Source: Climacium dendroides
Lineage: Eukaryota; Streptophyta; Bryopsida; Hypnales; Climaciaceae
Reading direction: 5' to 3'
NCBI GenBank assembly: GCA_950106755.1
Contig: OX467082.1
Coordinates: forward strand, 27,776,001 to 27,840,000
Length of the DNA: 64,000 nucleotides
Under the pieces are notes generated by a model. The model did not search any database. It was not told the DNA's origin and saw only the letters and a list, made by a program, of their open reading frames with translations. Position numbers and translations under genes: made by a program. Of the stretch, positions 1-64,000 are shown piece after piece; the stretch's first letter is position 1, and each line of letters begins with the position of its first letter.

Positions 1-500
1 ATGACCTTCTTGTATTATAGATCATACACATGGCAAGTTATTGTAATCCACTCCTTCACACGCTTAACATAGTCAAACATCATCCAACCATTCCGAAGAT
101 TACTTCCTGGTTGCATGCGCCTTACAAGGTCCACTCCACTTCTAGGTCCTTCCGTGAGCATCTTGAAAATGTACACTTTCTTTTTGCCTTGTCCAAGGAA
201 GACACTATCGTGTTTGAATTCAAACTTCGACTCTTTCTTCATAATTATGATGTTGTCAATGACACCTTCTCGATTGTTTGAGTGAAATGAAGAGATTACA
301 TTCCATATGTTTGGACTACTCAAATATTGGAAGTGATCCATAACTTCTTTAAGTTCCTCGCCCTTCAACATCTCTTTTTCTCCCTCTCTATTGTGAAACA
401 AGTAGTTAGTTAAAAAGTCTTTGTGAGTAGAGAGATCAATAGCAAAGATGGTGGCTGTCGGTGTCTTGGCTACCTACTTTGCAATGAATCCATAGAATCT
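1..500 (-). pseudogene. Element X, downstream exon (unclassified transposon-like protein), runs off left edge
   Basis: Not a family I can name. It resembles a widespread plant hypothetical protein type, known to me only from memory, with a block reading GSGVDLVKRM...W..FDHVKR...ACHVYD. Here the minus strand reads GPRSGVDLVRRMQPGSN, then WMMFDYVKRVKEW, then TCHVYD. An acceptor CAG sits at 501-503. The frame is open from 500 except for TAG at 474-476 and a stop at about 15, just after CHVYD. The upstream exon of the same gene appears to be at 44615-45135, ending HPVAKGMYRDC, because related proteins continue from that point with a stretch like VAKTPTA, which is found here near 450. The intron between them holds about 44 kb of later insertions. 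The stops make it a decayed copy. Confidence 0.5.
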
Positions 501-639
501 CTGTCGTAGTACAAGGTAAGTGAAATTCCCTATTATGCTCACAAAAACCACTTTAAAGCATAATAAAGTGACTCTAAAGATCGAATTCAAGAGACTCTGT
601 GAAGTGTTTTGTGTTAATAGGTAGTTTGGGGGTAAATAT
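501..639 (-). other. Element X intron remnant and left target duplication AATAT
   Basis: No coding signal. This is the intron sequence upstream of the element X acceptor at 501-503. Its last five bases, 635-639 (AATAT), recur at 41224-41228 just after the TG...CA element that starts at 640, and are read as a target-site duplication. Confidence 0.5.
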
Positions 640-1152
640 TGTGGGAATGTGATCCCATATGCTAGGCCCATAATACTAGCATATGACGGAAAAATTCAAA
701 AATCGTCTCCTTAAAAAGGAAAGTTTTTGAGTTCTCCTAGGAAGTTAGGTTAATTTAGGAAAACCGGATTTCTAGATCTGGGAAATTTTCATTAGGTCTA
801 AAAAACCTAATTCCGGAATCCTAGAAAGTTCTGGAAATTGGATGACGGCGTCGGCCCTAAAAACCGGAAATCGGACCCGTACTAGGGATAGGGTTTTGCC
901 GCCAAAACCTGTCCCGTACATTCATTCGACTAAACCGATTATCTGGCCAGTATAAGAAGAGGACTGTAGCCGGCAGTGGACACGAGTATCTCTTTGTTTT
1001 TCTTCCACTAGTGTTTTCCGTCTTCCTAGCTTTGTGAGAATTCCGGTAGATTGAGGGACTATGTGAGTTGCGATCGTGCAGGGGTTACTGGAGTGAAAGT
1101 TTGTGAGCAGAAGAGTTAGGGAGAGGTTGTGTAAGGCCTGTTTGTGAGCACA

Positions 1153-3249
1153 ATGACTTCCAGGGCAAGCCGGCGGAAGTTGAAGGATCTACCCGAGGAC
1201 TCGGAAGACGAGATGCCGCCACTGGCGCCTCGACCGAGGACCATTTCGGTGATGAAGGTGGTTCTGGAGGTTCCTACCGAGGAGGACCGGCTGGTGCGCC
1301 TGCGGGAGAACCTCAACAACATGGGGTGTGATGGGCTCCTAGAGGTTCCGTGGGGCATCCGGGAGGAGAGCCTGGTGTCTGACATACTTCGTCCGGAAAG
1401 TGGTATCTTGGATACCACCCTCCGGGCGAAACCAGAACTATGGACGGTTAACACATAGAGGGCCGTCTACAAGTTCCGGGAGGCGCCGGACAAGGTTATG
1501 GAGAAGAATCAGGAGGTGATGGAGGGCGAATTCCGGGCGCCCGCCAACCCGAAGGAAGGTTACCAGGTTTCCGACCTGGTGAATCTGGAGTACCGGGATG
1601 TGATAGCATTTCTTAATCCTATCCTCCATCCAACCAAGCCGCGGCGAGTGGTAGCGAAGGTAGCCTCCAGGGTAAAATGATGATGGATTGGGCAACCATC
1701 ATCCATGAGTTAATTGGGGACCTGGTGCGTTCCCTTCGGTCGAGGAAGAAGGGTCAGAGTCCCCTTCCGGCGTATCTGTCCCATCTATATGCTCATCACT
1801 CCTTGCTTAAGGCAAACGAGGAAAGCGCCTATCAGAAGCTAGTTCAGCTCCAGCAGTACGGGGGAGAAGAACCCTCGCCTCGAGACGGACCGGACGATGA
1901 GGAGACGGAGGACGAGGAGCCGACCACTCCTCTAAGGAAGAGACGACGGCGGACTAAGACGCCGCCGATGAATCCGTCAGAAGATCCTCCCGCACTGGAG
2001 CCACAAGAAGAAGAAGTTTAGGAGCAGAAGACGAAGACTGGACCGGCCCAGGAAGAAGTCCGACCTTCCATGCAACTAGTTGGGCCGGTACAACTGCACG
2101 CTGTTACCATTCAGGCCGAGGCCGGACCCTCCCGATCTAGGATGATGGAGGTAGAGGAGGGAGACAGGACCCACATGCAACTGGGAGGGACGCCATTAGA
2201 GGACATCCAGGAGATGGCTCAGCACCTGGTGTGGCGGGCGGATGACCTCACCAAGATCTGCGAGAATTACAAGGGGGCTCTCAAACGGGTGTGCCGGAAG
2301 ATGGCACTAACTGATCGGAACGCCATCTTCCGAAGGACGGAAACGTTGGTGGCGGCGGAGCAACAAAACGATCTCCTAATAGAAGAACGAAAGAAGCTGG
2401 TGACGGAGTTGGGAACGTTACGCGTAGGGAACCGGACATTGCGGGACCAAGTTCGGGACTAAGTCCGGGACTCAGAATCCAAGTGTGTGGGATTAGAGAG
2501 CACTCTCCGAACAACCCAGGAAACGACCCGGCTCACAGAAGAAGACCACCGCCGGCAGATAGCAACATTGTGTCAAGGTATAGTTTGGCTCCGGAGCTCT
2601 TTGGACGTACCGACGGATTGTATCAATAAAGCCCGGCTGTTTGAAGCCAACCTCGACGCAGCCGCCAGCTCGAGTCGGGTTCACATCATCAAGTGCTTAT
2701 TAGAGCAGGTGAGACGGATGGATGCATCCCGGGCAGAGATGTAGGAGATGATGGAGTATTTGGCTCCCACTGAGTCGGATCCAGTAACTCCGTCTTCCCC
2801 CTCCGCGCAAACTTTGGTGGTTCCGGAAGGCAATAATCCGGAATCCGTGGTTACTGAAGTATCACCGGTGGTACCAGTGAATCCGGAACTTTCACACCAT
2901 CCGGAAGGCTAGAAGGAGTGGACTGGGGAGCCGTGGTACCCCAAGGAAGTGAAGATCTACTTCCGGTAACCCCGACCATCGATATGACGGGTACTTCTCC
3001 GGAAGCTCACAATGGTCGGGCGGTACAGTCTTCTCCTTGTCATAAGAAGACCCAAAAGGATTCCCGGGGAAGTCCGGAAGTTCCGGTAGTCGGGACCCGG
3101 AGTGTAGACAGGGACCCCAATGTCGTAGAGGTCCAAAGATGGGGATAAAGGGGTCCAAATCTGTTTCCTCCAAAGAGTGGCCGGAAGGAGGTGAAGCTGG
3201 ATTTGCTGAAGGACTATGTTCTTCCTAAGGATCCGGATTCCAAAGAATA
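1153..3249 (+). pseudogene. Gag-like protein, copy 1 (decayed)
   Basis: One protein-coding region broken by stops. The frame runs from ATG 1153 to TAG 1456-1458 and on to 1680, shifts by one near 1677, and then continues with stops at 2019, 2460 and 2742; the last stretch to 3249 is shifted again. The N-terminal 250 residues align by eye with the two minus-strand copies at 34-35 kb and 42-44 kb. Shared features are a GC(D/V)(G/S)(L/F) block, FRAPANPKEGY against SGKFTGTTNPKDGF, LNPILHPTKP against LIPILYPEKP, and LPAYLSHLYAHHSLL against ATPICPYLFHLYKNQSLL. Acidic and basic low-complexity stretches and a coiled-coil-like C-terminal half follow. Function is inferred as structural or nucleic-acid binding. 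It may be related to the putative plant transposon protein family Transposase_32, which I cannot test. Confidence 0.6.
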
Positions 3250-3656
3250 GTGTGCAGTAACGTAGTGTAGCGGCAATATTGGAGTGCGGCCGTTAAAGCC
3301 AGAAAAATAGGATCTGGGATTTACCGGAAATCTAGCGGGCCAGTAGGAATGTTTTGTAGGATTTTTAGAATGATGTTGGTCTTAGTATAAGTAGGAGTTT
3401 TGATGGCCTTTCTGGTCATTCGCATCCATTCCATAGTTCTAGCATTGTACCTTATTGAGCTTAATTTCAAGTGTTTGGAGTATCCATTCTCTTATCTTTT
3501 TGTAGGCGGTACATGTTTGTGGGAGGTGTGGGTCCATTCTTGCTTTTCCGGAGACTGAGAACTTACCTTGTGTAGCAAGAGTCGATTTCGTGAACGGTTT
3601 CCGAATGTACCAACTTGATGGGGAGATCAACCGGATGGTTCCGACAGTAGTGTTAG

Positions 3657-3659
3657 TGT
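3657..3659. repeat. Target-site duplication TGT, left side of outer CACTA
   Basis: TGT at 3657-3659 directly precedes CACTATAAG. The same TGT at 40546-40548 directly follows the inverted end. CACTA elements make 3-bp duplications. Confidence 0.85.
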
Positions 3660-4523
3660 CACTATAAGAAAACCGGCAGTTTTGTGACGTCAGAAAAAAC
3701 GCCATTTTCTGTCAACGTAGATGTCACCTAAAATGTGTTATAATGGACAGGCAAAAAACGTCCCCATGTTTTGCAAAAAACATGCAAATTTGGGCTTGTT
3801 TTTGGATTGACATGGGTTGAGACATGGAAATGCAAGTTCCCCAAAATGTGCCATTTGGCACTCCATGTGGGTGCCACATTGGCGGGCAGCGCCACATGGG
3901 ATTCTTTTTCATCCATTCCCTTCTTGACGTGGCATATGACGTGGATAGTGACGTGGACCCCTTCAAGGGTGACGTGGACGATGTAAAATCTGACGTGGCA
4001 TTTGATGACGTGGACTATGCACTGCTTCTTTTAGTGAAAATCTGATGTTGTGCGTGACATCATTGAAGACGCAACTATGTTTTTTGTGACATCATTTGTG
4101 ACAATCACGGGTTTTAAGGTCGGTCTTCTGTGTTATATTGTATGTTTCAGTAGACATGTAAAGGAACAAGGACAGTATCATAAATCATCAACAAGAACAT
4201 CAAGGCCTTGTTTGTTCAAATGCATGTGTTCTTCCTGTTGTTGTTCAGGATATCATCAAGGACAAGCACTCCCACTTGTGATTGTTAATGCTCTATTCAC
4301 TATAACATTTAGAAAAAGGCAGGTGTGCACCAAGGACATCACTGGCATGTTAAAAACATGTTTTGGCTGACATAAAAACAAATGAAACATGTTTTGAACA
4401 ACATTAGGCGGAGTGCAAACTATGGCTTCCATGTTTGCTACAGACAACAACTTATACATGACTGAATTTTGAAGGACATGACCAAGGACATAAGAAAAGA
4501 CAAGAATGACCTGCCCACCCCAT
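3660..4523. repeat. Left subterminal region of the outer CACTA with TGACGTGG motifs
   Basis: TGACGTGG or GACGTGG recurs several times between about 3920 and 4015, at irregular spacing, along with GTGACATCA variants at 4050-4100. Comparable TGACGT words appear near the right end (40270-40390). In En/Spm elements such subterminal motifs bind the TNPA-type protein, and that role is inferred here. No gene is seen in the stretch. Confidence 0.6.
4521..4523. repeat. Target-site duplication CAT, left side of inner CACTA
   Basis: CAT at 4521-4523 precedes CACTATAAC. The same CAT at 24876-24878 follows the inverted end. Confidence 0.85.
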
Positions 4524-4739
4524 CACTATAACAATGGCAGGGTTTTATGACTGCAAAAATATGACTGAGGATGACTGGCGACTGGTTGCAGTCATATTTT
4601 GGGAGGCCTAAGTCTTCTGTAGAAATATGACTGGAAAATATGACTGCCAGTCATATTTTGACTTTGTACTACATATACGTATACTATACGCCCATGGGGA
4701 ACATGTTATATTTCATAGGGAACGTGTGGGAACATGTTT

Positions 4740-5340
4740 AGGGAACGCCCAGTCATATTACCAGTCATATTTTTTTTTTCAGTCATATTTTTCAGTCATA
4801 TTTCCACTTTTTTTTTTTTTTTTTTTTTCGGGTAACCCAATGAAAATTTGGGCAGGTGAGTGCATAGTCATATTCTTGTTTCAGTTGTATTTTCCAGTCA
4901 TATTTTTTTGTCAGTCATATTTTCTTGCCAGTCATATTTGTCAGTCATATTTTATGTCAGTCATATTATTTTGTCAGTCATATTTTTCAGTCATATTTTC
5001 CTGCCAGTCATATTTGCCAGTCATACTTTATGTCAGTCATATTATTTTGTCAGTCATATTTTGCAGTCGTATTTTTGGCCAGTCATATTTTGCAGTCATA
5101 TTTTTGGCCAGTCATATTTTTCAGTCATATTTTTTTGGCAGTCATATTTTTCAGTCATATTTTATAGTCATATTTTATATCAGTCATATTATTTTGCCAG
5201 TCGTATTTTGCAGTCATATTTATTGCTAGTCATATTTTGCAGTCATATATTTGGCTAGTTATATTTTGCAGTCATTTATTTGGTCAGTCATATTTTCCAA
5301 TCATATTTGTCTGCTACTCCTATTTCATAGTCCTATTTTA
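4740..5340. repeat. Left subterminal array of the inner CACTA: direct CAGTCATATTTT repeats
   Basis: Several dozen copies of CAGTCATATTT, nearly all in one orientation and 10-25 bp apart, with variants CAGTCGTATTT and TAGTCATATTT. A run of about 28 T interrupts it at 4802-4829. The long open frame through this stretch (4627-5229) is a by-product of the repeat and is not a gene. Likely role, by analogy with En/Spm, is binding of the TNPA-type protein. Confidence 0.8.
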
Positions 5341-5697
5341 TGTTAGTCGTGGCAATCTTGACCTTCACATGTACTTCACATAGTAGAGGCATTCTCAAAC
5401 AATCATGATTTTAAACGTTTAAATTCTTGATTTTCTGCTAACACAAATGACATATACAACTTGACTATTGAATTTCAATGATAACACATAATCTCACCCA
5501 ACTTCTACACAAGCGCATTCACTATCCAATCTACAATACAACATACAGTATCCCTTGTATGTCACCTTCCTCTAATGACAAGAAAACTTTTGCACTATAT
5601 TTGTATGTTATGTATTCAATGCAATGTTTTTGAAAATACTCAATTCGGAATATGAAAGAAAAGTTTATGTATTATACTTCTGGGCATGTTTCTGAAC
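5341..5697. other. 3' flank of the inner TNP2 gene, no recognisable feature
   Basis: AT-rich sequence between the TNP2 stop codon (minus strand) and the subterminal array. No ORF of interest. It would hold the TNP2 3' untranslated region and polyadenylation signals, which I could not single out. Confidence 0.4.
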
Positions 5698-6610
5698 TCA
5701 ATTACAATCTCCATCACAATATTGTAGGTCATCCACATGTACTTCGTCTTGTTGTAGACGTTGCAATGCAATTGCCACCACATCAGCTTCTACTTCCACT
5801 GCATCACACAAGATGGGTGTTTTTGGTATGAGGTCTTCAGACAAGTCAGTGGCTTCGAGTCCGTGAAACTCTGTTGTCTTTCCAAGGGATATGCACTCCA
5901 CTTCAGTTGTTCCTTCATGTTCAGAGAACAATCGAACACCTCTCGGTTCCCTGCGGAGTACAACTTCCCATCCATGTCTGGCCTTGTCTGATGCAAAAAA
6001 TACTTGTTCAATGTGGAGAGGGAATGCAAACGACTGTGCTGAGTAAGGAATCAATCTATCGAAATTCACACTAGTGAATCCATACTCATCACGCTTCATA
6101 GTGGCTCCATCGCCCTTCATGTTTGCAACCACCCAATTGCAATATAGTACCACTACCTCAAACTGCCCATAATCTACAGATAGGATTTCTTCCACCTACC
6201 CTACGTACTCTAGCTTTGAGTCCTTCATGTTTTTATCCTTTGCGCCTGCTCGACAAAGTTGTTTAAAGGTTGCTGCTATTCCTGAGTCCATTGTTGTCAA
6301 TTTCTTCTCAACGCTTCGAACACGAATGTGGTTTCCAAATGCATACATGGAACGATATGACTTGGCTCGATCTGATGGAGGTAACATTAGAGTCCTCACA
6401 TCTGTGTCCACTTCTTCTGTACCGACTTCTATAGCTCGTAGCACTGCCTTTGGAAACCAAATATGAAACTTCTCGTCGCACATTTCAGTCGGGTACACTA
6501 CTCGACTTTGATGTTTTTTACGCCTATACTCTTGTCGCTCTCTTTCACAACGGCGCATGTCATCTTCATGCCTCCTACGCCATTCAATAATTGAATGTGT
6601 GAGTTCATTC
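5698..6610 (-). pseudogene. Inner TNP2, C-terminal exon with DUF4216 domain
   Basis: C-terminal part of the CACTA transposase. The minus-strand frame has a basic stretch (RRRHEDDMRRCERERQEYRR), then SMYAFGNHIRVRS, then DSGIAATF, then the DUF4216 core DEYGFTSVNFDRL and FAFPLHIEQVFF followed by GWEVVLRREPRG. It ends at the stop at 5698 after an acidic tail. An in-frame TAG at 6196-6198 stands where the outer copy has tyrosine (EYVGYIEEI). The exon start is approximate, near 6600. The outer copy at 37353-38208 and the third copy at 51245-51952 align throughout. Confidence 0.8.
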
Positions 6611-6949
6611 TGATTTACAAACCTAATACTACTTTGAGTCATACATGCACTTACAATACTCGTTGTAGTCATAAATGCAATTAGATTGCTAGGTTTAGTC
6701 ACAAACGCAATCACTGAAGTAGTTAACCAAAAGAAAAATATACTAATGCTGTTCTCACAGAAATGTTAGCACATGACTATGTGTAGTTACAATTTCATAT
6801 ATGACATTTATATTGCATTACTAAATGGGAACACAAAGAGTGATGGATCTTTTCTCTTCTATGGGATGGAAAAAAACATTATTATTGTCAACATTTGATT
6901 CTAAATGCTCTTATGTAGTAGGGGGGTTATTTCTTTCATAGGACCTCAC

Positions 6950-7848
6950 CTCCTCCACTCCTCCAACGGTGCCACATTGTTCAATACAAACTCGTGAATT
7001 CATTGTTGTAGTTCACTTGATAGGTGGCGTGCTCGTCCACTGCCTTCCAAAATTTCGTCATACATTGATGGATCTTCTTTGTCATCCCACACTCTTCGGG
7101 TGGTCACTATATACTCCTGCATGTATTCAGTATAGAACCCTAGTGCTTCCACCACAGCGTAGCCTTCAGCCATGCTACCCTCTGGTCGAGCCCGATTCCT
7201 AACATATCCTTTTAGTGTCTTCAAATATCTTTCAATGGGATACATCCAACGTATATGAACGGGTCCGCAAATTTCTACTTCTTCCACAAGGTGGACAACT
7301 AAGTGACTCATGATGTCAAAAAAAGATGGCAGGAACTCTTTCTCCAGCATGCAGAATGCTATCACCATATCTGACCTCAATTCCTCTAGAGCATTGGTAT
7401 CAATGGTCTTAGCACATATCCTCCTAAATACACGGCTCAACATAATTATAGCTTTTCGTACCTCCTTTGTTAGCACTGTACGAACATTGAGTGGTAAAAC
7501 TTGTTGCATGAGGACATGGTAGTCATGTGATTTCAAACCCTTCATGGTCCCATTCACATGCACGCGCTTCTTCAATTGACCCACATATTGGGTGGGTGTT
7601 TGCAATGTTCGAATTCCATCTACGAAGACCTGACGTTCCTGTTTCGTAAATGTGTAAGATGAACGAGGTAATATGACGCTCTTAGGTTTTTTCCCAGGTA
7701 TGGGCCACAGATGTTTACGTACACCTGCCTCCTTCATGTTCAAACGGACCTCCAAGGAGTCTTTTTCTCCGTATAAGGTCTTCAACATATTCTCGGTGAT
7801 GTTCTTCTCACAATGCATGACGTCCAATGTGTGTCGAATCAAAAGGTC
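6950..7848 (-). pseudogene. Inner TNP2, middle exon with DUF4218 domain
   Basis: Acceptor CAG at 7849-7851 and donor GTGAGG at 6944-6949. The exon opens with the strongly conserved HTLDVMHCEKN and continues with SHDYHVLMQQVLPL, FRRICAK, SFFDIMSHLVVHLV, CGPVHIRWMYPIERYLKT and RPEGSMAEGY, the signature run of DUF4218. One in-frame TGA at about 7000-7002 falls just before IHEFVLNNVAPLEEW, which still matches the other copies, so the stop is recent and fits a CGA to TGA change. Confidence 0.85.
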
Positions 7849-8046
7849 CTGCACAATTACTTCCGGGTGTTACAAATTGCATACACTATGACTATGTTCA
7901 ATCATTTCATTCATAAAACTACCTCTAATATGTCACAATATTTTGATTTATAAGACAAAAACTATACTAGACTAGTACATTTCTTATCACTTTGAGAAGC
8001 AATTTCATAATTTAAAAAAAAACATCAAATTCCCACACCCACTTAC

Positions 8047-9597
8047 TTTCCAATATGGCAAGTCATACAGACATGTCCTTCTCTTCACTCCGTGCTTGTG
8101 TACTGGATCTACCAAATTTTCTACTCCATTTTCACGAGACTTTGTCAACCATTCCTCTCGCTCTTTTGCATAACGAAGTTGTTCTCGACCAGTCATTCTT
8201 CTAGGTGGAGGTCTTTCATCCACTTCACCATCAAATGTACCCCTCTGTCGTCTCCACTGATGAGTCATAGGCAAGTATCGTCTGTGCCCCATATACAAGT
8301 TTTTTCTCAAGGCTTTAGAACGCCTAGTTACTATATGTGGCCCACATACTGGACATGCTCTATATCCTTTTGTTACTTGACTTGAGATTAATCCATATGC
8401 TGGAAAGTCATTCACCGTCCACATGAGAATGCCATATAACTTGAATGATTTCACTTCTGAGTTTTTGCAAGATCCGTCCAAGCAATCAACCCCTCTCCAT
8501 AGTTCTTGAAGCTCCTCAATCAATGGTGCTAGGTACACATCTATGTTCTTCTCTGTTACACTCTCTTTTCCTGGAATGATTAACGTAAGCATCATAAAGA
8601 AATTTTTTGTCACCAACCAAGGGGGAAGATTGTAATTGAGCATAATCACTGGCCAAGTTGAATGGCTAAGGCTTTGGTTCTGAAATGGATTCACACTATC
8701 CAATGCCAAGCCAAGTCTGACATTGTGCTCGTCTTCAGCAAACCATTGCCACTTGTTGTTCACATAATTCCAAGCCTTGGAATCTACAACCGATCTCATC
8801 ACCTTGTCTTTGCTTTTCCCACCTACATGCCATTTCATGAAGTCCGCCAATTGTGTATTGCTATACATTCTTCTTAATCGTGGAATCATAGGGAAGTGTC
8901 TCAATACTTTCATTGGTACACTGTTGGAGTTCTCTACATATCGGGATTTGTGGCAAGTAGGGCACTGTACTGCGTCTTGTAGTTCGTTGCGGAACAAACA
9001 ACATCCATCTCTACACGCATGTATAGAATTGTATGACAACCCCAACTTCATCAAAAGACTTTTGGCTTCATAAAATGATTTGGGAAGTGAATTCTCTTTT
9101 GGTAATATGGTCTCTGTCAACAACTTCAGCAACTCATCAACAAAACTATTAGAGACACCATGAGTAGTGCAGCTCACTAGCAACATGAGCGTGGACATCA
9201 AACGATTGGAATCGCTTCCCACGTACAAAGGAGTTTGTGCTTCTCGCAAAAGAACATTCATATCCACGCCAGTTACATCTTCCATGTTGGTTGAAGTCCC
9301 CTCTCTCTCCATCCGGTCATTGTTGGCATCCACTTGCTCGTCAAGATTGTTAGTGTATGAACCTCGTAAATCATTTATCCTCAAACCATCTTCATTTGTT
9401 GCATCCTCAAGTGTGTCCGTAATAATATTCTCAATTCCTTCTCCACGGACATGTATGCTGTCATACTTGTTAAAGCACTCTGTTACCATATGGAGCACAT
9501 CCACCTCTCCAACATTTGGAGAGGGGTCTCGTTGAATAGGCTCTCCTCGAACACTTCTTCGTTTATGCAATCGGAGGTCCACAGGAGCATAGTCATC
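8047..9597 (-). CDS. Inner TNP2, main exon: Transposase_21 catalytic region
   Basis: Core of the CACTA transposase, which cuts at the terminal repeats. The exon runs from acceptor CAG 9598-9600 to donor GTAAGT 8041-8046 and has no internal stop. An acidic leader is followed by GLSYNSIHACRDGCCLF, a zinc-like CPTC pair, and HFPMIPRLRRMY. The Transposase_21 core follows: RLGLALDSVNPF, STWPVIMLNYNLPPW, NIDVYLAPLIEELQELW, WTVNDFPAYGLIS and KGYRACPVCG. The exon ends DLPYWK at the same position as the outer copy. The aspartates in LALDSVNP and NIDVYL are conserved in all or most copies and are candidates for the metal-binding triad of this family. Confidence 0.92.
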
Positions 9598-9602
9598 CTG
9601 TA

Positions 9603-10091
9603 GTAGTCCATGTGTACCACATGCACATATAAGTTTATTGTAAAATTAATAATTGGAACATGCAAACTTGTAGGACGTGATCATAATCAAATATAGCATT
9701 CTGTACTGCTGGATAATGATCATGAACATTTCAATTAGCACTCCAAATAGGATCTCTTAAGTCAAAGAAATGATTATCAATTTTAGTTTTCATAAATTGA
9801 CAAAACAATCAATTTTCATTAATTCATTGTATGCTTAGTATGAATTAAAAATAATTATCATTTTCCCTTACTACGTCATGAATACACAATTTCATATTCA
9901 TGATCTACTTTCCTATAAGGCCAAAACACATGTAAACAATTGACACTATCTGGCACTCTACCATCATATTCCACTACATATAGTGGGCCTCAATAACATT
10001 GCTAACTACACAATATGACTGAATACAAAGTGTGACTACGCATAGTTTTTTAGAAAAATTCAATGATCCTATTCATTTGACAATACGTTCT
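9603..10091 (-). other. Part of the first TNP2 intron downstream of the SET ORF, no gene
   Basis: AT-rich sequence between the SET-domain stop codon and the TNP2 main exon. Scattered ATGACT and TAGTCA words are present, as in other introns of this element. Confidence 0.4.
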
Positions 10092-10667
10092 TCAATTTAC
10101 ATAGTAATGTGCATAGAGTTCCTCTCCAGCCACAATATCCCTTGACGCTATTGTCATTACATATCCCCACTCCAAGTTGTTCCATGGTTTGAGCAGCATG
10201 CGGAACTCCCACATGACGTTCCCTAACTCCTCTTGACCTATAGAACTATTAATAAATCCGGCTACATTTCCCTTCAATACATCTCCGTCTATATACAAGT
10301 CTGGCTCAACTTCCATCACATATGACTTTATGCGAGGCTGTCCTTCCTTCAAAATTTTATACTCTGCTAGTGTGTACTGGGGTCCTACAAAGGGAAGTAA
10401 CTCTTCCCCTTTTTTCGCGGGTTGCAGGGCAAAAAGACCCCAACCCATGAAAGGAAACGTTAATACCTTCACATCCCAATTTCTTTGCCAATAGGAAAAT
10501 ATTGTTAGTTTCGGTATGGGACCATCACACCACTGTCCATCATACACATTTGACCTCCACTTCTCTAAAGCCACTACTCTTGTAGACGTTCCTTTCAGTG
10601 TGCCATTCGTTGAAGTATGTGTCTCTCTTACAAATGTTTGTAAAGAAACCAAAGAGGAGGCTTCCAC
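10092..10667 (-). CDS. SET-domain protein nested in the first intron of the inner TNP2 gene
   Basis: An open frame of about 191 codons. SET domains are lysine methyltransferase folds. Seen here: MGWGLFALQPAKKGEEL (residues 74-90, the GxG entry and the first acidic strand), GNVAGFINSS (133-142, equivalent to the NxxxFxNHS cofactor-binding motif) and RDIVAGEELYAHYY (176-189, matching IxxGEEL...Y). The annotated start is GTG at 10667. A spliced start or an upstream acceptor is likely, since the frame stays open only a few codons further. I see no pre-SET cysteines or post-SET motif. It lies wholly inside the 1.2-kb intron joining the two first TNP2 exons, on the same strand. Neither other TNP2 copy has it. 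Activity and target are unknown. Confidence 0.8.
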   Translation of the reverse strand: MEASSLVSLQTFVRETHTSTNGTLKGTSTRVVALEKWRSNVYDGQWCDGPIPKLTIFSYWQRNWDVKVLTFPFMGWGLFALQPAKKGEELLPFVGPQYTLAEYKILKEGQPRIKSYVMEVEPDLYIDGDVLKGNVAGFINSSIGQEELGNVMWEFRMLLKPWNNLEWGYVMTIASRDIVAGEELYAHYYVN

Positions 10668-10788
10668 ATAGGGTCTTCACAAGGCCTACACAAGTCATTG
10701 AAACTTTAAGAAAACAATGTAGATGTATATCATTGACAAAAGCATACTGTTTTTTTAATAAACAATTCATTATTTTCAATGTCCTTAC

Positions 10789-10986
10789 CAAGATAGAGGC
10801 CGTAAAAGCTGGGTCCCTCTTCTTGCTGCGAAGATGTTTTCGAATTGTACGTCTATCAAGCACTTTTCCTCCTGCACACTTCATGCAGGGGCATGGGTAC
10901 TTTGTTAGACGCATGTTATCTGCTTGAATTTCTTCTTCTTGCCATAATCGTAGCTCTTGCAAACTTTGAAGCTCCCCCTCAGACAT
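10789..10986 (-). CDS. Inner TNP2, first exon: transposase-associated zinc-type domain
   Basis: Starts at ATG 10986 (MSEGELQ) and ends at donor GTAAGG (10783-10788). The motif YPCPCMKCAGG, followed by TIRKHLRSKKRDPAF, matches the pattern CPCxxC...H(L/F)...(G/K)RDxxF at the N-terminus of the outer and third TNP2 copies and of the Pfam transposase-associated domain. The exon ends in phase 0, and the main TNP2 exon starts in phase 0 with GATGACTATG, giving ...ASIL-DDYAPVD across the join. This shows the SET ORF is skipped in the transposase mRNA. Confidence 0.75.
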
Positions 10987-11149
10987 GTTGTGTACTTCCT
11001 TGATATGCACTACAAAGAAAATGTCAATGTCATATATTTCAATCACTTTTGCATTAGTCATAATTGAACATTAACATGACTATTGCAATATGGCTATGAC
11101 TACTCCAGAGTCATAAAAATTGTTTACAATTACTACGTTCATTCCTGTG

Positions 11150-11555
11150 AATGCCTAAACTTTACTCGGTATAGTCTTAGAAGTCTACGTACAATTCAAG
11201 TTACATGACATGACTAAATACAGTTATATAAGTCAACATATTACTCAACTTACATGACATGACTGACTACAGTCATATAAGTGGACATATAACTCATGTT
11301 ACATGACATGACTGAATGCATTCATATAAGTCAACATACAACTCATGTTACATAACATGACTGACTACAGTCATATAAGTCAACATACAACTCATGTTAC
11401 ATGGCATGACTTGATACAGTCATGTTAGTCGAGACACAACTGAAGTTACATGACATGACTTGGTACAGTCATATAAGTTGAAATACAACTTACGTTACAT
11501 GACATGAGTCGGTACAATCATGTTCATCGAGATACAACTCATGTTACATGATATG
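11150..11555. repeat. 49-bp tandem repeat upstream of the inner TNP2 gene
   Basis: About eight units. The anchor TTACATGACATGACT falls at 11201, 11250, 11299, 11348 and 11397, exactly 49 bp apart, with more degenerate units after. Each unit contains ATGACT and ACAGTCAT in inverted orientation, the same core as the element's subterminal motif. It sits immediately upstream of TNP2 and could be a promoter-proximal binding array for the TNPA-like protein; that role is inference. Confidence 0.75.
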
Positions 11556-13865
11556 CCTAGCTAGGCATAGTGATGTGACTTCGCTCACATCACCAACTGT
11601 ACATCTACGTTGGATGCCAAGAACATTGCAACATTTCAAGTATAATTTGGTATTTCATGCCAACGCACAATGCAATGGGACAATACAAGGACCACCAACA
11701 CAAAGGCCAGACATCCTTTTCTATTAAGTATGAAAAATGCCCGTTTCGTAGCTTGCTCAAAAATAGGCATTGTGGCGAACTGTGCCAAAGCGGGCCACCT
11801 CCACTAACAACACAGATATACCTAACAGCACGTGGGAACATAGAGGTCATACTAAGACTACTATTGCTGCACACCTGTAGTTAACCCCTCAGCACCTCTT
11901 GCCCCCCCAAAAGGGGCACTACTCTAAATTGAAGTTGATCCTATAACTTCACAAATCCAATGTTTACTACCTTGTGTTTACTTAAGGGAAATAAGATTAC
12001 CATATGGAGGTCTGCCAAGTGGGGTTGGACGTGTACATAATCGGTAAATGGAGTGGGTGGCCTTTGTTATCCAGAAGGGTACAAGAAAATTGCTACTTTT
12101 CTCTTTGGATGAGTTCCAAGGTAATAGGGGCAACGCTAGTGGCCGGTTGCAAATGCTTGGGGTATGACATCTCTAATTCGATTTCCTTGCATATGTTTGT
12201 AGTGCAAGGTGACTGAATTACGTATAAGTCAATCCTATACCTAGCAGCCTGTCTGTTCAAGCGTTTCAAACTTCGTTGCCTTTCATTCAAGGTTTGACTT
12301 TGGAGATTTGATACGCTAAACTCAATCCTAAATTGGACAAGTGACCCATAACTTCTTTCTACTCTTGTGGCTATAATTTCAGGAGCATTTCATGATTCTT
12401 CCTATTGAAGATTCTATAAAACTAACCTTACGGAAGACAACAACTATTAGTAACAATGTATGAATCTAGCAAAACCGAATTCAAGACAATACAAAGAGGT
12501 AATGAATTGGCATGTGAAGACAAGCACCTTCTCTAGGAAATAGACAGAGCACGCCCCAACATCTTCATAAAAGGAAAGATCCACCAAAACTGATGAAAGG
12601 GAGGATCCACCAAAAAATTCTCCACATTAGTTTCAATGAGTTCGTATTGAAGAACATGAACAGTACCAGTACCTTCGGAACGTGCCTATCAGTGATGCAC
12701 AGTTACGTGTCTTCAATCATTAATATCTGATTTCCATTGCGTACGAGGTTTATGTTATGATATAGAATTCAAACTGAAATCCTAAAACGTAAAACAATTG
12801 ACAAATTTTAATTTCCACAATGATGGCGAGAGTCTACGAACTGTTACATCTTATTGGTCAACAACACGGTAGCTATATTCTCAATGGCTTCACTTGTTCT
12901 CATAGTGCGTGCATTTTGAACTCCAAACCATAAATATTTAATGGTCAAGAACATGGTCGCATCAATCTTTTGCCTTCAATTATACTCATGATGCCTTGTT
13001 CAACTTGAATTCAGGAACGTGATACTTAAATTAAGAATGAGGATACCCAAAGGATCACAATTTATATTTTTTTATGAAAGGAAAAATCATATTTACAAAC
13101 AAGAGAGTGCTAGGTTCAGGGCTTAAAAAAAATTATATTTATCAAGGACTGACAGTGCACCATTCCAAACTCCAACCACAAACAGTGTTGTTTTAGGCAC
13201 AAATACTTTCAATTTTCAAAAGGTGACTACAGGGTGAGAGTATGAAACTAAAAATTAAGATTTCTAGAACCGGAGACGCTGTGACATTGAGAAATCACGT
13301 AATTTCAGATTTCGAAATTGTATCTCCTTACAACTTTTACATTTGCACCAAGTTCAGATTTGGACAAAGATATCAACTGAAGAAAACAATCTTGAGGATA
13401 GAAACCAAAGAACAAGAGCAAATCTGAAATATATATTGGAAGAAAAAAGAGGTTGAAATATATGCATTGGTAATTGAAATTTTGAAAGAACCCAGAATAC
13501 ATTCACCACTACCTAACTATTCAGTTCTTCCAATTTTTTCATGAACCTACTATGGACAAACTAACAAATCAATCAAATTCACCAAAACATTGGACTTGTG
13601 AATCCTCCAATATTCCCTAAATATCTGAATCCACTAAAAGTCCCTAAATATCTGAATTCTTACACAATGAGTGGCAAGCTCAAGACAACAACAATAGTAG
13701 TGGCAATGTGATTACTGATTTGTAAAAAATATATCATGAGCATCACAAGTTTGATCCTTCTGTTTCAAGAGGAATACTTTTTCAGATTCTTATCAAATGA
13801 TCCTGGTCGTAATCCATATTAGAAGTAAGCAGATTAATTAAACCAAAGGCGAATAATAAACTTAC
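11556..13865. other. Central spacer of the inner CACTA, no gene recognised
   Basis: AT-rich sequence, with small open frames on both strands (for example 11605-11884 and 12004-12290) that I could not relate to any family. It may contain introns or exons of the RAD5A-like capture whose next exon would lie to the left, but no further helicase motifs were found on reading it. Confidence 0.35.
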
Positions 13866-14426
13866 TTAAATTCAATAACGATATTGGACATGAGTTGAAG
13901 GACTGCTAAAGCACTGCGGCATTTGCGTTTCACCTGAACTTGGCCTGAATTGACAAGGGGTATCAAGGAACGAGCCAAATCTCCAGGAATACGTCCAACC
14001 TGGTATCCCAGCTCAAAAGAAGGTCAACATTCGGAACAGTAAATTAGGAGGAAGGTACGTTTATCTCACCAGGTAGTACTTGGTTAGTACGACTCAGAGA
14101 CAACTGTGGCTATTTTCAGTTTCAGAAACGATGAAGTGTTAAGAAAATTCTGCGATGGATGGAGAAAAAAACATTACCTCTGCTGACCTCCGACAAGAAA
14201 AGCGGACGATTTCAGTGGCTGCTGTTGCACCCTTGCCTCGTCCACAAGGCCCCCTCCTAGCATGTGCAGCACTAGCTGGCTTAGGAAAGTAGAACTGCAA
14301 AGAATCCCCAACTTCAAGCTTGGGACCCTTGCAAGTAGAGAAGCCCAGAACTTCGGCTTCGCCAAGCAAAACCCAGTCACTGTTGGAGCCACTCCGACGT
14401 GCAGCAAACTTTTTGTAGGTGGAGGT
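13866..14426 (-). pseudogene. RAD5A-like: Captured RAD5A-like fragment: HIRAN domain, two exons
   Basis: RAD5A is a plant SWI/SNF helicase and ubiquitin ligase in post-replication repair; its N-terminal HIRAN domain binds DNA. On the minus strand, exon 1 (open 14426-14178) contains SDWVLLGEAEVLGFSTCKG, then KLEVGDSLQFYFPKP, a glycine- and arginine-rich linker and TEIVRFSCRRSAE, ending at donor GTAATG. After a 178-bp intron with acceptor CAG 14000-14002, exon 2 (13999-13866) reads VGRIPGDLARSLIPLVN and KCRSALAVLQLMSNI, ending at donor GTAAGT. Order, spacing and the intron-split E|VGRIP agree with RAD5A as I remember it. The helicase and RING parts are absent. The frames are open and the splice sites intact, which suggests recent capture. 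Confidence 0.75.
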
Positions 14427-16766
14427 TCAGATCGAAAAGGACGCAATGAAACAGCATGTATGGGACCAACAATTCCTGCGACAGATCGGTGAATACGAAG
14501 GTGTACACATGTGCATGTAGTGCGGCGGAAGAAGCCACCGCAAAGAGAATTCTATTTTTAGATTTTGTTTTATCCGTAAAGTCTGGCAGTGCTTCACTTT
14601 TCGAGGTAATTCTCTGTTGGAAGCCCCAGTGACAGTGCTATTTGAGCGTGACGTTCGGTCCCACTGCATTTAATTTTTGCATGCCGCCGCCCCAAGTCCG
14701 ACTCAGCGCAGCTTCGTGGCCACTGCTCCAGCTCCGACTCAAGCGCAGGTACCAAACAAGTTGCAATTTTTTTGTTGCGACAAGTTGCGACTACTGAATG
14801 CTTTCTTCGTCGAGTACTTTTGTTTTTCCTTCGGTGGTTGATGGTTTGCCAAGCACGGACATGAGACTCCCGGGGTCGTGAGCATTTGTCTGTAAGCCCC
14901 GACTTGAATACGATTGTATTGTTGTTGCTATTCCGCCGTTGCTGTTGCGCCTCTCCTTTTCCTGTTGAGTTGCTGTTGTTCCCCCCTTGCAAGCCATAAT
15001 GTTTATTCAGTTTTAATTGAAATGGGCTCTTGTTGTTAATTTCATTTTATTTTGAAGTTAAGGAGAACTAGTAGCATCCAGTTCAATCGTGTGGCGCATT
15101 GTCCAGGTCATCTGCATGACGTCTGAACTTCTCTTCCATACCGGAACCATTGAAGTGGCGAACAATATTAGAAATCAAACGTAACATGGCTAACATTAGA
15201 ATGGGTTTGAAGTATACGTAGCAATAAAAAAATACTTTTTTATACTCACTGATCATGTGTGATGAATTATACCCAACAAGTAATGATTACCAAACAAAGT
15301 CACACTCAGATCTTTTTGTGCCTTTGACATCTCTGATGATGGATTAGGCTAGTTGATCGCTCGTGTCAGCTCTTCTTTTTCCAGCAACGTAGACTTCCGT
15401 TTGAATTCCAGGTTTCATACGCAGTTGCACAAAATGAGAGAATGTGCTGTTTAATGAGGTAACGTATCATGGACCATGTACCCTCAGTGCCCAGTAGAAA
15501 CCCAGTTCGGGTCATCCCGCTTACAACTTGCAAAATTCGTGCTTTTCTGTTTCTCTTCTTTGACACTACTCACTCTCAAGGCATTCCAGGTAGTCAAAAT
15601 GGGTGGTAGCACATCAGTGCGTTGAAGTCCACGAACACTGATTCCCAGAAAGACATTTAAGCTGAAGACCTGGCTTGGCATCCTTTACTGCAAACCCATC
15701 CATTTTGGTGGCGCCCTAGTCAGAATTTGTGGCCATTGCGAATTCATCCTCTGGTGACGACGCAGTGCTCACTCTCTAACTGCCGATAACTCAGTGCTGA
15801 AGTTGAAGCAGAAGAAGCTGAAGAAGTGTCCCCGTGTTTGTGACATCGCCTTGCCTGGAGCCTGCACCGTCTGAAGACCACGTATGGTATGCATTTCCCT
15901 GGTTGTTCATTTTTCAACCATGTTCTCCTTCAACCCATTCGTGAGGTTCATTTCGTTCTGTAATGTGATGCAGTCATCACTTTTGGGTAGGAAAGTAGCG
16001 TGCACTTGGTGTGTGTTGCTATATGGTTACCAATTAATAAGCGGTGAGATCCTGGTCAGCATTTAGAGCGTTTGTGATGAAAGTTTTTTCAGATTGTTGA
16101 GGCTGTTTCAACCATATTTTCTTTTTTCTTTTTTTCCCACTTCGCTCTTGCAGTGCTATATTGGCAATAGAGGAAATAACAAGCTATACTAGTGATTCTT
16201 TAGAACAAGTGTGTTTGCTATTTTTAGGGCAGTGTAGTGCAACATTTTTATAACAAGTACGTTAATGCACATCACTTATTATTTGTTTATTTACATTGGA
16301 CATTTATGGGAGACAATCCATTCCTGACCACTTGAAGGAATTTGCACATCTGTGTGGTGATTCACATGAGTGAAGAAAGTTGAAATGTGCTGAAATAGAG
16401 TTTGAGAGGTTTTCCGAAATTTTCAAATTTTTATGACATAAAATGGATTTACTATGAATTATTTACCTAAAAACAGTGTTCCTCCCAGACTGGTGATGTA
16501 GGACGTGCTTTTCTTTACCATCGCTTGACAACAACATCAATGAAGGGCTGCTTACAATATTGAGAGACTTGTAAACAATCATAATTCACAACAATTGTTC
16601 CAAGTCTTTCATTACTATTCATCTCTTCATGTATCGAAAGAGCAAACCATACACTGCAAGAATATGGGATTAATTAGGAATGACTTGCCTCCCATAGTGT
16701 TGTATATTGTCGTTGTTTTTCTTATTTGTTTGTTCACTTGGGATTTAAGTAAACAAGCACAATAGC
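14427..16766. other. Spacer with GC-richer patches between RAD5A fragment and TNPA-like gene
   Basis: Less AT-rich than its surroundings at about 14600-15000 and 15690-15880. Minus-strand frames at 14594-14997 and 15366-15681 are open but not recognised. They could be further captured exons or the 5' region of the RAD5A-like fragment. The stretch upstream of 16767 should include the promoter and 5' untranslated exon of the TNPA-like gene. Confidence 0.35.
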
Positions 16767-16891
16767 ATGGATTCAGAGATCACTGAGTACGAGAGGTTGA
16801 GAAAGGAAAATATTCAAAGGAACTCACAAAAATTGAGTGATCTAGGCTTGTTGGACATTGCGACAGAATTGGCAAACATCAAAGAAACAAG
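16767..16891 (+). CDS. Inner TNPA-like gene, exon 1
   Basis: ATG at 16767 starts MDSEITEYERLRKENIQRNS and ends at donor GTAAGA (16892). The pattern YExxRxxNIxxNxxxLxxLGL is a common N-terminal module of plant chromatin- and transposon-derived proteins. The third element has a matching first exon at 58269 (MEDSETPQKSLYELARDARV), also ending at a GT donor, which supports both calls. This is the 5' end of the gene transcribed toward the right end of the element. Confidence 0.65.
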
Positions 16892-17082
16892 GTAAGATAC
16901 TAAGCTCTACGTAGTTTTTAAGAAGTAAATGGATTTGTGTATTGAACTTTTGTGAAATTAAAACCATTGCCCGTGTTCAATATTAATGAATGTACATGTT
17001 GAAGTTCATTGTAGGAAATTTTGTTTTTATTAAACTTAATGAAGAGGCCTGACCCATGTATTTTTTGACTTTAATCAATCAC

Positions 17083-17455
17083 ATCAAGGCTTTAGGATTG
17101 AGAACTATGGAGAATATCTTGGCGACAATGACAAGACAAATAGCTAATTTTCCAGATGATGTGCAAGTGGAATTGTTTCACACAATTGCTAGTTTTCCAG
17201 CAATTACGTTTCCTATATTGGAAATGACTTCTAATCATCTTGCGGGGATTTTTGAGAGCAGTCGCGACGTGCCCCTTGATAAGCCAGAAGGTATAAATCG
17301 AGGAAAAGGAGTGGAGAACTCTGGCACTATCTTACCAACATTGGAGAGGCACACACGGGCAACAACGTGGAGGGCTTTACCAGGACGTAGTTTTGACATC
17401 AACTCAGGAGGCAATGACAAAGAAGTAGAAGAAGAAACATTGCAAGAAGACTGTT
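17083..17455 (+). CDS. Inner TNPA-like gene, exon 2, no recognised domain
   Basis: Open frame reading GLRTMENILATMTRQIANF, then a hydrophobic helical stretch (VQVELFHTIASFPAIT), then a charged, disordered-looking part ending near donor GTAAGT at 17456. The start is taken at the acceptor near 17082. The phase does not join cleanly to the next exon as I read it, so an unseen exon or a frameshift is possible. No family recognised. Confidence 0.45.
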
Positions 17456-18110
17456 GTAAGTCGAAGGTTAGCTTCAGTCCTTTCCTATTGGAACTAATTA
17501 TGCTGGAGAAAGACACATAATTCATTGAATTGTAAAGAAATTTTCCATCATTGTTGAAGTGTTTCGTTATTGCAATTGCCATATGTATGTGGTTAGTTGT
17601 AGTTTACAATTTCTCTTTAAAAGTGCATTAATTTATAGACTCATAATTTGTCTTCAACAATTTGGTATTAGTCATTTCTGACTTTCAATAGTTTTAAAGG
17701 TTGATGTTTGTGAGAGAGAAGCAGGAACACAGAATTTGTAAATCAAGTTACTCTCATATGAGCACATGTGATTCATTAGAGTTAAACTAAGTCAATACAT
17801 AAGCCTTATTTGTAGTAATGACCAATTACAATACATTGTACTATAAAATGATCATGTCTAATTCACCGTAGTCATGAATAGCAACGCTTTGTTCACTTCC
17901 AACTGAAGAATTTAGAATTGTGTGTACTGTTAGTCTGTATTGATTTATTGTGACTTCGTGGCAGGCAATATTCATTTGTTGAGACATTTTGTAGTGATGT
18001 ATCATCTATTGTGACTGTGAGCAGTTAGTAATGATATTTTGTGAGTGAAAGCCAAGTCTTCATAGGTGTTCTGAAAAGATGTTTTGTGACTGCAAGTCAA
18101 TTGAAAAATA

Positions 18111-18690
18111 ATCATTTGTGACTCCCTGTAGTCACAAATATTATTATGTGACTTCAAGCCTAGTCACAAATGGTGTTTTATGACTGTCTATAGACGGAAA
18201 TGACCTTTTATAACTAATTGTAGTCACAAACATTATTATGTGACTTGAAGCCCAATCGGAAATGGTGTTCTATGACTGCGTGTAGTCAGAAATGAGCTTT
18301 TATAACTAATTGTAGTCACAAATATTATTATGTGACTTCAAGCCCAGTCACAAATGATGATTTATGACTGTTGGTAGACGGAAATGACCTTTTATAACTA
18401 ATTGTAGACACAAATATTATAATGTGACTTCAAGCCCAGTCACAAATGGTGTTGTGTGACTGCTTGTAGTCAGAAATGACCTTTTATAACTAATTGTAGT
18501 CACAAACATTATTATGTGACTTGAAGCCCAGTCGGAAATGGTGTTCTATGACTGCGTGTAGTCAGAAATGAGCTTTTATAACTAATTGTAGTCACAAACA
18601 TTATTATGTGACTTGAAGCCCAGTCGCAAATGGTGTTCTATGACTGTTTGTAGTTAGACATTAGCTTTTTTCCAAATTTGTAGTCAGAAG
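18111..18690. repeat. 92-bp tandem repeat in an intron of the inner TNPA-like gene
   Basis: The anchor TAACTAATTG falls at 18211, 18303, 18395, 18487 and 18579, each exactly 92 bp apart. Each unit holds four related sites: TGTGACTT, CAGTCACAAA (or CGGAAA), TATGACTG and TAGTCAGAAA. It lies between coding blocks ending at 17455 and starting at 18977. The sites are variants of the element's terminal motif, so this looks like an internal binding array rather than an unrelated satellite. Confidence 0.8.
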
Positions 18691-18976
18691 TGATCTTTCG
18701 TGATTGTTTGTAGTTTGGAGAGGCCAATTACAAAGATTTGTGCTCATTGTAGACATTTTTTTGATAGACATGAGGTAGAAATTAGGAGTTCAGACTCATG
18801 TGATGAAAATTAGATAATTAGAATTTGCATTTCCTAGATAGTAACTCAGAAGTTACACTTCATGTTTTGTAAAAATTTATTTATTTTTATTTTTTTTTGA
18901 GTTATGTAGGACATGAAGGTCCTCCTCCTATACTTATTATACTCATATTATAAGTTGTTTCTTTCTGCATTTACAG

Positions 18977-19855
18977 TTGCTTAGCCATCAACATCATCAC
19001 CCTAGGCCGTGGCCCAAGGAAGCCACACAGAAGAAAAAGATGACTTCATCAACAGAAATGATGGTCACAACACCATTGGAAGAGGACAATTTTTTGTTCG
19101 ATGACACAGAGGAGACAATGATGGGGGAGGAATCGGATGAAGATATTGAGCAACACTTTAGTACGGAGGAGGATGGAGATGTCCCAAATGAAGAGTTGTC
19201 CAATGATGTAGTGGATGAGTTGGAGTTACGGGAAGTCAGCATATTGAAGCGCATGGCAAAGAGTGGAGCAAACTTGAAGGAAGTACGTGAGAAAATGCGG
19301 AAACTGAGTGGAAATGAAGGGAAGGAAGTTAGCAATGTGGACCGCAACAGAAGTCTTCAACGACAATCCAATTTGAAGCAATTCAGGAGGGATCTGCAGA
19401 AGGTTGATGATAGAGATTGGGTTGAAGTGGACCTTGTCGGTTGTCCTACAGGAGTGCATAGGGCGGATTGGTTGACAAAGCTGCGTGGATATTCTCGTGA
19501 TTTGGATTGGAGTGTGGATGACTTCAATTCACATCCCCGACCTCTGCTATTAGCAATCAAGGACAAAATGGCATCCAAATTCGAGTATCGTGGTGGGAAG
19601 GGCGATGTTCCTGATAATGTCTTCTTCCGCATTTTGAGGTCCCAAATGAAGACAAAGAGAGCAAACATGAAGAAATTGATAGAGGCCGAAGCTCCCATTC
19701 CTAGAACTGTGAAGGCTCATCATGTAGAGAACTTCAAGAAGCTCATCAAGAGGACAGACAAAGTAGCATATTCAGAACGCATGAAGGTTGCACGGCAAAC
19801 CGTGCAAAAAGTGTCCTATAGTGGCCGATATGAGGGAGAAGTGAAGTCACGACTG
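18977..19855 (+). CDS. Inner TNPA-like gene: Transposase_24-type (Ptta/En/Spm) domain exon
   Basis: Starts after acceptor TTACAG and ends at donor GTAAGT (19856). About 290 codons without a stop. A histidine-rich start is followed by a strongly acidic stretch (residues about 30-80) and a basic region. The conserved block DWVEVDLVGCPTGVHRADW leads to ARQTVQKVSYSGRYEGEVK. The last part has the W/F...K...SE..K.AR.......Y.GR layout of the Transposase_24 family, and the third element's equivalent (62289-63126) is an even clearer match. In En/Spm the TNPA-type protein binds the subterminal motifs; the same role is inferred here. Confidence 0.65.
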
Positions 19856-20432
19856 GTAAGTGAAAGAGATGTCTACACTTTTGTAACTTCTATTTACGCA
19901 TGTGATTGTAGATGGGTGTTCGTAGTCATTGTCTTTTGGATTTTATTTTTATAAACATGAAATTCTGAATGTAATATGTGTGCAAGGTAAACTTTGTTGG
20001 TCATATGACAATGCTTAGCCATAAGTAGGACATATTCAGGAGAAGAGGAAATGATGGATAGGATGTTGCTTTGAGTTCTTGCAATCATAAATAACAGACA
20101 TTAATGTACTTAAAATTGTATTTAGATTGTATTGTGACTAAGTATAGTTATATTTAGCCTTGTATGTGACTACTTGAAGTCATATTTGGATGTACATGTG
20201 AATATGTATAGTCATGTGTAGGTAATCATAAAAGTACATGTGCTCATATTTGGTTTTCAATATGAGAAGTTTCATTTGAAAATAGTAAGTTATGTTAGTA
20301 GTAGTTGTTGTAATTGGACATGTGCATCACAATGTGAAATAGTTTATTGTTTGTCAATGCTTTCAAGAAATTTCACTATAGTTGAATGTTTTGGTCTTGA
20401 AATTTACACATATAGGGTTGCCGTCATTGTAG

Positions 20433-20918
20433 GTTGCACATTTGGGGAGACCCCCTACTCAAATGGAAGTGGAAGCAGAGCTTGCTTCACCAGACAAATC
20501 AGTGCACATTCGGTCGTCAAATTCAGGAGGGGCGGGTAGTAATTCAAGGAGGGTGGATAAAGGCATAGAAGAAGTGCGAAACGAATTGTATACATTCCAA
20601 GAGACTGTGAAGGGAGAATTAAGTGAAATGGGTTCCCTAGTGAAGCAGCTTCTGTTTGAAGTCCGCAAGCAGAATGGAAGGAATACACACCCGTCTAGTT
20701 CTGAAATAGGCACCACAATGCCGGAAGTTGCAGGTGGTGAGGAGATCATAGAGGAATTGGTAGGTTTGAAGAAACTTAACCCTCAGAAGATACAGGAAGA
20801 AACAGCCACAGAAGCACATGTATTGAACGTGTCGAAATGTGTTGAGGTAGTGCATGCAACAGTGGAGGTTCGTACAAAAATAAGAAACCCTTTAGTGTCA
20901 TTCAATGTAATTGAATAG
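20433..20918 (+). CDS. Inner TNPA-like gene: coiled-coil exon
   Basis: Begins at acceptor TTGTAG, in phase with the preceding exon (GTT GCA CAT TTG), reading VAHLGRPPTQMEVEAELASP. Residues about 45-85 (GIEEVRNELYTFQETVKGEL and on to VKQLLFEVRKQ) form a heptad-like coiled coil, likely for dimerisation. The outer element (26450-25839) and the third element (63885 to the edge) have coiled coils at the same place in the gene. The 3' exon boundary is uncertain; the frame stays open to 20918. Confidence 0.6.
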   Translation, partial: VAHLGRPPTQMEVEAELASPDKSVHIRSSNSGGAGSNSRRVDKGIEEVRNELYTFQETVKGELSEMGSLVKQLLFEVRKQNGRNTHPSSSEIGTTMPEVAGGEEIIEELVGLKKLNPQKIQEETATEAHVLNVSKCVEVVHATVEVRTKIRNPLVSFNVIE

Positions 20919-20994
20919 GTTTTGTTGCTTTTGTATTTGTTTGGAATTTCATGTGATGTGTAGTAGGCAGACATGAAATCTCAACTACTAAATT

Positions 20995-21258
20995 GTGGAT
21001 GTCATTGTGAGTTTAAAGGATGAAGGCACGATTGATAAGTCAAGAAATGTAAAGCAAAAACCCAACACTTTGCCAGTGCTGGAGCAAATTGAAGAAGTAA
21101 TAGATGTTACAAAAGCAAAAAAGGATCAAGGGAGCGTGAAGAAGAGGAAGGGCGAGGGTCAGAAATTGTGGGTAGACATAAGTTATCAATCTAGGCGTTC
21201 AACGTTGACTGGAGGGAAGACTGGTGAGAAGATGAAGGAGGTGCAAGAGGATCTCAAG
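20995..21258 (+). CDS. Inner TNPA-like gene: lysine-rich linker exon
   Basis: Open frame with KDEGTIDKSRNVKQKPN, then KAKKDQGSVKKRKGEGQK, ending near a GTGTGA donor. Highly basic and likely disordered, with a nuclear-localisation-like cluster (KKRKGEGQK). The start codon is not real; the exon probably begins after an AG near 21007. No family recognised. Confidence 0.45.
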
Positions 21259-21559
21259 GTGTGATGGACTACCATGACTGTATTCAATGTTGCAGTAGTG
21301 TATGGTATTGTGTGTGCAAAAGGGGTGGGAACAAGGTATAATTCTTATAGGTGAACATATAATTATGGATTGCGTCCTTCCTTTAAAATGGTAGATGGTG
21401 CAATGTTAGACAGAATGTAGGGAGGTTCATGTTATGGAATATTTTTAGTACGTGTATGAGTTCTATTGGACATGTTTGTGGATTAGGTGCCATAACTTGA
21501 ACAAAAGCATGTGTGCATAATTAGAAGCAGTAATATGTAGAAGAAAACAAGTGCTGGTG

Positions 21560-21860
21560 GTCATAATCTCTATTATGTGACTAATTGCAGTTATTATTTG
21601 CATGATGCGACTGACCATAGTAGTAATCTTTAGTACATGACTGGTGTCAGTCATATTATGCAGAATGTGACTGTTGGCAGTCATATACTGTTGTGCATCA
21701 CTAATGCTAGTCATATTCTATAGTATATAACAATTGTCAGTCATATTATATATTTTAGAGTAAATGGCAGTAATATTTTTTAATATATAACTAGTGGAAG
21801 CTGTATTTTAAAATATATACGTAATGACAACTAAATTTTGTATTATGTGGGGAGTCATAT
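21560..21860. repeat. Degenerate intronic CAGTCATAT/ATGTGACT motifs
   Basis: Between coding blocks. Words such as TGGTGTCAGTCATATT, TTGGCAGTCATA and ATGCTAGTCATATT recur every 40-60 bp alongside ATGTGACT and ATGACTG, an inverted pairing of the same core as the terminal array. No coding potential. Confidence 0.5.
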
Positions 21861-22275
21861 TAATGTTTTTGTCAGATGTATGTGCCATACGTTTTCGTAT
21901 GTAGCTTTGTTAACCTTTGATTATTTGTATCCATTTCTATTTAGAGGGATAGTAATTTCTTGTTTTGGTCTAAGAGGATCCTTTTGTTGTACAAAGTGTA
22001 TGAAAAGGAGTATTCGTATTTCTCATTATGTGAAGTCGTACCATGAAGTATATTTTGTCGCATGTTGTGGGGGTCGATAATTTTTCATCATTTAAATGAA
22101 GTGACACTACTATTCCAAGTGTATAATAGTGGGTGTTGTACTTTTGAAGTCTCAAAAGTGTTCTTGAGTCGTATGTATTTATGTTTCATAATTGATATTT
22201 TGTTGTTGTATGTGTTGAATTTATAATTGTTATAATACCATGACATTGAATACTAAATTGTTGATGTGCATGTAG

Positions 22276-23016
22276 ATTGGAGCAAGAGGCTCTAGAGAAC
22301 ATCATTTGGAATTCGATTCCAAATTAATGGAAGAAGAGCCTACCAAAAGGAGGGGGCCAATGAGGGCCGCAAAGGTTGGAAAACCTTCAAAGAAAAAGAA
22401 TATTTCAGGGAAACTGAAGTTTCCACCGGTGAGAGTTTCGGATGATTCACGAAGAAAGGTACTTGTGTTGAATGTCTTGGGTTTTCTATGTGACATCCGA
22501 CCACTGCATGATGGAAAAGAGTGGGGGTTAGGTGGTACGATCCATTATGAGAGAGAGTTCGAAGTCAAAATTAAGAAAAGGGAAGACTGTGCAGCTTTTG
22601 TGACAATGCTGCACTATCGATTTGATGTGGGGATATGGGCTCTAATTGGAGAGGCACTTCTACAAGAAGTGGCTCGATTCCTAGCTCGGGGGACACCCAT
22701 GAAGTGGTGTTTTTTATGGAGAAAGAAAATTGGTGGTGGAAAAAGAGACTTGCATGATTTATTTGACATGATACCAGATCCAACCCATAGATCGGCTAGG
22801 GTCCTTCAAGTGGACTGGGATTCCACAGCTACCTCTAAGTCACCTGGTACAAATGTATTACACATTGCTGCATGGGATCCTCTAGCTTCAGAAGACAACT
22901 TCCTAAAGAACATGAGAGGACCCTTTGAAGTTTTTAGTCAAAATCCTTTCGACATTGAATATTGTGTGATGTTCTTGGACAAGGCAATCAGTCAGTTATA
23001 GAATCCATTGCCCCAG
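22276..23016 (+). CDS. Inner TNPA-like gene: FCP1-like (HAD phosphatase fold) domain, catalytic site lost
   Basis: Acceptor ATGTAG before 22276; donor GTATGT after 23016. A basic start (KRRGPMRAAKVGKPSKKKN) is followed by a domain resembling plant FCP1/SCP-like C-terminal-domain phosphatases. KVLVLNVLGFLCDI stands in place of the catalytic (V/L)LDLNGLL, RFDVGIWALIGEALLQEV in place of FDVGVWSS...NV, and RVLQVDWDSTA in place of LLIDDSP. The nucleophile aspartate is asparagine and the next acidic or polar position is leucine, so catalysis is unlikely. TAG at 22999-23001 falls 18 bp before a good donor and may be a recent stop or the natural end. A second FCP1-like domain lies at 47049-47643. Confidence 0.65.
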
Positions 23017-23121
23017 GTATGTATTTTTGAATATGTTGTTTGCCTTTCAATTTCAGAAGTGAAAATGAAGCTCCATCGTTTGTTTACTTAATGTCTACAA
23101 CCATTGTAAATGTAAATGCAG

Positions 23122-23478
23122 GATGCACAAGGTGGGAAGAAATATCTTCAAGGTTCTCGAAGCTCAAAGAATGAAAGTCCTATCTCCTTGGCTGTAGGGT
23201 CGAAAGTGAAGGTGTTCGATGTGGACGATGACAACAAGGCAGAAGACAATGTAATTGCACATGGAGTCATAGTGAATGTTGCAGGAGGTTCACTTCATGG
23301 ACGGCTCATTGAAGAGGGCAATGTGTCTATAAGCATAACATCTGTGGTTCCCGGATCGGCGATGGTTCTTCTATATGAGGCAAACAACAACGATGACCCT
23401 CCTATGGTGCATGTAGGTGATGCTGTGAAGTCTGTGACAAAGTGGCCCATTGAAGCGTTGGCTCCTTTAAACGAATGA
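23122..23478 (+). CDS. Inner TNPA-like gene: TNP1/EN/SPM C-terminal (Transposase_23-type) domain
   Basis: Acceptor TGCAG before 23122; stop TGA at 23476-23478. The pattern LAVGSKVKVFDV, then AHGVIVNVAGGSLHGRLI, then VSISITSVVPGSA, then HVGDAVKSVTKWPIEAL matches the layout of the plant TNP1/EN/SPM domain (A.G......VGG..LG...V.V..V......GDA....AWP...L). This is the usual C-terminus of TNPA-type CACTA proteins, which identifies the whole plus-strand gene as the element's second transposition gene. It lies some 400 bp before the right subterminal array. Confidence 0.65.
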   Translation, partial: DAQGGKKYLQGSRSSKNESPISLAVGSKVKVFDVDDDNKAEDNVIAHGVIVNVAGGSLHGRLIEEGNVSISITSVVPGSAMVLLYEANNNDDPPMVHVGDAVKSVTKWPIEALAPLNE

Positions 23479-23879
23479 GGGAAGGTATGCAGTAGTGGAT
23501 TGCTCACTCTAGTATAAAGTGAGGTGTGTGTTTATGTGTTCTCAGTGTGATTTTTTTCATATGTATTTTGAAGTTCAGTAATAAATGTCATTGAAGTACA
23601 TTCTGGAATGTATATCCATGTTTTGTGATTTGAGAAGTTGCAAAGACATGTTTAGGATATGATATTAGAGTGTAAATTTGATTTTCTTTGTTTGGAATAC
23701 AAAATGATTTCTAATTATAGAGACTATTAGTGGAAGTCACTCATAGCAATGAAAAACATGAATGAATAATCCACCAAGTAAGCTTAGGTATCGTAGAACT
23801 GCTTTATCGCTTTTGAAATTCGTACTTCGAAATACATGTGAATACTTCTAAAAATATATAACTAAGCACAGTAACATGG

Positions 23880-24875
23880 AATATGATTCATTGTAGTCAT
23901 ATTGCGTGTCATAAAAAAATATGACTGAACGCAATCATATTGTACATCACTACAAAATGTAACTCCACTGATGAGTCATATTGTACATCACTGCAAAATA
24001 TGACTCATCCTGGTCATATTCGACATAATAATAAAATATGACTCATTGCAGTCATTTTTTAATGTTACTAAAAAATACGACTCACCAGTCATATTTCACA
24101 TCACTACAAAATATGACTGACCGCAGTCATATTTTACATCATTACAAAATATGACTCACCATAGTCATATTTCACCTCACTACAAAATATGACTGACCGT
24201 AGTCATATTCCATGTTACTGCAAAATATGACTCACCACAGTCATATTCCATTTCATCAAAAAATATGACTCAACAGTCATATTCCACATTACTGCAAAAT
24301 ATGACTCGCCGCAGTCATATTCCACATCACTGCAAAATATGACTCGCCGCAGTCATATTCCATGTTACTGCAAAATATGACTGACCACAGTCATATTCCA
24401 CGTCATCAAAAAAATGACTCATCGCAGTCATATTCCACGTCATCAAAAATATGACTCATCGCAGTCATATTCCACGTCATCCAAAAATATGACTCATCGC
24501 AGTCATATTCCACGTCATCCAAAAATATGACTCGATCCAGTCGTATTCCACGTCATCAAAAAATATGACTCGATCCAATCGTATTCCACGTAGGATTTTT
24601 TTATTTGCCCGGGCAGCCCAAATAAAAGTAAAAAATCCCCTAGGAAAGTCAAAGTATACGCCTAGTTGGCATACTATGGCTAAAAATGGGTATTTATACC
24701 CCTCGAAAAATATGACTGCCAATATGACTGATGTCTGAAGCGACTGCTTCTAAACGACTGGAGTCAGTCATATTCCGAGTCATCTACAGTGATTTCTGCG
24801 TCAATCATATTTTTCGATTTTACGACTGCTGCCAGTCATATTTTGCAGTCATAAAACACTGCTTTTGTTGTAGTG
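23880..24875. repeat. Right subterminal array of the inner CACTA: paired inverted motifs, about 43-bp unit
   Basis: More than fifteen units of the form AAAATATGACTCACC, then GCAGTCATATTCC, then a short spacer ending in (T/A)CATCACTGC. Each unit holds one motif in each orientation about 5 bp apart, so each could form a small hairpin. The left array of the same element has single direct copies instead. The last 43 bases mirror the left end. No gene. Confidence 0.85.
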
Positions 24876-25181
24876 CATCCAAGTCTTGTTTCTCCAATTG
24901 CAAATCAAGAGAAACATGACGCATTCCATATGCATATGAGGGAGAACTTCACATACAAGGCATGGACACAAATTTTAAAGATCTATAGAAACCGGACATC
25001 CTTTACAAGAAAGATGTTCTTCCTCTACAAATATTTTGAAGAACACATTGTAATGTTCTGGTCTAAGGTAGAAAAAACAACTAATAGCTGTATATTTCAT
25101 TTGAGTACCTATATGGGACAAACATAGTATTGTAAAGCTAGCCTCCTTTGATGTTGGTTGTGAGAATAGTATCACACCATT
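24876..25181. other. Outer element sequence between inner CACTA and TNPA-like stop codon
   Basis: Begins with the CAT duplication. It would be the 3' untranslated and subterminal side of the outer TNPA-like gene. Short open frames exist on both strands but none is supported. Confidence 0.4.
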
Positions 25182-28100
25182 TCACTTCTTCCGAGGGGCA
25201 TCAGCTTTCTTCGTGGTCGCTGCCTGAAACAGTGGAAGACAATTTAGAAGAGTTCAATGGAAGTTTAGACTTTTCTAAGAAAAACAAGGCTTAAAAGGAA
25301 ATCTCACTTGAAATGAGGGTGAAGAAGACAAAATTCAAAATACACAACAATTGAAAAGGTATGGTTTACTACCTTTGCTGTAGATGGGTTCGGTTTTGGA
25401 AGTCCAATTGCTTTAGGTGTTGAGGATTTAGGAAGGGGTGTGCTAGCAGATGCTTTGCTAGCATTGGCCACCGCCCTCCCTGCACTCTGCATTGGATTCG
25501 GCTTCACTGCACGCCGAGGGCGCTCTATGGACTCTGTTGGGATGTCTTCATCATTCTGAAACAGCATGAGCCATGGCAAATTAGATTTTATATTTTTTTT
25601 CTCATGATAATGTGGATGTCATTCGAGACGTCAACTCAGACATCTACTATGACATCACATACAACATGAAAATCGTAGCCATTCTATTGATCAGTCATGT
25701 AATTCTCAAGCACATCCAAGCACTATAGTGATTTCTATGTTTTCTGGCATAGAGATAAAAAAAATCAAAAAATGAGCCTATGAAAAGATTGTGACTTAAT
25801 TCAAGTTTGAGCCTTTGATGGAAGGACAAAAAACTTACATGTTGCCCTGGACTCTTGGCGGCATCAATTCCAATTGCACCCGTTGCCTCTTCTGGTGCAT
25901 CGCTAGCCACCAACGCAGAGGCATCCTCTGCTTCTTTCTTGCCCTCCACTTCTCCCTGTGCGATGTTATCCTGTTGTAGGTTTAAGCCGTGGCCGGATTC
26001 TTCTGGAAGGACTGCCTCATGGTCAGATGAGATACCATCCTCTCCCGCAGTGACATTGCCTCCAACATCTTCGGGGACATCTTCGTGGACATCAGGAATG
26101 ACGGGCGCTACAACTTCTGGAATGGCAACAGGATGCAGCATAGGTTGGAGGAAGTTCTTGGAAGCAAGCTGAAATGCATCTGCTGAACTTGAGGATAAGT
26201 TCTGCATCAACTCTTTAAACATTTCCTCCACACGCTTGTGTGATGTCGTCATGTCGTCTCCCATTTTGGCCACGCTCCCTTTCAATTCAACCATGCTACC
26301 TTCAAGGTTACTCACCCGAGCTCGCATGTCCTCGAGCTCTTGCCCAATATTTGGTTTTGCTCTACGCTTCTCCTCTTCAATTCGGGCAAATTCCTTAGCA
26401 ACTTCTGCATCTATCTCAATGTCAAATGGCCTCCTGCTGTTTAGCATGGTCTGCACACAAGGACACACGCAAGGACATCCCAAAAGTAGGTCAACGGTAA
26501 ATTTAATTGGTGTAGAGTAAAAACAAAAAAGAATATGTCAACAAAGACAACAGAGTTCATGTCAGCAAAAACAGGGCAACCTGCTATTTTGAATGTTGAA
26601 GCAAACGTCAGCGGGACCATCGAACTTGCTGGTACAAAACTAGAAATGTATCAAGTATCCACATACATGTACTGAAATGGAATGAAATGCATCAAGTATC
26701 CACACACATGTATTGAAATGGAATGAATTCATGGTCAATTGAGCGTTTTGTGTTTAGAATCGCACTCACCAAGCGAGCAACCACCTCTCTCTCAATAACC
26801 TTCAGTTGAGTTGTCGTGGAAGCCTTCCCCCTCGAAATTGACTGCATTTGGGCTGACTTTTTCTGGGTTGCCTCAGTGCCACGCGCAGCTTCGATCGTGT
26901 CCCAATAAAATTTCTTGATATCCTTGGGCCTGTCCATACCTGAAGCAATCATTTGCCCAATTCTCCATCGCATGTTAATGAGCACTTTGGTGATGAAGGG
27001 CTGAAGCCATTTCTTGCTAACTCGATTCGAATCCCCCACCATCTGCTAGTCTGAGAGAACATGTAATCAGCTTAGGACTTGCTTTACTCAACATTGAAAT
27101 TCATTCGGTGGTTGCTGTAGACAAAGGACAAAAATAGGTAAGATCATGTCATAGAAGATGTCAATTGGGACATCTGAAAAGACATATGCAAAGGAAGGTA
27201 AGAGAACTTGAAAGAATGGCATTTAGAAAATAGGGGAAGGGTAGTTCAAAGGTTCAAACCCGTGTAGAGGCGCTTGAAAAATCCCCTCCTCATTTCTTTT
27301 GGTTGTCCTTCCCATCCGGTTGTTGGATCAAGGGACTTCGCATACTTTTTGACATCCTTTTCCAAAGTGTCCCTCATAGATCCATGTGGTTGTCCTTGTA
27401 CATCTAGTTCAATTGGTTTCTTCATTGTCAAAGAGGGCACACCTCTACGTTGCTCCGTGGGATGCATAGCCTCTATGGCTTCATCGGTGTCACAGTTGAA
27501 GTCATCAGTGTTGTAGCCTTGGCTGCATAAGTGATATCAAAGTTAGCATAAAAACCTACTTCTGAAGGGAACAATATAGATCAATTCTCAAAGTTGAGGT
27601 TCAAGGTTTAGGGTTGAACAGTAAATGCCAAGTCTTGCTTTGGCAGTGGCTGACATTGCTCTTGACATCCAAAATTGTGTCCGCTGAGACATCCAATTCA
27701 GTACTGTACTGATTCATTGGTAGTATTAGAACAGTTTCTATTTGGTAGTATTAAAATAGGAGGCCAATCAAATTACACAGCCAAAACTAAAAATATTCGG
27801 AAAGAACAGACCAAAAAAGTCAAACCCTATACTGACTACCGAAACCTGTGGTGGCACCACACAACCAAGAAAAGGGCAATTGCCTTACAGACACAAGAAT
27901 CCTCAAGCATGGTAGGAGGACGTCAACTACTATACTGAAGTTCAGTTTCTTTGGCTTAGAATACATGAAAACAAATGACTATCACTAAGTACTGGAATGA
28001 ATCAAAGAACATGTCTCGTTTGACATTTTCCGTGACAACCTCCTGACATAGTAAACAGAGAGATGTCACGCTTGACGTCTACTTTGACATCACATTGGAT

Positions 28101-28566
28101 GCGCGTCACACGGGACGTCAGAAATGACGTCTGAGAAAACGCATACCTGTTATAGAAAATGTCACCGCTGACACCCAACACACCTGCAACTGTCTTGCAT
28201 CACGACTTCCAATAATTTCAAACAAAAAGTTATAACGTGGTTTGCTTACTTCCACGACTGCTCGTGTTCAGCCATGCCAACGCTGTGTTCTAAGCCGCCA
28301 AATACTTCAAGCTCCTGCTCCGTCCCAGCATCCATCTCCTCCTCCTCTTTTGGCTCCGATAGAATTGAAGAAACCCTGGTTCGTTTCGTTGGCGGCTGCC
28401 GGATCTCCTTCCCCCGTGAACTGGCTCCTAGATCCTCCCGCGCCTTCATCCACCGCTCCCCTTCAGCGCGCATCCGCATGACTGGGGCGGTTGCTTCGGA
28501 ACCGGAACCCTGGAAGTCGGCAGGCGGCTCCCCCCTCCGCTTTCCCGATTGCCTTGGCCGCGTCAT
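25182..28566 (-). CDS. Outer TNPA-like gene (Transposase_24-type with coiled coil), six exons, apparently open
   Basis: Exons on the minus strand, read by eye: 28566-28250 (ATG, MTRPRQSGKRRGEPP; basic then acidic), 27522-about 27257, about 27040-26770, 26450-25839, 25555-25373 and 25223-25182 (TKKADAPRKK, stop TGA). Most junctions show CAG acceptors and GTAAG or GTGAG donors; the join of exons 2 and 3 is uncertain. Exons 2 and 3 carry the plant Transposase_24 layout: IELDVQGQPHGSMRD, then RVSKKWLQPFITKVLINMRW, then KKFYWDTIEAARGTEATQKK and SRGKASTTTQ. Exon 4 has a coiled coil (IEEEKRRAKPN through VEEMFKELMQNL) and an acidic, proline-rich tail. No in-frame stop was seen, unlike the TNP2 copies. 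It is transcribed toward the left end of the element. Confidence 0.65.
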
Positions 28567-30199
28567 GTTGCCAGGGGGGTCTCGCCAATGTACAAAAAAC
28601 TCACCGTCCTGTTACAAGAACCCCAAGGCACAAGTCAATTGAGCCAAGACCTAGAAAATCAAACCTCCACCAAACACCAACCGCTACAAAGTTTAAAGGT
28701 TCACCAATCGGAAATGTTGCCCTCCTCCACTGATTTGGACGTACCCTGCCGCAATTTCCCTCGTAATCAAATGATCATTGACAACCACCAAGAAATTGAC
28801 GAATCAAACAAACAAATTGCGATACTTCCGAATATTGCAAAGGCAGTTGGAGCTGGAGAGGAGGTCGCATACTACAGCAAATTCAAGACGAGGACATCAT
28901 AGAGGACAGGGGAGAAACAACGACAAGACGGCGGGCTTAAAGCTACCACGGTGGCCTATACCCGGGATCCGACCCTATAGCCGGGGTCAGGCGCACCTTA
29001 ACACCGCGGCAGGTGGGCGCAGGGAAGCTCCGGGTCCAATCTCGTTGCTGGCTTGGATCTTGGTGGGGGAATTGAAAATTTCAATCTTCACATCAGAAAT
29101 TAAAGAAAGGAGGCGGCGCTTCACGAACCATGGAGGCAGGTGCCGCTTCTGAAACGGGAGCTACTGCTCCGACTGCTGCTGCTTGTCGCCCGTCATCGCC
29201 TTTGGACAAGCGCATGCTCCTTCGACTCCCTGCTTCCGCTGGCTTTTTCAAAATCGAGCGCGGGGGAGTACTTCTCATTGCGTGCGAGATGAAATTTGTC
29301 AAAACTATTGCAGCATCCGAGTCAGATTGAGTAGGAGTTGGTGCCTCCGCAAACTATACAACCCTAGTGTGGCTGCGAAGTCCAGGGAGAATTGCCATTC
29401 CGGTTAGTGATACAACGTAGCTCTAATAATTGAAATCTTGAAGGCAAATGAGGTCTGCAGCGTCCATCAACTGTTCTATGGAGTCTACTGTTTGCCTTTC
29501 TTTTTGCCAAATCCACGTGAGACACGTACAGAAGAAGCTATCATGATGGATTGACTTGGTCCGTACTGTAAACCGTCATCTTGGATGTCACGGCAGACAT
29601 CAGTCGTGACATGTACTTTGCAATTTTCATGTTTTCTAGTAAAACCACATGCATGATAGAGAAATTTCAATACATAGACCCTAAGAAATTTTTCTCACTT
29701 CGAGAATTAGCTGACCAGAATTTCTAGTCATATAATAGGTGGAGGTATACATGTCAATTAGAGCTTGCAAAGGCATTAATGATACAAATGGACAAGGAAG
29801 CTTGGCATGACTCCCCTTAGTTTGCGTCGTTCCTCATTTCCAAAGACTGGAGAACACCACAGAAAATTTTGGAATCCTGCTAAGCATGTTTGGTATACAA
29901 ACAACACTTGAACAATAAGGCTTTCACTCTATGATCCTCGTCTGCAGAGACATCTACTATCATGTCACTGATAATCTAAAATGCTGTGGAGGATGTCAAA
30001 GAAGACGTCTTTCATGACAATATTATCATGTCACTAAAAATATAGAATGTTGTGGAGGATGTCAGAGAAGACGTCTTTCATGACAATATGTTTGCATAGC
30101 AAGTATTAACAAGTATGATGTCTTCATGCAGGAGCTCTGCCACCCAAGTGAAAATTGTTCAAATGAATTGTGTATACATGCAGTAGCTCTACAGTGCCC
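28567..30199. other. Divergent promoter region between outer TNPA-like and TNP2 genes
   Basis: No gene supported. It holds GATGTC and GACGTC words, including a near-exact duplicated block at 29994-30031 and 30053-30090 (GTGGAGGATGTCA.AGAAGACGTC, then TTTCATGACAAT). Similar words occur in the TNPA-like introns at 28060-28130. They match the element's TGACGT-type terminal motif. The stretch must contain both transcription starts; no clear TATA box was chosen. Small frames at 29093-29330 are not supported. Confidence 0.45.
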
Positions 30200-31990
30200 A
30201 TGGCCTACCGTACCAATGTAGATGCACGTCGACGTCAAACCACCATACGAATTACGGATGATGGTCGCACACTATGCCACATTCCTATAGGTGACTTGAT
30301 ATTGCAAACGGAGTTGCGAGTGGCCACTGAGAACAACATACGCTCTTACAGGTGTCCTTGTAGAGATTGCAAGGGCTCATGTCGAAAAAGTATTGAAGTT
30401 ATTCAACGACACCATGCAACGGTGGGTCGGGATCCCTTCATCAAAGAATCCATCCTTGGGGGAGACCCCCCGGATGGCTACCCCTCTCGAGGTTTATGGG
30501 TGGAGGATGTTGCTTTTGACGATGATGTTCGAGAAGGTGTTGGTTCAGATGAGGCACCTGACATAGGCAACATTCATGCAGATGTTGGAAATGATATGCA
30601 AGAAGACGTTCCTCCTCCTTTGGATGAATATCATGAGGTCCAACGTCAGGTGATGGAGGCCTTTGATAGGGGGGATGCGTTGCACGAGGAGTTTGGGCCT
30701 ATGCAAGAAGGGGTTGATGAGGATGACATTGCTGCGGCCACAATAGATGGCTTGGACGAATTGTACCAAGAAGCAACCACAGCCATCTTTCTAGGTTCAA
30801 AGACAAGCATTGTTTCGGCCACTATTATCCTAATGAACATGTGCAATGTCTTCCATGTGAGCAACAAATTTACTGATGAGTTGTTCCGCTTCCTTCATGT
30901 GGATTTGTTGCCATCGGGGAACAAGTTGCCTGGCAACCACTATGAGGCACGCCGAAGCATTCGCCGCCTAGGCTTGAGTTACAACAATGTTCACGCATGC
31001 CCTAATGGATGTGTACTTTTTGAAGATGAATATGCCAGCCTAAACACTTGCCCTAAGTGTGGCCAAGGTCATTGGATTTTTGGGACAGACAAAGTTCTGT
31101 CCAAGGTCATTCGGCATTTTCCTTTAATTCCTAGACTTAAACGCATGTGGAGGTCATCTGAGATAGCACGCATGCTGACAGGCTATAAAAAACATGTCAG
31201 CAATGACGGCATCATGCGCTCAGTTGTGGACAGCCCTGCATGGAAACATATTGATACAGACATCGCTTTTGGCAACTTTGGTTCTGAGATTCGCAACCTC
31301 CGTCTAGGTTTGGCCTTAGACGGTGTCAATCCTTTCAAGTTGAACAACACAAATTGGTCTACATGGCCTGTGCTAATCTTGATTTACAACCTGGAGCCAT
31401 GGTTTGTCACCAAGAAATTCTTCATCTCTTTGTGCATTTTGATTTCAGGGAAGAAGTCACCTACTTCTAACAATATAGACGTCTTCATGCGCCCCCTACT
31501 AAATGAGTTGCATGAATTGTGGCATGGTGTTGGAGCCCAAGATTTCTCCCAACCCATAGGAAGTCGAAGTTTTACATTGCGCGCATTGCTGTTCTGGACA
31601 ATCTCAGATTTCCCAGCTTTAGGGTTGATTTCAAGACTTTGTTGCAAGGGCTATAGGGGCTGCCCTTCTTGTGGACCAGATACAGATTCACGCATAGCAA
31701 AGACAGGTGATGTGCTCCATAATGGACGCACAAGGGGTTCGAAGATTGTATATGGTGGAGCCCGTCGTTATTTACCTCACAACCACCCTTATCGACGGAA
31801 TAGAAGATTTAATGGCAAGGTGGAGCACCGTTGCGTGCCAAGGATCATGTCGGGGTAAGATGTCATTCGCTATGCGGCATGGCGACAATCATACTTGGAT
31901 ATGGGCGGAAAAGAGAATGGACCTGATGATCCAGTGCATACAACTGGGGTGAAGCGTTTGAGTGCTTTCTATGAGTTTGATTATTGGAAG
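30200..31990 (+). pseudogene. Outer TNP2, first exon: associated domain plus Transposase_21 region
   Basis: ATG at 30200 lies in a good context (GCCCATGGCC). The N-terminus has SYRCPCRDCKGS, then RHHATVGRDPFI, the transposase-associated domain. An acidic region follows, then LGLSYNNVHACPNGCVLF, a CPKC pair, RHFPLIPRLKRMW, and the Transposase_21 core LRLGLALDGVNPF, STWPVLILIYNLEPW, NIDVFMRPLLNELHELW, WTISDFPALGLIS and KGYRGCPSCG. TAA at 31856-31858 interrupts the frame. The homologous sequence continues (DPVHTTGVKR, then FDYWK) to donor GTAAAA at 31991. This matches the inner copy exon for exon except that here the associated domain is not split off. Confidence 0.88.
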
Positions 31991-32030
31991 GTAAAACATA
32001 AAGTCTCTGACATGTTTTGTACGCTGAGGA

Positions 32031-35000
32031 TGTCGTACGCGCAGTTAGCCGTAAGTATCCTTACAACGACAAATGGTTGTAAGATGACACGAATTATCGT
32101 TCCAGGGAACTTCTAGTAAGATATCGATTGAGTTAGAAGTATCCGGATTGTGACTACTCACTTAATCTCCCTTGTTTCACTTCACTACCTTATTCCAGAA
32201 ACTTAGTACATTCCGGATTCCGTTCCGGATCCGGACACACCCGGATCTAAGTTCCGTCTCTCTTCCGTCGCTGGTTTTTGTTGCCTCTGTTTTACCCTCA
32301 GAGGGTCCGCCCTTGATCTAGAAAGGGGTGGGGACTCACCACTTGTACAATTATTCTCTTTGTACTCTAAATCTACTAAACAACACACCCAAGACAACAC
32401 AGTTGTAGGAGGAGGGAGGAGTATTTTCTCACAGTTGCCGGATTGGCCGATCCGGAATCAAGTCACACAGAGCACTTTTCACACCTCATTTACTACAACA
32501 ACGGATCAGAACTTATAGACCCAAAGGAATAGAATCTCAAGGAGAAGACAATTTACCAAGGGGGAGGTTGGTAGACTTTCCGAAGTAGCAGGAGATCCTT
32601 TCCCTTGGCGGTTGCTTAACTCCGCACAGAACCCTCCTGGTTCCGGACTCGCACGGACCTCTACCCTCTATTCCGGATTGCCGTTCCGGCAGTTTAAAAG
32701 CATGTTGCACTTGCACTCCCTTACTTAGCTTTGCATTCCTTCTCACTAGCTCCACCCCCAGATGATCCGTAGCTCAAGATCCGGATTCCTTCTCTCCCTC
32801 CCTTCTCTTTCTCCAGTGCTAGATCATACACCCATGCATACACCCAACCCAAAAAGACCCTGTCTAAGCAAAAGTGCAACTAAAGGTATCCTGACTGACT
32901 TAGATTTAAGAAAATAAAATTGTAATACATACGTGAAAGCACTAAAATCCAATGGAGTAGGATGGAATGGAATGGCAGACAACTAACTTGCCTGCTCTTA
33001 AAATACTAACACAAAAACCCAAAGTCAACTCCTAAAAGCCTGAAAAGGAAACCCGGAAATCCAGGTCACCAATCCCTGAACCTCCCGAAATATCCGGAAA
33101 GATTACTAACAGCCGTCCGAGATAACCGGATTTCCTTACTATCCGCCTAAAATTCCGGAAACCGGGTCCAAGCTTGGAACCCCATTCCGGATCCTATACT
33201 TCTTCTCCTACCAATCCTAATGTCTTGGCTTCCGTCCTTTCTTTGAACAATTCCCTACTTGGCTCGTAGGCGTCCCCTTCGTGTTCTTGGCTGGCGTAGT
33301 TTTTGCTGTGGCTCGAGTCTGGATATGGCGCATTGCTGGAGACGGATCGTTGTCGCCTTCGGTTCCGGAAGTGGAGTGGGCACTCTCCTCGTCAGAATCT
33401 TCAATAACTTGGACTTCCTTCTCCTTCTCTGGTGTTGTATCCTCCAATGTCGCGGGTTCGCTTCCTTTCCCCGGCGTGGTCTCTTGCATGTGCACAAATC
33501 CTTTCAGATTAGTCCGAGCCGGATTGGTCATCCCATCGATCCGGTTGATGAGATCTCCCCTAACCTGCTGTCCCGGAACCTTGAATGATCCGGTCATCAA
33601 ATTTGGCATTGTTTGTGCCTTGGGAACTTCCGGAGTTGAAAACTTAGATGGCACCGGAACCGTTTCCGCGCTAGACTCCGGTTCCGGTTCCGAGGCTGGC
33701 CTCAGATTCAACTCCGTCATCCGTATTTTACTGGCGGAAGGCTCGGCTGGTGTGAGTATCCCCCTCAGGCCCTCCATCCGGGTTGCCTGATCCGCCACTG
33801 GCTTCCTTGGGGTACTTGCGACAAAAGGAAGTTCCGGAAAGGTGGAGAAATCCATCGCATGGTTTGGGTCGATGGCCGCCAGCAACTTCTGGATCTCCTT
33901 GAAAACTCGCTCTATTCTCGTGGTGAAGTCTACGAGGATGGTAACTACCTTGGTTCCGGTAATGTGGCCTTCTGATATCATCTTCAAGTCAAACAAGGCA
34001 GCTTTCGTGATGATGTCGGCTTTGATGTTGACTGCTCCGGTTAGATTCTTGACCAGAACGAGAGCCTCCTTCTCTTTCTCCTTCGCAGCTACCATTTCCC
34101 CTTCCACCCAATTCACCCGGGTCTGGAGTAGGTTCCGTTCCGCCTCCAACTCCTGGATCCGCTCATCTCTCTTCTTCAGATCCTCCAGCTTGGGCAGTCG
34201 CTTGACAGCTTCCACGATCTGATCCGGATCCACCTTCAATACTTCCGCGGTATCTATCACCAAATCCGACAACCCATCGTGAAGTACCTTGGCTTCACGT
34301 ATCCACTCGAGCCCCGCATTGAAAAATGCGGATTCTGTTTCTATCTCAAGTCCCTTGCTGGACTCCCCCCTCTCCATTGTCGGTGGCTTGATTCTTAACC
34401 CCGGATCGGTTGACTTCTTCTTCTTGGTCCTTGGGTCGGTCAGACGTTCCTCAGGAAGTTCCTCCGGTTCAGACTCAACCGGATCCTCTGCTTCCTCCCC
34501 GGAAAGTCCGTATGACAAGAGCGTCTTTCCGGTGTCATACTGAATTATTTCCACTGCACTCAAAAGTTCCTATTGATGGTACAGATGAAACAAATACGTG
34601 CTAACTGGACTCGCCTTAGCTCTTGTCACGTGATCCGCTAATTTAGCCACTATCTCGGCTATGACCCTACCCCAGTGCACTATCCGGTTCTCTATAGCCC
34701 CAAAGATAGTATTGGCTACCATAATGGTAACCCGTGTTGGCTTTTCCGGATATAAGATCGGAATCAGAAACTCTAGGATCCGCCTATGTCTCTCGTCCTT
34801 ACACTCGTTGATAGCAAATCCGTCCTTAGGGTTTGTAGTCCCGGTGAACTTCCCGGATACAAAACGGTCCGTCCTCGATGCTAAACCGTTTCCACTCTTC
34901 CGGAACTGATAAACATCCGCCCAGATGTCCTCGGTCCACGCGATTGGTCGTCCTCTCAAAGTAAGCTCATACTGATTCGGAACACCGTGAAGTAGCTCTT

Positions 35001-35592
35001 GAATCATCTCCTCACTCTTGAGATTCCACGGTCGGTGTAGTAAACTGACACATCCTAACCTAGTCAAGTCCTCCTCTAACTGTTTGTGTAGTTCCAGGCT
35101 ATCTGGAATGGCCGGAGAGATAACCCGGGCAGATACCGCTATCTTCCGTACTGGTCCGGATGCCATAAGATCTAAGTGAGAACGAAGGGAAAGTAGTTCT
35201 ACCTCAGTCGCTAACTCACCACTCTTTCTCTCAACTACTCACACAAACAGTCTCGGGTACATAGAACAGAAAAGTGAAGAGGAAACCCTAGGAAGATGGC
35301 TTAAGTACTAAACTGTCTCTCTATGGTCTTAAGGACAACGGCTACAGGTCCGTTGTCTCAACGGTATCCTACTTCCGTAGCTACGGGACCTATATGGTAG
35401 GTTCCTGTGTTCCGAATGAGTCCGGATTCCGGATCCGGATAAGTTCCGGTTATGTGTGGTGCCAGAACGCTTATTTCCTAATTCAAGTTATCTGGTCCAA
35501 AAATCACACTCTAACTATAATTTTTTTTTTTTTTTTTTTTTCGCACCTATTTCTGGCATTATTGATCCGTTTCCGGATTCCGGATTCCCACA
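32031..35592 (-). mobile_element. Gag-like retroelement copy 2, complete, inserted in the outer TNP2 intron
   Basis: 3562 bp. On the coding (minus) strand it begins TGTGGGAATCCGG and ends GCGTACGACA. GAGGA occurs at 32026-32030 and again at 35593-35597, a 5-bp target duplication, with TG...CA ends as retroviral-type integrases produce. It contains one gag-like frame and no polymerase, protease or integrase motif. I could not find long terminal repeats by eye, although CCGGA words recur throughout. A run of about 23 T lies at 35519-35541. It sits in the intron between transposase exons ending 31990 and starting 35809, so splicing could in principle remove it. Confidence 0.75.
33217..35166 (-). 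pseudogene. Gag-like protein, copy 2 (one in-frame stop)
   Basis: Best-preserved of three copies, about 650 codons. ATG at 35166 (MASGPVRKIAVSARV). A single TAG at 34570-34572 separates two parts of the same frame. The N-terminal 200 residues form the conserved block seen in all copies: RLGCVSLLHRPWNL, GKFTGTTNPKDGF, LEFLIPILYPEKPTR and PVSTYLFHLYHQ. The C-terminal half has an acidic and lysine-rich linker, a coiled coil (EDLKKRDERIQELEAERNLL and on to NWVEGEMVAAKEKEKEA) and a serine- and proline-rich tail ending KKGRKPRH. It looks like a capsid-type or nucleic-acid-binding protein, which is inference; there is no CCHC zinc knuckle. Confidence 0.65.
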
Positions 35593-35808
35593 GAGGACGT
35601 CAAGGTAGACGACGCATGCAACAAGTGTAGACATGCACATGTTGTATGTGGCATGTCTAATCTAGTATGATGTCACAGAGATTGCTGGAATGGACGTCAT
35701 TGGAGGCTACTGTTTGGACATGAGCATTTGAATTGTAAGTTTAGGTTGCTTTGTAATGTAAGTTCACTAACAAATGTTTGCGTTGAATTATTGCGTCTGT
35801 GATTGCAG

Positions 35809-36156
35809 AACTTGTTGGAATGCCACGTCCTTGATCCCATGCATTGTGAGAAGAACTTGTGTGAAAACATTGTCAAGACTTTACTTGGAATGAATGATAG
35901 TCCAGGAAGTCGGAGGGATGCTAAGGACCTAGGCATTCGGGAAGAGATTTGGTTGCAAGCCCCACAAAGACAGCAAGACCAATTCTATATGCCACATGCC
36001 CCATTCATCTTGAATCCTAACGAACGAAGGGAGTTCATTGCAATTGTATCGAACATTAGAACTCCCACAAACTATGTGGGAAGCATTCACAAGCGCTTGG
36101 TGGACGGAAAATTACAATACATGAAGACACATGATTATCATGTACTAATGCAGCAG
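35809..36156 (+). CDS. Outer TNP2, second exon (start of DUF4218 region)
   Basis: Acceptor TTGCAG before 35809; donor GTACCT after 36156. It reads NLLECHVLDPMHCEKNLCEN, then PRQQD-type variable sequence, then KTHDYHVLMQQ. It matches the first third of the inner exon 7848-6950. An intron present here after HVLMQQ is absent from the inner and third copies. Confidence 0.85.
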
Positions 36157-36467
36157 GTACCTTGAAAAAGCTCTCTTGTTGGAAATTTTGATAAAGTGGT
36201 CATTGTGCAAAAAGTAAATTTTACTCTCAGAATCCAAAAGTATGTTCCTTCAAACATACCAAATGACACCACTCTCACAAATGTGATGTCAAAATAAACA
36301 TGTAGCTGGATCTGCTCAAACATTACAATTGACGTGGGTACCAATGTTTTTGATTCTAATGCTCGTGCATGTTAGGGCTAATGCCTAATGACTTCTATCA
36401 TTGTCCTACACTGCCCTTGGTCATAATCTAAACTGATTATTGTGTATGTGTGCAATGTCATTGGTAG

Positions 36468-37021
36468 ATCCTTCCCCTAGCGGTTCGTGGTGTCTTGGAT
36501 GAAACCGTGCGTTTGGCTATAATCAAAATGAGTAGAGTTTTCCAGCGCCTCTGTGCCAAAGAGGTACATGAAGCTGATGAGGAGGAAATGATGTGCGATG
36601 TTGTCATGGCCACTTGCGTGTTGGAGAAGGAGTTCCCAACAACGTTTCTAAACATCATGACTCACCTTCCGACACATTTGGTTCAACAGTTGTTCAAATG
36701 TGGCCCAGTTCATTGCAGGTGGATGTACCCTATTGAGCACTACATGAAGACATTGAAGGATTATGTAAGAACATTTGCGCATCCTGAAGGTAGCATTGCA
36801 GAAGGGTACCAAATGGAGGACACACTTGGTTTTTGCACAGAGTACATGAGACAATATATAGGAACATCCCACCGCGTATGGGACCCAGATGAGGATGCAA
36901 CCATGAATGATGAAATTCTGCGTTCAAATTGCAAGCGGAAGCGTAAGATGTCCGATCAGTTTCGTGGCTTCGCACATGCTTTTGTCTTAGACAATGCAAC
37001 ATGTCTCGAAGAATGGCGCCA
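36468..37021 (+). CDS. Outer TNP2, third exon: DUF4218 domain
   Basis: Acceptor TTGGTAG before 36468; donor GTGAGT after 37021. The frame is open throughout. It reads ILPLAVRGVLDETVRLAI, FQRLCAKEVH, TFLNIMTHLPTHLVQQL, CGPVHCRWMYPIEHYMKT, HPEGSIAEGYQ and GFCTEYMRQY, then NATCLEEWRQ, the full DUF4218 signature in the usual order. Confidence 0.88.
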
Positions 37022-37352
37022 GTGAGTGTGACGAATTCTTTGTCTCCCAAAGTCAAAATATATGTAGCTTCTATAAGCATCTTGGGATCATGCAGTCCAT
37101 GACCTTTTCATACAGTAGGTCCTTTGTTGTTCAGGTCAATGTTGTATTAGACAAAGGCAGAGGAACATGTCCTCGTCATTTGTCAAAGAAGATGTCTGTT
37201 TTGATGTATTTGGGGACATAGGGCATGACACAGAATAGAGAAATTGGACATCAGATCAGACATGGCGATACATGTCAACGCCTGTGCAGACAGGAGCCGC
37301 CTAAGCCATCTCTTCTACTAGTTTTGCTAATTTTTGGTATACTTGCATGCAG

Positions 37353-38208
37353 GGAGTACATTGCTGCAAGAACACAAAGATGGCAGGAGAGGGAAATATT
37401 TAGAAGGGACTTCAGGCGACGACACCCTACAATGGCCGTGCATTATCCAATTGAATTGCTTGACTTGCCTCCTTTCTCTAATTGGTTGACAACAAAAGTA
37501 AAAATGCTTCAAGATGAAGGTGAAAATGTTCATTTGGATATTGTGCAATATAGCCAACCACCATAGAGATTTGCTATCGCGCACCGCCAAATGTATGCAT
37601 TTGGAATGTACTTGCGCGTGCGTAGTGCAGAAGCTGGACTGGTAACACGCGATTCAGGTGTTGTGGCTTCTTTCTCTCAACAACTTCGATGGGGGGTTCG
37701 CAATGGCCAACCCCTAGAGAGAACCAATGAGTACGTGGGCTACATCGAAGAGATTCTAGAGCTTGACTACAGGAATCATTGCACCACAATCCTTGTGTAT
37801 GATTGGATTCAGCAGAGTCGAGATCCTCGCTTTCCAAACATGAAGAGGGATCAATATGGCTTCAGCATGGCAAACTTCAACCGCTTGGATGGCCGAGTGC
37901 ATGTGGACTCATTTGCATTCCCGTTGCATGTACAACAAGTTTTTTTTTCTGATGATCCAGGAAGACAAGGCTGGAAAATAGTATGCCGTACAGACGTTAG
38001 GGGAAGACGTGGGCAATTAGAGGTGCACCAGCCAATTCCTAGTGTGATAGATGTGGGTCAGGACTCAAACTTTGTTGGGCTCCAACCGCAGATGCTTGAC
38101 TTAGATCTCGTAAGACAAGCAGCTGCAGATGGTGGCATCTTTGTTTCAGTAGCAAGGGAGGACAATAGAGAAGAAGAGGAAGCTTCAGAATTGGAAGAAG
38201 AAGCATAG
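37353..38208 (+). pseudogene. Outer TNP2, last exon: DUF4216 domain and acidic tail
   Basis: Acceptor ATGCAG before 37353; stop TAG at 38206-38208. A basic start (REYIAARTQRWQEREIFRR) is followed by TAG at 37564-37566, and then, still in frame, QMYAFGMYLRVRSAEAG, DSGVVASFSQQ, YVGYIEEILELDYR, DQYGFSMANFNRL, FAFPLHVQQVFFSDD and GWKIVCRTD, the DUF4216 core. The tail is acidic (EDNREEEEASELEEE). Together with TAA at 31856 this makes two in-frame stops, so the gene is probably inactive unless they are read through or spliced out. Confidence 0.85.
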
Positions 38209-38719
38209 AGTTCAAGAACTGAAATCGCAGAAGTAGAGCTACCTTGTCTAGCGGAATGTAGCATAAGATGTCTTCTGTGAGAAGAAAACAATTTCAGGAG
38301 ACGTCTAAGTTGGCATCCTCATTGACAGGTTTAGTATTAGTGCATGACATGCATGCTGTAAATGAGCATAACATCTAATTTTCCATGTTTATGAGGGTAA
38401 GATATGTTTGAGAAATTGTTGTTCATTTCCACTTCCACATTAGCAATTCACCATGTTTGCATGGACATTTTCACTTCCAAGTGCCTCTACATTTTTCTTG
38501 TACCATAGAAAAAGAGAAAAGAGTTCTCCACAAAAAAATTGTAAAAATGAACTTAAGAAAGAAGGGTTTCTCAAAGGTATGGTTAGAAATGAAGAAAAAA
38601 TAATGTTACATATCAATTTGACATGCAAAAGTCCATGTGATGTCTACTATAGGTAGGTACGACTGACATCCATATAAAAAAATAATGGAAAATAAAACAA
38701 TTAAATCAATTAAAAAAAA

Positions 38720-39800
38720 TGCTATGTCTTTATTCTACACATGCATATTCTCAATCGAAAAGTGAAATAGAGAAAGCCAAAAAAAATATGCAAACCAAAA
38801 AAAAAATTGGTATAGGATGGTAAAACCCGGGAAAAGGGTTCACTTTAATTTTTTTATTTGAAAAAGATTTTGAAACTAATTGAAGGACTCTAAAGCCAAA
38901 AAATGAAGAAGGCTACATTATTTCAAAGGGCTCCATGTCCAGTGACATTATTTTTTTTTCAAGGAAGAGGGAAAATGAAGGGTACATGGCAATTTGGCCT
39001 TGGAAGAAAATGCCAAGTCTTTAGTCTATACATGCATATTCTCAATCGAAAAGTGAAATAGAGAAAGCCAAAAAAAATATGCAAACCAAAAGAAAATGGT
39101 ATAGGATGGTAAAACCCGGGAAAACGGTTCACTTTAATTTTTTTATTTAAAAAAGATTTTGAAACTAATTGAAGGACTCTAAAGCCAAAAAATGAAGAAG
39201 GCTACATTATTTCAAAGGGCTCCATATCCAATGACATTATTTTTTTTTCAAGGAAGAGGGAAAATGAAGGGTACATGGCAATTTGGCCTTGGAAGAAAAT
39301 GCCAAGTCTTTAGTCTATACATGCATATTCTCAATCGAAAAGTGAAATAGAGAAAGCCAAAAAAAATATGCAAATGAAAAGAAAATGGTACAGGATGGTA
39401 AAACCCGGGAAAACGGTTCACTTTAATTTTTTTATTTGAAAAAGATTTTGAAACTAATTGAAGGACTCTAAAGCCAAAAAATGAAGAAGGCTACATTATT
39501 TCAAAGGGCTCCATGTCCAATGGCATTATTTTTTTTTCAAGGAAGAGGGAAAATGAAGGGTACATGGCAATTTGGCCTTGGAAGAAAATGCCAAGTCTTT
39601 AGTCTATACATGCATATTCTCAATCGAAAAGTGAAATAGAGAAAGCCAAAAAAAATATGCACCCAGAAAAAAAATTGGTATAGGATGATAAAACCCGGGA
39701 AAAGGGTTCACTTTGTTTATTTGAAAAAGCCTTTGAAACTAATTCAAGGAATCCAAAGCCAAAAAATGAAGAAGACCACATTATTTCAAAAGTCATTCAT
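38720..39800. repeat. 290-bp tandem repeat, nearly four copies
   Basis: The anchor ATGCATATTCTCAATCG falls at 38741, 39032, 39321 and 39610 (spacings 291, 289 and 289 bp). Units are about 95% identical by eye and AT-rich, with a run of T and the words AAACCCGGGAAAA and CAATTTGGCCTTGG. The last unit is shortened and diverged. It lies inside the outer CACTA between the TNP2 stop and the right subterminal region. No coding potential; it looks like a young local tandem expansion. Confidence 0.9.
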
Positions 39801-40545
39801 TTGATGAATCCTATGAGTGTGAAAGAATGTAAAGCAAAATATTTAACCTTCCATGTTTGATATTGTAGATGCAATTAGCATCATTTGCCTAGTGCATCCA
39901 TTCTTTGACAAACCTTTGTTGTCCACAAATGTTATTAATAATTGCAAACATCTTTCTCTTGTAAATGTAATTTTATTACATTTTTTTAGTGAAAATTTTG
40001 CCAAATAAATTTTAAACTATGTTGACATCTTTTAAGAATGAAGTAGACTATGTTCCCATCCATTTTACAATTTGTTATACATGTTGTGGTCACTATAAAA
40101 GTCTATATAAGAAACACCCAAAAATCCATAATCAGCCCTACATCTATACCTTGAAACATCCATCCAATTCATCCAAGCCCTTTTTTGGGTCTTCCTTGGG
40201 AGCACGTGCCCTTCCCTACCTTTTTTGGCTTAGGGCAGCGTCTACCTGCAGTCAGCAGTGACTGGATCGACGTCTGACGCAGTGAAAACAAACGCAGTTG
40301 CTGACGTGGACTTAACTTGTTGTTGTAGATGTCCGGAAAAATTTTGTCATGTTTTTTTCAACATCACCCAAAATAGGCATGTTTTTCGTGACGTGAACGT
40401 GTTTTTCTAAAAACGTAGCCCGTCTTCTCCGACATTGCACAAAATTCAGACTCCACTGGTTGTCAATCAAGTGACGTAGTGATGTCTAAAAAAACAACTG
40501 CACATTTTTGGAAAACAACCCCCAAAACGTAGTTTTCTTATAGTG
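39801..40545. repeat. Right subterminal region and end of the outer CACTA
   Basis: Holds TGACGT-type words at about 40270-40390 (GACGTCTGACG, CTGACGTGG, CGTGACGTG) and CCAAAACG/AAAAACG words near the tip. It ends with the inverted CACTATAAGAAAAC at 40532-40545. No gene. Confidence 0.7.
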
Positions 40546-40548
40546 TGT

Positions 40549-41223
40549 AGTACTGCTCGGATGCCGGTATAGCCTGCATATAGGATACCGCCTTAGGTGA
40601 AAGGGATATCTGAGAGGCTGCTAGCAACTTTCGTGTGTGGAAGTGTTGCAAGACGTGCCCGAATTCCAAATTGCCAGAATTCCGCTTAGAACAGAGTCAA
40701 AGCCCCGACGCAAGCCCAAGAGAGTACAAGGAAACCCACCTGGTTGACAGGAGGCTTAGTGCTCGGTTAAGGTTAGAATGTCGTTGTAGTCCTTGACCGT
40801 CCCTGCGTGACCTAATCCGGGAAGCCTTCCGGATTTGTGAGGCGACGAAACAGAAGGACACTTCCGGTCCCTGAAGAGTTAGGTTAGTACTAGTATTAGA
40901 GAGAGAGAGAAAGAGCGTGCTTCCGGACACGGTAAGCATCCGGATGGTGGATCTGGCCACTCGTCACCCAAACCCAGGGATCTCGGAAGGGGCACTGAAC
41001 GATTTCCGGGTTCTTCCAGAACCCATTCGGCACTAGTGGCCGGACCGGACCTATAGTCCGGAGTAGTTTGACGGAGAGAAAGTGAATGTTTAGATTGGAT
41101 TATCCTATAGATCTGTAATCCTCAAGTCCTTGTGGGAACGATTTTGGAGCGGTTTACTCTAAGTGGGCCTTTGGTGTAAATTAAGGGCTAACTGGAGGAA
41201 TATTGGTCCGACTAATCGCTACA
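40549..41223 (+). mobile_element. Gag-like retroelement copy 1, right part
   Basis: Continuation of the element that starts at 640, after removal of the outer CACTA and one TGT. Same CCGGA-rich composition. It ends ATCGCTACA at 41223, followed by AATAT (41224-41228), which equals 635-639. TGTGGGAA recurs at 41131, which could mark a short degenerate 3' terminal repeat, but the next bases do not align with the 5' end. No gene seen. Confidence 0.6.
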
Positions 41224-41228
41224 AATAT

Positions 41229-44200
41229 CAATACAAATGCTCTTCTTTCTCTCCGTTTATCCTTTCCCCTCAAACCGGACAACCCCTTTAGATTAATAGC
41301 CACTAATCCAGATTATACTACTACTCGCTTCGAATTAGGATTCGGTCACATAATCAACTTAAGTCCAATCGGAACTAACACGTCCTATTGGATCTTCACT
41401 ACTACACCCGAGGATCTCTTCTTCCTCGGTTTCCGTTCCTATTTTGTTTAACCTCTGTTGGCACTTCAGAGGGATCCACCACTTGTTCTCAGAGAGGTAG
41501 GCTCACCACTCCTTCTGATCATTATAGTAACGGAAGATTCACTCGACTAATCTAGTTCTCTATTCTAACAGGATCCGGTTTGATCTTTCACAACATACCA
41601 GGAATGAATCCAGCCTGTAGGTCACACAAAAATCCCCCGTACGATCCTCTCCAACTACAACAACCTTAATGCTTCCTCGGATCCGTGCGAAACTAAGGTG
41701 GTTACAAGTGTATCCACCCGTATCAGCACAATCCAGAGTCCTTCCGTTTACTATTTCAGATGGCAAGACCTCTCAAGCGATCGGATGCTAACCCAAATAT
41801 CCAATTTTGGTAGCTCTAGCACAGTTGAGAATCCCCTCCCTAACTGCCTAGCCTAACACTGGCTATCTCACCTGGAATAATGGACTCTAAATCTACTGAG
41901 GTGCAATGACTCACTTCCAACGCTTACAAACCATTCACATGCACATGTAATCACAAGAAAACACTAAGGGGAGAAATTCCTCCCACAATCTGCTCATCTG
42001 TACTCAATCTCTCATCTTCTCACTTAGCCACTCTTCGGGAAGATAAGGGAAACAATAGAAAATACAAGAGGAGACAACATATGTAAGAAAAAAGACTCTC
42101 CTTGTCTCAGTCTTGAAACTTGAATTATATACAAAATTTACAAAAAGTGTCTCCGAAAATCCGGCACTGATCCGATCGAGATTTTCAAATCTGAACTTTT
42201 CCTACTTTTCCGGGATAAGGTTCGGTCTAACAAAATTTCCTACTTCTAAATTCCTGACTACCTACTTGTCCTAAGGGGATTCACCACTATCTTGAGTAGC
42301 CATTGGTGATAACTTGCTTAGATGTTTACTTCTGTCTCCCCCTTCCGGAACCCGTTCTGGTTCCATAGAGAAGGTTTTCTCTGTCATTGGTCGTGGAACT
42401 CCTGACGTAGAAGTTCTTCCTCCTTCCTTCTCCTTTGAGACTAGAGTCTCAAACTTCCCCTCCAAGATTTCCAGGTCATCGGATTCATTTGGGATCGAAA
42501 TCCCGGATAGAGAGATCGGCTCATCCTGGAAGTTCCGGATGCTCTCCTCTAGCCCCTTGGCATCCTTCCGGGATTCCTTCATCGTGTCCTCTATCTCCCC
42601 GGCAAAATCAGCTAGGACGTGGGCAATCCGAGTTCCGGAAAGCTTCTGGTCCTTCTGCACCCCCTCATCAAATAGCTTGGCCTTCGCCATCACATTGCCG
42701 GATGCCCCCACCACTAAGGTCATTTGCTCGATTGCTGCCTGGGTCTCCTCCTGCAGAGACCTAGCAATCCTCACCTGCTCGCGATTGGCCTCCAGGTCCT
42801 TTCGGAAGACTTGAATCTCCCCTTGCAACCAGAGTGCCAACTCGTCCGTCTCATGCAAGTTGATGTTCTGTTTCAACACCCTATTCTCCAACTCTCAGAT
42901 TACATCCGGGTTGTTGATGCAGTTTGCTACTGTTTCCGGTAGCGCGCTATTCACCGTATCACCCACCAAGTCTACCACTTCCCTGAGCGTGGTGTTCTTA
43001 ACTTCCCAATCCGCTCTCACTGCACTAAGAATCCGGATCAGGTCATTATACAAACCCGTCAGGTCTGTCAACTAGGTTATTAGAGCGGTCTTCGGCTTGA
43101 TCGCCTCTACTGGCTCCTCCTTCTTTGGAACGTCCGGTTCTACTCTACCCACTAGGGCCAGCTCCTTGTCCTTGTTGGGTACAGAAGGAGAGCCCCTTAA
43201 ATTAGGCGTCCGCTTGATCCTCCTTCTGCTGAGGGGAACTTCCTCTTCCTCCTCTTCTTCTTCTTCCCAGGCCCTCTTCTTCGGGTTTTCACCCTTGTCC
43301 TCCGGCTCTAGGCTATCTGGTTCGGTCTCGGATCCCTCCTCATTCAATCTACCGAACTTCCGGAGAGCCATCTGGGCTCTCTACTCCTTGTTTTCCTCCG
43401 TGGTCAAGAGACTCTGATTCTTGTACAGGTGGAAAAGGTAGGGGCATATTGGAGTAGCCCTACTCTTTCCCACATTGGCGACTAGGGCATTCACTAGTGC
43501 GTAAATGTAGCCTGCCCAGTCCATCTTCTTCTCCCCGCTTAAGGCTCCAAAGATGGCATTCTCGATCATGGAAATAACCCATGTGGATTTTTCTGGATGC
43601 AGGATCGGTACTAAAAACTCCAGCAATCAGTGGTGTCGTCCATTGACACAATCTTCAATGGCGAATCCGTCCTTGGGGTTGGCCGCGCCCTTGAATTTCC
43701 CCTTGACAAAATCTCCCTTCCGACCGGCCTTCGCCGTATTGCCTTCTTCGATCTCGTAAACTCCTCTCCAAATTTCCCGTGTCCACATGGGCAGAACAGG
43801 CTGGAGGGAGTTGTCAAATTGGTTAGGGGCTCCTTCTATGAGCTCCCTAATTATGGCTTCATTCCGGAAGCCCTAGGGTTTCCCAAAGAAACCCACGCAC
43901 CCCATGGCGGAGAGATTTTCCATCAACTCCACTTTCTCTCGGTCGTTGCTGGTCTCTAAAGGCGCCACCTTTCTAACTCTAATTTCTACCTTCGTCACAC
44001 TCGCCTATCCCTGAGTCCTAGTACGCTTTAGTTGCGGCATCCGTCTCCTCACCGATTAGCTACCTTACTTCTCTCCTGGCTGCACGTCCCGTTCCTCACA
44101 ATTTCTCCTCGGTCTCAACCGAGTTACTACCTATGCCAATCCTCACATAGACTCTCGCGGCACTTACCCGATCTCAACTGGCCACACTCAGATTCACACA

Positions 44201-44612
44201 ACCAATTCTTCTCTAATTTCTAATCAGCGTAAAGGAAACAAATACACACTCACAGACACTCACACACACTCATAGAAATGGTGGAAACAGCTAAGAGCGT
44301 GGCAAGTAAGTTAGAGCTCTCAAGTGCAAATGGGAGGTCCAAACCCTAAAGGAGTCTTTTTGTACACTGGAAACCTAATCATTACTTCTTTTCCGCTTTT
44401 CCGGACGTAGATCCCGGATCCGTTCCTCCGACTTTGGATTTAGACCAGATTCGTTTCCGATATCCATTTATTTCGTTTTTCGGTTTGATCATTGCTTGTT
44501 TCCATAGTTATCCTAATTTTTAGCTTTTTCCTTCTTCCTGTACCAATCGAGATATACTTTTTCCGGATTCCGTGTTTCAAAACACGATAGAGAGAAAAAA
44601 TCAAAAAGTTGG
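41229..44612 (-). mobile_element. Gag-like retroelement copy 3, ends not determined
   Basis: This block shares the coding frame of copies 1 and 2 and, downstream of it, a conserved hairpin-like motif in the form CCTCTGTT...TTCAGAGG (about 41451-41475). Copy 2 has CCTCTG...CAGAGG at about 32284-32304. Its right limit lies where element X coding sequence resumes near 44612. I could not find matching TG...CA ends with a duplication, so the limits are only bounds. Confidence 0.45.
42271..44040 (-). pseudogene. Gag-like protein, copy 3 (decayed, several stops)
   Basis: ATG at 44040 (MPQLKRTRTQG). One continuous frame runs to 42271 with about six in-frame stops (near 44007, 43874, 43627, 43381, 43072 and 42892) and no frameshift needed. 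Conserved block: MGCVGFFGKP, KFKGAANPKDGFA, LEFLVPILHPEKSTW and ATPICPYLFHLYKNQSLL. An acidic-then-basic stretch (EEEEEEEEVPLSRRRIKR) and a coiled coil (ENRVLKQNINLHETDEL onward) follow. Several of the stops are TAG or TGA and would fit C-to-T change of CAG or CGA codons. Confidence 0.6.
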
Positions 44613-45135
44613 TGTGACAATCTCTATACATGCCTTTTGCTACTGGGTGAATATAATCCCCTAAATGTATAGCGGCCCTATTCATTTTTGAAGTCTAACT
44701 ATAGCAGTAGTAAATTCTAGCATCATATGTGCTAAAGTACCTAGATGTTGATTTATAAAGCTTATAGACTAGAGTACAATCTTTAGGAGGACTATCTCCT
44801 ACTACAAAAGAGAAGGTCGTATAACCTATCTACTCTATTTTGTTGCATTTAGAAGTCCTCTTTAAGTAATCACACTCTACATTTTTACAAGTAAGATGAC
44901 TAGCACAATAGGACTTACAAAACTTGAGCTTGTTGGAATTGTGAATGTTTGTTGTCATTAACTTGCACCACAGGTGTCCATTGTATTGCTTGTCCATCCC
45001 CTCCAAGTTCTTTGCTGTTGATGAAGAGGAAGATGAGCAACACGGAGGCAATTCAAATATTACATTTCCATTGAAAATCGATAGAAGAAACTGAACACGA
45101 TGGTGCTTCATGCCATCAAGTTCTATTGTTGACAA
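44613..45135 (-). pseudogene. Element X, upstream exon with Cys/His-rich region
   Basis: The minus-strand frame opens MSTIELDGMKHHRVQFLLS, then KFCKSYCASHLTCKNVECDY. Its cysteine and histidine spacing suggests a zinc-binding site and resembles CKHHLTCENLSCDY-type sequences of the same plant protein type. TAG at 44830-44832 stands in place of an expected tryptophan. The frame then continues with TTFSFVVGDSPPKDCTLVYK, DARIYYCY and MNRAAIHLGDYIHPVAKG. It breaks off after MYRDC, where the intron or copy 3 begins. The downstream exon is at 1-500. Confidence 0.5.
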
Positions 45136-45969
45136 TTCATTCTAAGAACGATGCATATTGGCTAGCCTGTGCAAGCATTCCATTATGCTTACTCAATCAA
45201 TTGGATTTGGATGCAACGGAAGACAAGATAGTAAAGATTGGGGAAAACTATTTGACGGGGTACAAGACAATGATTTTGTAAGAACATTTTCATCCAATGC
45301 GGCTTAAGCAAGGCACTGTTGCTTTCAACACTATATTCATTAAAATGAGAGATTTCCAGAGAAATGAGAGATTAAAAAATCACAATTGTTTATGAATACA
45401 AGAATTTTGGAGCATGGTAAGAGAGTGAAAAGCAATAAACTTATACAAATAGCACAAATGCAGGTGCAAGTTCCTTTCAAAAGCAATGTACTTTATAGAA
45501 AATAGCCATCACATATACAAATATAAGTGTGTATAGTATAGGATGACAAGATCTAAAGACACCCAAAACTATACAATAGATTTAGTCATAACGTTGCACA
45601 TGGTTCTAGAAGCATCACCACCCTTGGCAAGTAAACATCCAAAATTTACATTTGGATTCTAGACTTTACAATATCCTTTTATAAGAAACCCAAAATGTTG
45701 TCATGGTCAACAATTGTTGATATTCAACTCTACAACTACACTGTATTGGATGACGTAGCTCATGCTCCGTAATAAGCATAATATGCTCTATGACTGTGGC
45801 ATACTCTTCAACTTCTCATATGCCTTCAATATTTCCGGTCCTCTACTGTACCCAGTATAAATCGCAGATCGTTCTCGAATGATGTCCCACTTTTACTTCT
45901 CCAAGGACCTTTCTTCCGCAGCATCCTATAAATGACGGCTCTCTTCTAGTCGCGACTCTCTACTAAGAC
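45136..45969. other. No gene recognised
   Basis: AT-rich sequence between the element X exon and the 3' end of the FCP1-like gene. Nothing identifiable on either strand. Confidence 0.35.
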
Positions 45970-45976
45970 TTGAACG

Positions 45977-46512
45977 CTAATGTTTTAGAACATTCAAGTA
46001 TCTACGTCTGTGAATTAGAGGTAGTGGAACCTCTGGTGTGGTTGCCTCTGCAATATACATGGAGGACCTCTGAGATCGCTTCATTTGGATGCCTTTTGTT
46101 AGTGGAGGAAGGCGAGGAAGAGAGGAAGCAATATCTGGACGCACTTGGCAAATCTCATTTGGAATGCCTAAAGTCACATTTGCTCCAATGCCTAGACAAC
46201 CTTCCTCCCCATAAATCTTTCTTCGAATCATTCGATTAGAAGTAGATGGCAAAGCACGTTGGCCAATGGATCGCAACGACGCGACGGGGAGCAAGAAAGC
46301 CGCGGACGCATCCTACCACTCGGAGGATTGTCGACCACGTTGTCCTTAGTAGGCTTCATCAAGAAATCTATGGTGGAATTTGTAATAGCGACCAAATATA
46401 GTAAATTTCCAGTGCTGAGAATGATGTATTGCCCATAGTCTAAGATGGAGTCAGCAGAAGCTACACAAGCCAATCCACCTTCCAGAACATGGGTCTCCGA
46501 AGTGCTCATCAT
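45977..46512 (-). pseudogene. FCP1-like element gene, 3' exon(s), unrecognised
   Basis: Two overlapping minus-strand frames. 46512-46228 begins after an acceptor-like CAG and reads HVLEGGLACVASADSILDYG, then DNVVDNPPSGRM. A one-base shift near 46290 would join it to NRMIRRKIYGEEGCLG in 46294-45977, a plausible pseudogene frameshift. No family recognised. It is placed with the upstream FCP1-like block because of strand, spacing and the shared palindromic intron motif. Confidence 0.35.
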
Positions 46513-46669
46513 CTAACAACCAAAGACAGGCACAGAAGAACATAATTCAAATTCAAAAAACACTGCAGTGCAATACAAAGACCTAACAAAATAAGAACTA
46601 AAACAAAAGACAACACCCAACAAAAAGCTCAAAAAAACTCTGACATGTACATAAGCCAAGCATATGCTG

Positions 46670-46690
46670 TTTAGGTCGGACCGACCTAAA
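46670..46690. repeat. Palindromic motif TTTAGGTCGG-A-CCGACCTAAA
   Basis: A perfect palindrome with 10-bp arms around one base. Related copies lie at 46838-46858 (degenerate), 49376-49396, 49483-49503 and 49573-49593, all in non-coding gaps or at exon edges of the same minus-strand gene. Confidence 0.85.
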
Positions 46691-47048
46691 CTGCAAAAGT
46701 TGAAATGAATGAATTGGATCACACAACATACTGGAGCAAAGATATCACATACAAAATTGATATTGCTTAAACGTTCTGAATGGTTTCATACAATCCACCA
46801 GTCTACAAGTATCAATTAAAAAATAGGTATATACAATTTAGGGCGGACTGAGCTAAAATGCATTGGTCTTGCACTTGAACTACACTTCTCTAGGAAACCG
46901 TAGGCCATGACCTAACTCAAATTAGAGGAAGCGCGAACTACTTCCATTAGCACTTCGTACTCCTTCCAATTCCTTTCATTGCAAAGCATTCGTCGCCCAA
47001 TTCTTCTAGGACCATTTTCCTTAAATGCCTTCAAACTTTGGTCTCGAG

Positions 47049-47643
47049 CTATGTGTAAACGTTGAAACCAAGGAAGTAAAACATCGAAAAAAAAAAGTCC
47101 CGCGGATCATTCCCTCTATAACTCCACGAATCAGGTAATATGACATTATGAGGCCTGTTCATTATATGCTTCACAGGACTGTCATCTACAATGACAGTAT
47201 TGTCAGACAAGAAACTTCCTCTTCTATCTTTAAATAACTTGTCTAGATTTTTGAAGAATAAGTCCTTGTCCGTTCCTGGTACTTTGAAATAGGTCAACCT
47301 CCCCGATCTTTCTCTTTGTTTTCGTATTTGGCAGGAGTCCTGCCCAAGTATTTGGGAAGGCGGCAATTCGTCTCGGAAAAGATATTCAGAAATGAGTTCA
47401 GTGGTAGACTTCTTCATAGAACTCCACATTGAAATTGTTGCAAATTTTTGAAGCTCTGTAAGGAAATTAGAGCAATGAGGCCGCACCCACACAACCTTGG
47501 GTTTGACTAGCGCGGGCTTAGTTGCAGAGTGCGGTTGCGAGAAGTCTCAATTTTTTGTGCGACAATCCCTTGGACTTCCAATCTTTGCAGACACATAGAA
47601 TGCCATTTAGGTCCAGGACAACATTGATCCACTTGTCCGCCAT
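47049..47643 (-). pseudogene. FCP1-like (NLI/CTD phosphatase-type HAD) domain block
   Basis: On the minus strand ATG 47643 starts MADKWINVVLDLNGILCVC; DLNG is the catalytic-loop form typical of plant FCP1-like proteins. After TKPALVKPKVVWVRPHCSNF come SMWSSMKKSTTELISEYL, an arginine- and lysine-rich insert, KVPGTDKDLFFKNLDKLF and NTVIVDDSPVKHIMNRP, the second acidic motif, then DSWSYRGNDPRDFF. A one-base shift is needed near 47520, between ALCN and ATKPALV. Members of this superfamily dephosphorylate RNA polymerase II tails or other proteins. The protein is not in an ordinary host context and lacks transmembrane or BRCT parts. Both acidic motifs are kept, unlike the copy at 22276-23016. Confidence 0.7.
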
Positions 47644-47834
47644 CCTAGACCTGAATGGACAAACGACGCCCTCCGAAGTCCCTCCATGACGACATGGAGG
47701 ACCGGATTCTTGCTGTCAAAAGGAATAGAGCGCGGACAATTAAGATTTTGCACCTCTCTCTTCTTGTCGACACTAGAATGATACAAATTTGAGAACCCGC
47801 GGACAATAGTGAAATAGGGAAAGGAACATACCTG

Positions 47835-48083
47835 TCATTGAGAGGACTTAGCAGGAATATCCGAGACATCAGGCTTAGTCTCGGGTTGAATGATAGTCGT
47901 AACCACCTTCTTCAATTTACTTTGAGGAGGTCCTAGTACCAGCATTTCATCAACGGCAACAAACTCATTTTCCAACATAAGAACTGATGGTGCTATAGAA
48001 GAAGCGCGAGTTGTACAAACATTGAAAACATTCTGAAGCCCTGCAATAGAAGAATTAAGACAGAATGTTGTGTAAGACAACAA
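47835..48083 (-). pseudogene. FCP1-like element gene, upstream exon
   Basis: Minus-strand open frame GLQNVFNVCTTRASSIAPSV, then LENEFVAVDEMLVLGPPQSK, then TIIQPETKPDVSD. It is low in complexity at its end and probably one exon, with an acceptor near 48044. No family recognised. Confidence 0.35.
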
Positions 48084-48465
48084 TATATTATAGCCTCAAC
48101 AAATGAGTGTTAAAATACAAAATTGATTACAAAATTTGGAACTCCATGGTTCAGTCCACTAGAAGTTTCCGTGTCCATAAAAAAACTATGTACACTATAT
48201 CTACAAGTGCAGCTCTAGAATACACATCAGCTCGAGTTGAGCTACAACAAATGACATCAAGTGATTACTTGGCACAACCTGTTGGTGGATCATTGGCGCG
48301 ATTGGTGCCACTTTTGGGCACTACCTCTTCTGGATCCACGGACAAGTTGTGCCCACTATCACACTATTGATCTTCTCTAGATATCCCCTTGCTTGCAGCT
48401 TGTGCGCCCTCCAAAGTCGATGTCACGTTTTTGGGCGATGAGGAACTTTAACCTCTACCTGTTTC

Positions 48466-48933
48466 TCATGTAGGAATAGGTGGAGGGATAAAATCCGAAG
48501 GCCCCGGTGGAAGAGGCAGAGGCGTAGCAGCATCCCTCTGCGGAACAGAGACAACACTATCATTGGATCCTGATGGGTTGTTTCTGATCAAAAGTTGCTG
48601 TAAAGCTGTTGGTGGTCGAAGCATGGCAGTTGGTTGGGCTTGATTTTTGTCCAAGTATGCTTGCCACATTACCTGATTATGTTCACGCTCCTCCCTATTC
48701 AACCTTTGTTCCTCTAGGAAGGCCTACGCTAGACCCGCAAAGTTTTTAGTTCATTCTTTTTGGAACTCTAAATTTTCCTCCCGGTCTCTCTTTTGTTCGT
48801 GCCTGATTTCCTCTTGTTGCTTTAAGACCACCGCCAACGACATCGACAAGGCCTGCATATGGTCCACCTTCTTTTTCTTAGTAGGCATGGTTCTCAAAAC
48901 CGGAGTTTCAGCATCCTCAGCTTGGACTGCCAT
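48466..48933 (-). pseudogene. FCP1-like element gene, coiled-coil exon
   Basis: Two in-frame parts (48933-48751 and 48702-48466) separated by stops. The first holds VDHMQALSMSLAVVLKQQEE and RHEQKRDREENLEFQKE, a clear coiled coil. The second is proline-rich (PLPLPPGPSDFIPPPIP). This is the same order (coiled coil, then low complexity, then FCP1-like) as in the inner CACTA TNPA-like gene. Confidence 0.4.
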
Positions 48934-48989
48934 GTTGTGCAGCCCTGCTGAGCTTGATGACCCTAAATTGGTCTACGATGCACGAGCAC

Positions 48990-49328
48990 CTAGCATGGTG
49001 ATTTCGTCAAACACATCGTTATCCCTGCAATGTCTTCTATGTCAAAGTCATCCTCTTCCTCCTCATTTTTATCTTCCTCGACGTCTTCCTCCATGCGCCT
49101 CTTCCCCCGGTTTTGGCCAAGCGAGGCAGCAATCTCCGAGCGACCCCTTGGTCTGATCGAATTAGGGTTTGACTGTGATTCATGCTGGGTCGATACAATG
49201 TCTTCGTTAATGGCATATGAGGAGTCGAGGAAGTCATCCTTGTCCAATGATAAATCGACCGTGGCAATATTTTGCCAAAGGTCGGTTTCGCAATCCGGGA
49301 CAATAGCGAAAACATCTACCCAGCTCAT
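48990..49328 (-). pseudogene. FCP1-like element gene, acidic exon
   Basis: The minus-strand frame opens MSWVDVFAIVPDCETDLWQN and ends in a very acidic tract (EEDVEEDKNEEEEDDFDIED) with a preceding basic RGKRRME. Probably disordered. No family recognised. Confidence 0.4.
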
Positions 49329-49375
49329 CTGTAGTCAAACACAGCATGTAGAATCTCAGAGTTACTAACTTGCAA

Positions 49376-49593
49376 TTTAGGACGGTCCGACCTAAACAAC
49401 ATCCAAAGAACACAAGCTAGGATAGGAAAATAATGTCGACGACGATTAGAGATGATCTTTGAATTCTAGACTATGTATGCATTTTAGGGCGGTCCTTCCT
49501 AAACTACAACTAGGTTCTAGAAATTGTTCTTTTAGTACAAGTAAATAGTAAGCTTCAAGTGCAAGTTTGTAGTTTAGGTCGGTCCGACTTAAA
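49376..49593. repeat. Three palindromic TTTAGG(T/A/G)CGGTCC motifs
   Basis: Copies at 49376-49396 (one arm mismatch), 49483-49503 (degenerate) and 49573-49593 (one mismatch), spaced 107 and 90 bp apart. They lie in the gap between two coding blocks and at the end of the second. Same sequence family as 46670-46690. Confidence 0.75.
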
Positions 49594-50659
49594 TTGTAGC
49601 GATGTACTTACCAATGCAGCACATGTCAATTTGCTCCCAGCACAAACAGAGAATACGCTTGACCCTAGATGGCAGAACTTCTTGATGATCCCAAGGTAGA
49701 ATTCCATTTGTAGCTCCATAATATACATTCTAAATGGTAGCTCATTGTACCTCTTAGATTCTTTGTAAGTGATTGTATTCGGAGCTCGAAATTCCAGTTC
49801 AATCCAGATTTGCGTTGCCAGGTCTCTACTTTGGAGAAAAATGAGCGGTACTTTCCTAAGCGCCCTTGCCAAATTTGCCGAAAGATCATAAAGCCTCTCA
49901 TTTTTCATTGGGTAGTAATCGGAAAAACTCAGATTATATGTGCGTAAGACCTCGTTTTTCTCAACAAACCCGAGGACTTGAGATAAGTCGGTCTCGTCCT
50001 TGACAATGAACAACCAAGTCTTGACTTCTTCAATCAGAGGTTGCTTCATTTGTGGCTAAGGCATTAGTACTTCCAAGAAGAATGGCTTCTCCATTGTGGA
50101 GCTCTCCTTCTCTAGTACTCTAGGAATCGATCAAAAATCGATCACTCCCAAACTGATCATGCTCACTATCTCCGGCGTCCAAACATCCGCCGACTAGTTC
50201 TCGTGTATATTCTTACGTATACTGTAAGGATGCAAATGTACAATCGACGAAGGAATGCAAAATTGGTTCTTCTTCTCTAGAAACACTTTGAAGAAGGCCT
50301 CTATCTTAGGATCAATGGTTGCTGCTATTTTATTTCTCCCTCCTGTTTGCTTGGTTATCGAAAAATATACCTCACTCGGCCTTTCGAGCAACAAATTCAT
50401 TGTCGCACTAGTGAAGTAGCAGCTCTTCTTGAACTGTCGCCAGTTCTCCAGAATGAGCTCATTCCTTGCATTGAACAAGTTGAATTCTGGGTAGATCAGG
50501 TGAAACTCGTTTTTCACCTTCTTCTCCTGCTTCACTCTCTCCACCCATTCCTTGGCGTTGTAGCAACCTTTTTCAACTGTAGAAACCGATTTGATTGTCA
50601 CTTTGGAATATGAGTGGTGGCGATTTGGGCTGAAGCGATTGAGAATGTGCTTCACCAAT
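49594..50659 (-). pseudogene. FCP1-like element gene, 5' block, cut by the third CACTA
   Basis: One continuous minus-strand frame from 50659 to about 49594 with stops at 50194-50196, 50131 and 50058 or nearby. It reads KVTIKSVSTVEKGCYNAKEW, NEFHLIYPEFNLF, SADVWTPEIVSMISLGVIDF, then PLIEEVKTWLFIVKDETDLS and ANLARALRKVPLIFL. No family recognised. The frame is open right up to the CACTAG end at 50660, with no start codon in good context, so the true 5' end lies on the far side of the CACTA insertion, beyond the window. Confidence 0.5.
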
Positions 50660-51244
50660 CACTAGTAGAAAACAGGGTCAAATGTGACCAATCAAGAAAT
50701 GACTGGTGACTAAAAGGCTACTGGAAAATGACTACCAATCGTAGAAATGGCGCCAAAGCTGACTTGTCAAGGGCCATAGTCATTTAGTAGTCACTTCCTA
50801 CAGTAACGGATGGCAACCGGATGAAATCGACGACCAGAATTGGTATCATCTACAGTTAAGTCTGTTTTCAATTGCCTTATAGCTGATGTGGACTATCTAT
50901 AGTCATACTACAATGATTAGAATGTTTGTCAAGTGCCGACAGAACTGACGAATGATTGCCAATAAGACACCGTGGAAATTCAAATTATTACTTTTCTATT
51001 ATGATATTCTATAAAGGAATTATTTTATTACAGTCATGTTTTAGTCATAGACAGGGTGCTTCAGCTGACTATGGAAATACTAACAAATAACTTTGTCAGA
51101 TGGCTCAATGTGAAAATTGCAAAGAAACATTTTCCAATCAGACATAGAATTGTATACAAAAAATAATTGTATAAATTAGTGTGCGTCAGGCTGTCCAGTA
51201 AATAATACAATATGTGATGCATGTGGATTTTTTATATGAACACT

Positions 51245-51952
51245 CTAATACTCTGCACATGCTATCAAATGGTCCTGTGCAGATAATTCTATAGCCCCCA
51301 CCAGAGAAGCGTGGATGGGCCTGGCAGGCACAGTCTCTGGAGTTGTGAGGCCAGTAGATTCCATCGTCATTGTGATGAATACATCTGGTGGCTCCATGAC
51401 CTCCCTCCGTGAACGAGCTTCTTTTCGCAAGACAACTTTCCACCTAGGTTGCTCTACAATGTTAGAGAAAAATACTTGGGTGGCTTGGCTTGAAAAGATG
51501 AAGGGTACAGCCATGCGTGGTAGCTTGTGTCGAAAATTGACCTGTAAGAAACCAATGTCATCACGAACATATGTGGGACTTCCTCGATTATCCGATTTCT
51601 TCATCCATTCACAACGAAGAAGCACCATGGGTGCATTTAAAGGCCCATAATCCAACTTCAAAATATCCTTCAGCACTCCAACATAGTTGACAGCCACATC
51701 CCGAGCGTTGGCCGTGGGCACTTGAAACACAGATGCAATTCCGCTATCGTGTGTCAACATTGCAGCAGACACGTCGTCCTCTACTCGGTAGTGGTTTCCA
51801 AATGCCTTCATGCGTGTATATCGTATTGCTCTTTGTGACGGTCTACGGCTAAGTAGCATTCTGTCCACATCCTCCGCATTCGAGACATCAATACTCTCGC
51901 TACTTGCATACCGCGGCACCCATTCTTCAAAACATTCTACTGCCTCATTCAC
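51245..51952 (-). CDS. Third TNP2, C-terminal exon with DUF4216 domain
   Basis: Open frame to the stop at 51245. It reads RMKAFGNHYRVEDDVSAAML, HDSGIASVFQ, NYVGVLKDILKLDYGPLN, DDIGFLQVNFRHKLPR, FIFSSQATQVFFSN and RWKVVLRKEARSRRE, the DUF4216 core. It aligns with the inner (5698-6610) and outer (37353-38208) copies. No stop in this part. The exon probably begins slightly upstream of 51952. Confidence 0.85.
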   Translation of the reverse strand: MNEAVECFEEWVPRYASSESIDVSNAEDVDRMLLSRRPSQRAIRYTRMKAFGNHYRVEDDVSAAMLTHDSGIASVFQVPTANARDVAVNYVGVLKDILKLDYGPLNAPMVLLRCEWMKKSDNRGSPTYVRDDIGFLQVNFRHKLPRMAVPFIFSSQATQVFFSNIVEQPRWKVVLRKEARSRREVMEPPDVFITMTMESTGLTTPETVPARPIHASLVGAIELSAQDHLIACAEY

Positions 51953-52294
51953 CTCACACTCTACTTGCCACTTTCTTCATGGACATCGATCAAATCAGGC
52001 AAACAGGAGGAAGATGCAATGCATAGTATACAACATACATACAATTGATCAATGTATGTGTGGGACAATAGTTTGGGCCCCTAGTGAGGAGAATATGCTG
52101 ATATAGTGAAGATAGAATGGTGCAGGCTTCTAGAAATGACTGTGAAGGCACTCAATGCTACTGTCATTTTCTACAAGAATGACTATATTGTCACTGAAAA
52201 ATCACTACATTACAAGCTCTATCATTGAGACATTAAAAAGCAACCAGAACTGGGGACTTCTGTTAGGGTTTTGGAAAATTTAAATGATGCAGGT

Positions 52295-53200
52295 TCAGAG
52301 CCGCAGTACGTACATGAGCCACGGCTGCATTATAGTTGCGTTGTTCAGAATGTATTGATGAGCGAGGTTGCGTAGCGATGCGTCCATTATGTACGTTCGT
52401 CTAGCTCCTTCAAGAACCTCCTCAGCATCCCCATATTCCTCATCTTCGTCCCACACTCTTCTATGCACAGCATCGAATTTGTGGAGGTATTCAGTGACAA
52501 AGCCAATGCACTCATCCTTCAAGTAACCTTCCGCCATTGACGCTTCAGGCCTTGACATATCCCTTCAATGTCTTCATGTACCTCTCAACGGGGTACATCC
52601 ATCTGCTAGCCACTAGACCACACATGTCCAACTGTTGTACCAAATGATATGGTAAGTGGGTCATGATGTCAAAGAATGACGGCGGAAATTCCATCTCCAG
52701 AAGCGCCATACTCTTTGCCACATCCGACTCTAGGGACTTGAAGTGCTCTGGATTATATACGTTTGTGCATAACCTCCGAAATACCTTTGACATCCTCATG
52801 ATTGCCATCCTTGGACCTGGTTTCAATAAGCCACGCAAAGCTAGTGGCAGAACTTGTTGCATGAGCACGTGATAATCATGTGATTTGAGGCTACCAAATT
52901 TCTTCTTTCAAATGTGCTGACCCAAAGACGACGAGTATCCAGAAGGTGTCTTCAGTGACTCTATCCTACTGGCAAATTTGGAGAACTCTGCTTCAGTCAG
53001 GACGTACGAGGCTGCTAGTTTCATCATCTTCCCACCCCTCTTTGGATTTGGCATGAGCCACAAATGTGGACGAATATTCTTTATTCTTAAATCCCGTTGC
53101 ACTTTTACTGTTCCTTCATCCCTGTAATTGTCTTCAAGAAATTCTTTGCTAAATTCATTTCACAATGCATTACATCCAAGGTGTGCCTAATAAGTAAATC
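52295..53200 (-). pseudogene. Third TNP2, DUF4218 region (frameshifted)
   Basis: Acceptor CAG at about 53201-53203. It begins LLIRHTLDVMHCEMN, loses the frame near 53110 (a stop after MKEQ), continues in another frame (RPHLWLMPNPKRGG), and again in 52868-52545 (MLMQQVLPLALRGLLK, SFFDIMTHLPYHLVQQL, SRWMYPVERYMKTLKGY). After one more shift it continues in 52558-52295 (RPEASMAEGYLKDECIGF). Two or three indels, so inactive. Confidence 0.8.
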
Positions 53201-53516
53201 CTGCGTACAACAACACATACCAACACTGGATTTTATATTTTTGGTGCACATGAATGACCAATATAGAGTTTGTAGGAAAAGTAATTGTCAAAACCCTGAA
53301 ATTTATGACTACTCACTAGTAAGAATGACTCACCTGCTGCCACCTATAAACATTAAAGGGAGTCATTCATGCTCACAAGTCATTGTCTATATTCTATATA
53401 GTCATTTCCAATATGAATCACTACTACAAACATCATTTGTATTTGCCTCCTCTGATCTCCAAATATGAAATTTGGAGTTGAAAATGACGCATGTAACTAT
53501 GAAGTGATTGACTCAC

Positions 53517-55273
53517 CTTCCAATACGGTAACAAGTAAAAGATACTTTTCTTTTCACTCCATGCACTTTGGATGGATCACCGGCTGCACCATCACAATTC
53601 TCGGCTGCTTTCCATGTTTCATACTCTTTAGCATAATGTAATTGCTCTTCCACTGACACCACTCTCGGTTTACCTCTACACTCTATTTCTCCATTGAAGT
53701 GATCCTTCATTGCATGTGACCGAAATGGATTGTTGTCAGGTAGCCACCTTCTTGTTCCACCGTATGTTTGCTTTCCTAACTCAACAGAATGCTCACATAC
53801 CAAATCAGACCCACAACATGAGCATGCAACGTAACCTTGGTGAGCAAAGCCTCCGACTGTCCCATATCATGGGAAATCATGAATTGTCCACAACAATACA
53901 GCTCTGAAGCTAAAATTTCTGCTTCCCAACTCCTTGGTGACATCATACGCCGGGATGCTTGCCCAAAGTTGTAGGAACTCATCTATGAGAGGTTGCATAT
54001 ATACATCAAACACCTCTGATGTCATAGAAGATTTTCCAAGTATTAGCAAAGCCAACAAGACAAAAAATTTCTTCGTGCTCAGCCAAGGGGGGAGATTGTA
54101 GTTCAGCAGCAATACGGGCCACGTTGACCAAGTTGATCGTATTTGCTTGAAGGAATTCATTCCATCTGCAGCTAATGCAAAGTGGGCATTCCGCGGATCA
54201 GATTTGAATTGCGGGTCCACATTGTTGTGGAAATGGTGCCATGCCTTGGAATCACAAGGATGTCTAACGAGGTTGTCTCCTCCCTCCCGGTTGCTTTGAT
54301 TCTTAGAATGCCACAACATAAGTTCAGAAATGGCTGGGCTTCGAAATATTCTCTGCAGGCGTGGAATAATTGGAAAATGCCCGAGCACTTTCAGTGGATG
54401 GACTCTGTGCTATTCATCCTTGTAGCGTGGTTCATTGCATTTAGGACAACGCAATGCATCAACATGCTCTCCTCTAAAAAGCACACAACCTTTGGGACAC
54501 GCATGAATGTTGTTGTATGCAAGGCCAAGCTTCTTAGTCAGGGTCTTCGCAGCATAGTGATTCTTAGGTGAAGAATTATTCTCCGGAAGAAGGTGACTCT
54601 GCAATACTGTCAACAGCTCATCCACAAAGCAATTGCTGACCCCGTGTACAGTACCGAGATTCATCAACAATATTGTAGCTGCAAGTGTGGTGCACTTAGC
54701 TCCGTTGTATAGTTGGTGCAATGCATCCTCCAACGCTATAGGGTCGAAATCCACTTCTTCAGTGTCTTCAATGCTATTCACTTCTTCCGCAGCATCAGCT
54801 CCTCCACCACTAAGCTGGAACTCAGTACTAGCATCTGTATTGAAACTAAAAGATTCCTGAACAGCATCAGCTACTGCAAAAGCGTCCATCACTGCATCAC
54901 AAGCTCTTTCTTGTAAGTCAGGAACATCATCCCTGTTGTCAAATGCATCATCTATCATTTGTCGTGTGTTGATCTGTTCGTCTAAAACGGGTGGGCCATA
55001 GTTTGTTGGCCTCCAGAAAGCTGCCTCCCACTCATCATTTGACCGTTGCCCAGGACCTCTCCATACTCGGAAATGTGCATCTCGACCATTGCGAATGAAG
55101 TGAAGTCTTACTGTGGAAAGTTTTAGTGTCCGACGACCCTTACACACTAAACATGGACAATGCATGCGCTGTATGTTTAGCAATCGAGCTCTGTTCACCT
55201 CGCGAACCCATAGGCGATCATCACGAAGTTCTTGCCTCCTGCGGTTAGACAATGGTGCCTCTACTGGCTGCAT
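53517..55273 (-). pseudogene. Third TNP2, first exon: associated domain plus Transposase_21
   Basis: ATG at 55273 (MQPVEAPLSNRRRQ). MHCPCLVCKGRRTL, then LHFIRNGRDAHF, is the transposase-associated domain. An acidic region, KLGLAYNNIHACPKGCVLF and a CPKC pair follow. TAG at 54410-54412 interrupts before HFPIIPRLQRIF. The core then reads FALAADGMNSFK (the usual LALDGVNPF is altered: the aspartate is shared but its neighbours changed), STWPVLLLNYNLPPW, VFDVYMQPLIDEFLQLW and LLWTIHDFP, a TGA, and GYVACSCCG. A one-base shift near 53540 precedes LLPYWK and donor GTGAGT (53511-53516). Confidence 0.85.
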
Positions 55274-55399
55274 GCTGTGCACTGTGACAAAGGATAGGAA
55301 AGACTACAGTCTGCACAGTATGTTTGTTCTGCATTCCAAAGAATACATTCTGTTGTCAGTAATATATTGTGGAGGTAAGCATTCATGTTTTTGATAGTC

Positions 55400-57000
55400 A
55401 AATGCGGCACTTCCACTACATTTGTATACTGAAAATGGCAAGTTCACCCCCACAAAATATGGAAATAACTAATCATTTATAAATCACAGCATGTACATTT
55501 ATAAACTAGAAATGGAAACCCACCTATAAAATGGACATACAAATTGCCTCTATTGATCTCACTAGCTATATACATTCATGGAATTTCTTTTAAACATGAC
55601 CTCTACAAGAAATGGACATTAAGATGCTTCTAGTCTAGGATCTACATTCATGCAAATGAATGGTAAGGCTAGGTGAACTAAATTATTGCACACAAAATTG
55701 CCTCCATTGATGCCAAGAGATTATTGCAATTACAATGCAATACCTAAAAATAATTGGAAATGAATATGCCTCTACTAATCACTCTTTATTCAAAAAAATT
55801 GAATAGGAATTCAAACTACATTCATGCAATTAGAATGTGAAGCCAAAAAATAATTGGAGATTAATAAAATGTCTTTTCCTATTTAAAGTCTAAATTCTTT
55901 CAATTAGAATGTGAAGCCCAAAGAAATTGCAAATGGAAATTATCCTACTCATGAAACTACATAGTGGCAATTAGAATGTGAAGGCCAAAAAAAATAAAAA
56001 CCAAATTCACTCTATTCATGCAACTCCATTAATGCAATTAGAATGTGAAGCCCATAAATAAATGGAGATAGTAATTACTCTAACTACCTATGGAATTACA
56101 TTTCTACAATTACAAATTAAAGTGAAAGCCAAAAAAAAAAGGAGATTGATAAGGGGTTTTTCCCATGAAATTACAATCTTACAAGTCCAAATGTGAAGCC
56201 CAAAAAAATTGGAAATGGTAATTCCTCTACTCATGCAACTACATTAATTAGTCAATTTCAATGTAAAGCTACGAGTACCTCTAATGATCTTTCTTCATTT
56301 ATGCAAGTATTATGCAAAGTACTCATATGATTGAATTGAACATGCCCAACATGTTATCCTTTGCAAGCACAAATTAAAAAAACAAAGGCTACAAAATAAC
56401 AAATTGCAATTACAATGTGTTGTCCATTTGCTATAGTTAGCTTTATAGAAAGTAAAGCTAAAACAATATGGAGACTATATATGAACATGCATCTTAGACT
56501 CATAGTAACTGCATTCAGCCTTAGCAAAAGAGAAGTCCACAAAAAATTGGAAACCTATTACAATTTGTAGTCCCATTAATAGCTATGGACAACACTTGCA
56601 GAAAGACAAACCCTCCTCCTCAAATAAAGATGGACATGCTTCTCATACGTACGTCCACTAGCTAAATTCATCTGTATCAAAAGAAAAGCCTTGTAAAATT
56701 GGAGATCAAAATGAAACTCCTAATCCCATTGTATATATTCAACACATTCTAAAGCAAAGTCAACAAAAAATGAAAATAACAATGCATTCTGTAATCCAAC
56801 TATGTTTAGTCAATTTCAATGTAAAGCAAACCAAATTTTTATGATCCCACTTGAGTACTTGTAAAACAAAATATCTCTTTCTGGGGCTGAAATAGTACCT
56901 CAATTTGTTTAATGCATGAATGAACACCACAACTTACTCTATCTTTATCGACGGTCACTATGGAATAATTATAGGGTCATTCATGAAAAAATGACTACCA
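55400..57000. repeat. AT-rich degenerate tandem repeat
   Basis: The phrase CAATTAGAATGTGAAGCCCA, followed by A-rich sequence, TTGGA(A/G)AT and CTCTACTCATGCAACTACATT, recurs in imperfect form about every 70-110 bp between 55700 and 56330, with weaker copies to 56830. No coding potential. It lies between the TNP2 and TNPA-like genes of the third CACTA. Confidence 0.55.
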
Positions 57001-58268
57001 AAAGACTTCAGTACAGATAGTAACTCCAAGACAATGACTTAGAAATGAATTAGTGCAGTCATTTTAGTAGGACTCTTATTGAAGTTCTATTTTAATGACT
57101 TATACGTTATTTAGATAGTGTTGCTGTCATTCAGAGCTCAGTAATTATTATAGAGGCAATGACGTGGCAGTGGATACGTTTCCCAAACAATCATGAGATA
57201 CCTTCCATGGTTCTCATATAGTTTGCATTCACTTACTTGGTTGTGAATACTTTCACTCTGACAAACATTACTTCATTGATTCTGTTGCTAAACTGCTTGT
57301 TTCCATGGCCGTCAAGTCTCCCATCTATGCTGCTACTATACTAGGCACAATTCTATGGCTAATGGTTACTACATAATTAAGATAATTACACCTAAAACCG
57401 TCCAAATAAACTTTTAGCATAGTTCCCATTATAATATTGAAATTTCTTTTTAAGTAATTTCTTTGTTAGTTGCTAGGAGATTCTAAACTCTCTTAGAATA
57501 CCTTTTTTAGACACCATGCAAAAAAAACTATGAATTTTTGAAGTACTAAAAATAGATTGTTCTAAAGCCGACCTTACACTCTCATAAACAGTGGAAGTAC
57601 CTGTCAGCAAAATGATTGGTTACGTGGACGATTTTTGGAAAAGGTCACTGCTAGGTGTAGTTACCTTATTGGATGGTTGCGTTGGATGCAAAACAACAAT
57701 GAATGCACACCCTTCTAAGGTTCATTGACTCCATATACATGACTGTGCTAAATAGTGAGTCTTCATCTGCAAGGCTTTAGATATTCTGATCTCCACATTC
57801 TATACTAGCACAATTCTGAGCACCTACTACTACTTGAACTACATTCATATAAAGCTAGTCTGAATTGTGTATTGATGAAATTATTGTGATTAGGTGATCA
57901 TGCTACATTGGTGAACACCTAAGTTAATTAGAATCTATAGTTCAAAATTTGATTGTAGCATGACTACTTGAATGTCAAATGATTGCAGCGCAAGATTGGA
58001 ATGGGTAGTGCAAGTAGAAATCAGACTGCTTCATGATTACTCTAAGTCAAAGATTGAGTTCTGATGTTCAGTTGTGCATTACCTTAGTTGTTGCCTATGC
58101 ACACCCTAAATTTGCTTGCTTTCTCCTTAGTTTGAGCTCCTTCTTCATCATGTCTCCTTCCTCAATAGATCTCCTTCCTCAGCAGGTCTCCTTTTGTGTG
58201 CTCCTGATCTTGCATTGCTTCACTAGTCTTCTACCCTGACCGCATTCTACTTCTGCAACAAAGTAACT
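57001..58268. other. Promoter-side spacer of the third CACTA, no gene
   Basis: AT-rich. It contains AATGACT, CAGTCATTTTAGT and related words (57000-57130), and otherwise nothing recognisable. It should include the promoter of the TNPA-like gene starting at 58269. Confidence 0.4.
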
Positions 58269-58378
58269 ATGGAAGATAGTGAAACTCCTCAGAAATCACT
58301 TTACGAGCTTGCAAGAGATGCACGTGTGAAAGAGAATCAAAAACACTTGAAACCACTAAAAATAGCAACTGCAGCCTT
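58269..58378 (+). CDS. Third TNPA-like gene, exon 1
   Basis: ATG at 58269 gives MEDSETPQKSLYELARDARV, then KENQKHLKPLKIATA, ending at donor GTGAGT (58379). It matches exon 1 of the inner TNPA-like gene at 16767 in layout (acidic start, YExxR, N-x-x-x-L-x-x-L) and splice position. Too short to be called alone; the pairing supports it. Confidence 0.55.
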
Positions 58379-58479
58379 GTGAGTCCTATAGCACGCAACA
58401 AGTTTGTGTCAATGGCTGAACATTGTGAAGATAGGAGCTAATGTATTAAATTTGAATTGCCAGCTTTTATGAGGCTGTC

Positions 58480-59160
58480 AAAACCGCGGCAAATTTGGCG
58501 CCAGTTATCTCCCAGTGTCTCTCTAGTGCTTTGGAAGTCATATACTCTGGAAATGAGAACGGACAATCATTAAAAAGTACTTTCATGTCTTTCTTCTGTC
58601 ATTCCTAAGACACCAAATGACAGCAAGGAGTCTCCAATGCCAGACACGTGTCAAAATCTGCTTGCACTGCCGCGTTTTAGCGGCCTCGATTTTGTCTCTC
58701 AGTTTCCGGAGTTCTAGGCGCCAGCGAGCTGTATTTCTGGAGCTCCGACTCCAATGCATGTTGGAATCTTTCGTGAGATGGGTTTTAGGGCATGTTCTCA
58801 ATAGCTCCATGCTCTGTGCTGTCTCCCTCCACCACTAATTCTTGAAACGATTTGTTGTCTTCAATCACGAGGTGGTTGCTCAGGAGGGGGAGATTCGAAG
58901 CAGCAAGCAGTAGAGCGGCAGTGCTCCACCTCGTCGAAGCAAGCGCCTGCACTTGCACGTCGTCGCAGCAAAGGAGACGGAGTGTACAACGGAGGGGGAG
59001 GCCAACGACGCCATTAGCAGCGACTCCATCGCTAGTTCGGAAGGTGGAGGGTACGTGTTTCTTGAATCAATTTGAGATTGTGGGTGGGTGTCTTGTGAGC
59101 CGCTTCAGATGTTGGTGCAGCAAGTGACGCTAGGGTTTTGCCGATGTACAATAAGTTTTT
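58480..59160. other. GC-rich block upstream of the captured UBP fragment
   Basis: Clearly more GC-rich than its surroundings, with stretches such as 58850-59130 open in one plus frame (arginine- and serine-rich, not recognised). It probably came in with the UBP fragment as its promoter, leader or first exon, since it ends just before the conserved cysteine box. Confidence 0.4.
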
Positions 59161-59225
59161 TAGATTTTGGCTCTTCGGTGTTTTGGGCCACAATTTAGTT
59201 TGGCACTAAAACGCATTTCCATTGG

Positions 59226-59768
59226 GTGATCAAGGGTCTGAGGAATTTGGGCAACGTGTGCTTCTTCAACTCGGTGATGCAGAACCTAGTTGAGGTGAGT
59301 ATGCTTTGCGAGCATTTTAGCCAAGAGTCTTCCGTGCAGGAAGGTATTTTGAAGAAAGCTCTGAGGAACTTCTTTTAGGACATGTATCCCACAGCAAGAC
59401 AGAGCTGACGATGGTTCAGCCAAGACAATCCACACTGACTCGGCCCTTTGTAGGCACTATGGGGAATGCCGTGTCTCCTCGTTTTTTTTTTGCTATTTGC
59501 ACTAAAGCACCGAGGTTCAAGGGGTTCTAGCAACAAGACAGTCACGAGTTCTTACGTTGTTTACTGGATGGATTGCACATGGAGGAAAAAAGCATGCGGA
59601 AGTCTGTTGAGTCAAATGGCTCGGAGGATGGCCCTGTGTTTGTAGAGCGCATGTTTGGTATACAGCTTTCCAGCACTGTGCCTTGCTGTGAATGTTTGCA
59701 CTCGTCAGATGTTTACAAGCCTTATCTGGATTTGTCATTGCCCATCCCGTCGAAGCAGGAGCAGTCAT
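59226..59768 (+). pseudogene. UBP1/2-like: Captured ubiquitin-specific protease fragment (UBP1/UBP2-like)
   Basis: Ubiquitin-specific proteases cut ubiquitin from proteins; the catalytic cysteine lies in a GLxNLGNTCFxNSxxQ box. Plus strand, 59226-59294: VIKGLRNLGNVCFFNSVMQN, then LVE and donor GTGAGT; the Thr before Cys is Val. After a damaged stretch, 59470-59768 reads NAVSPRFFFAICTKAPRFKGF, a TAG at 59528-59530 where plant UBP1/2 have glutamine, QQDSHEFLRCLLDGL, FVERMFGIQLSSTVPCCEC and VYKPYLDLSLPIPSK. Order and wording follow plant UBP1/UBP2 as remembered. The catalytic His part is missing. It sits inside an intron of the third TNPA-like gene, on the same strand. Confidence 0.8.
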
Positions 59769-60141
59769 GAGTAGTCGGAAGTTGAATCGATTCGCTCGCA
59801 GTCGCCACAGCTCGCAGGATTTTGATTATGAATCCATTCATTTGTTAGTTTTGTGCATAGAATGGGGCACTCCTTGTGGCATTCTTGTGACCCGATCAAC
59901 ACAATTTCAGACATTTTTTCTCTTGAATTTTTATTTATCATTGTGTTGAATTCATTCAATTGTCGTTAGAGCCTGGCTTGTAGATGGGTCCCTAGTTCAT
60001 TCGCAGTTTGTGTATTCGGTTGTATTGGTAATCCAATTTCGTGTATTTTTGTCTGAATTTGTTAGGCTTCTGATGATGCTTTGTGCTCCTCCATTGTTTT
60101 CCACTTGCAACTGAAGTTGTGGCCGTTGTGTGTTGTTGTTG

Positions 60142-60362
60142 TCAGCAACTCCAAGGTAGCGGTTTTGAAGATTCCACGAAGGTCTGCATCAAAATCCATT
60201 GCTGTTGGAGAGGCGTGGCCACCTCGTAGGAGTGCTCGTTTACTTGGGCGCCAGAGTTTGAAGGAACCAGTGCATTTGCAAGAGAATGAAGGAGCAGCAA
60301 ATTCGAACGGAAAAATGAGTACTCCTCCGACGACTCCCAGTCTGATTTCGATCCCAAGCTAG
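60142..60362 (+). pseudogene. Possible exon with basic RRSARL motif
   Basis: Open frame VAVLKIPRRSASKSIAVG, then WPPRRSARLLGRQ, then STPPTTPSLIS. In a second frame the end reads NEYSSDDSQSDFDPKLAG before a GTATGC donor. In many plant proteins the YExxRxxNI module is followed by an RRSxRL segment, so this may be exon 2 of the third TNPA-like gene or part of a captured gene. The frame is doubtful. Confidence 0.3.
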
Positions 60363-62288
60363 CAGGTATGCTTTCTGTTGACCATCTCGTGGAATTGCAT
60401 TTCGTATTTAGTCTTTGTAATTTGGAGCGACTAAGATCTGAACAAGTAAATATGTGAGTTTCACAAACTGAGCAAGAAGAAATTAGAATGTCTAGATTTG
60501 ATGTGAGTACTGAATGGGATTGATGCCCGTAATCACGCCCTCACTGCGCAAACAGACCCGCTATCGCCATGATCGACAACTTGCCATTTTTAGTCGAATT
60601 CACCTTGAACTTTGCCTACATCTACGGATCAGTGGCAACTCCTTCAAGATCAAATTTCGTCCCGCTAGGCTAGAACACATCGTGTCTTCAAAAACAAATC
60701 AAACATGCGCTCATTCCGCCAACCTAGCCAACCTATGTACGGCTACCAAAATTTTCGCTCCTTTCAGTTGCGTGAAACCATTTAGTCCAGAACAGTTCTT
60801 AGGGTCGGATTCAGTGTCATCTGCTATGTAAGACAGGATGGCAACTCTGTGTATAATTGTTGCTCTCATTCCTTGTAGATAGAGCTTTGGATTTTATTTG
60901 AGTTGGGACGTTACTATGTCTTGCCCTGTCACTAATTTTAATTAGGGTGGATTAAATCTTACGTTCTTTGAAGGGAATTTGGGTTTACAAGTTAGGGTCT
61001 GCAGCTTTAGTAATTCTTCATACAGAAGATTTATGCACTTGATTCAATCAACAGTTTCATTCGTTGGGGTTGTCATAGACTCGTAGTTTGTTTGTATTGA
61101 GTCTGAGATTGATCTTGCCTATTGTAAGTACTTGAGCCATGTCCGATCCTAGCTTGTGAATGCAAGATTCGACCCATTCTATTTAATTTTTGTAGCTAAT
61201 CCATCATGAGTAGAAATCCCGTGAAGTTGTGTATAAATATTCTTTTCCCTACTTTAGTTGCTCATGTATTGATGAAATTGTCATGTAACAGTCAGTTTGG
61301 AAGGAGTTACAATTCACTGTGCTTTAGATGCTCAATTGAGTGCAAGGAGAGAATATGAGAGAATTAGTAGTTGGTGTTCCTTTAAGTGGCTGAAATACAT
61401 GTGCTGAGGATGGGGAAAATATTTTATGTGAAAGATTGAAATGAAGCTCCGAGCATTTGCAACAAGTGAGTTCATTTGTACTTTCTTTAGGGTTATGTTG
61501 ACTTATAGTCATGCAAAAGTGCAAAATAGTTTAGACTATAGGATGTGATTGGATTTCTAATGTTTCTGGTCTTCTTTTCAATAGACTGATAGTAGGATGA
61601 TAATTGGGGAGCATTGGTTCTACTGTTTTGTTGAATGTTAGTGTTTCTATCGATGTAGGTGGATGAAATATTGCAGCAGATTGGGTAGTTTATTGTATCT
61701 TTCTTTTGTATAGGGTTCTAGTTGGAAATGGGTTGAATGAAGTATGAGTAGATTAGTTGCATGTGATTGGATTTCCACCTTTTGCTTGGTGTTTTTTAGG
61801 TAGATAATTGCTTTCTCATACCATGGAAGTACGTGATTTCACCTATCTCCATTCATTTCCAAGTTTCACTTCTTAATAGGTTGCATGTATATACATTTCC
61901 ATGTGAGTATTGCCTCTTTGTAGCAGAAATTGGCTAACCATTTATAATTTCTAGAATTGTATTTGACAATAGTGTATCTCGTGAAATGAGAATATTTCAT
62001 GAAGCAGTATACCTTGAAGATATGAACCCATCCTAAGTGAGTCCTTAGGTTTTTATAGGTCATATGTAGTGTTGTTGTAGTTGTATGGAAGTGATTCTTT
62101 TTGCTCTTTTGCCATGTTAAAGTGCCGTCTCAATCATAGAAGAGTCATTGTCTAGTCACACAGTCAATTGTAGTCATAGTAGAGTCACTTTGTAGTCACA
62201 TAGTTACATGCAAATATAACAGAGTCACTACGTAGTCATAGACTAGTCAAAAGTAGTCATGAATCTAATAATTTTTTTTTGTTGTCAG
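60363..62288. other. Intron-like stretch of the third TNPA-like gene
   Basis: No supported gene. TAGTCAC and TAGTCATAG words cluster at 62140-62260, just before the next coding block, with a T-run and CAG acceptor at 62272-62288. An open frame at 60514-60831 is not recognised. Confidence 0.4.
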
Positions 62289-63126
62289 CGGCCTTGGACT
62301 CTTCAAAGGACGATGGAGTTCCACCAACATTGAAGAAGACAACACGGAAGCGACCTAGGAGTGCTTCTTTTTTAGCACTTGTGCCTGCAGGTGGAGTTCA
62401 TGGAGGTCGAGACTCTTCCCACATGCCTCCACCGGGTTATTGGGGTTCTAGTCTATGGATGCAGGGTGGGTGAATCAATATCCTTCCAATATGCCTCCAC
62501 TACCATGGCCTTTAAGTAGTGGACCTCCTTATGGCCCTTATCATGGCTCATGGCCAAGTGCATTGCAAGGTCCTAGCAATCGTTCTCTAGAGAGTGAAGG
62601 CAGAGTTGATCGATGTCAAAAGCGACATCGAAACAAGACTTCTGTTGCACACAGGAGTGTGGAAGGCAAGAAACCATATCAATTAATAGTGAAGGCCGGT
62701 GGAGAGATTGATACCACATGTGACGGCAAGAATGCTTGGGACCATGCTATGCGCGTGAGTACTCCACGAATTCTTGACATGAGTGTGGTGGACTAGGAGT
62801 CTCAGGAGCCAAACTCAGTGGTACTTCTTCGTGAGACTTTGGTGAAAGACTTTGAGTTCGTTGGCCACACTCTCAGTGTGTAAGGGTTTCGATGTGCCAT
62901 CAAAAAATACATAAAGGCAGAGAGGGCTAGGCTGAAGGTGAGATTTATGTTATGCAAGGAGGCTTGTCCATCTCATATTGACCCCCTACAATGGGACAAA
63001 TTGAAGGTGTATTGGCAGACTGAAGGGCAAGTGGCCAAAACAACGAAGATGGTGGAAGCCCGTGGCCACGTGAAGGATTATAGCACCATGGGTAGAAAGG
63101 GAAGAGTAGGGAAGGAGTTGGCAGTG
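62289..63126 (+). pseudogene. Third TNPA-like gene: Transposase_24-type domain exon
   Basis: Acceptor TTGTCAG before 62289; donor GTAAGC after 63126. It opens LDSSKDDGVPPTLKKTTRKR, then a proline-rich stretch (MPPPGYWGSSLW), shifts one base near 62465, and continues NMPPLPWPLSSGPPYGPYHG. Two in-frame stops (62794-62796 and 62881-62883) flank EPNSVVLLRETLVKDFEFVG. The Transposase_24 signature follows: MLCKEACPSHIDPLQWDKLK, YWQTEGQVAKTTKMVEARGH and STMGRKGRVGKELAV, matching the family's W..L..YW.......S..N...R......H..GRKS. Decayed. Confidence 0.7.
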
Positions 63127-63242
63127 GTAAGCTTAAGTTTTTTTGGTTTGCTCCCATATTTTTGAGGACCTTAGGCATAGTCAACCACGGATGTTGATTA
63201 TATTATTAATAAGGTTAATGTTGTTTTTCCCTCTAATTGCAG

Positions 63243-63326
63243 ACAAAAGGAAGAGAGCACAGCCCTGGCCTAACCGAAATAAAAGAAGGGATGCAAGAGG
63301 CTGAACCCACTAGCGCTAGGATGGAG
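63243..63326 (+). CDS. Third TNPA-like gene, small exon
   Basis: Acceptor TTGCAG before 63243; donor GTGAGA after 63326. It reads TKGREHSPGLTEIKEGMQEA, then EPTSARME. Position and phase (start phase 0 after an exon ending ...AV) match the exon following the domain exon in the inner gene. Confidence 0.5.
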
Positions 63327-63539
63327 GTGAGATTTCCATTTCAATTTGAATATACCATCTACTGAAGTCATTCAGCATTGGGATTGTCATGAAGATATAT
63401 ATTTTTTTAATTCCTTAGGTGATTGCTCTTGCACGTTATTTTTTTCATTTGTTGAAGAAGGTAGCATGTACAAGTTAAATGCAGTCATTCATTTGTCATA
63501 CTGTAGTTATATACATTGCACGCAATGTTTCAAATGACT

Positions 63540-63790
63540 AACAAAGTCCGATGTTGGTGTAGTTGTAGTCATATGTTAGTTTACATTGCAGTCATTTCAA
63601 TGACTACAGACTAGTGTAGCTTTTTCACAAGTAGTTTCATAGTCATATGTGAATTTATACTTTAGTCATTTTGATGACTATTGTAGCACTGTACCAGTAG
63701 TTTTATAGTCATATATGAAATAACACTTGAGTCATTGAAATGACTATTGCAATCTTACCTCAATAATTTTGAAGTCATATAAGATAATAA
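63540..63790. repeat. Intronic inverted TAGTCATA(T/C)/AATGACTA repeats, third CACTA
   Basis: Units of about 80-90 bp, each with TAGTCATATG, a T-rich stretch, CAGTCATTTC or TAGTCATTTT, and AATGACTA or GATGACTA. Four units between 63565 and 63780, in the intron between two TNPA-like exons. The pattern parallels the 92-bp intronic repeat of the inner element. Confidence 0.6.
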
Positions 63791-63884
63791 GAGTTTCTTG
63801 TAGCTTTCTGGTACTCTACTTGAAGGCCCTGGTTTGTTGAAGAGGCCATGATCCTAATGTGAGATGAATTATTGTGGCATGTAG

Positions 63885-64000
63885 GGTGCCAGAGGGGCAA
63901 TTCGCACTAGGCTGATAGCAGTAGAGGAGAAACAAAACAACATGGCAGAGGAGCAGAAGCACCTTCAAGGGAAAATGACCCAGATGTTGCAATACCAATC
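63885..64000 (+). CDS. Third TNPA-like gene, coiled-coil exon, runs off right edge
   Basis: Acceptor ATGTAG before 63885. It reads GARGAIRTRLIAVEEKQNNM, then AEEQKHLQGKMTQMLQYQ, a coiled coil at the same gene position as in the inner and outer TNPA-like genes. The rest, including any FCP1-like or Transposase_23 part, is beyond the window. Confidence 0.55.

Follow-up and report, generated by a model that had tools for sequence, protein, structure and literature searches.

The question raised by this locus is why an open reading frame resembling a SET-domain methyltransferase should lie in the first intron of a CACTA transposase gene. We propose that the SET sequence is probably a selected alternative 3′-terminal exon of that gene, predicted to give an in-frame Transpos_assoc-SET protein. 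We hold this reading with reasonable confidence, given the SET domain itself, its fixed place in the family, the selection acting on it, a phase-matched splice acceptor and the lack of a shared start codon.

The window, by which we mean the whole stretch of 64,000 nucleotides that was analysed, contains a 20.4-kb CACTA (EnSpm) DNA transposon at 4524-24875 (Table 1), both terminal inverted repeats of which start with CACTA (CACTATAAC... and CACTACAAC...). The CAT duplication at both ends is that of the window element. Its left terminus, with up to 8 mismatches permitted, was found in 21/21 long copies including that of the window, and as the flanks of this terminus are distinct in all 21, the long copies represent separate insertions. 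The transposase domains found in the ORFs searched are of the TNP2 type alone, with no Harbinger transposase and no mariner domain among them. A second gene set runs in the opposite direction at about 18917-23480 and includes a NIF/FCP1-phosphatase-like ORF, of which both subfamilies described below have a copy and which gave 89 genome matches. This ORF reads Asn (LNVLGFLCDI) in 9/9 copies examined, at what we take to be the position of the first catalytic Asp in NIF/FCP1 phosphatases, so that its product is perhaps a phosphatase-like binder. The HIRAN-domain fragment between the two gene sets was probably captured, apparently not long ago and from a host gene, presumably RAD5-like. The ORF upstream of it (14142-14426, minus strand) has no Pfam match and only 8 genome matches, and neither this ORF nor the NIF-like ORF matched a solved structure.

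Table 1. Positions, within the window, of the features of the CACTA element
Feature	Position	Strand	Evidence or remark
Target-site duplication CAT, 3 bp	4521..4523, partner 24876-24878		both flanks of window element
Left terminal inverted repeat CACTATAACAATGGCAGGG...	4524..4553	+	in 21/21 long copies
Subterminal AGTCATATTTT repeats, left side	4866..5308	.	long repeats
DUF4216 region, two ORFs split by a stop in window copy	5701..6765	-	PF13952 3e-08 in 5701-6195
Transposase exon 3, DUF4218	7003..7848	-	PF13960 1.1e-36; 5′ end by eye at AG
Exon 2, Transposase_21 (TNP2)	8047..9597	-	PF02992 6.3e-71; 3′ end by eye at GTAAGT
SET exon, including terminal TGA	10092..10685	-	ORF, Pfam, cross-copy comparison
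SET-exon acceptor AG	10686..10687	-	AG in 33/33; 103-nt intron from donor
Shared splice donor GTAAGG	10783..10788	-	GT in 33/33; +1..+6 identity 1.000 between subfamilies
Exon 1, Met start, Transposase-associated-like C-x-C-x2-C...H module	10789..10986	-	198 nt, 66 codons, phase 0 end
HIRAN-domain fragment, between the two gene sets	13865..14426	-	PF08797 2.9e-6 in 13865-14023
Second gene set, first large ORF	18917..19951	+	no Pfam match
Second gene set, NIF/FCP1-phosphatase-like ORF	22276..22998	+	PF03031 3e-4, 20.9 bits; cut-off 21.8
Subterminal repeats, right side	23916..24571	.	long repeats
Right terminal inverted repeat CACTACAACAAAAGCAGTG...	24846..24875	-	starts with CACTA

The gene structure put forward in the original prediction was borne out: exon 1 joins exon 2 in phase 0 across a 1191-nt intron, from the GTAAGG donor to a CAG after which exon 2 opens at 9597, and the SET ORF lies wholly inside this intron. 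Exon 1 does carry the cysteine-histidine module that had been described as zinc-type, and the module is probably zinc-binding, while its family assignment is less firm than had been supposed. With Transpos_assoc (PF13963) the window exon reaches 21.8 bits, under the Pfam cut-off of 27.7, and with the U-box model 21.7 bits, just above that model's own cut-off of 21.4; the module scores overall were alike (21.8 and 22.2 bits for Transpos_assoc, 21.7 and 21.0 for U-box). The SET reading frame, 10092-10676 on the minus strand, is likewise real as an ORF, but comparison across copies places the start of the SET exon further upstream, at 10685, directly 3′ of a splice acceptor, and a premature TGA (10679-10677) is the third codon of this exon in the window copy.

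The comparison used 33 of the 58 full-length SET matches in the genome, 21 from subfamily 1 and 12 from subfamily 2. The SET-exon frame continues that of exon 1 in phase, the usual junction being GTGACTTGTGTAG|GCC TTG TGG AGA CCC, and the codon preceding the SET exon is the acceptor TAG in 32/33 copies (GAG in L024). Identity between the subfamilies is 0.640 in the spacer and 0.874 in the last 24 nt before the SET exon, 0.893 in the first 36 nt of that exon and 0.882 in its remainder, 0.890 in exon 1, and 0.730 after the SET stop. TGG is the third codon of the SET exon in 30/33 copies; the window has TGA instead, and L029 and L039 have TAG. This Trp was lost through separate G-to-A changes, perhaps by methylation-driven decay. 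Given its TGA, the window copy could not make an exon 1-SET fusion, and it is one of 8/33 copies in which the fused frame is broken; the frame is intact in the other 25/33 (16/21 in subfamily 1 and 9/12 in subfamily 2). The alternative splicing that had been envisaged for this gene is therefore barred in the window copy as far as the fusion goes, while across the copies it gains support from the conserved in-phase acceptor, the lack of a shared start, the conserved SET stop and the lack of a conserved later donor: the terminal TGA is kept in 33/33, and no conserved donor exists at the end of the SET exon, the GT before the stop varying among the 33 copies.

The start codon bears on the alternative that the SET sequence forms a nested gene of the element in its own right. 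Such a gene would have its own promoter, would start at a codon that is not conserved or is not AUG, and would encode a free methyltransferase, the acceptor-like sequence then serving a different 5′ exon, if any. Among the 33 copies, however, there is no shared ATG in frame ahead of the SET core. The first in subfamily 1 is codon 79 (FMGWGLF), two copies being without even that, and copies of subfamily 2 have extra ATGs at codons 37, 46 or 75. Homologs in other sequence sources, of which there are 35 at 48-79% identity, provide the case for such a gene: in P0001, P0002, P0004 and P0025 a Met stands close to the N-terminus of SET (MASL, MASM or MAAL at one alignment position), so that SET may elsewhere be its own gene, and a query with the fusion retrieved 20 proteins at a coverage of at most 75%, none of them a full-length fusion protein. 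Against it, coding-like conservation in the moss copies extends up to the SET acceptor, upstream of the position of the homologs' Met, and P0014 and P0015 likewise reach upstream of that position. We regard a nested gene as unlikely, albeit a serious contender.

A search with a family profile brought the SET relatives to 105, none confirmed in viral or prokaryote contigs. A metagenome protein, P0100 (164 aa), has in one frame an exon-1-like stretch RCPCKKYMGGRVLSRNTIRQHLRQYRRDPAFKTSMLV, about 26 residues, and then the SET N-terminus DVLQRPHILALAS...DVYDGQWGP. The same order in one frame is seen in P0098 (229 aa), the SET part of which is apparently frame-shifted, and P0072 (155 aa) starts at the very end of the exon-1-like stretch (MLV) with a linker as in the other two. 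Transpos_assoc is weak in P0100 (16.4 bits, sub-cut-off), and P0098 has no Pfam family. These three proteins form one related group and their linker may represent a short intron left unspliced; they therefore back the order and frame of the two parts rather than prove the protein. Among the more distant relatives, P0099, P0102, P0103 and P0104 are small SET proteins with GFINSS-like motifs, and P0102-P0104, which are mutually similar, might represent another mobile SET family.

The 194-aa ORF, predicted to be SET-like and free of internal stops, has none and matches SET (PF00856) at 5.6e-10 with 40 bits (cut-off 22.4); two subfamily-2 copies score 37.8 and 35.3 bits. No pre-SET domain was matched in this ORF by Pfam, and an NCBIfam search returned a bacterial SET effector model alone, far below threshold (27.1 vs 550 bits). 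From 18 sequences the fold was modelled poorly (pLDDT 48.5), while with 55 sequences the SET fold was found at a mean pLDDT of 83.3, residues 1-28 lying below 50. Fold comparison for substrate type left SET8, ASH1L, Set1, EZH2 and SET7/9 tied.

Residue positions, assigned via alignment to MLL1, bring in a further alternative, in which the Transpos_assoc-SET protein is made but transfers no methyl group, acting instead as a regulator, for example by partnering the transposase at the TIRs in a dominant-negative fashion. The NHSCxPN motif is not canonical in the window SET, MLL1 NHSC becoming NSSI (the N conserved, H replaced by S and C by I), and MLL1 ELTYDY aligns to ELYAHY. The Asn of the element's NIF-like protein, at what we take to be the first catalytic Asp position, would offer a parallel. 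Set against this, GWG (GxG) is present, G80, Y119, N143 and Y191 are each conserved in at least 90% of 55 sequences, and G78 in at least 90% of an alignment of 18; the GxG and tyrosines we take to be active-site positions. Moreover, dN/dS between the subfamilies is 0.138 for the SET core, below the 0.244 of the N-terminal part of the SET sequence. An inactive regulator is accordingly, to our mind, rather improbable.

A search for other CACTA copies with the intronic SET had been suggested, and such copies were found in the genome (412.6 Mb in 123 contigs). The SET query gave at least 78 matches (80 candidates scored), of which 58 are full-length (residues 1 or 2 to 194). The ORF is not always broken, 39/58 having no internal stop, and the identities of the other full-length matches to the window SET fall into two groups, 91-97% and 79-86%. 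The transposase exon query gave 84 matches among the 84 of 913 candidates that were scored, and further transposase families exist beyond these. Of the close transposase matches (77-100% identity), 68/69 have a SET match on the same strand no more than 20 kb upstream; some of these SET matches are partial, and the distances reach 9 kb. These 69 matches are not 69 elements, two of them being pieces of one. In 56/69 the SET sits 490-499 bp before exon 2. The lone close match without SET (C40:513051) is 5′-truncated in the stretch examined (L045), with no exon-1 match there among the matches listed. Upstream of the distant transposase matches (43-49% identity) SET was found in 0/15 among the matches listed. 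The genome also holds SET pieces outside the family that end at profile position 68-73 and are repeated, e.g. C1:51593583 with C3:2766883 and C34:2061833 with C3:43478642; these may belong to families of host genes or to further elements that carry SET.

Between the subfamilies dN for SET is 0.068 and dS 0.387, a ratio of 0.176 over 252 pairs, and the majority letters of each subfamily give 0.148; exon 1 gives 0.134. The same SET stretch read in the shifted frames gives 0.96 and 2.3. Within subfamilies 1 and 2 the ratios, from few changes, are higher (0.256 and 0.438 for SET, 1.02 and 0.334 for exon 1), as expected for copies decaying after insertion; exon 1 thus shows no constraint inside subfamily 1. 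By this comparison the SET protein sequence is under selection, its dN/dS of 0.15-0.18 not being near 1, the value that would have spoken against the original prediction.

These data also bear on the disfavoured reading of SET as a captured host fragment, a functionless passenger arising by transduplication in the manner of Pack-CACTA elements. A Pack-CACTA passenger is a captured sequence that is unconstrained and variable between copies, while here SET accompanies 68/69 close transposase matches and evolves at a dN/dS of 0.15-0.18. Passages in the literature do describe capture of host sequence by CACTA elements (PMC8616336, PMC13317346), the same element carries the HIRAN fragment with its 8 genome matches, and SET has decayed in one older lineage; nevertheless the constraint is frame-specific at a dS of about 0.39, and the 35 homologs lie in other sequence sources, making a passenger highly improbable. 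Least credible is the reading in which SET serves as a cassette exon that is in turn joined to exon 2, giving a SET-transposase, as the GTAAAT that lies just before the SET stop in subfamily 1, in phase 0 with exon 2, is replaced in subfamily 2 by TT (5/12) or GTCAAT (7/12), and all 33 copies keep the TGA.

As to how the SET exon arose, the other two TNP2 copies of the window were said to lack SET, and none is present there among the matches listed; one of these copies (30167-31855) has the two transposase domains in a single ORF, with Transpos_assoc at 14.7 bits. The distant CACTA elements L043 and L044, whose transposases show 47-48% identity, carry an intron of matching position and phase (donors SML|GTAAGT and SML|GTAAAA, acceptors GCAG|CC), and the stretch examined in them contains no SET. 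This fits the entry of SET into a pre-existing intron, and we infer that intron first and SET exon second is the likeliest order, the reverse being also possible. SET can also be lost, since in the older lineage of L041 and L042 it has decayed, exon 1 remaining open and the transposase being broken. The third CACTA lineage (L041, L042, L054, L055) was rejected as a functional SET carrier on account of this decayed SET and broken transposase.

Taking SET as an alternative terminal exon, we outline a model in which the one donor after exon 1 would serve two splice outcomes. Where the SET exon is skipped, exon 1 would join exon 2 and the TNP2 transposase would result. Where the nearby acceptor is used, a transcript joining exon 1 to SET would encode a short protein, composed of the N-terminal module and SET and ending at the SET stop. 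The exon-1 module might then bring the SET enzyme to the element ends, where SET could set an activating mark (of the H3K4/K36 type, judging from weak profile similarity) that counters host silencing. The likeliest job of SET would thus be to direct methylation at copies of the element itself, probably as a counter to silencing. The full model, of a single gene giving by alternative splicing both a transposase and a self-targeted anti-silencing SET enzyme that writes an activating mark, the balance being set by splice choice, is offered more tentatively than the exon itself. Few transposon-encoded factors against host silencing are known to us. Should the fusion protein be made, it would be a natural tethered epigenome editor and would make it possible to test directly if a plant transposon modifies the chromatin it lies in. 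Through a splice choice that is conserved and matched in phase, a histone-methyltransferase exon would be tied to the N-terminal module of a transposase, and this in dozens of copies; SET relatives of the family are found outside this one genome as well.

Known systems share parts of this arrangement, the nearest precedents being the SET-bearing Harbinger and MuDR transposons, SETMAR and VANC. In SETMAR/Metnase a SET domain is joined to a transposon DNA-binding protein that is reported to bind the ends of HsMar1, the bound loci being more strongly repressed at better-kept ends (PMC8327481). SETMAR is, however, a domesticated mariner fusion, whereas here the family is multicopy, mobile and under selection, with the parts putatively joined by splicing. 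Of the mariner transposase and pre-SET of SETMAR, the former had no match in the ORFs searched here and the latter none in the SET ORF. VANC of the VANDAL elements is described as a plant transposon-encoded, sequence-specific anti-silencing factor, but the elements are of MuDR type and the passages on them mention no SET domain (PMC10398659, PMC12730594). Pack-CACTA elements resemble the present family as CACTA with host-derived coding sequence (PMC8616336, PMC13317346); they differ in being non-autonomous carriers of passengers, whereas SET here is part of the transposase gene, fixed among close family members and under selection. Fungal DNA transposons with TET/JBP, some of them EnSpm-like, are reported to carry likewise a chromatin- or DNA-modifying enzyme, although they are fungal and encode a DNA dioxygenase instead of SET (PMC12730594). 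HarbingerS and the SET-bearing MuDR elements of Phytophthora are also DNA transposons with a gene for a SET histone methyltransferase (Kojima and Jurka 2014, cited in PMC12730594); compared by that description, they are oomycete Harbinger and MuDR elements, while here the element is a CACTA with TNP2 and SET would be an in-phase alternative exon of the transposase gene. No SET-bearing CACTA is described in the titles, abstract openings and passages of the open-licence literature searched. SET in Harbinger and MuDR elements is already known, and SET as a probable exon of a CACTA transposase gene appears to extend this kind of arrangement to another type of transposon.
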